NCBI GenBank assembly: GCA_030432115.1
Contig: JAUIHY010000002.1
Coordinates: 1 to 39,913 of the forward strand
DNA from: Gammaproteobacteria bacterium
GTDB taxonomy: Bacteria; Pseudomonadota; Gammaproteobacteria; Xanthomonadales; Marinicellaceae
Reading direction: 5' to 3'
DNA: 39,913 nt
Made by a program: the position numbers and the translations under genes. The notes below the pieces were generated by a model. That model was not told the DNA's origin and did not search any database. It worked only from the letters and a program-made list of their open reading frames with translations. Position 1 is the stretch's first letter. Every line of letters begins with the position of its first letter. Of the stretch, positions 1 through 39,913 are shown piece after piece.

Positions 1-10
1 TTTTCGTAAC

Positions 11-27
11 ATGAACTTATGGTTCAT
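11..27. repeat. Short inverted repeat upstream of the first gene
   Basis: ATGAAC (11-16) and GTTCAT (22-27) flank TTATG. It lies 17 bp before the start codon at 44 and could be an operator or a weak mRNA hairpin. Six-bp arms can occur by chance and the upstream context is outside the window. Confidence 0.25.
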
Positions 28-43
28 AAAAGAGTGATTGCAA

Positions 44-508
44 ATGTTAAATTTTAAAGTTTCTGCCGTGGTTCTGCTTATGGCTTTTTGTTTGCTTGAA
101 GCAAAAGCCGAAGTTGCCTATGGGATTAACCCGAGGGTAAAAGTGACAAGAATGATCGATCACTATGAAGAATATAAAAAACTGAATGATGTTGTGGTTT
201 ATGGATACCTGATTGAGATTGAAAACAGGTTAATGCTGGTCGGGAGCTTGAGTGACAAAAATATTGGATACGCTGTTGTAGATGAAGGTGTGGACCTTAC
301 TTTTGATGAATCTGCCTTTGAATTGAATAAATCATGTTTAAATATGCAGGCAAGAATCACCACGGTTGATAAAATTAAAAAAGAGCGATCAGTTTTGGTG
401 CCAGGCTATAGGTATACTTTACATGCTCAATTGGTTCATGTTGTAGATAGTAATAAAGGGAAAGTGAATGCTTCAAATTGTTTGGAGTTGAAAACCGGGT
501 CCGAATAG
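44..508 (+). CDS. Hypothetical secreted protein, 154 aa
   Basis: I do not recognise the family. ATG 44 is chosen over the in-frame TTG at 38 because AGAG (31-34) lies at a good distance and the signal peptide then begins MLNFK. Residues 5-18 are hydrophobic and AKA at 20-22 fits a signal peptidase I site, so export to the periplasm or outside is inferred. There is no lipobox cysteine. The mature part (about 132 residues) has only two cysteines, Cys98 and Cys146, which could form a disulfide. No transmembrane helix follows the signal. The rest is a mix of charged and beta-prone stretches without a motif I can name. It stands alone, followed by a bidirectional-looking terminator before htpX on the other strand. 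Confidence 0.7.
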   Translation: MLNFKVSAVVLLMAFCLLEAKAEVAYGINPRVKVTRMIDHYEEYKKLNDVVVYGYLIEIENRLMLVGSLSDKNIGYAVVDEGVDLTFDESAFELNKSCLNMQARITTVDKIKKERSVLVPGYRYTLHAQLVHVVDSNKGKVNASNCLELKTGSE

Positions 509-534
509 ATATGTCGAAAAGTAAGTGAATGATT

Positions 535-561
535 CAAAAGCCCTCATTTCGAGGGCTTTTG
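535..561. terminator. Bidirectional rho-independent terminator
   Basis: CAAAAGCCCTC (535-545), loop ATTTC, GAGGGCTTTTG (551-561): 11 perfect base pairs. The A-run on one side and T-run on the other give a U-tract in both directions, so it can serve the gene ending at 508 and htpX ending at 583 on the opposite strand. Confidence 0.85.
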
Positions 562-582
562 AGTTTCTGTGGATTGGTTGAA

Positions 583-1464
583 TTAAAATGACTGGTTTTG
601 TTCCAATCGGGCAATACGCTCTTCCAAAGGTGGATGGGTTGAAAACAATTTGGCCATGGCGGAACCGCCTGAGATACCAAAGGCGGCAAATTCGCCTTCT
701 AATTGTTCTTTGTGGCTGTTGCGTTGAAGGGCGCGCAGGGCGTTGGCCATGTCTTGTGAACTAGAAAGTCTTGCACCACCGGCGTCGGCATGAAATTCTC
801 GCCAGCGAGAAAAAGCACAGATGATAATGGATGCCAAAAAGCCCAATATGATTTGTGCGATCAAAGTACCGATAAATGAACCCAGTCCATAGCCTGAATT
901 GTTGTCGCTGCGCATGGCTGCTGCAATGGCGTGACCGATGATGCGAGAGAAGAAAATCACGAAAGCATTGAGCACGCCTTGTATCAAGGCCATGGTGACC
1001 ATGTCGCCATTGGCCACATGTGAGACTTCGTGGGCCAGGACCGCTTCGACTTCTTCGCGTTTCATGGTCTGTAACAAACCGGTGCTGACAGCAACCAAGG
1101 CGTTGTTTCTACTCATGCCTGTGGCAAAAGCATTGGGACTGGCTGAATCAAACACACCCACTTCGGGCATGCCGATGCGGGCAGATTCTGCTTGTTGACG
1201 AACCGTGTCCATCAGCCACTGTTCGGTGCTGTTGCTGGGGGTTTCTATCACTTGAACACCCATGGCACGCTTGGCCATCCATTTGGACATGGCCAAAGAG
1301 ATGAAAGAGCCCACTGAGCCCCAAAGCAGGGAGAACACCGCCAAGGCTTTGTAATCCAGACCATTGGCTGTTAAATAACCGTCAAAGCCAAAAATGCGCA
1401 TCACCACGGAAATCACAGCCAAGATGGCCATATTGGTGGCGACAAAGAGTAAGATGCGTTTCAT
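583..1464 (-). CDS. htpX: Protease HtpX, membrane zinc metalloprotease
   Basis: HtpX (peptidase family M48B) is an inner-membrane endoprotease that helps remove damaged membrane proteins alongside FtsH. The 293-aa product matches the E. coli length. Hydrophobic segments are near residues 4-22, 40-60, 157-178 and 195-217. The zinc site HEVSH is at 145-149 with catalytic Glu146; the third ligand is Glu223 in the SRWREFHADAGGA stretch. The start at 1464 has AGAGG about 10 bases upstream. It is transcribed away from typA. In E. coli htpX is under envelope and heat stress control; I looked for a CpxR or sigma32 site in 1465-1600 and saw no convincing one. Confidence 0.96.
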   Translation of the reverse strand: MKRILLFVATNMAILAVISVVMRIFGFDGYLTANGLDYKALAVFSLLWGSVGSFISLAMSKWMAKRAMGVQVIETPSNSTEQWLMDTVRQQAESARIGMPEVGVFDSASPNAFATGMSRNNALVAVSTGLLQTMKREEVEAVLAHEVSHVANGDMVTMALIQGVLNAFVIFFSRIIGHAIAAAMRSDNNSGYGLGSFIGTLIAQIILGFLASIIICAFSRWREFHADAGGARLSSSQDMANALRALQRNSHKEQLEGEFAAFGISGGSAMAKLFSTHPPLEERIARLEQNQSF

Positions 1465-1586
1465 TATTTTGTACCTCTGTAAAACATGAATAAGACCATT
1501 TTATGTCGATATGGTTTCAAATACATGTATCACAAGTCCTTAAGTGTGTTGAATATGGCAAAACAAGCGCAAAGCGTTGGCCTTTG

Positions 1587-1595
1587 TGGTATAGT
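1587..1595 (+). promoter_or_regulatory. Extended -10 promoter of typA
   Basis: TGG followed by TATAGT (1590-1595) matches the extended -10 pattern TGnTATAAT (one mismatch in the hexamer), followed by a GC-rich discriminator GCGCGCC (1596-1602). No good -35 is seen at 16-18 bp, as expected for an extended -10 promoter. The predicted transcript begins about 20 bases before the typA ATG. Confidence 0.6.
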
Positions 1596-1623
1596 GCGCG
1601 CCTTTTAAAGAACGGCCGACATC

Positions 1624-3441
1624 ATGTCTACAGAAAAAATCAGAAACATTGCGATCATTGCGCACGTTGATCACGGTAAAACCACCTTGGTTGATGAATT
1701 ATTAAAACAGTCAGGTACTTTGGGTGAGCGCGCAGATGATCCCAACCGCATGATGGATTCAAACGATTTGGAAAAAGAGCGTGGCATCACGATTCTGTCT
1801 AAAAACACATCGATTGATTGGGAAGGCTACAAAATCAACATCGTAGACACCCCAGGCCATGCCGACTTCGGTGGCGAGGTTGAGCGTGTTTTGAGTATGG
1901 TTGATTCTGTGTTGTTGTTGGTAGATGCCGTTGATGGACCCATGCCGCAAACACGTTTTGTGACGCAAAAAGCATTTGAAATGGGCTTCACGCCTGTTGT
2001 GGTGGTTAACAAGGTTGACCGCCCAAGCGCGCGTACAGAGTGGGTGGTTGATCAAACTTTCGATTTGTTCGATTCATTGGGTGCCACTGATGAACAATTA
2101 GATTTCCCTGTGATTTATGCCTCAGCCATCAATGGCTATGCCTCAGAAGACGAGACTGCTCGTGAAGGAGACATGAAACCTTTGTTTGAAGCCATTGTTG
2201 ATAAGGTGTCACCGCCGGATGTGGATGTGGATGCACCTTTCCAAATGCAGGTTTCTACCTTGGATTACAACAGCTTTTTGGGTTTGATTGGTATCGGGCG
2301 CATCAAGAAAGGGACCATCAAGGCGAATTCACCAGTTTCAGTGATTGATGCCGAAGGCAAAACGCGCAACGGCCGTATTTTGAAGTTGTTTGGTTTCAAA
2401 GGCTTGGAGCGTATTGAGGTCAAAGAGGCAGAAGCCGGTGATATTGTGGCCATATCTGGTATTGATGGCGTAGGCATTTCAGATACCCTGTGTGACCGTG
2501 AGCATGTCGAGGCTTTGCCGCCATTAACGGTTGATGAGCCCACCATTTCAATGATGTTCTGTGTCAATGATTCTCCTTTTGCGGGTAAAAGTGGTAAGTT
2601 TTTGACCTCACGTCAAATCAGGGATCGTTTAGACCGAGAAACCACATACAACGTGGCTTTGCGTGTTGAAGACACGGAAAACTCAGACCAGTTTAAAGTG
2701 TCTGGTCGTGGTGAGTTGCATTTGTCGGTATTGATTGAAACCATGCGTCGAGAAGGCTTTGAGTTGGCGATTTCTCGCCCACAGGTGATTTATCGTGAAG
2801 TGGATGGTGAAATTCAAGAGCCGTATGAGGAAGTGGTTGTTGATATCGAAGCTGAGCACCAAGGTGCTGTGATGGAACAATTATTGGGTCGCCGTGCTGA
2901 AGTGAAGGACATAGCGCCGGATGCTACTGGTCGCGTGCGTATGAATTTCATCATGCCAGCCCGTGGTTTGATTGGTTACCAATCTGAATTCAAAACCACC
3001 ACATCTGGTGGCGGTATTTTGACTCATGTGTTTGATCACTATGGTCGCAAATTGAACACCATTGAGCGCAACCGAAAAAACGGTGTATTGATTTCAAACG
3101 GTAAAGGTAAGGCATTGGGTTTTGCGCTGTTCAATCTGCAAGAGCGTGGTCGCTTACTGATAGAAGCCAATGTGGATGTGTATGAAGGCCAAATTGTGGG
3201 CATTCACTCACGTGACAATGACTTGACCGTGAACCCATTGAAAGGCAAGCAATTAACCAACGTACGTGCATCCGGTAAGGACGATGCCATTAATTTGGTG
3301 CCACCCATCAAGATGACTTTGGAGCAATCAATGGAGTTCATCGAAGATGACGAACTGGTTGAAGTTACACCTGAAGAAATTCGCATCAGAAAAAGACATT
3401 TGCTGGAACACGAGCGCAAGCGCGCCAGTCGCCAAGCTTAA
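1624..3441 (+). CDS. typA: Ribosome-associated GTPase TypA/BipA
   Basis: TypA/BipA is a translational GTPase of the EF-G/LepA type that binds the 70S ribosome and supports 50S assembly and growth under stress or cold. The 605-aa product is the usual length. G1 AHVDHGKTT is at residues 13-21, the switch II DTPGH at 75-79 and G4 NKVD at 129-132. After the G domain come the beta-barrel, two EF-G-like domains and the BipA-specific C-terminal region ending in basic residues. ATG 1624 gives the family N-terminus, though the ribosome binding site is poor. It is a single-gene unit with its own promoter and terminator. Confidence 0.97.
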
Positions 3442-3462
3442 TTGTCGCTTTTAAAGTAGGAA

Positions 3463-4290
3463 TCAAAGGGCCTGTTCAGTTGACTGAACAGGCTTTTTTG
3501 TGTCCTTGCATATCGCAGTGATGGCCTTCAGCAGCCTCAATGTGGGTCGTGAAAAATGGTCAGGGTTGACGACGATGATTTGCTGTTTTTTTATGGCTGT
3601 GATTTGTTGCATTTGTGCCAATGTTTCATCAGGTTTGAGCGGTGAAAAGCGCACCAAAGTGTCTGGGTTTTTGGCGATGATGGATTCAATGCCTACGCTG
3701 GCTGATTGAGTTGCTAGATCAGCAAATACATTTTGATGGCCGCAAATATTAATGGCCTCGCTCATCCAGTGGCTGCCATTGACTGTATAAATGGGGCGAT
3801 CTGATATTTGAATCAAGGCTGTGCGAACGGCTTTTGTGTTATGGGCCTCCTTTAAATCGTTGATGCGAGCAAGAAATTGTTTGCTGTCCTCGTTAGGGTT
3901 GGTGCCTGCCAGTTTGGCAATTTGGTCAATGGCTTGGGGGATGTCTTCAATGGATGCTGTGGTGATGGGTATGGTCACCAATCCGAGATTTTCAATTTGT
4001 TGGACCATTTGTTTGGCAATGTTGCCTTTCCAGTAGAAGACATAGTCTGGCTTTAATTGAAGCAAGATTTCTTGGTTGATGGAAAAGGCGTCACCAATCA
4101 CAGGCAATTGTTGAGCCTGCTCAGGGTAGTTGCTGAAGGCTGACACGCCAACCAAATGGTCTCCCGCGCCTGCTGAATACACCAATTCTGTTAAATGTGG
4201 CGATAAGGTAGCGAGTTTGATTGTGGTCTCGCTTGCCAGAGAATGTGTGCAGAAGATCAGAAGCAATAAAGATTTAACGGTCTTTGACAT
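3463..4290 (-). CDS. btuF: Periplasmic vitamin B12-binding protein BtuF
   Basis: This is an ABC-transporter substrate-binding protein of the helical-backbone metal-receptor type (PF01497), best matched to BtuF, which delivers cobalamin to BtuCD. ATG 4290 is chosen because it gives a signal peptide (MSKTVKSLLLLIF, cut near SLAS at 17-20); a reading frame open to 4380 would add 30 non-signal residues. The 275-aa length fits BtuF (266 in E. coli). Shared landmarks are LSPHLTELVYSAG, GVSAFSNYP, the LKPD and TASIEDI stretches, and the two cysteines in ICGHQNVF and AICKD that form a disulfide in E. coli BtuF. No btuC, btuD or B12 riboswitch is seen nearby. A siderophore-binding role is the main alternative. 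Confidence 0.8.
   Translation of the reverse strand: MSKTVKSLLLLIFCTHSLASETTIKLATLSPHLTELVYSAGAGDHLVGVSAFSNYPEQAQQLPVIGDAFSINQEILLQLKPDYVFYWKGNIAKQMVQQIENLGLVTIPITTASIEDIPQAIDQIAKLAGTNPNEDSKQFLARINDLKEAHNTKAVRTALIQISDRPIYTVNGSHWMSEAINICGHQNVFADLATQSASVGIESIIAKNPDTLVRFSPLKPDETLAQMQQITAIKKQQIIVVNPDHFSRPTLRLLKAITAICKDTKKPVQSTEQAL
3470..3499 (+). terminator. Rho-independent terminator of typA, overlapping btuF
   Basis: GCCTGTTCAG (3470-3479), loop TTGA, CTGAACAGGC (3484-3493), then TTTTTT (3494-3499). Ten perfect pairs and a six-T tract make this a strong terminator for typA. The stem lies inside the 3' end of the convergent btuF reading frame, which stops at 3463. Confidence 0.9.
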
Positions 4291-4359
4291 GGTGTATTGG
4301 TCAGATGAATTGATTCCATCATGCCATAAAATGGTTGTAGGTTTAAAGCTTGGGAAAAA

Positions 4360-4365
4360 ATTATA
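4360..4365 (-). promoter_or_regulatory. Candidate -10 element of btuF
   Basis: Read on the minus strand this is a perfect TATAAT about 70 bases before the btuF start at 4290. No clear -35 is present at 16-18 bp (best is TTCATC at spacer 19), so support is weak. The region between it and btuF has no cobalamin riboswitch-like sequence that I can recognise. Confidence 0.3.
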
Positions 4366-4476
4366 AATTAAGCATTGCATTCGAGATGAAAAAGCTTAAA
4401 ATCCGCAATCCAGTTTGGTTGACTCAACTGTTTTTTTTGGCCGAAATTTTAGGCAAAAAAATACTGCTAATTTGTG

Positions 4477-4505
4477 TTGACTTTTGGGCGAGTTTCTAAG
4501 AAAAT
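4477..4505 (+). promoter_or_regulatory. Stable-RNA sigma70 promoter of the tRNA-tuf unit
   Basis: TTGACT (4477-4482), 17-bp spacer, GAAAAT (4500-4505), immediately followed by GCCGCCC (4506-4512), a GC-rich discriminator of the kind that makes rRNA and tRNA promoters sensitive to ppGpp. A- and T-rich tracts at 4431-4470 could act as an UP element. Transcription would begin near 4512, about 10 bases before tRNA-Tyr. A second TTGACT at 4419-4424 may mark a weaker upstream promoter. Confidence 0.75.
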
Positions 4506-4521
4506 GCCGCCCTTACTCGTT

Positions 4522-4606
4522 GGAGGGATACCCAAGCGGCCAACGGGGGCAGACTGTAAATCTGCTGTTTCTAACTTCAGAGGTTCGAATCCTCTTCCCT
4601 CCACCA
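4522..4606 (+). tRNA. tRNA-Tyr (GTA)
   Basis: Acceptor stem GGAGGGA pairs with TCCCTCC (4596-4602), discriminator A, CCA encoded at 4604-4606. The anticodon GTA is at 4556-4558. The 85-nt length and long variable arm are those of bacterial class II tRNA-Tyr; the T-loop reads GGTTCGAATCC. It is first in the tRNA-tuf unit, in the Tyr-Gly-Thr order known from the E. coli tufB operon. Confidence 0.97.
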
Positions 4607-4645
4607 TTTAATTTGACTGATGATGAATGTCACCAGTCTTTTTGA

Positions 4646-4719
4646 GCGGGTGTAGTTCAATGGTAGAACATTAGCCTTCCAAGCTAACCACGTGGGTTCG
4701 ATTCCCATCACCCGCTCCA
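4646..4719 (+). tRNA. tRNA-Gly (TCC)
   Basis: Acceptor stem GCGGGTG pairs with CACCCGC (4709-4715), discriminator T, CCA encoded at 4717-4719. Anticodon loop CTTCCAA places TCC at 4678-4680. The length is 74 nt. D-arm AGTTCAATGGTAGAAC and T-arm GGGTTCGATTCCC are canonical. Confidence 0.97.
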
Positions 4720-4731
4720 ATTAGGTATAGC

Positions 4732-4807
4732 GCCCATATAGCTCAGTCGGTAGAGCACTTTCTTGGTAGGGAAGAGGTCACTGGTTCGACTCCAGTTATG
4801 GGCACCA
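4732..4807 (+). tRNA. tRNA-Thr (GGT)
   Basis: Acceptor stem GCCCATA pairs with TATGGGC (4797-4803), discriminator A, CCA encoded at 4805-4807. Anticodon loop TTGGTAG places GGT at 4765-4767. The length is 76 nt. It is followed after 59 bases by tuf, as in the E. coli thrT-tufB arrangement, so tRNA and tuf mRNA are probably cut from one transcript. Confidence 0.97.
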
Positions 4808-4866
4808 GCTTAATTAAGTTTAGGTATATGTTTTTTTATTAACTCTGTCTTTTTGGAGTAGCAACA

Positions 4867-6057
4867 ATGTCAAAAGAGAAATTTGAACGCAATAAGCCCC
4901 ATGTAAACGTGGGCACAATCGGTCACGTTGACCATGGTAAAACAACCTTGACTGCAGCGATCACTAAAGTTGCTGCTGAAAAACAAGGCGGCGAATTTAA
5001 AGATTACGATCAAATCGATAATGCGCCAGAAGAAAGAGAGCGTGGTATCACGATTTCTACAGCGCACGTAGAGTACGAAACTGATGATCGTCACTACGCG
5101 CACGTTGACTGTCCAGGCCATGCTGACTATGTGAAAAACATGATTACCGGTGCGGCTCAAATGGACGGCGCGATTTTGGTGGTATCAGCTGCTGATGGCC
5201 CAATGCCACAAACACGTGAGCACATCTTGTTGGCACGTCAGGTTGGCGTACCTTATATTGTTGTGTTCTTGAACAAATGCGACCAAGTTGATGACGAAGA
5301 GTTGTTGGAATTGGTTGAAATGGAAGTTCGTGAGTTGTTGAACGACTACGAGTTCCCTGGTGATGACACACCATTGGTTATGGGTTCTGCTTTGAAAGCA
5401 TTGGAAGGCGACACGTCTGACATCGGTGCACCGGCTGTATTGAAGTTGTTGGATGAGATGGACGCCTACATTCCTACGCCAGAGCGTGAGACTGACAAGC
5501 CATTCTTGATGCCTATCGAGGACATTTTCTCAATTTCAGGCCGTGGTACTGTTGTAACAGGTCGTATTGAAACTGGTGTTGTAAACGTTGGTGAAGAGAT
5601 TGAAATCGTTGGTATTCGTGACACCACTGTGACTACTTGTACTGGTGTTGAGATGTTCCGTAAGTTGTTGGATTCAGGTGAAGCTGGTGACAACGTGGGT
5701 GTTTTGTTGCGTGGAACGAAAAGAGATGAAGTTGAGCGTGGACAAGTACTGGCAAAACCGGGTACAATTACGCCCCACACAAAATTCGAAGCAGAAGTGT
5801 ACGTGTTGAGCAAAGATGAAGGTGGTCGTCACACACCATTCTTCAAAGGCTACCGTCCACAGTTCTACTTCAGAACAACAGACGTGACTGGTGCTTGTGA
5901 ATTACCAGAAGGTGTAGAAATGGTAATGCCTGGCGACAACGTTAAGATGGTTGTTGAATTGATTGCACCGATTGCGATGGACGAAGGTTTGCGCTTCGCG
6001 ATTCGTGAAGGTGGCCGTACAGTAGGTGCGGGTGTTGTGGCTAAAATTATCGAATAA
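4867..6057 (+). CDS. tufB: Elongation factor Tu, copy 1
   Basis: EF-Tu carries aminoacyl-tRNA to the ribosomal A site and hydrolyses GTP on codon match. The 396-aa protein has G1 GHVDHGKT at 19-26, DCPGH at 81-85 (catalytic His85), NKCD at 136-139, and the two beta-barrel domains. TTTGGAG lies upstream of ATG 4867. The symbol follows the E. coli position after tRNA-Thr. Its protein is identical to copy 2 at 21223; by eye the DNA is identical from 4862 to 6038, with only three synonymous differences (6039, 6042, 6051) in the last seven codons. It sits between tRNA-Thr and tRNA-Trp as in pseudomonads. Confidence 0.98.
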
Positions 6058-6076
6058 TTATTAGCATCCGACAGTA

Positions 6077-6104
6077 AAAGCCAACAGTGAAAACTGTTGG
6101 CTTT
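6077..6104 (+). terminator. Hairpin terminator or attenuator after tuf copy 1
   Basis: AAAGCCAACAGT (6077-6088), GAAA tetraloop, ACTGTTGGCTTT (6093-6104): 12 perfect pairs with T-rich but interrupted sequence after it. It could end most tuf transcripts, or protect the tuf mRNA 3' end while tRNA-Trp is processed out downstream. Confidence 0.7.
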
Positions 6105-6120
6105 GGTGTCTTTAAAGTAT

Positions 6121-6196
<76 letters not shown>

Positions 6197-6227
6197 CTTT
6201 TTTAAGTGGTTAGGCTGGAAGTAAAAT

Positions 6228-6596
6228 ATGAGTCAAGTTGAAACAACACAATCTTTTTCTGATCAAATCAAATGGTATGTGGCCATTGCGCTCGTGATTG
6301 CGGGTGTGGCTGCGAATTTGTATTTTGTAGATCAGTTTCCGACAGTTGTGCGTGTGGCTATGGTCATCGGTGGTGCTTTATTGGGTGCTGCTCTTGGTTA
6401 TACAACGCCACGCGGAAAAGAATTTGCTAAGTTTGTAAAGAATGCAAACATAGAGCGTCAAAAAATCGTATGGCCAACTAAAAATGAAACCGTACACACC
6501 ACGTTGATTGTTTTGGCGTTGGTGATTGTTTTCGGTTTGTTCTTGTTTTTGGTTGATTCGCTGTTCAGCAATTTAGTTGAATACTTTTTTGAGTAA
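6228..6596 (+). CDS. secE: Preprotein translocase subunit SecE
   Basis: SecE clamps SecY and is essential for the Sec channel in the inner membrane. The 122-aa protein has the three-helix form of E. coli SecE (127 aa): hydrophobic segments near residues 17-36, 41-60 and 88-115, with the conserved amphipathic ERQKIVWPTKNET stretch before the last helix. A TGGAAG ribosome binding site precedes ATG 6228. It is followed by nusG, the universal secE-nusG pair; secY, its partner, lies at 31446. Confidence 0.95.
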   Translation: MSQVETTQSFSDQIKWYVAIALVIAGVAANLYFVDQFPTVVRVAMVIGGALLGAALGYTTPRGKEFAKFVKNANIERQKIVWPTKNETVHTTLIVLALVIVFGLFLFLVDSLFSNLVEYFFE

Positions 6597-6614
6597 TTAA
6601 AGGAGTCCTTGTCA

Positions 6615-7148
6615 ATGTCTATGAGATGGTATGTTGTGCACGCCTATTCAGGTTTTGAAATGCAGGTATGCAAGTCATTGCAAGAGCGAATTGAACGTTT
6701 TGGAATGCAAGAGTTGTTTGGTGAAGTTTTGGTGCCAAAAGAAACTGTTGTTGAAATGAGAAAAGGGCAGAAGCGTGAAACACAGCGCAAATTCTTTCCT
6801 GGCTATGTTTTGGTTCAAATGGAAATGACCGATGAATCATGGCACTTGGTGAAAGATGCACCTAAAGTTTTGGGTTTTATCGGCGGAACAGCTGAAAAAC
6901 CTGCGCCGATTACAGAGCGCGAAGCAAATGCTATTTTGCAAAGAATTGAAGACGGTGAGAATAAGCCGCAACCCAAGACGTTGTTTGACGTGGGTGAAGT
7001 GATTCGTGTGGTTGATGGTCCTTTTGCGGACTTCAACGGCGAAGTAGAAGAAGTTGATTATGAGAAAAGTCGCATGAAAGTGGCTGTCTCCATCTTCGGT
7101 AGGTCAACGCCGGTCGAATTAGAATTCGGTCAAGTTGAAAAAATGTAA
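6615..7148 (+). CDS. nusG: Transcription termination/antitermination factor NusG
   Basis: NusG binds RNA polymerase, raises elongation rate, contacts Rho and bridges to ribosomal protein S10 (rpsJ is also in this cluster). I start at ATG 6615 because AGGAG (6601-6605) is nine bases away; an in-frame TTG at 6609 and ATG at 6621 are alternatives. The 177-aa product has the N-terminal NGN domain ([12 protein letters not shown], then [12 protein letters not shown]) and the C-terminal KOW domain ([29 protein letters not shown]). E. coli NusG has 181 aa. Confidence 0.97.
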
Positions 7149-7160
7149 ATTGAATTTGAT

Positions 7161-7188
7161 GGGGAGCCTGAATAGGGCGTTTGAACCC
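7161..7188 (+). promoter_or_regulatory. L1 translational operator in the rplK leader
   Basis: In E. coli L1 binds the rplK leader, which mimics its 23S rRNA site, and represses rplKA. Here an outer helix GGG/CCC (7162-7164 with 7186-7188) and an inner helix GCCT/GGGC (7166-7169 with 7175-7178) are separated by a single A on one side and GTTTGAA (7179-7185) on the other, the asymmetric loop layout of L1 sites as I know them. The ribosome binding site GGAGAG and ATG 7199 follow directly. Confidence 0.7.
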
Positions 7189-7198
7189 GGAGAGAACA

Positions 7199-7633
7199 AT
7201 GGCTAAAAAAGTACAATCGTATATTAAATTGCAAGTGCCTGCTGGACAGGCCAATCCTTCGCCACCAGTGGGTCCAGCTTTGGGTCAACACGGCGTAAAC
7301 ATCATGGAATTCTGTAAAGCCTTCAACGCCAAAACTGGTGATGTTGAGCAAGGTTTGCCTATTCCTGTTGTGATCACTGTTTACAATGACAGAAGTTTCA
7401 CTTTTGTTACCAAAACACCACCTGCTGCTGTTTTGTTGTTGAAAGCCGCTGGCATTGCCAAGGGGTCAGGTACACCTAACACTGAAAAAGTGGCAAAAAT
7501 CGGCCGCGAGCAATTGGAAGAAATTGCCAAAATGAAAGAGCCAGATTTAACGGCTGCTGACATGGATGCTGCCGTCAGAACCATTGCTGGTACTGCGCGC
7601 AGTATGGGTATTGAAACTGAAGGAGTGAACTGA
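7199..7633 (+). CDS. rplK: Large ribosomal subunit protein L11
   Basis: L11 forms the base of the GTPase-associated centre and is needed for RelA activation. ATG 7199 gives 144 aa (E. coli 142) starting [12 protein letters not shown], with GGAGAG upstream; the upstream in-frame start at 7181 would lie inside the L1 operator and is rejected. The N-terminal proline-rich [19 protein letters not shown] stretch and the C-terminal RNA-binding half ending in MGIETEGVN are typical. The stop codon overlaps the rplA start. Confidence 0.98.
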
Positions 7634-8328
7634 TGGCCAAGCAAGGTAAAAGAGTTCGTGCGCTGAAAGAGCAAATCGATCAAACAAAAAAATATGAAGT
7701 TTCAGAAGCTTTGGATTTGGTGCGTAACAACACGTCTAAAAACTTCGATGAAACAGTTGATGTGGCCATCCAGTTGGGTGTTGATGCACGTAAATCGGAT
7801 CAAGCGGTTCGTGGCGCCACAGTGTTGCCAAATGGTACAGGTAAATCTGTCAAAGTGGCTGTGTTCGCACAGGGTGAAAAGGCTGAACAAGCCAAAGAAG
7901 CCGGTGCTGATGTGGTTGGTTTTGATGATTTGGCAGCTGAAGTTAAAAAAGGTAACTTCGACTTTGACGTTGTGATTGCAGCACCAGATGCCATGCGCGT
8001 TGTTGGTCAATTGGGTACCATTTTAGGTCCTAAAGGTTTAATGCCTAACCCTAAAGTGGGTACGGTTACGCCTGATGTGGCTACCGCTGTTAAAAATAAC
8101 AAATCTGGTCAAGCGATGTACCGTATCGACAAAGCTGGCATCATCCACACTGTGGTTGGTAAAGCTTCGTTTGCAACGGATGCGTTGAAAGAAAACATGA
8201 GTGTTTTATTGGCTGACTTGGTTAAGAAAAAGCCAGCGCAGTCAAAAGGTAAATTCATTCGCAAAATCAGTATCTCATCCACCATGGGTGTGGGTATTGA
8301 AGTTGATCCGTCTTCATTGGATCAATAA
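7633..8328 (+). CDS. rplA: Large ribosomal subunit protein L1
   Basis: L1 forms the mobile L1 stalk that guides E-site tRNA release and is also the repressor of rplKA translation. The 231-aa product compares with 234 in E. coli and carries [16 protein letters not shown], the most conserved L1 stretch. ATG 7633 shares its A with the rplK TGA stop (TGATG), so translation is coupled; AGGAG is at 7621-7625. Confidence 0.98.
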
Positions 8329-8447
8329 AAGTTTATGGTTCCTGACTGCTGTTACTATGCAACAGTTGGGTGCAACAACCACCTTGAAGGACAAAGTCTA
8401 AATAGGTAGGTTACAAATTTTGAGGGTTGTCAGAATGGCTTATGCTG

Positions 8448-8525
8448 TTTTGGCGACCATCAAAGACCGCAGGTGCTTGGTTCGTACAAATCAATCTTAA
8501 TTTCCTGCGCAGATGGTGTACCCCA
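8448..8525 (+). promoter_or_regulatory. L10 leader: L10(L12)4 binding site before rplJ
   Basis: L10 bound to L12 represses rplJL translation through this leader (Rfam L10_leader type). ACCATC (8456-8461) pairs with GATGGT (8512-8517), and CGCAGG (8468-8473) pairs with CCTGCG (8504-8509), leaving AAAGAC and CA as a kink-turn-like internal loop. The strings GACCGCAGGTG and CCTGCGCAGATGGTG closely resemble the E. coli leader as I remember it. The helix mimics the L10 site of 23S rRNA. Confidence 0.8.
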
Positions 8526-8601
8526 TGCAGAATACTGTAAGGTCACCAAAATGGTTCCAGTCTTTTGGCTGGTTTATGTACTACTGCAGCACATAGCTGC
8601 A

Positions 8602-8630
8602 TGAGCCTTTGGAGGTTATCATGGCGCTCA
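8602..8630 (+). promoter_or_regulatory. Hairpin enclosing the rplJ ribosome binding site
   Basis: TGAGC (8602-8606) can pair with GCTCA (8626-8630), placing GGAGG (8611-8615) and the rplJ ATG (8621) in the loop. Two more hairpins precede it: CCAGTC/GGCTGG at 8557-8572 and TGCAGC/GCTGCA at 8585-8601. They may be the switch that joins L10 binding to translation, but this is only a folding inference. Confidence 0.4.
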
Positions 8631-9145
8631 ATTTAGAGCAGAAAAAAGCAGTAGTCAGTGAAATTGCTGTCGTGGCTCAAGATGCCCATTCTTTAGTGGC
8701 TGCCGAATACCGTGGATCATCAGTTGATTTGATGACTGCGATGCGCGCAGATGCACGTAAGACTGGTGTGTACTTGAAAGTGGCAAAAAACACCTTGGTT
8801 CGCAGAGCGGTTGAAGGCACAGAATATGAGTGTGTTCAAGAAGCTTTGGTTGGTCCTTTGTTGTATGCGTTCAGTCAGGAAGATCCTGGTTGCGCCGCTC
8901 GTTTGATTAAAGAGCATGCAAAAGACAACGACAAACTTGATGTTAAGTTTGTTTCAATCGGTGGTGAAATGTTGCCTGGTAGTGATTTGGCCCGTTTGGC
9001 CTCATTACCAACCAAAGATCAAGCGATCTCTCAATTAATGTCTGTTATGAAGGCACCTGTTGAGAAATTTGTTAGAACTTTGGCTGAGCCTCACGCGAAA
9101 CTGACCCGTACAATCGCAGCGATCAAAGATCAAAAAGCTGCATAA
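8621..9145 (+). CDS. rplJ: Large ribosomal subunit protein L10
   Basis: L10 anchors the L7/L12 dimers to the ribosome stalk and autoregulates this operon. ATG 8621, with GGAGG at 8611-8615, gives [16 protein letters not shown], matching the E. coli N-terminus; the in-frame ATG at 8609 is rejected. The 174-aa product is slightly longer than E. coli (165). The C-terminal helix that carries L12 is [19 protein letters not shown]-like in composition. Confidence 0.97.
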
Positions 9146-9175
9146 GCAAATTAATTATTATTTTGGAGAAATAAA

Positions 9176-9550
9176 ATGGCCGTATCTAAAGACGATATCT
9201 TAGAAGCAATCTCAGCAATGAGTGTAATGGAAGTGGTAGAGTTAATCGAAGCCATGGAAGAGAAATTTGGTGTATCAGCTGCTGCTGCAGTTGCTGCTGC
9301 TCCTGCTGCTGCCGCTGGCGGTGAAGCTGCTGCTGAGCAAACTGAATTTGACGTAATCTTGGCCGGCTTCGGCGACAAGAAAGTTGGTGTTATTAAAGCC
9401 GTTCGTGGCATCACTGGCTTAGGCTTGAAAGAAGCTAAAGAATTGGTAGAAGGCGCTCCTGCTCCTATCAAAGAAGGTGTTGACAAAGCAGAAGCTGAAG
9501 ACATCAAAAAACAATTGGAAGAAGCCGGTGCTTCTATCGAGTTGAAATAA
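9176..9550 (+). CDS. rplL: Large ribosomal subunit protein L7/L12
   Basis: L12 dimers form the flexible stalk that recruits EF-Tu, EF-G and other GTPases. The 124-aa protein (E. coli 121) has an N-terminal dimer domain (residues 1-32), an Ala-rich hinge (about 35-55) and the C-terminal domain with [26 protein letters not shown] precedes ATG 9176. It is followed by a large hairpin and 198 bases before rpoB, consistent with the need for more L12 than RNA polymerase. Confidence 0.98.
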
Positions 9551-9573
9551 TTACATCAGTAATTAGCTAAAAC

Positions 9574-9604
9574 CTAAAGGCTGACATTTTATGTCGGCCT
9601 TTAG
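9574..9604 (+). terminator. Attenuator/processing hairpin between rplL and rpoB
   Basis: CTAAAGGCTGACAT (9574-9587), loop TTT, ATGTCGGCCTTTAG (9591-9604): 14 pairs with one G-U. No U-tract follows, so it may be a partial terminator or RNase III-type site like the one known in E. coli at this position. A second hairpin AAGTCTTT/AAAGGCTT lies at 9661-9682. I saw no convincing rpoB promoter in 9605-9748. Confidence 0.65.
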
Positions 9605-9748
9605 TCGCTTAATAGAATGTGACATATGTGTCCATAATTAAGTTGTAAAATCCAGAAGCTAAGTCTTTGATAATAAAGGCTTATCTTCAAATATAGATAC
9701 TGACCAAAGCGCAAGACGTTGGGCTTTGTACAAAAGGTGATAGTAGCA

Positions 9749-12700
9749 ATGGGTTATTCATTTACTGAGAAAAAAAGAATCAGAAAGGATTTCGGCACGT
9801 CAAGTGCTGCATTAGAGGTTCCCTACTTATTGGAAACACAAACCAAATCATATGATGCTTTTTTAGGCAACAATGACAAGGATTTAAATGGTTTAAGGGA
9901 TGCGCTCAATTCCATATTCCCAATCGAAAGTTATTCTGGCTTTGCAAGATTGGAATTTGTCAGTATCGGCGTAGAAGATCCAGAATTTGATGTTCTGGAG
10001 TGTAAACTACGTGGCATGACCTATGCGGCTTCTATCCGCGCCCAAATTCAATTGGTGATTTACGATAAAGAAAAAAGCACCAAAAAGAAAAAGAAAGTTA
10101 AATACATCAAAGAGCAAAGCGTATATTTAGGTGATTTGCCATTGATGACCCAAACCGGTACCTTTGTCATCAACGGTACTGAGCGTGTGATTGTCAATCA
10201 ATTGCACCGTTCGCCTGGTGTGTTCTTTGATCATGACAAAGGTAAAACCCATTCATCAGGTAAAATTTTATATTCAGCACGTGTGATTCCTTACCGTGGT
10301 TCTTGGCTGGACATGGAGTTCGATGCCAAAGACAATGTGTATGTACGAATAGACAGACGCAGAAAATTACCTGCCTCTATTTTGTTGCGTGCCTTGGATT
10401 TCACCAACGAGCAAATTTTGGACATGTTCTTTGACAAAGTGCACATCACTTTGAACAAAGGCAACGCCAAAATGAAATTGGTTCCTGAAAACATCAAAGG
10501 TGAAACCTTTGCTTTTGACATCAAAGACGGCAAAGACGTCATCGTTGAAGCGGGTAAGCGCATCACAGCACGTCATGAACGCAAATTGAAAAAATCCAGT
10601 TTAACAGCGCTGACATTGGAAGACAGCTACCTGTTAGAAAAAGTGATTGCTCATAACATCATCGACAAAGAAACCGGTGAAATTTTGTGTCCTGCCAACA
10701 CCACAGTGACCGATGAGTTGTTGGAAAAATTACGAGATGCAGGTGTTAAATCATTTGATATCTTGTTGGTCAATGATTTGGACCGTGGACCATTTATGTC
10801 TAATACTTTGAACATAGACCCGACCACAACACAAGAAGAAGCCTTGATCGAAATCTATCGCATGATGCGTCCAGGCGAGCCACCTACGGAAGAGGCATCG
10901 CGTGCTTTGTTTGAAGGTTTGTTCTTCACCAAAGAACGCTATGACTTGTCAGATGTGGGTCGCATGAAATTCAACATGCGTTTAGCGCGCGAAGAAGGCA
11001 CAGGCGATGGCATATTAAGTAATGAAGACATCATCGATGTGATGAAGGAATTGGTCAACATCCGTAACGGTAAAGGCCAAGTCGATGACATCGATCACTT
11101 AGGTAACAGACGTGTGCGTTCTGTGGGTGAAATGGCAGAGAATGTTTTCCGTGTCGGATTAGTTCGTGTTCAACGTGCAGTGAAAGAGCGTTTGACTGTT
11201 GCTGAATCTGAAGGATTGACTCCACAAGATTTGATCAATGCCAAGCCAATTTCAGCAGCGATTAAAGAATTTTTTGGTTCAAATCAATTGTCTCAGTTTA
11301 TGGACCAAAACAACCCATTGTCTGAAATCACGCACAAACGACGTGTTTCTGCATTGGGTCCGGGTGGTCTGACACGTGAACGTGCCGGTTTTGAAGTGCG
11401 TGACGTGCATCCTACACATTACGGACGTTTGTGTCCGATTGAAACACCAGAGGGTCCAAACATTGGTTTGATTAACTCGATGGCGGTTTACTCACGCACC
11501 AATGACTATGGTTTCTTGGAAACGCCCTATAGAAAAGTAGTGGATGGTAAAGTGACCGATGAAATTGTTTATTTGTCGGCCATTCAAGATTCTGAGCGTC
11601 CCATTGCACAAAACAGTGCCAATTTGGATAAAGACGGACGTTTCACAGACGAATTCATTATTTGTCGACACAAAGGTGAAGTGGTCTTGAAACAAGCTTC
11701 AGAAATCAGCTACATGGACGTTTCAGAGAAGCAGATCGTTTCTGTGGCAGCGGCCTTGATTCCTTTCCTTGAGCATGATGATGCAAACAGGGCATTGATG
11801 GGATCTAACATGCAACGTCAAGCTGTTCCAACATTGAAAGCCGACAAGCCATTGGTGGGCACCGGTATGGAGAAAATTGTTTCTCGTGACTCTGGTGTGA
11901 CCGTGATGGCCAAACGTGGCGGTGTGGTTGAAATTGCAGACGCGGGCCGCATCGTGGTACGTGTTAACCAAGATGAAATTGGTGAGAAAGACCCCGGTGT
12001 TGATATTTATAACTTGATTAAATACATGCGTTCCAATCAGAACACCTGTGTTAATCAACGCCCCATTGTGCAAGTGGGTGATGTCATTGCTTCAGGTGAT
12101 GTTTTAGCCGATGGCCCGTCAACAGATTTGGGTGAATTGGCATTGGGTCAAAATATGTTGGTGGCATTCATGCCATGGAATGGTTACAACTTCGAGGATT
12201 CGATCTTGATTTCTGAGCGGGTTGTGAAAGAAGACCGTTTGACCACCATTCACATTGAAGAGTTGACCTGTATTGCGCGTGACACCAAATTGGGTTCAGA
12301 GGAAATCACTGCCGATATCCCTAACATCAGCGAAAGCACTTTAACCAAGCTGGATGAATCTGGTATTGTTTATGTGGGCGCAGAAGTGGGCCCTGGTGAC
12401 ATTTTGGTGGGTAAAGTTACCCCTAAGGGTGAAACGCAACTGACACCAGAAGAAAAATTATTGCGCGCCATTTTTGGTGAAAAAGCACAAGATGTGAAAG
12501 ATTCATCGTTGCGTGTTAAATCAGGCACCACAGGTACGGTTGTGGGTGTTCAGGTTTACACTCGCGAAGGCATCGACAAAGGTGCTCGTGCTGAGCGCAT
12601 TGAACAGGAAGAAGTTGAGACAGTTCGTAAGAACTTGAATGATCAGTTCCGCATCATGCGTACCGTGATTCACCAACGCATCAGAGAAATGTTGCTGGGC

Positions 12701-13816
12701 GCCAAAGTGGCCAAAGCACCAAATCTGAAAAAAGGTGATGTGTTGACTGATGAATACTTTGATTCATTGGAATTGGACCAATGGTTTGACATCAAGCCTC
12801 AAGACAATGATATGGCTGCACGCATGGATGAATTTGCTGAACAAATCAGTGAACAGCGTGACATCTTCGACAAACAATTCGAAGAGAAGAAAGCGAAAAT
12901 TTCTAAAGGTGATGACCTGGCACCTGGTGTGTTAAAAATGGTTAAAGTTTACTTGGCCGTTAAACGACGCATCCAACCGGGCGATAAAATGGCCGGTCGA
13001 CATGGTAACAAAGGTGTGATTTCAATGATCGTACCTGAAGAAGACATGCCGTTTGATGAAAATGGCCGACCTGTTGATATTTGTTTGAATCCATTGGGTG
13101 TACCATCGCGTATGAACATCGGTCAGATTCTTGAGGTTCACTTGGGAATGGCTGCACGTGGTTTGGGTTATAAAATTGAACAAATGATTGAAGAAAAAGC
13201 CACTGTTACCAAGATGAAAGAATTTTTGACAGAGGTTTATAACGTTGATCAAGCCGGTAAAGTCAGCTTGAGTAGCTTCAGCAAAGATGAAGTGATGACC
13301 CTGGCGCATAACTTAAAAGGTGGTGTACCGATGGCGACACCTGTATTTGATGGCGCCAAAGAAGAACACATCCGTAAATTGTTGAAATTAGCAGGCCTTT
13401 CTGAAGACGGTCAAACCACTTTGTTTGATGGTCGTACAGGTAAGAAATTTGAGCGTCCTGTGACGGTTGGTTATATGTACATGTTGAAATTGAATCACTT
13501 GATTGATGACAAGATGCATGCCCGTTCAACCGGTCCTTATTCATTGGTGACACAACAACCATTGGGTGGTAAGGCACAATTTGGTGGACAGCGTTTTGGT
13601 GAGATGGAGGTCTGGGCCTTAGAAGCTTATGGTGCTGCATACACCTTACAAGAAATGTTGACAGTGAAATCTGATGACGTTCAAGGTCGTAACCAAACCT
13701 ATAAAAATATTGTTGATGGTAACCATCAAATCGTTTCTGGTATTCCAGAGTCATTCAACGTGTTGGTCAAAGAGGTGAGAGCCTTGGGTCTTAACATGGA
13801 ATTAGAAAGCGAATAA
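9749..13816 (+). CDS. rpoB: DNA-directed RNA polymerase subunit beta
   Basis: The beta subunit forms one side of the polymerase active-site cleft and the rifampicin pocket. ATG 9749 gives [16 protein letters not shown] as in E. coli, with AGGTGA upstream; the longer in-frame start at 9719 is rejected. The product is 1355 aa (E. coli 1342). The rifampicin region [20 protein letters not shown] and following [20 protein letters not shown] is wild type, except that Asn replaces a Ser in FFGSNQLS. The C-terminal [21 protein letters not shown] binds beta prime. Confidence 0.99.
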
Positions 13817-13830
13817 GTTCGGGAGTTGAT

Positions 13831-16800
13831 ATGAAAGATTTAATGCAATTGTTTAATCCTAAAAAGGAAATCCAGGACTTTAATGCGATTAAAGTGTCAT
13901 TGGCACCACCTGAGCTGATTCGCTCATGGTCATATGGTGAGGTGAAAAAACCTGAAACCATCAACTACAGAACATTCAAACCAGAGCGCGATGGTTTGTT
14001 CTGTGCGGCTGTGTTTGGCCCAGTAAAAGATTATGAATGTCTTTGTGGTAAATACAAACGCATGAAACACCGTGGCGTGGTTTGTGAGAAATGTGGCACT
14101 GAAGTGACCATGGCCAAAGTCCGTCGTGAGCGCATGGGTCATATTGAGTTGGCCAGTCCTGTTGCGCATATTTGGTTTTTGAAATCATTGCCTTCACGTA
14201 TTGGCTTGATGTTGGACATGACGCTTCGTGAAATCGAACGAATTTTGTATTTCGAATCATTTGTGGTGACCGATCCGGGTATGACTGATTTGGAAAAAGG
14301 TTCTTTGTTAACTGATGAACAATACAGTCAATCAATTGAGGAATGGGGTGACGAATTCAAGGCATTGATGGGTGCTGAAGCGATATACAGCTTGTTGTCA
14401 GAAATTGACATCAATTCTGAGTTGATGCGTCTGCATGAAGAAATCGAATCAACCAAGTCTGCAACTAAAATCAAGCGTCTGTCAAAACGCATTGCTTTGT
14501 ATGATGCCTTTAACAAGTCAGGCAACAAACCTGAGCACATGATTTTAACCGTGTTGCCTATTTTGCCACCTGATATCCGTCCACTGGTACCATTGGATGG
14601 TGGTCGTTTTGCCACCTCTGATTTGAATGACCTGTACCGCCGTGTGATCAATAGAAACAACCGTTTGAAGCGTTTGTTGGACTTGCATGCGCCGGACATC
14701 ATTGTGCGCAATGAAAAACGCATGTTACAAGAGTCAGTTGATGCCTTGTTGGATAATGGTCGTCGCGGCCGAGCAGTCACTGGTTCAAACCGCCGTCCTT
14801 TGAAATCTTTGGCTGACATGATCAAAGGTAAACAAGGTCGTTTCCGTCAAAACTTGTTGGGTAAACGTGTGGATTACTCCGGCCGTTCTGTGATCGTGGT
14901 TGGACCAACCTTGCGATTGCATCAATGTGGTTTGCCTAAGAAAATGGCATTGGAGTTGTTCAAGCCGTTTATTTTGGGTCGTTTATTGAAAGATGGTTTT
15001 GTATCTACCATCAAAGCCGCCAAACGTTCAGTTGACGCTGGCACACCTGAAGTGTGGGATATTTTAGAGCAAGTGATTCGTGAGCATCCGATTTTATTAA
15101 ATCGTGCACCAACACTTCACAGATTGGGTATCCAGGCATTTGAACCCGTCTTGATTGAAGGTAAAGCGATTCAGTTGCATCCATTGGTTTGTACAGCCTT
15201 TAATGCTGACTTTGATGGTGACCAAATGGCGGTTCACGTACCATTGAGCATTGAAGCACAATTAGAAGCGCGTACCTTGATGATGTCAACCAACAACATC
15301 TTGTCACCAGCTTCTGGTGAGCCGATCATCGTGCCATCACAAGACGTGGTATTGGGTTTGTATTACATGACGCGTTCATTGGTGAATCAAGCCGGTGAAG
15401 GCATGACCTTCTCTGATATGCAAGAGGTGGAACGTGCCTACCAAACGGGCAATGTGTCATTGCAAGCCAACATCAAAGTGCGTTTAACCCACCAAAATGA
15501 AGACAAAGAAATGGTCACAGAATTGGTAGACACCACAGTGGGCCGCGCCATTTTGTCAAACATATTGCCCAAAGGATTGGATTTCTCTTACATGAACCAA
15601 ACCTTGAATAAAAAAGCCATTTCAACGCTGTTGAATGAGTGTTATCACCAATTGGGCACCAAATCCACAGTGATTTTTGCTGACCAATTGATGTACACCG
15701 GTTTCCGTTATTCAACCATTGCGGGTATTTCTATCGGTGTCACTGACTTGATCATTCCAGATGCCAAGAAAGTGTTGTTAGAAGAAGCCGATAAAGAGGT
15801 GTTGAAAATTCAAGAACAGTACACTTCAGGATTGGTAACTGCAGGTGAGCGTTACAACAAGGTTGTTGATATTTGGTCTAAAGCCAATGAAGACGTGGCT
15901 GCAGCGATGATGGAAGTCTTGGGTAAAGATGTGGTTAAAGATGCAGAGGGCAATGATGTCGAGCAAGACTCTATGAACTCAGTATTTATCATGGCCGATT
16001 CAGGCGCCAGGGGCTCGGCAGCCCAGATGCGTCAGTTGGCTGGTATGCGTGGTTTGATGGCTAAGCCAGATGGCTCGATCATTGAATCACCGATTAAAGC
16101 GAACTTCCGTGAAGGTTTGGACGTGATGCAGTACTTCTCATCAACCCATGGTGCACGTAAAGGTTTGGCCGATACTGCATTGAAGACAGCGAACTCAGGT
16201 TATTTGACGCGTCGTTTGGTTGATGTGGCACAAGACGTGGTGATTACTGCGATTGATTGTGGTACTGAAAATGGTTTGGAAATGCACCCCATTGTTGATG
16301 GTGGTGAAGTGATCGAAACTTTGGCTGATCGTGTGTTGGGCCGTGTGGTGGCAACAGACACCTTAGATCACCAGGGGAATAAAGTGCTTGATGCAGGTAC
16401 TTTGATCACTGACGATTTACTGGAAGTGATTGAAACCAATGGTTTGGATACCATCATTGTTCGCTCACCGATTTCATGTGAATCGGAGTTTGGTATCTGT
16501 GCCCAGTGTTATGGTCGTGACTTATCACGTGGACACCGAGTCAATAATGGTGAAGCTGTGGGTGTAATGGCAGCACAATCCATTGGTGAGCCGGGTACAC
16601 AGTTGACCATGCGTACTTTCCATATTGGTGGTGCGGCATCTAAATCTGCGGCCTCTGACCACATTCAAGTGAAGTCAGAAGGTACCATTCGCATGCACAA
16701 CATCAAATCGGTTGTGAATGCAGACAAAAAATTAGTTGCCATTTCTCGTTCTGGTGAGATTTCTGTTATCGACAAATCAGGTAAAGAGAAAGAGCGCTAT

Positions 16801-18069
16801 AAAGTGTCATACGGTGCGGTTATCAATGTCAAAGATGGCGCGGGTGTGAATGCCGGTGACATCATTGTTAACTGGGATCCCCATACCCATCCGATTGTTT
16901 CTGAGGTTGCCGGTCGTGTGGCCATGAGTGATTTTATTGACGGTGTAACCGTTGAAGAGAAGCTGGATGAATTGACTGGTTTGACCAGTTTCATCATCAC
17001 CGATCCCAAGCAACGTGGTTCGGCAGGTAAAGACCTGAGACCGATGGTGCGTTTGGAAGACAAAAAAGGCAAACCCATCATGATTCCAGGATCGGATGTA
17101 CCTGCTCAGTATTTCTTGCCACCCGGTGCTGTAATTAACATTCAAAATGGTCAAGATGTGGCTGTGGGTGACTTTTTGGCGAGGATTCCTCAAGCGTCAT
17201 CTAAAACACGTGACATCACCGGTGGTTTGCCGCGTGTTGCTGATTTGTTTGAAGCGCGTAAGCCAAAAGATCCAGCCATTCAGGCAGAAACCTCTGGTAT
17301 CGTCAGCTTTGGTAAGGACACCAAAGGTAAGAACCGTTTGGTTATAACCCAAGCCGATGGTGAAAAAGTAGAGTCGTTGATTCCAAAATGGCGTCAAATC
17401 ATCGTGTTTGAAGGTGAGCATGTAGAAAAAGGTGATGTGGTGGTTGAAGGTGAGCCTAACCCTCATGATATTTTGCGATTACAAGGTGTGCCTGCCTTGG
17501 CTTCATATTTGGTGAATGAAATTCAAGATGTTTACCGCTTGCAAGGTGTAAAAATCAACGACAAGCACATTGAATGTATCATTCGACAAATGCTGCGCAA
17601 AGTTGAGATTGTTGAACCTGGTGATACCGATTATTTGAAAACCACACAGTTGTCATACAAAGAAGTGATGGCGACCAACCGTGAGATCTTGAAGAAAGAC
17701 GGTATTCCGGCTAAATTTGAAGTGTTGTTGTTGGGTATTACTAAAGCCTCGTTGGCGACAGAGTCATTCATTTCTGCGGCGTCGTTCCAAGAGACCACCC
17801 GTGTTTTGACTGAGGCGTCTGTGAAAGGCACGCGTGATGAATTGCGTGGTTTGAAAGAAAACGTGATTGTGGGACGCTTGATTCCAGCAGGTACTGGTTT
17901 GGCTTACCACCAAGAGCAACAAAAATCAAAAGAAGCAGAATTACAATCTGAGTTACAAGCCATGGTGAATGATGTGGCTGTAGATAAACCACATGCATCT
18001 CCTGAAGACATGCTTTCAGACGGATTAGAGGGTTTGTTGACCGACGAAGGTGACGGTTCTGCAGAATAA
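13831..18069 (+). CDS. rpoC: DNA-directed RNA polymerase subunit beta prime
   Basis: The beta prime subunit holds the catalytic magnesium. Zinc cysteines are Cys70, Cys72, Cys85 and Cys88 and the catalytic NADFDGD is at 458-464, both at E. coli numbering. The second zinc site is [15 protein letters not shown]. After [11 protein letters not shown] there is a long insertion before [16 protein letters not shown], the SI3-like insertion of gammaproteobacteria. The length is 1412 aa (E. coli 1407). GGGAG precedes ATG 13831, 14 bases after rpoB, so the two are co-transcribed. Confidence 0.99.
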
Positions 18070-18071
18070 AA

Positions 18072-18089
18072 GGGTCAGCTGGCTGACCC
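18072..18089 (+). terminator. Hairpin just after rpoC
   Basis: GGGTCAG (18072-18078), loop CTGG, CTGACCC (18083-18089), seven pairs directly after the stop codon. There is no T-run after it. Together with the following 11-bp hairpin it probably ends or trims the rpoBC transcript. Confidence 0.5.
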
Positions 18090-18100
18090 ACTGAGATGTC

Positions 18101-18128
18101 CAAGCACAGAAATATGATTCTGTGCTTG
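18101..18128 (+). terminator. Second hairpin after rpoC
   Basis: CAAGCACAGAA (18101-18111), loop ATATGA, TTCTGTGCTTG (18118-18128): 11 perfect pairs. The sequence after it is T-rich but interrupted (ACTATTTATG). Its 3' arm overlaps the -35 box of the rpsL promoter. Confidence 0.55.
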
Positions 18129-18154
18129 ACTATTTATGGGGGAATCAATAAAAT
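18126..18154 (+). promoter_or_regulatory. Sigma70 promoter of the str genes (rpsL-rpsG-fusA-tuf)
   Basis: TTGACT (18126-18131), exactly 17 bp, TAAAAT (18149-18154), one mismatch in each box, followed by a C-rich discriminator (18155-18159). Start near 18161 gives a leader of about 67 nt. That leader contains the hairpin CAGGCCGGT/ACTGGCCTG (18172-18180 with 18187-18195). The -10 region also lies within a GGGGGA/TCCCCC pair (18138-18143 with 18154-18159), which may act as a terminator for read-through RNA. Confidence 0.75.
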
Positions 18155-18227
18155 CCCCCTTCTTTATTCGCCAGGCCGGTATTTTTACTGGCCTGACGTG
18201 TGTTATTAACAGGGTAAATTTTTAAAA

Positions 18228-18602
18228 ATGGCAACAATTAATCAATTGGTTCGTAAACCAAGAAAAGACAAATTTTTTAAAACAAATGTGCCAGCTTTGG
18301 AATCGTGTCCTCAGCGTCGCGGTGTGTGTACTCGTGTATACACAACAACGCCTAAAAAGCCAAACTCAGCTTTGAGAAAAGTGGCTCGTGTGCGTTTGAC
18401 GAATGGATATGAAGTAACCAGCTACATCGGCGGTGAAGGTCATAATTTGCAAGAACACTCGATCGTATTGATTCGTGGTGGTCGTGTGAAGGATTTGCCT
18501 GGTGTTCGCTATCACATTGTTCGTGGCGCCTTAGATACAGATGGCGTGAAAGACAGAATGCAAGGCCGTTCTAAGTACGGTACCAAGCGTCCTAAGAAAT
18601 AA
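18228..18602 (+). CDS. rpsL: Small ribosomal subunit protein S12
   Basis: S12 sits at the decoding centre. The product is 124 aa, as in E. coli, with [11 protein letters not shown] carrying Lys43 and [13 protein letters not shown] carrying Lys88; both are the streptomycin-sensitive residues. Asp89 is the site methylthiolated by RimO in E. coli. ATG 18228 matches the family N-terminus, but the ribosome binding site (AGGG, about 14 bases upstream) is distant. Confidence 0.98.
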
Positions 18603-18612
18603 TAGGAAATAA

Positions 18613-19086
<474 letters not shown>

Positions 19087-19107
19087 TCAACTAAGAAGGA
19101 CTTTGAA

Positions 19108-21201
19108 GTGGGCCGTAAAACACCTATCGAACGGTACCGTAATATCGGTATTATGGCCCACATCGATGCTGGCAAAACAACCACAACCGAGCGTGTGTTG
19201 TTTTACACGGGCATCTCGCACAAGATAGGTGAAGTGCATGATGGCAATGCCACCATGGACTGGATGGAACAAGAGCAGGAGCGTGGTATCACCATCACTT
19301 CTGCGGCCACAACTTGCTTTTGGCAAGGAATGGACAAACAGTTTGACGAACATCGCATCAACATCATTGACACGCCAGGTCACGTTGACTTCACGATTGA
19401 AGTTGAAAGGTCATTGCGAGTACTTGATGGGGCTGTAGCTGTTTTCTGCGCCGTTGGCGGTGTGGAGCCACAATCTGAAACTGTGTGGCGGCAAGCTAAT
19501 AAATACCAAGTGCCCAGGATGGCATTTGTTAATAAAATGGATCGATCAGGTGCTGACTTTGAGCGTGTGGTGGGTCAAATCAATAAGCGACTGGGTGCCA
19601 AAGCGGTGCCTTTACAAGTCGCTATTGGTGCAGAAGAAGATTTTAAAGGTGTGGTGGACTTGTTGAGAATGAAGGCCATCTACTGGAATGAAGATGACAT
19701 GGGTTCAACCTATCGTCTTGAAGACATTCCTACTGACCTTGAAGAAGTGTGTCAGTTGGCGCGTGAAAACATGGTGGAAGCAGCTGCTGAGACCAGTGAA
19801 GAGCTGATGGACAAGTACCTTGAGGAAGGCGAGTTAACGCGTGATGAAATCATCATGGGTTTGCGTCAAGGCACCATAGACAATGAATTGGTTTGTTGTT
19901 TGTGCGGTTCAGCCTTTAAAAACAAAGGTGTGCAAGCCATGTTGGACATGGTGGTTGAGTTAATGCCCGCACCAACAGATGTACCAGCCATCACGGGTGT
20001 GCAGGACGATGCAAAAGAAACGGAAGCGGTTAGGCATTCATCGGATGAGGAGCCTTTCGCTGCCTTGGCATTTAAGATTGCCACTGATCCTTTTGTTGGT
20101 AATTTAACCTTTTTTAGGGTGTATTCGGGTGTCGTTAAAACCGGCGACATGGTTTACAACCCGATAAAAGGTAAAAAAGAGCGTTTGGGTCGTTTGTTAC
20201 AGATGCATTCAAATTCTCGTGAAGAGATTAAGGAAGTCAGGGCCGGTGATATAGCGGCTGCTGTGGGTCTCAAAGAGGTAACAACGGGTGACACCATCTG
20301 TGATGCGGGACATGTCATCACATTGGAAAAGATGGAGTTTCCAGAGCCAGTTATCGCAGTGGCTGTAGAGCCTCGAACAACTGGAGATCAAGAAAAAATG
20401 GCCACGGCTTTAGCCAAGTTGGCCCAAGAAGACCCCTCCTTTAAGGTGGCGACCGATGAGGAATCGGGTCAAACCATCATATCAGGAATGGGTGAGCTCC
20501 ATTTGGACATCATCGTTGATCGAATGAAGCGTGAGTTCAAAGTGGATGCCAATGTGGGTAATCCACAGGTTTCTTACAGAGAAACCATCTTGAATGCTGT
20601 TGAGCAGGAAAGTAAGTTCATCAAGCAGTCAGGCGGTAAAGGCCAATACGGTCATGTGAAAATTAAGATAGAACCCATGGAACAGGGGTTTGGTTATGAG
20701 TTTGTCAATGACATCACGGGTGGTGTTATACCCAAGGAATACATTCCTTCGGTTGACAAGGGCATTCAAGAGCAAATGGAAAGTGGCGTCTTGGCAGGTT
20801 ATCCCATGGTGGACTGCAAAGTCACTTTGTTCGACGGTTCGTTTCACGATGTGGACTCAAGTGAAATGGCCTTTAAGGTGGCAGGATCTATGGCCTTCAG
20901 AGAAGGGGCGAGAAGCGCCAAGCCGGTGCTTTTAGAACCCATCATGAAGGTGGAGATTGTCACACCAGAAGAATATATGGGTGACGTGGTTGGTGACGTA
21001 AATCGCCGGCGCGGTACTTTAGATGGAATGGATGACTCGCCGGCTGGCAAGGTGATTCGATGTGAAATTCCATTGTCTAAGATGTTTGGTTATGCCACAG
21101 CACTTAGGTCTGCCACCCAAGGGCGAGCGAACTACGCTATGGAGTTCAGCCACTACAGTCAGGCGCCTGATGAAGTGTTGGCAGAATTAACAGGATATTA
21201 A
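19108..21201 (+). CDS. fusA: Elongation factor G
   Basis: EF-G drives translocation and, with RRF, ribosome recycling. It starts with GTG 19108 behind AAGGA, giving [14 protein letters not shown], which aligns with E. coli EF-G from its start. The 697-aa product (E. coli 704) has G1 AHIDAGKTT at 17-25, DTPGH and NKMD, then domains II to V, with the domain IV tip [11 protein letters not shown]. It lies in the conserved rpsL-rpsG-fusA-tuf order, 21 bases after rpsG. Confidence 0.98.
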
Positions 21202-21222
21202 TATTAGGTTTGAGAGACAACA

Positions 21223-22413
21223 ATGTCAAAAGAGAAATTTGAACGCAATAAGCCCCATGTAAACGTGGGCACAATCGGTCACGTTGACCATGGTAAAACA
21301 ACCTTGACTGCAGCGATCACTAAAGTTGCTGCTGAAAAACAAGGCGGCGAATTTAAAGATTACGATCAAATCGATAATGCGCCAGAAGAAAGAGAGCGTG
21401 GTATCACGATTTCTACAGCGCACGTAGAGTACGAAACTGATGATCGTCACTACGCGCACGTTGACTGTCCAGGCCATGCTGACTATGTGAAAAACATGAT
21501 TACCGGTGCGGCTCAAATGGACGGCGCGATTTTGGTGGTATCAGCTGCTGATGGCCCAATGCCACAAACACGTGAGCACATCTTGTTGGCACGTCAGGTT
21601 GGCGTACCTTATATTGTTGTGTTCTTGAACAAATGCGACCAAGTTGATGACGAAGAGTTGTTGGAATTGGTTGAAATGGAAGTTCGTGAGTTGTTGAACG
21701 ACTACGAGTTCCCTGGTGATGACACACCATTGGTTATGGGTTCTGCTTTGAAAGCATTGGAAGGCGACACGTCTGACATCGGTGCACCGGCTGTATTGAA
21801 GTTGTTGGATGAGATGGACGCCTACATTCCTACGCCAGAGCGTGAGACTGACAAGCCATTCTTGATGCCTATCGAGGACATTTTCTCAATTTCAGGCCGT
21901 GGTACTGTTGTAACAGGTCGTATTGAAACTGGTGTTGTAAACGTTGGTGAAGAGATTGAAATCGTTGGTATTCGTGACACCACTGTGACTACTTGTACTG
22001 GTGTTGAGATGTTCCGTAAGTTGTTGGATTCAGGTGAAGCTGGTGACAACGTGGGTGTTTTGTTGCGTGGAACGAAAAGAGATGAAGTTGAGCGTGGACA
22101 AGTACTGGCAAAACCGGGTACAATTACGCCCCACACAAAATTCGAAGCAGAAGTGTACGTGTTGAGCAAAGATGAAGGTGGTCGTCACACACCATTCTTC
22201 AAAGGCTACCGTCCACAGTTCTACTTCAGAACAACAGACGTGACTGGTGCTTGTGAATTACCAGAAGGTGTAGAAATGGTAATGCCTGGCGACAACGTTA
22301 AGATGGTTGTTGAATTGATTGCACCGATTGCGATGGACGAAGGTTTGCGCTTCGCGATTCGTGAAGGTGGCCGTACAGTAGGTGCGGGTGTTGTAGCAAA
22401 AATTATTGAATAA
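21223..22413 (+). CDS. tufA: Elongation factor Tu, copy 2
   Basis: This is the second EF-Tu gene, in the tufA position after fusA. Its 396-aa product is identical to copy 1, with the same GTPase motifs (19-26, 81-85, 136-139). The upstream bases CAACA are shared with copy 1; the flanks then differ. The last codons use GTA, GCA and ATT where copy 1 uses GTG, GCT and ATC. The 21-base gap after fusA and the terminator downstream make it the last gene of the str unit. Confidence 0.98.
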
Positions 22414-22428
22414 TTAAACTTGTAAATG

Positions 22429-22455
22429 AGCAGTGGCGAAAAGCCACTGCTTTTT
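22429..22455 (+). terminator. Rho-independent terminator between tufA and rpsJ
   Basis: AGCAGTGGC (22429-22437), loop GAAAA, GCCACTGCT (22443-22451), with TTTTT at 22451-22455. Nine pairs and a short U-tract. It ends only 18 bases before the rpsJ start codon, so S10 gene expression needs read-through, or a promoter near the tufA 3' end combined with read-through. Confidence 0.8.
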
Positions 22456-22473
22456 AATTAGAGGCAAATTAAC

Positions 22474-22785
22474 ATGGCTGGTCAAAAAATCAGAATAAGA
22501 CTCAAAGCGTTTGATCATAAATTAATTGATCAATCAGCAGGAAGAATCGTCGATACGGCAAAAAGAACCGGTGCTCAGGTAAGAGGTCCTATCCCTTTAC
22601 CTACTAAAAAAGAGCGCTACACCGTTTTGACGTCTCCTCATGTGAACAAGGACGCGCGTGACCAATATGAGATCCGTACTCATAAAAGATTGGTTGATAT
22701 TGTAGATCCTAACGACAAAACAGTTGATGCATTAATGAAACTGGACTTGTCTGCAGGCGTTGATGTTCAAATTCAGTTGAACTAA
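22474..22785 (+). CDS. rpsJ: Small ribosomal subunit protein S10
   Basis: S10 is a 30S head protein and, as NusE, partners NusB and NusG in antitermination and transcription-translation coupling. The 103-aa product has the E. coli length; [18 protein letters not shown] and [25 protein letters not shown]-like stretches are typical. AGAGG precedes ATG 22474. The leader is very short, so the long L4-responsive S10 leader of E. coli is not present here. Confidence 0.98.
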
Positions 22786-22796
22786 GGAGAAACATC

Positions 22797-23417
22797 ATGT
22801 CATTAGGTATTATTGGAAAAAAAGTTGGAATGACACGCATCTTTAATGACAAAGGTGAGTCTGTACCAGTCACTGTTATCAATGTTGAGCCCAATGTTGT
22901 GGCTCAAGTCAAAACAGTAGATACTGACGGCTACAATGCTGTTCAAGTAACCACAGGTGCTAAAAAAGCATCTAAAGTCAACGCACCCAATGCCGGACAC
23001 TTCAAAAAAGCAGGTGTTGAAGCAGGTGCCATTGTTAAAGAATTCAGAACTGAAGAATCTTTCAATGCAGGTGATGTACTTGAATTGACCATGTTCGAAA
23101 GTGGTCAGAAAGTTCGCGTTACTGGTCAATCCAAAGGTAAAGGTTTTCAAGGTGTAATTAAACGTTACAACTTCAGAATGCAAGATGCAACGCATGGTAA
23201 CTCATTGTCTCACAGAGCCCCTGGTTCTATTGGTCAATGTCAAACACCAGGCCGTGTATTCAAAGGCAAGAAAATGTCTGGACACATGGGTGCAGAGCAA
23301 GTCACTACCAAAAACTTGGAAGTGGTACGCGTTGACGCTGAAAACAACTTGTTATTAATCAAAGGAGCGGTCCCCGGTGCAAAAACAGGCACTGTGGTAG
23401 TTCGCCCTTTAGTTTAA
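22797..23417 (+). CDS. rplC: Large ribosomal subunit protein L3
   Basis: L3 starts 50S assembly and its central extension reaches the peptidyl transferase centre. The 206-aa product (E. coli 209) starts [16 protein letters not shown]; the extension includes [15 protein letters not shown] and [18 protein letters not shown], with the Gln that is methylated by PrmB in E. coli. AAGGAG overlaps the rpsJ stop codon, 11 bases before the start. Confidence 0.98.
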
Positions 23418-23437
23418 ACGGATGACGGAGAGTTATT

Positions 23438-24043
23438 GTGGAACTGAATGTATCAGGTAAAAAACAAAAAGTTGAAGTTTCGGAGTCTGTTTTTGGAAGA
23501 GACTATTCTGAAGCTTTGATTCACCAAGTGGTGACATCATTCTTGGCAACTGGCCGTGCTGGAACAAAAGCACAAAAGAACCGCGCTGCTGTCAGCGGCG
23601 GTGGTGCCAAGCCATGGAAACAAAAAGGAACCGGTCGTGCCCGTGCGGGTACCACTCGCGGCCCAATTTGGGTTGGCGGTGGACGTGCTTTCGCTGCACA
23701 GCCTCGTGACTTTACTAAAAAAGTAAACACCAAAATGTATCGTGCTGCGATGAAAGCCATTCTTTCAGAATTGGTCCGCAACGATCGTTTGGTCATCGTT
23801 GATGCTTTGGATACCGCCAATGGTAAAACCAAAGAAGGTCTGGACATGTTGAGCAAACATGACGTGACCAAAGCATGCTTGGTCACCAATGAGCCAAGTG
23901 AAAACTTATTGCGTTCAACGAACAACATCCCTCATATCTATGTGACCAATGTTCACGGTTTAAATCCTGTTGACTTGGTTTACTCAGAAAAGGTTGTGTT
24001 CACTGTTGATGCAGTTAAACAAGTTGAGGAGTGGTTGTCATGA
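23438..24043 (+). CDS. rplD: Large ribosomal subunit protein L4
   Basis: L4 lines the exit tunnel and in E. coli also represses the S10 operon. It starts with GTG 23438 after CGGAGAG, giving MELNVSGKKQKVEVSE. The 201-aa length equals E. coli. The tunnel loop region KPWKQKGTGRARAGTTRGP is clear. Its stop overlaps the rplW start by four bases (ATGA). Confidence 0.98.
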   Translation: MELNVSGKKQKVEVSESVFGRDYSEALIHQVVTSFLATGRAGTKAQKNRAAVSGGGAKPWKQKGTGRARAGTTRGPIWVGGGRAFAAQPRDFTKKVNTKMYRAAMKAILSELVRNDRLVIVDALDTANGKTKEGLDMLSKHDVTKACLVTNEPSENLLRSTNNIPHIYVTNVHGLNPVDLVYSEKVVFTVDAVKQVEEWLS

Positions 24044-24339
24044 GTTTAAATAATTTATACACAACTATTTTGGCACCAGTGATTTCTGAGAAATCAAACC
24101 GTGTGGGTGAATTGTCTAACCAATACGTGTTCAAAGTGGCCAAATCGGCAAATAAAGAGCAGATCAAAACAGCCGTTGAAAAATTGTTCCAAGTGAACGT
24201 TGAAAACGTATCTGTTATGAATGTGAAAGGTAAAACCAAAAGCTTCAAGATGAAAGCCGGTAAAAGACCAGATTGGAAAAAAGCCTATGTGCGTATCCAA
24301 GCTGATCAAATGATCGACTTTGGCACGAAAGCTGAATAA
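24040..24339 (+). CDS. rplW: Large ribosomal subunit protein L23
   Basis: L23 stands at the tunnel exit and docks trigger factor and SRP. ATG 24040 overlaps the rplD TGA; this gives 99 aa (E. coli 100) beginning [19 protein letters not shown]. An in-frame GTG at 24031 would add three residues and is less likely. GAGGAG lies about eight bases upstream, inside rplD. Confidence 0.96.
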
Positions 24340-24353
24340 TTGGGAGAATTATC

Positions 24354-25181
24354 ATGGCATTATCAGTATTAAAACCAACTTCTCCAGGTCGTCGCGGTAC
24401 AGTTCGAGTTAAAAGAACTGGCTTATACAAAGGTCGTCCTGAAGCCAGCTTGACAGAGAAAAAGTCAAAAACTGGTGGTCGTAATAACTACGGCCGCATC
24501 ACCACTCGTCACAGAGGTGGTGGGCACAAACAAAAATACAGAATCATTGATTTCAAAAGAAACAAAGATGACATCGTAGCCAAAGTGGTTCGCGTCGAAT
24601 ACGATCCGAATCGCAGTGCATACATTGCTTTGTTGTCATATGCTGACGGTGAAAAACGTTACATATTGGCACCCAAAGGATTGGAAGCGGGCATGACTGT
24701 TGTTTCTGGTACTTCTGTTGGAATTAAAGTGGGCAACACATTACCTTTGGATAACATTCCTGTGGGTTCTGTGGTTCACAATGTAGAGATGAAACCTGGT
24801 AAAGGCGGCCAAATGGCTCGCTCAGCCGGTACCTCAGTTCGTCTGGTTGCAAAAGAAGGTGCTTATGCCACTTTGCGTTTGCGTTCAGGTGAAATGAGAA
24901 AAGTCCCAGCTAAATGTCGTGCGACACTGGGCACTGTTTCTAACTCAGAGCATAACCTTGAAAAGATCGGTAAAGCCGGTGCCACTCGTTGGAGAGGTAT
25001 TCGCCCAACCGTTCGAGGTGTTGCAATGAATCCAGTTGACCATCCACATGGTGGTGGTGAAGGTAGGACCTCTGGTGGTCGTCACCCTGTAACTCCTTGG
25101 GGTGTCCCAACCAAAGGACATAAAACGCGTAAAAACAAACGTACTGACAAGTTCATTGTTCGTCGCAGAAACAAGAAATAA
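24354..25181 (+). CDS. rplB: Large ribosomal subunit protein L2
   Basis: L2 is among the most conserved ribosomal proteins and supports subunit joining and the peptidyl transferase centre. The 275-aa product (E. coli 273) carries [19 protein letters not shown] near the N-terminus and [19 protein letters not shown], with the functionally important His, near the C-terminus. GGGAG precedes ATG 24354. Confidence 0.99.
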
Positions 25182-25192
25182 GGTAACTTAGT

Positions 25193-25474
25193 ATGCCAAG
25201 ATCACTTAAGAAAGGGCCTTATGTAGATCTCCACTTGATCAAAAAAGTAGAGAAGGCCGTAGAAGAAAACAGCAAGAAGCCAATCAAAACATGGTCTCGC
25301 AGATCCATGATTTTGCCAGAAATGGTGGGCTTGACTTTAGCTGTACACAACGGAAGACAGCATGTGCCTGTACTGATTTCGGAAGAAATGGTTGGCCACA
25401 AGCTGGGTGAATTTTCACCAACTCGTACATTCAGGTCGCACATTGCCGACAAGAAAGCAAAAGGTAAGAGATAA
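25193..25474 (+). CDS. rpsS: Small ribosomal subunit protein S19
   Basis: S19 binds 16S rRNA in the 30S head with S13. The 93-aa product (E. coli 92) begins [15 protein letters not shown] and has the conserved [14 protein letters not shown] and [17 protein letters not shown] follows the rplB stop, 11 bases before the start. Its stop TAA overlaps the rplV ATG by one base. Confidence 0.98.
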
Positions 25475-25809
25475 TGGAAGTTGTAGCTAAATATAGAAGA
25501 GCCAATATTTCGGCTCAAAAAGTCCGATTGGTTGCAGACCAAGTTCGTGGCATGAATGTAGAGCAAGCTGAACAGCTGCTGTCTTTCAGCCCGAAAAAAG
25601 CCGCCCACATCGTAAAAAAAGCATTGATGAGTGCCGTAGCTAACGCTGAGCACAACAATGGTTTAGATGTTGATGAATTGTTTGTGAGCGCCATCTTCGT
25701 TGACGAAGGCCCGACCTTGAAAAGAGGACGCGCCAGAGCCAAAGGCAGAGGCACACAAATTTTGAAAAGAACCAGCCACATCACTGTAAAAGTGGCTGAA
25801 GCATCATAA
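25474..25809 (+). CDS. rplV: Large ribosomal subunit protein L22
   Basis: L22 lines the narrow part of the exit tunnel with L4. The 111-aa product (E. coli 110) contains the beta-hairpin region [18 protein letters not shown] near the C-terminus; no deletion or duplication of the kind linked to macrolide resistance is evident. It is translationally coupled to rpsS (TAATG). Confidence 0.98.
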
Positions 25810-25819
25810 AGGTAGCGTT

Positions 25820-26509
25820 ATGGGTCAAAAAGTACATCCAATAGGAATTAGACTGGGCATTTCGAAAACACATAATTCGAAATGGTATGCCGAAAAAGGT
25901 CAGTTCGCAGATCAATTGATAAAAGACATCAAAGTGCGCACCTACTTGCAAGACAAGTTAAAGCACGCTTCTGTTTCTAAGATTGAAATTGAACGTCCTG
26001 CTAAGAACGCCAGAATCACCATCCACACTGCCAGACCTGGTATCGTGATTGGTAAAAAAGGTGAAGACATTGAAGTGTTGAAAAACGAAGTCTCTAAAAT
26101 GATGGGATTGCCAACACATGTCAGCGTCAACGAAATCAGAAAGCCAGAATTGGACGCCTTATTGGTTGCCCAAGGTATTGCATCACAATTGGAACGTCGT
26201 ATCATGTTCCGTCGCGCCATGAAGCGCGCTGTGGGTAATGCCATGAGACTGGGTGCTCTGGGTATTCGTGTGGCAGTTGCTGGTCGTTTGAATGGTGCAG
26301 AAATCGCTCGTACAGAATGGTATCGTGAAGGCCAAGTGCCTTTGCACACCTTGCGTGCGGACATTGATTATGCCACATACAAAGCACACACCACATACGG
26401 TGTGATCGGCATTAAAGTTTGGATTTATAAAGGTGAAGTTTTCGATTTAGAAAAATACACCCAAGAATCTGAAAAGAAATCGAACAAAAAATCTCGAGGT
26501 AAGAAATAA
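25820..26509 (+). CDS. rpsC: Small ribosomal subunit protein S3
   Basis: S3 sits at the mRNA entry channel and helps unwind mRNA. The 229-aa product (E. coli 233) begins [14 protein letters not shown] and has a KH domain with the [11 protein letters not shown] loop, then the C-terminal domain with a Lys/Ser/Arg-rich tail. AAAGG precedes ATG 25820. Its TAA overlaps the rplP start by one base. Confidence 0.98.
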
Positions 26510-26922
26510 TGTTACAGCCGAAGAGAACTAAATTTAGAAAATATCAGAAAGGCCGTAACCGCGGTTTATCGCATGGCGGTAACAAAGTCAGTTTCGGTGA
26601 TTTTGGATTGAAAGCCACCACACGTGGTTTGTTGACAGCGCGTCAGATCGAAGCCGGTCGTCGTGCCATCACAAGACATGTGAAAAGGGGTGGTAAATTG
26701 TGGATTCGTGTGTTTCCTGACAAACCAATCACAGCCAAGCCAATTGAGGTAAGGATGGGTAAAGGTAAAGGTAACATTGATCATTGGGCAGCGGCTATCA
26801 AACCAGGTCGAGTGATTTATGAAATCCAAGGTGTATCAGAAGAAATGGCTCGTGCAGCTTTTGAAAAAGCCGGTGCTAAATTTCCTGTACAAACAACATT
26901 CATTAAACGTACGGTGATGTAA
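26509..26922 (+). CDS. rplP: Large ribosomal subunit protein L16
   Basis: L16 organises the A-site tRNA region of the 50S. The 137-aa product (E. coli 136) begins [19 protein letters not shown]. The stretch [17 protein letters not shown] contains the Arg that is hydroxylated by RoxA in E. coli. It is coupled to rpsC by the TAATG overlap and is directly followed by rpmC without a gap. Confidence 0.98.
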
Positions 26923-27111
26923 ATGCAAGCTAAAGAATTAAAAACCAAAAATTTGGCTGAGTTACAAGATGAATTGAACAAGTTGTTGCAACAACAGTTC
27001 GACTTGAGAATGGCCAGAGGCAACGGTCAATTGACCAAAGTGCATTTATTGCGTGACGTGCGCAGAGGTATCGCGCGCGTTAGAACCGTAATGAATCAAG
27101 TGAAAGGATAA
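26923..27111 (+). CDS. rpmC: Large ribosomal subunit protein L29
   Basis: L29 is a small two-helix protein at the tunnel exit beside L23. The 62-aa product (E. coli 63) has the leucine-rich first helix [19 protein letters not shown] and the conserved [23 protein letters not shown] 26923 follows the rplP stop immediately; the ribosome binding site is weak, so translation is probably coupled. Confidence 0.97.
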
Positions 27112-27115
27112 TGTC

Positions 27116-27376
27116 ATGACTACAGAAAATAAAGTACAGAAAACCAAAAGTGGCGTGGTCACCAGTGACAAAATGGATCAAACCGTGACAGTGATGATTG
27201 AGAGAAAAATCAAACATCCGTTGTACAAAAAGTACATTAAAAAATCTACTAAAGTACATGCACATGATCCTGAAAACAAATGTCAAGAAGGCGATTCCGT
27301 AAAAATCGTAGAGTGCAGACCCATTTCTAAGACCAAGTCTTGGAAAGTTGTGGAAATTGTAGAAACAGCTAAATAA
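27116..27376 (+). CDS. rpsQ: Small ribosomal subunit protein S17
   Basis: S17 is an OB-fold protein that binds helix 11 of 16S rRNA early in assembly. The 86-aa product (E. coli 84) has the typical [25 protein letters not shown] and [19 protein letters not shown] at the end of rpmC serves as ribosome binding site. It is the last gene of the S10 group; rplN follows after 12 bases with no terminator. Confidence 0.98.
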
Positions 27377-27388
27377 GAGGTACTGACA

Positions 27389-27757
27389 ATGATACAAATG
27401 CAATCAAGATTATCAGCTGCTGACAATTCAGGCGCTAAAGAAGTCCAATGTATTAAAGTATTGGGTGGATCTAAGCGTCGTTACGCTGGTATCGGAGACA
27501 TCATTAAAGTCTCTGTAAAACAAGCCATCCCTCGTGGAAAGGTTAAAAAAGGTGAAGTTTATAATGCCGTTATCGTGCGCACCCGTAAAGGTGTTCGTCG
27601 TGGTGATGGTTCATTGATTCGTTTCGACGGTAATGCCGTTGTGATGTTGAATGCCAAACTTGAGCCTATCGGTACCCGTATCTTTGGCCCCGTAACACGT
27701 GAGCTAAGATCAGGTAATTTCATGAAAATCATTTCGCTCGCGCCGGAAGTTTTGTAA
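27389..27757 (+). CDS. rplN: Large ribosomal subunit protein L14
   Basis: L14 lies at the subunit interface, forms bridges to 16S rRNA and binds the silencing factor RsfS. The 122-aa product (E. coli 123) begins [22 protein letters not shown] precedes ATG 27389. In E. coli this gene opens the spc operon after a promoter; here only 12 bases separate it from rpsQ, so the S10 and spc genes look continuous. Confidence 0.98.
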
Positions 27758-27767
27758 GGAAATATTT

Positions 27768-28085
27768 ATGAACAGATTAAAAACAGGTGATGAAGTCATC
27801 GTTATAGCCGGTCGCAGTAAAGGTCAAAAAGGCAAATTGTTGAAAATTTTGTCTGATGGCCGTTTGTTGGTTGATAACGTGAACTTAGTTAAGAAACACG
27901 TTAAACCCAACCCTCAAATTGACGAAAAAGGTGGTATCAAAACTAAAGAAGCGCCAATCGATGCTTCTAATGTGATGTTATACAACCCAGCCTCGGATAA
28001 AGGCGAGCGAGTTGGATTTAAAGTCTTAGAGAACGGCCGCAAGGTTCGCGTCTTTAAGTCTAACGGTGAACAAGTAGACGCTTAA
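27768..28085 (+). CDS. rplX: Large ribosomal subunit protein L24
   Basis: L24 starts 50S assembly and later sits at the tunnel exit. The 105-aa product (E. coli 104) has an N-terminal KOW motif ([21 protein letters not shown]) and [17 protein letters not shown] precedes ATG 27768. The gap to rplE is 10 bases; the E. coli S8 repressor site spans this junction, but I could not confirm one here. Confidence 0.98.
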
Positions 28086-28095
28086 GAGAATAAAC

Positions 28096-28638
28096 ATGGC
28101 CAGATTAGAAACATATTATAAAGAAAAAGTGGTACCAAAGCTGCTTGAATCGGGCAAGTTCGCAAACGTAATGGAAGTGCCTAAAATCACTAAAATTACT
28201 GTGAACATGGGCGTCGGTGAAGCCGTTGGTAACAAAAAAGTTCTTAACCATGCCACAGGTGACATGGCTAAGATCACAGGGCAACAACCCATTATCACTC
28301 ATGCGAAAAAATCAGTTGCTGGTTTTAAAATTCGTGACGGGTGGCCAATCGGTTGTAAAGTGACATTGCGCAGACACAAAATGTATGAGTTTTTGGATCG
28401 CTTGGTAAGCGTTTCATTACCTCGTGTACGTGACTTCCGTGGTTTGAATCCCAAATCATTTGATGGTCGCGGCAATTACTCAATGGGTGTCAAAGAGCAA
28501 ATCATCTTTCCAGAAATCGAGTACGATAAAATTGACGCATTGCGCGGTATGGACATCACCATCACCACCAATGCACGTACAGACGAGGAAGCGCGTATGT
28601 TGCTTGATGAGTTTGATTTTCCATTCAAAGGTAGGTAA
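28096..28638 (+). CDS. rplE: Large ribosomal subunit protein L5
   Basis: L5 binds 5S rRNA in the central protuberance and contacts P-site tRNA and S13. The 180-aa product (E. coli 179) has [21 protein letters not shown] and [17 protein letters not shown]-like segments (here [17 protein letters not shown]). AGAG precedes ATG 28096. Confidence 0.98.
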
Positions 28639-28644
28639 TAAAAA

Positions 28645-28950
28645 ATGGCTAAACAATCAATGGTCCAACGCGACTTGAAAAGAAAAAGAATCGTTGCTAA
28701 ATACGCAGCGAAACGTGCCGCATTGAAAAAAATTATTGCCGACCCGAACACGTCTTTTGAAGACATGATGGCAGCGCAAGAAAAGCTACAGAAATTGCCA
28801 CGCAATGCATCTCCCGTGAGAATGCGTAAGCGTTGTCAAATTTCTGGTAGACCACGTGGTTATTACAACAAATTTGGTTTGAGTAAAACCCAATTTCGTG
28901 AAGCTGCCATGCGCGGTGACATTCCTGGCTTGAAAAAAGCCAGTTGGTAA
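28645..28950 (+). CDS. rpsN: Small ribosomal subunit protein S14, zinc-independent form
   Basis: S14 is a late-assembling 30S head protein. The 101-aa length is that of the long, zinc-free form (E. coli 101). Only one Cys is in the C-terminal [20 protein letters not shown] motif where zinc forms have a CxxC, so it does not bind zinc. It begins six bases after rplE with GGTAGG upstream. Confidence 0.98.
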
Positions 28951-28964
28951 ACGAGAGATAGATT

Positions 28965-29360
28965 ATGAGTATTAGTGATCCAATTTCAGACATGATTTGT
29001 AGCATTAAAAATGCACAAGCTGTCAACAAGGAAAGCACTGCCACGCCCGCTTCAAAAGTTAAAAAAGGTATCTTGGCAGTATTGCAACAAGAGGGCTATA
29101 TCCGCTCTTATGAAATGATTGAGAAGGAAGGTCATCCTTTCATCAAAATCAACATCAAATACCACAGAAACCAACCTGTGATTGAGATGATCAAAAGAGT
29201 CAGCAAACCAGGTTTGCGTCAATACCGCGGCAAAGACGAGTTGCCACGTGTTGATTCTGGTTTCGGAACTGCCATTGTATCAACATCGAAAGGCATCATG
29301 ACCGACAAAGCAGCGCGCGTTGCTCAAGTCGGTGGTGAAGTGCTTTGCGTGATTAAGTAA
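28965..29360 (+). CDS. rpsH: Small ribosomal subunit protein S8
   Basis: S8 binds the central domain of 16S rRNA and in E. coli represses the spc operon. The 131-aa product (E. coli 130) starts MSISDPISDMICSIKNAQ and ends with the conserved TSKGIMTDKAARVAQVGGE. GAGAG precedes ATG 28965. Confidence 0.98.
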   Translation: MSISDPISDMICSIKNAQAVNKESTATPASKVKKGILAVLQQEGYIRSYEMIEKEGHPFIKINIKYHRNQPVIEMIKRVSKPGLRQYRGKDELPRVDSGFGTAIVSTSKGIMTDKAARVAQVGGEVLCVIK

Positions 29361-29374
29361 TCGGGAGATAGCGC

Positions 29375-29902
29375 ATGTCAAGAATTGCAAAACAACCGAT
29401 CGCATTGGCCGCCAACATCAACATTGATGTGAAAGGCAATGATGTGAAAGTCAAAGGGCCTAAAGGTGAAATGACTTTGGCTTTACACCCAACAGTTGGC
29501 ATTGAACAAAATGACAACGAGTTGATGATGAAGCCAGAAAATGACGCCGCCATGGCGATGGCAGGCACCATGCGTGCTTTGCTGGCCAATGTGGTAGAAG
29601 GTGTAACCAATGGTTTTTCTAAGAAATTACAATTGGTTGGTGTGGGTTATCGTGTTGCCATGAAAGGCAAAGATTTAGACTTGAACTTAGGGTTTTCGCA
29701 CCCAGTTGTCTACCCAGCACGTGAAGGTATTACTTTCGAAACACCATCAAACACTGAAATTGTGGTCAACGGCATCGACAAGCAACAAGTCGGTCAAGTG
29801 GCTGCAGAAATCAGAGCCATCAGACCACCTGAGCCTTACAAAGGTAAAGGTGTGAAATATGCTGATGAGCGTTTGTATAGAAAAGAGGCCAAGAAAGCGT
29901 AA
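29375..29902 (+). CDS. rplF: Large ribosomal subunit protein L6
   Basis: L6 lies near the sarcin-ricin loop and factor-binding site. The 175-aa product (E. coli 177) has two repeated L6 folds; conserved parts are KGPKGEMTL, KKLQLVGVGYRV and the C-terminal RPPEPYKGKGVKYADE. GGGAG precedes ATG 29375. Confidence 0.98.
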   Translation: MSRIAKQPIALAANINIDVKGNDVKVKGPKGEMTLALHPTVGIEQNDNELMMKPENDAAMAMAGTMRALLANVVEGVTNGFSKKLQLVGVGYRVAMKGKDLDLNLGFSHPVVYPAREGITFETPSNTEIVVNGIDKQQVGQVAAEIRAIRPPEPYKGKGVKYADERLYRKEAKKA

Positions 29903-29920
29903 AGCTTCTGAGATAAGACT

Positions 29921-30277
29921 ATGCATAAGAAAAACGAAACAAGAATTAAAAGAGCGACCAAAACCAGAAAGAAACTGCGTGAATTGGCTGTACCAGCTTT
30001 GTCTGTACATAAGACTGGCCAGCACTTATACGCACAAATTTTTTCGGGTGACGGTACTAAAACGTTGGCATCAGCTTCAACTTTAGACAAAGGCTTGGTG
30101 GCAGAAGGTTCTTCTCGCACCAACCAAGAAGCTGCTAAAGCCGTGGGTGAAGCCATTGCTAAAAAAGCCAAAGAAGCCGGTATTGAAACTGTAGGTTTCG
30201 ACCGTTCAGGTTATCTTTATCACGGCAAAGTGAAAGCCTTGGCTGATGCTGCTCGTGAAGCGGGGTTGAAATTCTGA
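29921..30277 (+). CDS. rplR: Large ribosomal subunit protein L18
   Basis: L18 binds 5S rRNA with L5. The 118-aa product (E. coli 117) begins [19 protein letters not shown] and ends with [26 protein letters not shown], typical of the family in content. A GAG/GAT-rich, weak ribosome binding site lies before ATG 29921, 18 bases after rplF. Confidence 0.98.
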
Positions 30278-30297
30278 TGAACGACAAGAGAAAAAAT

Positions 30298-30804
30298 ATG
30301 GCAGACAAAGAGCAAGGTGACAACCTGTTAGAAAGATTGGTTGCGGTCAACCGTGTTGCTAAAGTGGTTAAAGGTGGTAGACAATTTGGTTTTGCTGCTT
30401 TGACTGTGGTTGGTGACGGTAGCGGTAAAATTGGTTTTGGTTATGGTAAGGCAAAAGAAGTGCCTGTGGCCATTCAAAAAGCCATGGATCAAGCGCGTCG
30501 CAACATCGTACAAGTTGACCTGAAAGGCAGCACTTTGTGGCATGCCACCAAAGCCAAGCATTCAGGTTCTCGCGTTTACATGCAACCTGCATCTGAAGGT
30601 ACTGGTGTTATTGCCGGTGGTGCGATGCGTGCGGTATTTGACGTGGTTGGTGTTGAAAACGTTTTGGCTAAATCACAAGGTTCTAACAACCCCATTAACT
30701 TGGTAAGAGCCACGATCAAAGGTTTGCAAAACATGACTTCACCTGAAAGCATTGCTGCCAAGCGTGGCAAAACTGTTGAGGAGGTAATGGAAAATCATGG
30801 CTAA
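30298..30804 (+). CDS. rpsE: Small ribosomal subunit protein S5
   Basis: S5 contributes to decoding accuracy and mRNA entry. I favour ATG 30298, which has AAGAG seven bases upstream and gives 168 aa (E. coli 167) with an N-terminus that lines up at [13 protein letters not shown]. An in-frame ATG at 30277 overlaps the rplR stop and would add seven residues; it cannot be excluded. The double-stranded RNA-binding-like S5 domain is followed by the conserved [19 protein letters not shown]. Confidence 0.95.
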
Positions 30805-30997
30805 ATCAGAAAAAGTTGGTCAAGTTAAAGTGACACAAATCAAAAGCACCAACAAATCTTTGGCTAACCACAAGGCCTGTGTCCGAGGCTTGGGTATCAG
30901 AAAAATGCATCAATCACGTATCGTTGATGCCACTCCTGAAAACCTGGGTATGATTAACAAAGCGATTCATCTACTGAAAGTAGAAGAAGTCAAATAA
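30797..30997 (+). CDS. rpmD: Large ribosomal subunit protein L30
   Basis: L30 is a small 50S protein. The product is 66 aa, slightly longer than E. coli (59) because of a charged N-terminal stretch ([11 protein letters not shown]). The conserved [17 protein letters not shown] is present. It overlaps the rpsE end by eight bases, with GAGGAGG inside rpsE (30778-30784). Confidence 0.97.
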
Positions 30998-31012
30998 GCG
31001 TAGGTAAAGACG

Positions 31013-31444
31013 ATGAAATTAAATACGATTAAACCAGCTGAAGGCGCCACAAAAGCACGTAAACGTGTTGGTCGTGGTATCGGTTCTGGCTTGGGTAAAA
31101 CCTGTGGTCGTGGTCACAAAGGTCAAAAATCACGTTCAGGCGGCTTCCACAAAGTCGGTTTTGAAGGTGGTCAATTGCCCATCCACAAAAGATTGCCTAA
31201 ATACGGTTTTACGTCAAGAATGGCTGAAACCCGTGCTGAAATCTGTTTGTATCAATTTGCATCCATGGAAGCCAGCGACATTGACGTTAACTATTTGATT
31301 GAAAATGGTTATGTTAAACGCGGTGTAACCAAGGTTAAAGTGATCAACACTGGCAGCATTGAAAAAGCAGTTAACTTAAAAGGCTTGGTGGTCACCAAAG
31401 GTGCTCAAGAAGCGATTGAGAAAGCAGGCGGGAAAGTAGAATAA
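31013..31444 (+). CDS. rplO: Large ribosomal subunit protein L15
   Basis: L15 is a late-assembly 50S protein with a long Gly/Arg/Lys-rich N-terminal extension, seen here as [20 protein letters not shown]. The 143-aa product compares with 144 in E. coli. TAGG precedes ATG 31013. secY begins two bases after its start-stop boundary, so secY translation is likely coupled. Confidence 0.98.
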
Positions 31445-31445
31445 T

Positions 31446-32804
31446 ATGTCAACCAGACAAGAACAAGTAGAAAAATTACTCGGTAACAAGAAAGGCTTGG
31501 GTGAACTCAAAAGCCGTATTTTGTTTGTTATAGGTGCTTTGATTGTCTATAGAATGGGTACTTTTTTACCTGTTCCTGGTGTCAATCCAAAAGTATTGGC
31601 AGACTTGTTACAACAAAACTCAGGCGGCATCTTAGACATGTTCAACATGTTCTCAGGTGGCGCCTTGGGTCGTTATTCGATCTTCGCATTGGGAGTGATG
31701 CCTTACATCACCGCTTCAATCATCATGCAAATTCTCGGCCACACAGTGCCCGCTTTGCGTGAAATGAAAAAAGAAGGTGAAACAGGCAAACGCAAAATAA
31801 CCCAATACACAAGGTATTTCACCATTGTATTGGCAGCATTCCAGTCATACAGCATATCTTACTCATTACAGCAGTTGGGCTTTGTTGGCAATGTGCCCGT
31901 GGTTCCAGCACCTGGGTTCGGCTTTTTGTTCACGGCCACAGTCTCTTTGACTGGTGGCACCATGTTTTTGATGTGGTTGGGTGAACAAATCACAGAGCGC
32001 GGCATTGGTAATGGTATTTCACTGTTGATTTTTGCAGGTATTGTCGTTGGTTTACCCGGCGCCATTTATTCTGTATTTCAAATGGTGAGCGAAGGTACTC
32101 TGAACGCTTTGTGGGCACTGACATTGTTGGTAATTGCTTTGGCAGTGACGGCATTTATTGTCTTTGTTGAACGTGGTCAAAGACGCATCACCATGCAATT
32201 TGCCAGACGCGGCGGCAGACAAGGGACACAGGCACAAACATCTTATTTACCATTGAAAGTGAACATGTCAGGTGTGATTCCTGTCATCTTTGCTTCGTCT
32301 TTGGTGTTGTTGCCCAGTTCAATAGCCAGTTTTGCTGGTCAAAATGAAGGCTTTGGTTGGTTACAAGATTTGGCAGCACAGCTGTCACCAGGCAACACTT
32401 TATATATGGTGTTCTTTGGTGCTTTGATTGTGTTCTTTGCTTATTTTTATACCGCATTGACTTTCAATTCTGACGAAACCGCTGACAATTTGAAAAAACA
32501 AAGTGCTGTGATTCCGGGTATCAGACCAGGTAAACAAACATCTACCTATTTAGATGGCGTGTTGAATCGTGTGACCTTTTGGGGTGCTTTGTACCTGTTG
32601 GGTGTCAGCTTGATGCCAGACATCGTCAGGGGCTTTGTTTCTGTACCTTTTGCTTTGGGCGGCACATCTTTGTTGATCGTTGTCGTGGTAGCCATGGACT
32701 TTATGGCCCAGTTGCAAAACCACTTGGTATCACAACAGTATGACTCGGTTTTGAAGAAATCGAACATTAAAAATTACCGACGATCTTCTAAGATCCGTCG
32801 ATAA
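31446..32804 (+). CDS. secY: Preprotein translocase subunit SecY
   Basis: SecY is the protein-conducting channel of the inner membrane. The 452-aa product (E. coli 443) shows ten hydrophobic segments, with the plug-containing loop after the first (NSGGILDMFNMFSGGALGR), and cytosolic loops ERGQRRITMQFARRGGRQG and VIPGIRPGKQTSTYLD that contact the ribosome and SecA. It is the last spc gene; no rpmJ follows. A strong terminator lies 22 bases after its stop. Confidence 0.98.
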   Translation: MSTRQEQVEKLLGNKKGLGELKSRILFVIGALIVYRMGTFLPVPGVNPKVLADLLQQNSGGILDMFNMFSGGALGRYSIFALGVMPYITASIIMQILGHTVPALREMKKEGETGKRKITQYTRYFTIVLAAFQSYSISYSLQQLGFVGNVPVVPAPGFGFLFTATVSLTGGTMFLMWLGEQITERGIGNGISLLIFAGIVVGLPGAIYSVFQMVSEGTLNALWALTLLVIALAVTAFIVFVERGQRRITMQFARRGGRQGTQAQTSYLPLKVNMSGVIPVIFASSLVLLPSSIASFAGQNEGFGWLQDLAAQLSPGNTLYMVFFGALIVFFAYFYTALTFNSDETADNLKKQSAVIPGIRPGKQTSTYLDGVLNRVTFWGALYLLGVSLMPDIVRGFVSVPFALGGTSLLIVVVVAMDFMAQLQNHLVSQQYDSVLKKSNIKNYRRSSKIRR

Positions 32805-32825
32805 GCATATATCAAGCCAGCATGA

Positions 32826-32864
32826 CAATGCCATCCTTTTAAAAAGTGATGGCATTGTTTTGTT
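32826..32864 (+). terminator. Rho-independent terminator after secY
   Basis: CAATGCCATC (32826-32835) pairs with GATGGCATTG (32848-32857), ten perfect pairs, followed by TTTTGTT. The 12-nt loop has inner T and A runs that can pair further. It separates the spc genes from the alpha genes. Confidence 0.85.
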
Positions 32865-32878
32865 GCATGATATATAAT
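32849..32878 (+). promoter_or_regulatory. Sigma70 promoter of the alpha operon
   Basis: A perfect -10 TATAAT (32873-32878) is followed by CTGCGCCC, a GC-rich discriminator common at ribosomal promoters. A modest -35 ATGGCA (32849-32854) is 18 bp upstream, inside the 3' arm of the secY terminator. Transcription would begin near 32885, about 110 bases before rpsM. Confidence 0.65.
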
Positions 32879-32903
32879 CTGCGCCCTTTGCTAAGGGCAA
32901 TGG

Positions 32904-32972
32904 ACAAAAAGCAGGTGCTTTTTGTTGAGTTTTGACTGAAGTTTTTGCATTGAATTCAGTGCCTTAACTTCA
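32904..32972 (+). promoter_or_regulatory. Structured leader of the alpha operon, possible S4 site
   Basis: The leader has a nine-pair hairpin ACAAAAAGC/GCTTTTTGT (32904-32912 with 32917-32925). Further on, TGAAGTT (32937-32943) can pair with AACTTCA (32966-32972), while ACTGAA (32935-32940) can instead pair with TTCAGT (32955-32960). In E. coli S4 binds a pseudoknot at this place. Competing pairings fit a regulated leader, but I cannot show the pseudoknot. Confidence 0.4.
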
Positions 32973-32994
32973 AAAGAGGAATTTGGAGAAAAAA

Positions 32995-33351
32995 ATGGCT
33001 CGTATTGCGGGTGTAAATATACCAGTGCATAAACATGCGTGGATTGGTTTGACCAGCATCTATGGTGTTGGAAGAACACGTGCGTATGAAATATGCGACA
33101 GTGCCGGTGTTGATCCGACACACAAAATTGGTCAATTAGAAGAGACTGATTTAGATAAATTGCGTGCAGAAGTAGCAAAATTCACTGTGGAAGGCGACTT
33201 GCGCAGAGAAGTGGCTATGGACATCAAACGTTTGATGGACTTGGGTTGCTACCGTGGTTTGCGTCACAGAAGAGGTTTGCCTGTTCGTGGTCAAAAAACC
33301 AAAAACAACGCACGTACGCGTAAAGGTCCTAAAAAACCAATTAAACGTTAA
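32995..33351 (+). CDS. rpsM: Small ribosomal subunit protein S13
   Basis: S13 is a 30S head protein that contacts L5 and the P-site tRNA. ATG 32995, with GGAG at 32985-32988, gives 118 aa as in E. coli, beginning [14 protein letters not shown]; an earlier in-frame start at 32983 has no support. The C-terminal tail [15 protein letters not shown] is the usual basic extension. First gene of the alpha unit. Confidence 0.98.
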
Positions 33352-33401
33352 AACACATTGATTCATTGCTTCGTCAATGCGTCATAGATAGAGAATGTAA
33401 A

Positions 33402-33788
33402 ATGGCAAGACCACAGAAAACTAAAAAGAAAATCAAAAGAACTGTTGTTGACGGCATCGCGCATGTACATGCGTCCTTCAACAATACCATCATCACGATC
33501 ACTGACAGACAAGGTAACGGTTTGTCGTGGGCAACGGCTGGTGGGTCTGGATTTAGAGGTTCAAGAAAGAGTACTCCTTTTGCTGCACAGGTTGCAGCTG
33601 ATCGTGCTGGCCAAGTGGCTAAAGATTATGGGATGAAAAATGTTGAAGTTCGTATTAAAGGTCCAGGTCCAGGAAGAGAATCTTCTGTCAGAGCATTGAA
33701 TGCCCTCGGATTTAGGGTGACTAATATCATTGATATTACCCCAATTCCTCACAATGGTTGTCGTCCACCTAAAAAACGTAGGGTGTAA
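33402..33788 (+). CDS. rpsK: Small ribosomal subunit protein S11
   Basis: S11 forms part of the 30S platform near the mRNA exit. ATG 33402 gives 128 aa (E. coli 129) beginning [13 protein letters not shown]; an in-frame start at 33366 would add 12 residues that do not fit the family. Conserved parts are [18 protein letters not shown] and the C-terminal [15 protein letters not shown]. The ribosome binding site is weak. Confidence 0.97.
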
Positions 33789-33799
33789 GGAGAAGTATA

Positions 33800-34429
33800 A
33801 TGGCTAGATATTTAGGTCCAAAATGTAAATTGGCACGTCGTGAAGGCGTCGATTTAATGACAAAAAGCCCAGCTCGCGCTATGGAAACCAAGTGTAAATT
33901 GGAAATTGCACCAGGTCAGCACGGCGCCGCAGGCAAAAGAAACAAACCTTCTGATTACGCTTTACAGTTGCGCGAAAAACAAAAAGTTCGTCGTACCTAT
34001 GGTGTATTAGAAAAACAATTTGTTAACTATTACAAAAAAGCCGCCAAACAAAAAGGCGCAACAGGTGAAAACTTGTTGAAATTGTTGGAATCTCGTTTAG
34101 ATAACGTGGTTTACCGCATGGGTTTTGGTGTTACCAGAAACGAATGTCGTCAATTGGTAAGCCACAAATCAATTTTAGTTAACGGAAAAGTATGTAACAT
34201 CCCTTCTTACCAAGTGAAAGCCGGTGATGAAGTAGAAGTTCGTGAAAAGTCTAAATCTCAATTGAGAATTAAACAAGCCTTGGAATTGTGGGGCGAAATG
34301 AACTTGTTCGCGGATTGGGTATCTGTTGATGCAGCCAAAATGACTGGCCAATTCAAATCAGTTCCAACTCGTGATGATTTGCCAGCTGACATCAACGAAA
34401 ATTTGATTGTAGAGCTTTATTCGAAGTAA
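33800..34429 (+). CDS. rpsD: Small ribosomal subunit protein S4
   Basis: S4 starts 30S assembly and in E. coli represses the alpha operon. The 209-aa product (E. coli 206) begins [16 protein letters not shown] and contains the S4 RNA-binding domain around [20 protein letters not shown]. Only two N-terminal cysteines are seen, so it is not the zinc form. AAGGAG precedes ATG 33800. Confidence 0.98.
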
Positions 34430-34451
34430 TCCACTTTTTAAGGAGGTTTAT

Positions 34452-35450
34452 ATGTCTGACATATTAGCTAAGTTATTGCGCCCCAGAGTCGTTGAGGTAG
34501 AAGAACGTTCTGAGCACAGCGCAAAAATAATCATAGAACCTTTGGAAAGGGGTTTTGGACATACTCTGGGTAACGCTTTTCGTCGTATTTTGTTGTCTTC
34601 AATTCCAGGTTGTGCTGTGACTGAAGTCAACATCGATGGTGTACAACATGAATTCTCTGCACTGGAAGGTGTACAAGAAGACGTGGTTGAAATTTTATTG
34701 AATTTAAAGACTTTGTCATTCATGATGCCAGATCGTGAAGAAGCCGAGTTGATGATCAATGTTTCAAAACCCGGTGTTGTTACAGCAGCTGACATACAGT
34801 TGGCTGATGGTGTAGAAGTTGCTAACCCTGAACAAGTGATTTGTCACTTAGACAAGAATGCCAGCATCACGATGCGCATGAAGGTCGAGAAAGGAGTTGG
34901 CTACGAGCCCTCAGTTAACCGCATCGATCAAGAAGACGTACGTCCTATTGGTCAATTGTTGTTAGATGCCAGTTTTTGTCCTGTTAAGCGTGTGGCCTAC
35001 GATGTAGAAAATGCACGTTTACATCAAAAAACCAACTTGGACAAATTGATTTTGGACATCGATACCGATGGTTCCATTTCAGCTGAAGATGCCGTCCGTA
35101 CTGCGGCTCGTATCTTGGTTGAGCAAATGGCCATCTTTATTGACTTCAAGATTGAAACCACAGTGGAAGAGAAAGAAGAAGAAGAGAAACTGAATCCGAT
35201 TCTTTTGAAACCCATTGATGAGTTGGAATTAACTGTCCGTTCAGCGAACTGCTTGAAAGCAGAGAACATTCAATACATCGGTGATTTGATTCAAAGAACT
35301 GAAGTTGAATTGTTGAAAACCCCTAACTTGGGTAAAAAATCGTTGAACGAAATCAAAAGTGTACTCTCTGAAATGGGCTTGACCTTGGGTGTACGTTTAG
35401 AAAATTGGCCGCCAGCTGCGATACGCACTGCTGAGCGTCTTATCGGATAA
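34452..35450 (+). CDS. rpoA: DNA-directed RNA polymerase subunit alpha
   Basis: The alpha dimer is the scaffold for polymerase assembly and its C-terminal domain reads UP elements and activators. The 332-aa product (E. coli 329) has the dimer region [20 protein letters not shown] and a C-terminal domain with [12 protein letters not shown] and [14 protein letters not shown], which includes the UP-element-binding Arg. An excellent AAGGAGG (34440-34446) precedes ATG 34452, probably raising its translation within the operon. Confidence 0.99.
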
Positions 35451-35461
35451 AGGACAAGAAC

Positions 35462-35854
35462 ATGCGTCACAGAAAATCAGGTAGAAAATTAAATAGAAAC
35501 TCATCTCACAGAAAAGCGATGTTCAAAAACATGTCAGCTTCTTTGTTTGAGCATGAGTTAATCAAAACAACCGTGCCAAAAGCTAAAGAATTGCGTAAAG
35601 TGGCTGAAAAATTAATCACTTTGTCAAAAGTGGATTCAGTGGCTAACCGTCGTCTGGCATTCGCACGTTTGCGTAATGATGAAATCGTCAATAAATTGTT
35701 CACACAATTGGGTCCTCGTTACCAAGAACGTCCAGGTGGTTACCTGCGCATCTTGAAATGTGGTTTCCGTGCTGGTGACAATGCACCTATGGCTTATGTT
35801 GAATTGGTAGATCGTCCTATCAAAGCAGCACCAAAAGCTGAAGATGCAGAATAA
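35462..35854 (+). CDS. rplQ: Large ribosomal subunit protein L17
   Basis: L17 is a 50S protein near the tunnel exit. The 130-aa product (E. coli 127) begins [20 protein letters not shown] and ends in an acidic tail after the conserved [28 protein letters not shown] precedes ATG 35462. It closes the alpha operon, followed by a strong terminator. Confidence 0.98.
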
Positions 35855-35872
35855 TTGAGGTCATTCCTTGAT

Positions 35873-35903
35873 AAAAAACCCGGTCCATTGGCCGGGTTTT
35901 TTT
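35873..35903 (+). terminator. Rho-independent terminator of the alpha operon
   Basis: CCCGGTC (35879-35885), loop CATT, GGCCGGG (35890-35896), seven pairs with one G-U, flanked by AAAAAA (35873-35878) and TTTTTTT (35897-35903). A strong terminator that ends the 31-kb gene run. Confidence 0.92.
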
Positions 35904-35997
35904 GTGTCATAAATTAGCTTAGGGACGAACCCATATCTGGATGCATTTAATATTCAATTACCGTGATTTCAACAATATTCATATCATGGTCCGCGCT

Positions 35998-36027
35998 TTT
36001 TGATTGATTCAATTGAATTAATCAAAA
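35998..36027. repeat. 30-bp near-perfect palindrome upstream of dsbB
   Basis: The arms TTTTGATTGATTCAA (35998-36012) and TTGAATTAATCAAAA (36013-36027) are inverted with no spacer; the only mismatch is G36006 against T36019. The core ATTCAATTGAAT is fully symmetric. It lies in the 265-bp gap between rplQ and dsbB and overlaps a candidate promoter, so an operator for a dimeric regulator is the main hypothesis. Confidence 0.8.
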
Positions 36028-36028
36028 T
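36000..36028 (+). promoter_or_regulatory. Candidate promoter of dsbB and the DAHP synthase gene
   Basis: TTGATT (36000-36005), 17 bp, CAAAAT (36023-36028): four matches out of six in each box. The spacer is most of the palindrome. It is the best-spaced pair I found in the gap, but AT-rich DNA gives such pairs by chance. A TATAAA at 36046-36051 is an alternative -10 without a good -35. Confidence 0.35.
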
Positions 36029-36119
36029 CTATTGAAATTATTTGTTATAAACAACTGTCTGAAGCTATGCTTTGTTTAAAGATTTTGTTAACCTTGCCAC
36101 TTTATCAACAGGAACCATC

Positions 36120-36617
36120 ATGACCAAGAACACATTTCGCTTACTGAGTTTATTGCCAGCCCTCTTTTGTGCCGGATTGCTTGGCTATGCGTATTATGTG
36201 GAGTATCGTGATTTTCTACTTCCCTGTAATTTATGTATTCTTCAGCGCGTGGTGTTTTTCGCCATAGGTATTTTGTTTTTATTGGCATTGTTAAAACCCG
36301 CATTACATTGGGGCCGCAAAATATTTGGTGCCTTACTCGCATTAACAACAGCCACTGGAATAGCCATCAGTGGCCGCCATGTCTGGATGCAAGGTTTACC
36401 ACCTGAAGAAGTGCCAGATTGTGGTCCCAGTCTGGGTATGATGATGGAAAACAGTTCGTTTTTCAGCGCCATTTCAGACGTTTTGACAGGCTCAGGTTCT
36501 TGCGCAGAAGTTAAGTGGGAACTATTTGGGCTTTCTATGCCGACTTGGACATTGTTTTGTTTTATCGGCTTATTTATTTACACCCTTGTTTGGACATTTA
36601 TTAAGGTAGAATCATGA
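36120..36617 (+). CDS. dsbB: Disulfide bond formation protein DsbB
   Basis: DsbB reoxidises periplasmic DsbA and passes electrons to quinones. ATG 36120, with AGGAA upstream, gives 165 aa with four membrane helices (about 7-25, 42-60, 68-85, 142-162). The first periplasmic loop has the redox pair Cys36-Cys39 in LLPCNLCILQR, the second has Cys101 and Cys128, all as in the DsbB family. A longer reading frame from 36072 is rejected for lack of a ribosome binding site. Its end overlaps the next gene by four bases. No dsbA is in the window. Confidence 0.93.
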   Translation: MTKNTFRLLSLLPALFCAGLLGYAYYVEYRDFLLPCNLCILQRVVFFAIGILFLLALLKPALHWGRKIFGALLALTTATGIAISGRHVWMQGLPPEEVPDCGPSLGMMMENSSFFSAISDVLTGSGSCAEVKWELFGLSMPTWTLFCFIGLFIYTLVWTFIKVES

Positions 36618-37984
36618 ACACAGTGACACAATCAAAAGAAAACAACAAAAAAGCAGATTGGACTGTTAACAGTTGGCAGACAAAAACGGTTCGCCAGCAA
36701 GCCACCTATCCAGACAAAACAGCCTTGGCCAATGCGGTAGATACATTGAGCACATTGCCTCCCTTGGTGACATCCTGGGAAGTCAAAAAATTAAAAGCGC
36801 ATCTGGCAGAAGTACAACATGGTAAAAGATTTTTAATTCAAGGTGGTGATTGTGCCGAAACATTTGGCGATTGCACGTCTCCCATCATATCAAATCGATT
36901 AAAGGTCTTGATTCAAATGAGTTTGGTGTTGATACACGGTTGCCGCACACCCATTGTTCGTGTGGGACGATTTGCCGGCCAATATGCCAAACCACGATCG
37001 GCTGATACTGAAACCCGTGATGGCGTAACTTTGCCTTCGTTTCGTGGAGACATCGTCAACCAAAATGAATTTACAGAAGCGGCGCGCCATCCAGAGCCAA
37101 AGCGGATGTTAGAAGCATATCACCACTCAGCCATGACGATGAATTTTGTCCGAGCATTGGTTGATGGTGGATTTGCGGACATACGACACCCTGAATATTG
37201 GGATCTGGCATGGGTAAAACATTCTCCCAATGCCAACAAATTTCATGAGCTGGTTGAGAAAATTTCAGATTCGATCAATTTTGCAGAAATCCTGGCTGGC
37301 CGTGAAGTCAATAATTTGTCTAATGTGGAGTTTTTCAGTTCTCATGAGGCACTTCATTTGCATTATGAGCAAGCCTTAACTCGACAAGTGCCCCGACAAG
37401 ACGGGCATTTTAATCTGAGCACGCATTTGCCTTGGATTGGCCTCAGAACCAACCAATTGGACTCTGCGCATGTGGAGTTGCTTCGTGGCGTGGAAAACCC
37501 AGTGGGTGTCAAGATTGGGAAAGAAACAGAGTCAGATCATTTGGTGGATTTGTGTCGTACTTTGAACCCCAATGATGAAGATGGTAAGTTGGTATTGATT
37601 CACCGTTTTGGTGCTGAAAACATTGAAACCAATCTACCACGTCTGATTGAAGTGGCTAAAAAAGCCAAGCTCAAAGTGGTCTGGTGTTCAGATCCCATGC
37701 ATGGTAACACCGAATCCACCTCTAATGGCTACAAAACCCGCCGGTTTGAAAACATCCGAAAAGAAGTGGAAATGTCTTTCAAAACCCATAAAACCAATGG
37801 CTCACATTTGGGTGGTGTGCATTTGGAATTAACCGGTGAAAATGTGACTGAATGTTTGGGTGGTGCCCGTGCCCTTCAAGAAGCAGATTTGAGCAAAGCT
37901 TACACAACCCAGGTTGATCCACGTTTGAACTATGAACAAGCTTTGGAATTGGCTTTCGCCATCAAAGAGTTTCATCGGGCGTAA
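36614..37984 (+). CDS. Class II 3-deoxy-7-phosphoheptulonate (DAHP) synthase
   Basis: This enzyme joins phosphoenolpyruvate and erythrose 4-phosphate in the first step of the shikimate pathway. The 456-aa protein is a class II (plant and actinobacterial type, PF01474) DAHP synthase, unlike the AroF/G/H enzymes of E. coli. Visible hallmarks are FLIQGGDCAETF (metal Cys80), RGDIVNQNEF, KIGKETESDHL, LIHRFGAENIE, WCSDPMHGNT (metal His), HLELTGENVTECLGG (metal Glu) and QVDPRLNYEQA (metal Asp). ATG 36614 overlaps the dsbB stop (ATGA), so the two are translated from one message although their functions are not obviously related. Confidence 0.96.
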   Translation: MNTVTQSKENNKKADWTVNSWQTKTVRQQATYPDKTALANAVDTLSTLPPLVTSWEVKKLKAHLAEVQHGKRFLIQGGDCAETFGDCTSPIISNRLKVLIQMSLVLIHGCRTPIVRVGRFAGQYAKPRSADTETRDGVTLPSFRGDIVNQNEFTEAARHPEPKRMLEAYHHSAMTMNFVRALVDGGFADIRHPEYWDLAWVKHSPNANKFHELVEKISDSINFAEILAGREVNNLSNVEFFSSHEALHLHYEQALTRQVPRQDGHFNLSTHLPWIGLRTNQLDSAHVELLRGVENPVGVKIGKETESDHLVDLCRTLNPNDEDGKLVLIHRFGAENIETNLPRLIEVAKKAKLKVVWCSDPMHGNTESTSNGYKTRRFENIRKEVEMSFKTHKTNGSHLGGVHLELTGENVTECLGGARALQEADLSKAYTTQVDPRLNYEQALELAFAIKEFHRA

Positions 37985-38003
37985 AATTAGGTTGTTTGAT
38001 TAG

Positions 38004-38024
38004 AAGGCGGCCCTGGGCCGCCTT
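38004..38024. terminator. Terminator hairpin between convergent genes
   Basis: AAGGCGGCC (38004-38012), loop CTG, GGCCGCCTT (38016-38024): nine perfect pairs. The following GTTAAT is a poor U-tract, so termination strength is uncertain. It could also serve the amidase gene, which ends at 38039 on the other strand. Confidence 0.65.
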
Positions 38025-38038
38025 GTTAATACCTGGGA

Positions 38039-39913
38039 TTAATTTTCAAATCCATCTTCAAAAATCAAATCATCATCAAGATTAATAAGGAAATAATCCA
38101 TGGTCGCGGCCATGATGTCGTTGCGTTTTTGTGCTGAAACAATGGTCTCAAATGGGAACCCCAGGTGTATGACTTTATATACACCTGTATCAACATAGGT
38201 GCAGGCAAATTCACTGCCCACATACTGCATGCAATGGCTTGCTTGACCTTGAGCCTGTAATTCATCGGGGTATTCCACTTGATAGCTGTGTTGTGACCCG
38301 TCATCGAATTGTATGTTATTGATGCCAGCGTAAGGAGAGCCTGACAGGCCATTGGCCTCATAAGTACCCGCATCATCTGACCAGTAAGCGGTCATCAGGG
38401 TGTTGTTGTAGAAGTTTTGATCCGACGCTGTTCCCAAGTTATCCAAATCCCAAGCGATTTCCGCACCTGAAATAAACAATTGGCCACCTTGTTTTAAATA
38501 CTGACTGATGAGCGCTTGTTCGGTGCTTGATAAAGTCGTGCCTTGGCTGGACTCTTCTCCCAAAATCCAAAGGACTGCATTGTAATCATTCAATGTCACA
38601 GCACCCGATTCAACCGCTTCATTGCTGCTGGAATCGAAGGCCACCACAGCATCCGTTAATGCATCACCGTGCTCAATCACATAATCAAAGCGGTTCATTT
38701 GCCGCACATACATGCGGTCAACAAAACCACCGATGTCAGCGATGTTTTCCGAAATCAATTGTCCTGAATTCAAACGATCAAAACCATTGACCACCAGTAC
38801 TTTATCTTGGCCATAGGGCATCCGAACACCCAAAACCTCTGAATCCAAGGATAAGCCGCCTGCATTTTTGCCTTTGATTTTGATGTATTGGCTTTGGCCA
38901 GGTTGTAAACCGTGAAAACTGTGATTTAGTCCGCTCACTTCAGTGCCGTTGTCAAAGTTTCTACCATCATCAGAACGGTAAATCACATAACTGCTTGCAG
39001 CATCGCCCAATACACCATTGTTGTCTGTGGGTGATGCATGCCAAGAGACCTTTAAAGTCTGGTTGTTTTGACTTGCCGCAATTAATTGCTCAGGTGGTTC
39101 AGGTAACAGGTGTGCTGTGGTGCCATCACGTTGGGCAAAATATTTCACAATACCTTGGTAAACTGCACGCGCAGCGAGCTTTCTGAATTGTGGGTGGCGC
39201 AGGGCGTCGGCATCCTCTTGGTTGGAGTGAAAGGCCAATTCAATCAGAACCGAAGGCATTTCATCATTGTGGTTTGGGTTCACTTCACCAAAATAAGCCG
39301 AACGTAGGCCGCGGTCTTGCCAATTGTTATCCCATGCCGCTTGGATGTCGTTGATGATTTCATTGTGGATGGCACTTTGCAATTCGGAAGAACCTGCCAC
39401 TGCTTGGGTGTCATCATAAGTACCATCAGGTGGATTTGAAGAATAAATATAGGTATTGGTGCCGCGTGCGGTTTCTGGACCTGCGTTGGAATGCCAAGAA
39501 ACGTACAAAGCATCTTCGCCATTGTAATATTCCCAGTCGGCAAATCGTGAACGGGCAGATACATCGCCATTACCATAAACAGAACTGCTGGCCCCTTGGT
39601 ATTGTACCCAAGGTCTGGCACCTTCTTCCCAGCGTGGGTGGCCACTGACCACATCATGATAATTGCCACGGACATCGCCCATGCCGCCACCCAAACGCAC
39701 AGCATCGGCCGAAACCGTGGTGCCAGCTTCGTTAGAATGATTACTTAAGCGAATGTGGTGATCACCACCTGCAGTAAAATAAAACACACCCAAATGGTTC
39801 CACAAATACCGATGTTTTTGTTGGTTAACTGTAAACACAGTATCAATGCCACCGTGCCTGATGGTGTATTTGGCATCGCTGGGTCGGTTGCCATTACCTG
39901 AATAAGAAACATA
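38039..39913 (-). CDS. Secreted N-acetylmuramoyl-L-alanine amidase, 5' end outside window
   Basis: The frame stays open to the window edge (first visible residues YVSYSGNGNRPSD), so this is the C-terminal 624 residues of a longer protein; the GTG at 39838 is internal. Order from the edge: a golvesin C-terminal-like beta domain (about 1-74, ending VSADAVRLGGG); Amidase_3 segments with SWHSNAG (zinc His141) and VLIELAFHSN (catalytic Glu225); an FN3-like domain (about 268-370); a roughly 240-residue domain with LWILGEESSQG and QYLKQGGQLFISGAEIAWD; and an acidic tail LDDDLIFEDGFEN. The first zinc motif (GHGG type) is not seen and should lie upstream of the golvesin domain. The role is cleavage of cell-wall peptide from MurNAc, probably outside the cell. 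Confidence 0.85.
   Translation of the reverse strand, partial: YVSYSGNGNRPSDAKYTIRHGGIDTVFTVNQQKHRYLWNHLGVFYFTAGGDHHIRLSNHSNEAGTTVSADAVRLGGGMGDVRGNYHDVVSGHPRWEEGARPWVQYQGASSSVYGNGDVSARSRFADWEYYNGEDALYVSWHSNAGPETARGTNTYIYSSNPPDGTYDDTQAVAGSSELQSAIHNEIINDIQAAWDNNWQDRGLRSAYFGEVNPNHNDEMPSVLIELAFHSNQEDADALRHPQFRKLAARAVYQGIVKYFAQRDGTTAHLLPEPPEQLIAASQNNQTLKVSWHASPTDNNGVLGDAASSYVIYRSDDGRNFDNGTEVSGLNHSFHGLQPGQSQYIKIKGKNAGGLSLDSEVLGVRMPYGQDKVLVVNGFDRLNSGQLISENIADIGGFVDRMYVRQMNRFDYVIEHGDALTDAVVAFDSSSNEAVESGAVTLNDYNAVLWILGEESSQGTTLSSTEQALISQYLKQGGQLFISGAEIAWDLDNLGTASDQNFYNNTLMTAYWSDDAGTYEANGLSGSPYAGINNIQFDDGSQHSYQVEYPDELQAQGQASHCMQYVGSEFACTYVDTGVYKVIHLGFPFETIVSAQKRNDIMAATMDYFLINLDDDLIFEDGFEN

Follow-up and report, generated by a model that had tools for sequence, protein, structure and literature searches.

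We found that the amidase encoded at the end of a gammaproteobacterial contig finishes in a short tail, with the consensus D-[LIV]-I-F-x-[DN]-G-F-[ED], that closes at least 31 proteins of the same genome. We have little doubt that this tag is itself real, and it quite probably has a role in sorting or localization. Our tentative leading explanation is that it is a lineage-specific soluble sorting tag of exoproteins that would be secreted by Sec and type II secretion and then retained non-covalently at a cell surface coated with the surface-layer protein NpdA. The window, that is, the whole stretch of DNA that we analyzed, is one entire contig of 39913 bases, and the 5' end of the amidase gene runs off it.

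The amidase tail and its recurrence on exported proteins

The features of the amidase gene are as follows.

38039..39913, minus strand: truncated tag-bearing exported amidase gene, its 5' part lost at the contig end
39692..39913, minus strand: Golvesin_C domain (PF25275), incomplete at the end of the contig (61.6 bits, over the Pfam cut-off)
39146..39520, minus strand: Amidase_3 domain (PF01520; 54.5 bits, over the Pfam cut-off)
38834..39097, minus strand: fn3-like domain (24.1 bits, slightly under the Pfam cut-off of 25)
38093..38701, minus strand: last folded region ahead of the tag, alpha/beta (pLDDT 53-91 in the ten-residue blocks 391-590)
38042..38080, minus strand: C-terminal tail LDDDLIFEDGFEN, predicted to be flexible (stop codon at 38039-38041)
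38045..38071, minus strand: tag DLIFEDGFE, followed by one N and the stop (core IFEDGFE at 38045-38065)

An earlier note on this DNA had read the amidase as ending in LDDDLIFEDGFEN, and the minus strand at 38042-38080 reads exactly so. The last folded region ahead of the tag (38093..38701) had no match over the cut-off in Pfam or NCBIfam. Seven complete orthologues, all from close relatives, are 915-952 aa long and have an apparent signal peptide. In an alignment of 11 orthologous sequences D590, I592, F593, and F597 are invariant; the middle of the tag drifts (DG, DD, DS, SA, NS, and ND), and the stretch immediately upstream is variable. The structure model is a modest one (mean pLDDT 57); its final helix stops at residue 582, and pLDDT is below 50 over residues 587-599. 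The tag is therefore likely to sit on a flexible tail. Elsewhere in the window, two tuf genes (4867-6057 and 21223-22413) lie within a cluster of ribosomal protein and RNA polymerase genes, and their translations look identical; such paired tuf genes are ordinary in proteobacteria.

The DNA of the same genome (2.54 Mb) contains 14 matches to F.DGFE and one match to the reversed pattern. Eleven of the 14 sit 0-17 codons ahead of the stop of a long frame, and the remaining three are in short or wrong frames. A relaxed pattern, IFx[DNSG][GDE]F[DE], gave 37 matches against none for its reverse, and among the 33 distinct ends that were read, 31 close frames of at least 90 aa no more than 17 codons from the motif. 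One relaxed-pattern match (L390) is spurious, and one frame (L362) is cut by a contig end and has an end identical to that of a 511-aa frame (L384). In a scan of a sequence collection we read at least 121 frames ending in IFxDGFE and a stop. Among the matches listed (121), 89 are long, 67 of them complete and 22 cut, and the other 32 do not reach 100 aa; a signal peptide was called in 58 of the 67 complete ones. The 89 long frames among the matches listed have Asp two positions before the Ile in 62 cases, and their synonymous codons vary freely at every motif position, which indicates that conservation acts at the protein level.

To define a set of carriers, we took stretches around matches in five genomes and kept the 59 proteins in which the motif lies no more than 25 aa from the stop. 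When the tag was removed beforehand, single-linkage clustering placed these proteins in 35 sequence clusters (11 tail proteins in nine clusters for the genome of the window). An alignment of the final 60 residues of these proteins, with a PEP carboxykinase omitted to leave 58, shows conservation in the motif columns only, and no column elsewhere is nearly invariant. The claim that the tail recurs on otherwise unrelated proteins is thus borne out, and its carriers extend well beyond orthologues of the amidase. Among the matches listed, which cover 25 of 51 and 25 of 61 matched families, the carriers are subtilases, glucose/sorbosone dehydrogenases, and proteins with DUF11 and FG-GAP repeats, together with M36-like peptidases, nucleases, a carboxypeptidase, and an arylsulfotransferase.

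The tail is also enriched on secreted proteins, as the earlier note had proposed. A crude script for calling signal peptides scored 47 of 53 tagged proteins as exported and soluble, compared with 170 of 631 non-tail genes in the same stretches. Frames open at the 5' end were excluded from this test, which is why it takes 53 rather than 59 tagged proteins, and most of the six that were missed look like wrong starts. One of the 47, the PEP carboxykinase of G005, is a cytoplasmic chance match that was wrongly scored as exported; it is one match of the 59. A lipobox was present in none of the 47 tagged exported proteins, compared with 18 of the 170 other exported ones, and the tagged proteins are not lipoproteins.

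Distribution and position of the tag

We surveyed a panel of 151 genomes of the order, in which the matches to F.DGFE sum to 1799 and are very unevenly spread. With our own threshold of at least eight matches, 65 genomes are tail-rich (8 to 77 matches), and the other 86, here called tail-poor, have 0 to 7, mostly 0 to 4; the reversed pattern gave mostly 0-2 matches in the 151 genomes. In a sample of 299 genomes of the phylum, for which the pattern was anchored at the stop and TGG was also admitted, only 12 had a tail match, two of them inside the order and the other 10 with one match each. Many genera of one order have the tail in abundance; in this phylum sample its frequency is close to noise. 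Among the matches listed, its long-frame carriers include Marinicella, Dokdonella, Tahibacter, and Pseudofulvimonas, as well as Chiayiivirga, Rudaea, Wenzhouxiangella, and Pseudolysobacter, and these are the Xanthomonadales- and Marinicella-like lineages to which the earlier note had attributed such a tail. Matches in clearly unrelated taxa (e.g., Listeria, Clostridium, Vibrio, and Grimontia) are, among those listed, in frames of less than 80 aa. Three metagenome-assembled contigs that are labeled Oceanospirillales (L213), Sedimenticola (L285), and Alcanivoracaceae (L298) carry long cut tag frames and, if the labels are taken as given, count against a strict restriction of the tag to the order. 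Sedimenticola also appears in the npdA table of PMC10765051, as excerpted. We also read 30 loci from 18 low-copy genomes, and most were chance frames, so the idea that such genomes hold dedicated one-to-one pairs was rejected; genuine tags were found in four of these genomes (G009, G012, G092, and G117).

Within proteins, the tail stands nearly always at the very C-terminus, where 0-17 further residues are allowed. There are exceptions, however: the motif follows the signal peptide directly or shortly in three proteins (L059, L092, and L103), and in four (L101, L102, L123, and L125) it is internal, probably at domain borders. We take L103, whose motif lies close to the signal peptide, to be a DUF1800-like protein; its gene has a DUF1501-like neighbor. 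One protein (L188) has a tandem pair of tags. The presence of the tag near the N-terminus and inside proteins argues that it acts as a linear epitope and not as an anchor that is cut off. The description "C-terminal sorting tag" in the earlier note accordingly fits the place of most copies but not of those behind a signal peptide or inside a protein. After their internal tag, L101 and L102 have in common a region of about 190 aa (the last 193 residues).

The families to which tagged proteins belong suggest a further property of the tail. Among the matches listed, tagged proteins matched the NCBI families of myxosortase-dependent M36 (6), rhombosortase-dependent M36 (4), and T9SS-dependent M36 (2) peptidases, and also the choice-of-anchor models Q (5), B (1), and D (1). 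Choice-of-anchor families close with different signals in different lineages. These matches place the tail where other lineages have their sorting signals. Several tag-bearing genomes encode glucose/sorbosone dehydrogenases with the tag, or a drifted version of it, at the end: IFADGFESLP in G063, IFADSFE in G132 (5 matches, under the tail-rich threshold), IFATGFE and IFADDFE in G031, FFESGFEN with 11 further residues in G097, and LFADGFEGG after added DUF11 repeats in G091. One dehydrogenase copy of G031 ends in a mere IMKGGFD, the dehydrogenases of two genomes with a few tags, G092 and G117, lack the tag at their ends, and those of seven tail-poor genomes (G007, G018, G035, G049, G082, G102, and G137) have another end sequence. 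The dehydrogenases of tail-poor f8 genomes (L337, L338, L340, L341, and L342) share another type of C-terminal region, some 130 aa long (NDAWFDPxTxGQG...), which is possibly a counterpart anchor domain.

Type II secretion, the NpdA surface layer, and the proposed role of the tag

We looked for genes whose occurrence follows that of the tag. Of the 65 tail-rich genomes, 58 have a GspL of at least 45 bits, and so do 27 of the 86 tail-poor ones; as a strict partner, however, GspL was rejected, since it gave no match in G063 and G097 despite their tags. A gspD gene exceeded the cut-off in 22 of the 24 genomes searched. All 11 tail-rich genomes are among these, and six of the 11 have two copies (G000, G005, G021, G073, G091, and G110). 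Among 13 tail-poor genomes, 11 have at least one gspD and only G117, with its few tags, has two. The genomes with no gspD over the cut-off are G019 (4 motif matches) and G001 (1), and the two G019 motif loci that we read are chance frames. Two type II secretins are common in tail-rich genomes: a gspC-D-E cluster encodes a protein of about 635 aa, and the NpdA-linked cluster encodes one of about 720 aa (L321-L324). At 20 loci, where the gene caller performs poorly at high G+C, no extra gene was seen in the GspL-type cluster of tail-rich genomes. Single-linkage clustering of the neighbors of tag genes in five genomes gave no clear partner, returning tag proteins, housekeeping genes, and generic families. 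Rhombosortase was rejected as a partner as well: it exceeded its cut-off (84 bits) in 12 of the 151 genomes, G097 being the one tail-rich genome among these 12, and four further tail-rich genomes (G028, G113, G150, and G143) scored 74-83 bits, under that cut-off. Matches at E up to 0.001 occur in all 151 genomes. The earlier note had called for a search for a co-occurring processing enzyme or secretion system; rhombosortase fails in that role, and the best co-occurring gene that we found belongs to the NpdA surface layer.

This gene came to light in four type II clusters (in the genome of the window, G005, G063, and G097), where one protein family is encoded behind gspD, separated from it by a small gene in three of the four. 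The family matches a protein of Comamonas odontotermitis (E 1e-27, 74% of the query) whose gene comes after a gspE-to-gspD cluster and ahead of an ABC exporter. In excerpts of PMC10765051, Comamonas odontotermitis is listed as a carrier of npdA and gsp genes are described upstream of npdA, and the npdA list in the same excerpts includes Chiayiivirga, Rudaea, Tahibacter, Dokdonella, Wenzhouxiangella, and Sedimenticola, likewise Rhodanobacter denitrificans and Lysobacter, and Beta- and Gammaproteobacteria beyond the order. We therefore call the family NpdA, on the basis of homology and locus rather than comparison with the type NpdA sequence. The four NpdA sequences from these clusters had no match in Pfam or NCBIfam at E up to 1, and a sequence search of the PDB returned no credible relative of either NpdA or the tag.

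NpdA, called as present at E up to 1e-10, occurs in 63 of 65 tail-rich and 38 of 86 tail-poor genomes, which are related and not independent observations. The two tail-rich misses are both incomplete genomes (G045, 80%; G076, 67%), and G133 (5 matches, 84% complete) also has no NpdA. Raising the tail-rich cut-off from 8 to 10 gives 60 of 62 against 41 of 89. The contrast is sharpest in families f2 and f12, where NpdA is found in all five tail-rich genomes and in one of 43 tail-poor ones. The tail-poor genomes with NpdA fall in f8 (20), f9 (14), f1 (three, including G083 with 7 matches), and f12 (one). NpdA is also present in G063 and G097, the tagged genomes without a GspL match. At least two NpdA matches were found in 35 of the 65 tail-rich genomes (counted up to at least ten) and in four of the 86 tail-poor ones, G083 among them. 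The NpdA-like genes (L322 9521-10918 and those of the panel) reach at least ten matches in Marinicella relatives, and frames of 940-1000 aa (G113, G028, G108, and G143) seem to contain two NpdA units. Because NpdA is common without tags, both in those 38 of 86 tail-poor genomes and outside the order, where the tag is near noise, it can be at most necessary for the tag and not sufficient. Shared ancestry could be the source of much of the association, since related genomes are being compared and the tag is associated with canonical GspL about as well. The Fisher p-values for the panel ignore relatedness and do not count as independent evidence; the within-family contrasts offer better support.

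We suggest that tagged proteins would be exported through Sec and then by type II secretion, and that some component of the surface, with the NpdA layer itself or a protein encoded at its locus as the likeliest candidates, would afterwards hold the tag non-covalently. In this way the coated cell surface would retain tagged enzymes and repeat proteins. Docking of this kind is favored over cleavage by the lack of a transmembrane helix, the predicted disorder of the tail, the N-terminal and internal copies, and the one tandem copy. That the partner in docking is the NpdA surface is a step that we can put forward only tentatively. A bolder version is more speculative still: a position-flexible docking peptide of nine residues may tie secreted proteins by the dozen (enzymes, subtilases, propellers, and repeat proteins) to the NpdA layer, and perhaps to NpdA tubes around vesicles, which would be the first case of a general address tag serving a protein surface layer in Gram-negative bacteria.

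It is also conceivable, though rather unlikely in our judgment, that the tag is an export signal read by the periplasmic type II system, which would select substrates for the outer-membrane step and have no later role. The presence of gspD in 11 of 11 tail-rich genomes searched, with two copies in six, would fit such a signal, as would the distribution of GspL (58 of 65 against 27 of 86). GspL without tags is common, however (f9 genus g12 and f1 genus g4), G063 and G097 are tagged without a GspL match, and tags are absent outside the order in the phylum sample, 10 single-match genomes apart. To our knowledge, most bacteria with a type II system have no such tag. Furthermore, NpdA is itself regarded as T2SS-exported in excerpts of PMC10765051, yet the tag is absent from the four NpdA sequences that we read, one of them 3'-truncated; this is mild evidence for docking rather than for export through the NpdA-linked system.

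An enzymatic role, in which the tag would be a cleavage or transpeptidation site for a sortase-like enzyme (at Asx-Gly, for example) that attaches the protein to the surface, is improbable. The D/N-G core, the C-terminal place, and the many-per-genome pattern do resemble sorting substrates, and the M36 and choice-of-anchor families are named after such signals elsewhere. Nevertheless, the Asp and Gly are not strictly required, with DG, DD, DS, SA, NS, and ND all found in the 11 amidase orthologues, the substrate has no transmembrane helix to hold it, cutting at N-terminal and internal copies would be destructive, and rhombosortase exceeds its cut-off in a single tail-rich genome, with the four others at 74-83 bits against 84. 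We consider it very improbable that the tag protects from, or marks for, periplasmic proteolysis or quality control in a manner unrelated to location. An exposed C-terminal tail on exported proteins could serve in this way, but a free C-terminus is not needed, given the 0-17 extra residues, and near-N-terminal copies exist. Periplasmic proteases are also widespread, and the patchy distribution of the tag does not follow them. Finally, a few single matches, such as the PEP carboxykinase of G005 and those in wrong frames, do arise by chance, but the probability that chance, low complexity, or a common last domain accounts for the tail as a whole is close to negligible, in view of the reversed controls (14 against 1 and 37 against 0), the 35 clusters among 59 proteins with the tag removed, the lack of a near-invariant column outside the motif, and the free synonymous variation within it.

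The tag provides a route from sequence alone to candidate surface-bound exoproteins of a large and mostly uncultured bacterial group, and our analysis names a concrete candidate receptor locus (NpdA). If surface-layer docking is correct, the tag would be a small non-covalent display signal that works without a membrane anchor and could be used for cell-surface display, and NpdA layers and nanopods would gain a function as enzyme scaffolds. If it is instead a type II signal, it would be relevant to substrate recognition by type II systems, a problem of long standing.

Comparison with known sorting systems

Among the papers listed, a search of the open-access literature found no description of the tag or of the idea. 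With E values of up to 10 allowed, the last 60 residues of 58 tails matched 23 Pfam and 13 NCBIfam families (the HMMER filters remove most matches above E ~0.1), and no sorting-signal model was among them. The earlier note had remarked on the lack of a hydrophobic helix or Arg cluster, and the tails that we read end 0-17 residues past the motif with neither a helix nor a basic cluster.

Some features of the tag nevertheless recall established signals. Like GlyGly-CTERM, the substrate signal of rhombosortase, it is a short C-terminal signal found on unrelated exported proteins, several per genome, with a patchy distribution between species and overlapping protein families (M36), as far as excerpts of PMC3237569 describe that system. 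It differs in having no tripartite motif, transmembrane helix, or basic cluster and in tolerating other positions. The pattern of occurrence is the same as that of PEP-CTERM and exosortase in those excerpts (PMC3237569). The tag has no Pro-Glu-Pro, helix, or basic cluster, however, and its consensus is D-[LIV]-I-F-x-D-G-F-E. The carrier families of PEP-CTERM, such as the choice-of-anchor proteins, overlap with those of the tag. MYXO-CTERM, the signal of myxosortase, likewise occurs dozens of times per genome and is carried by M36 peptidases, according to excerpts of PMC11980579. Unlike that signal, the motif described here has no invariant Cys and no helix. The C-terminal domain of type IX secretion is, like the tag, a soluble C-terminal signal of exported proteins, but it is a folded domain of roughly 80 residues and the tag has about nine, and no NCBIfam model of such a domain matched the final 60 residues of the tails. 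With respect to the surface itself, NpdA is known as a lattice protein in excerpts of PMC10765051 and PMC3110197, which contain no description of docked tagged proteins; set beside the tag, the NpdA layer and nanopods of these sources supply a candidate receptor locus, a surface-layer gene that follows a type II cluster.
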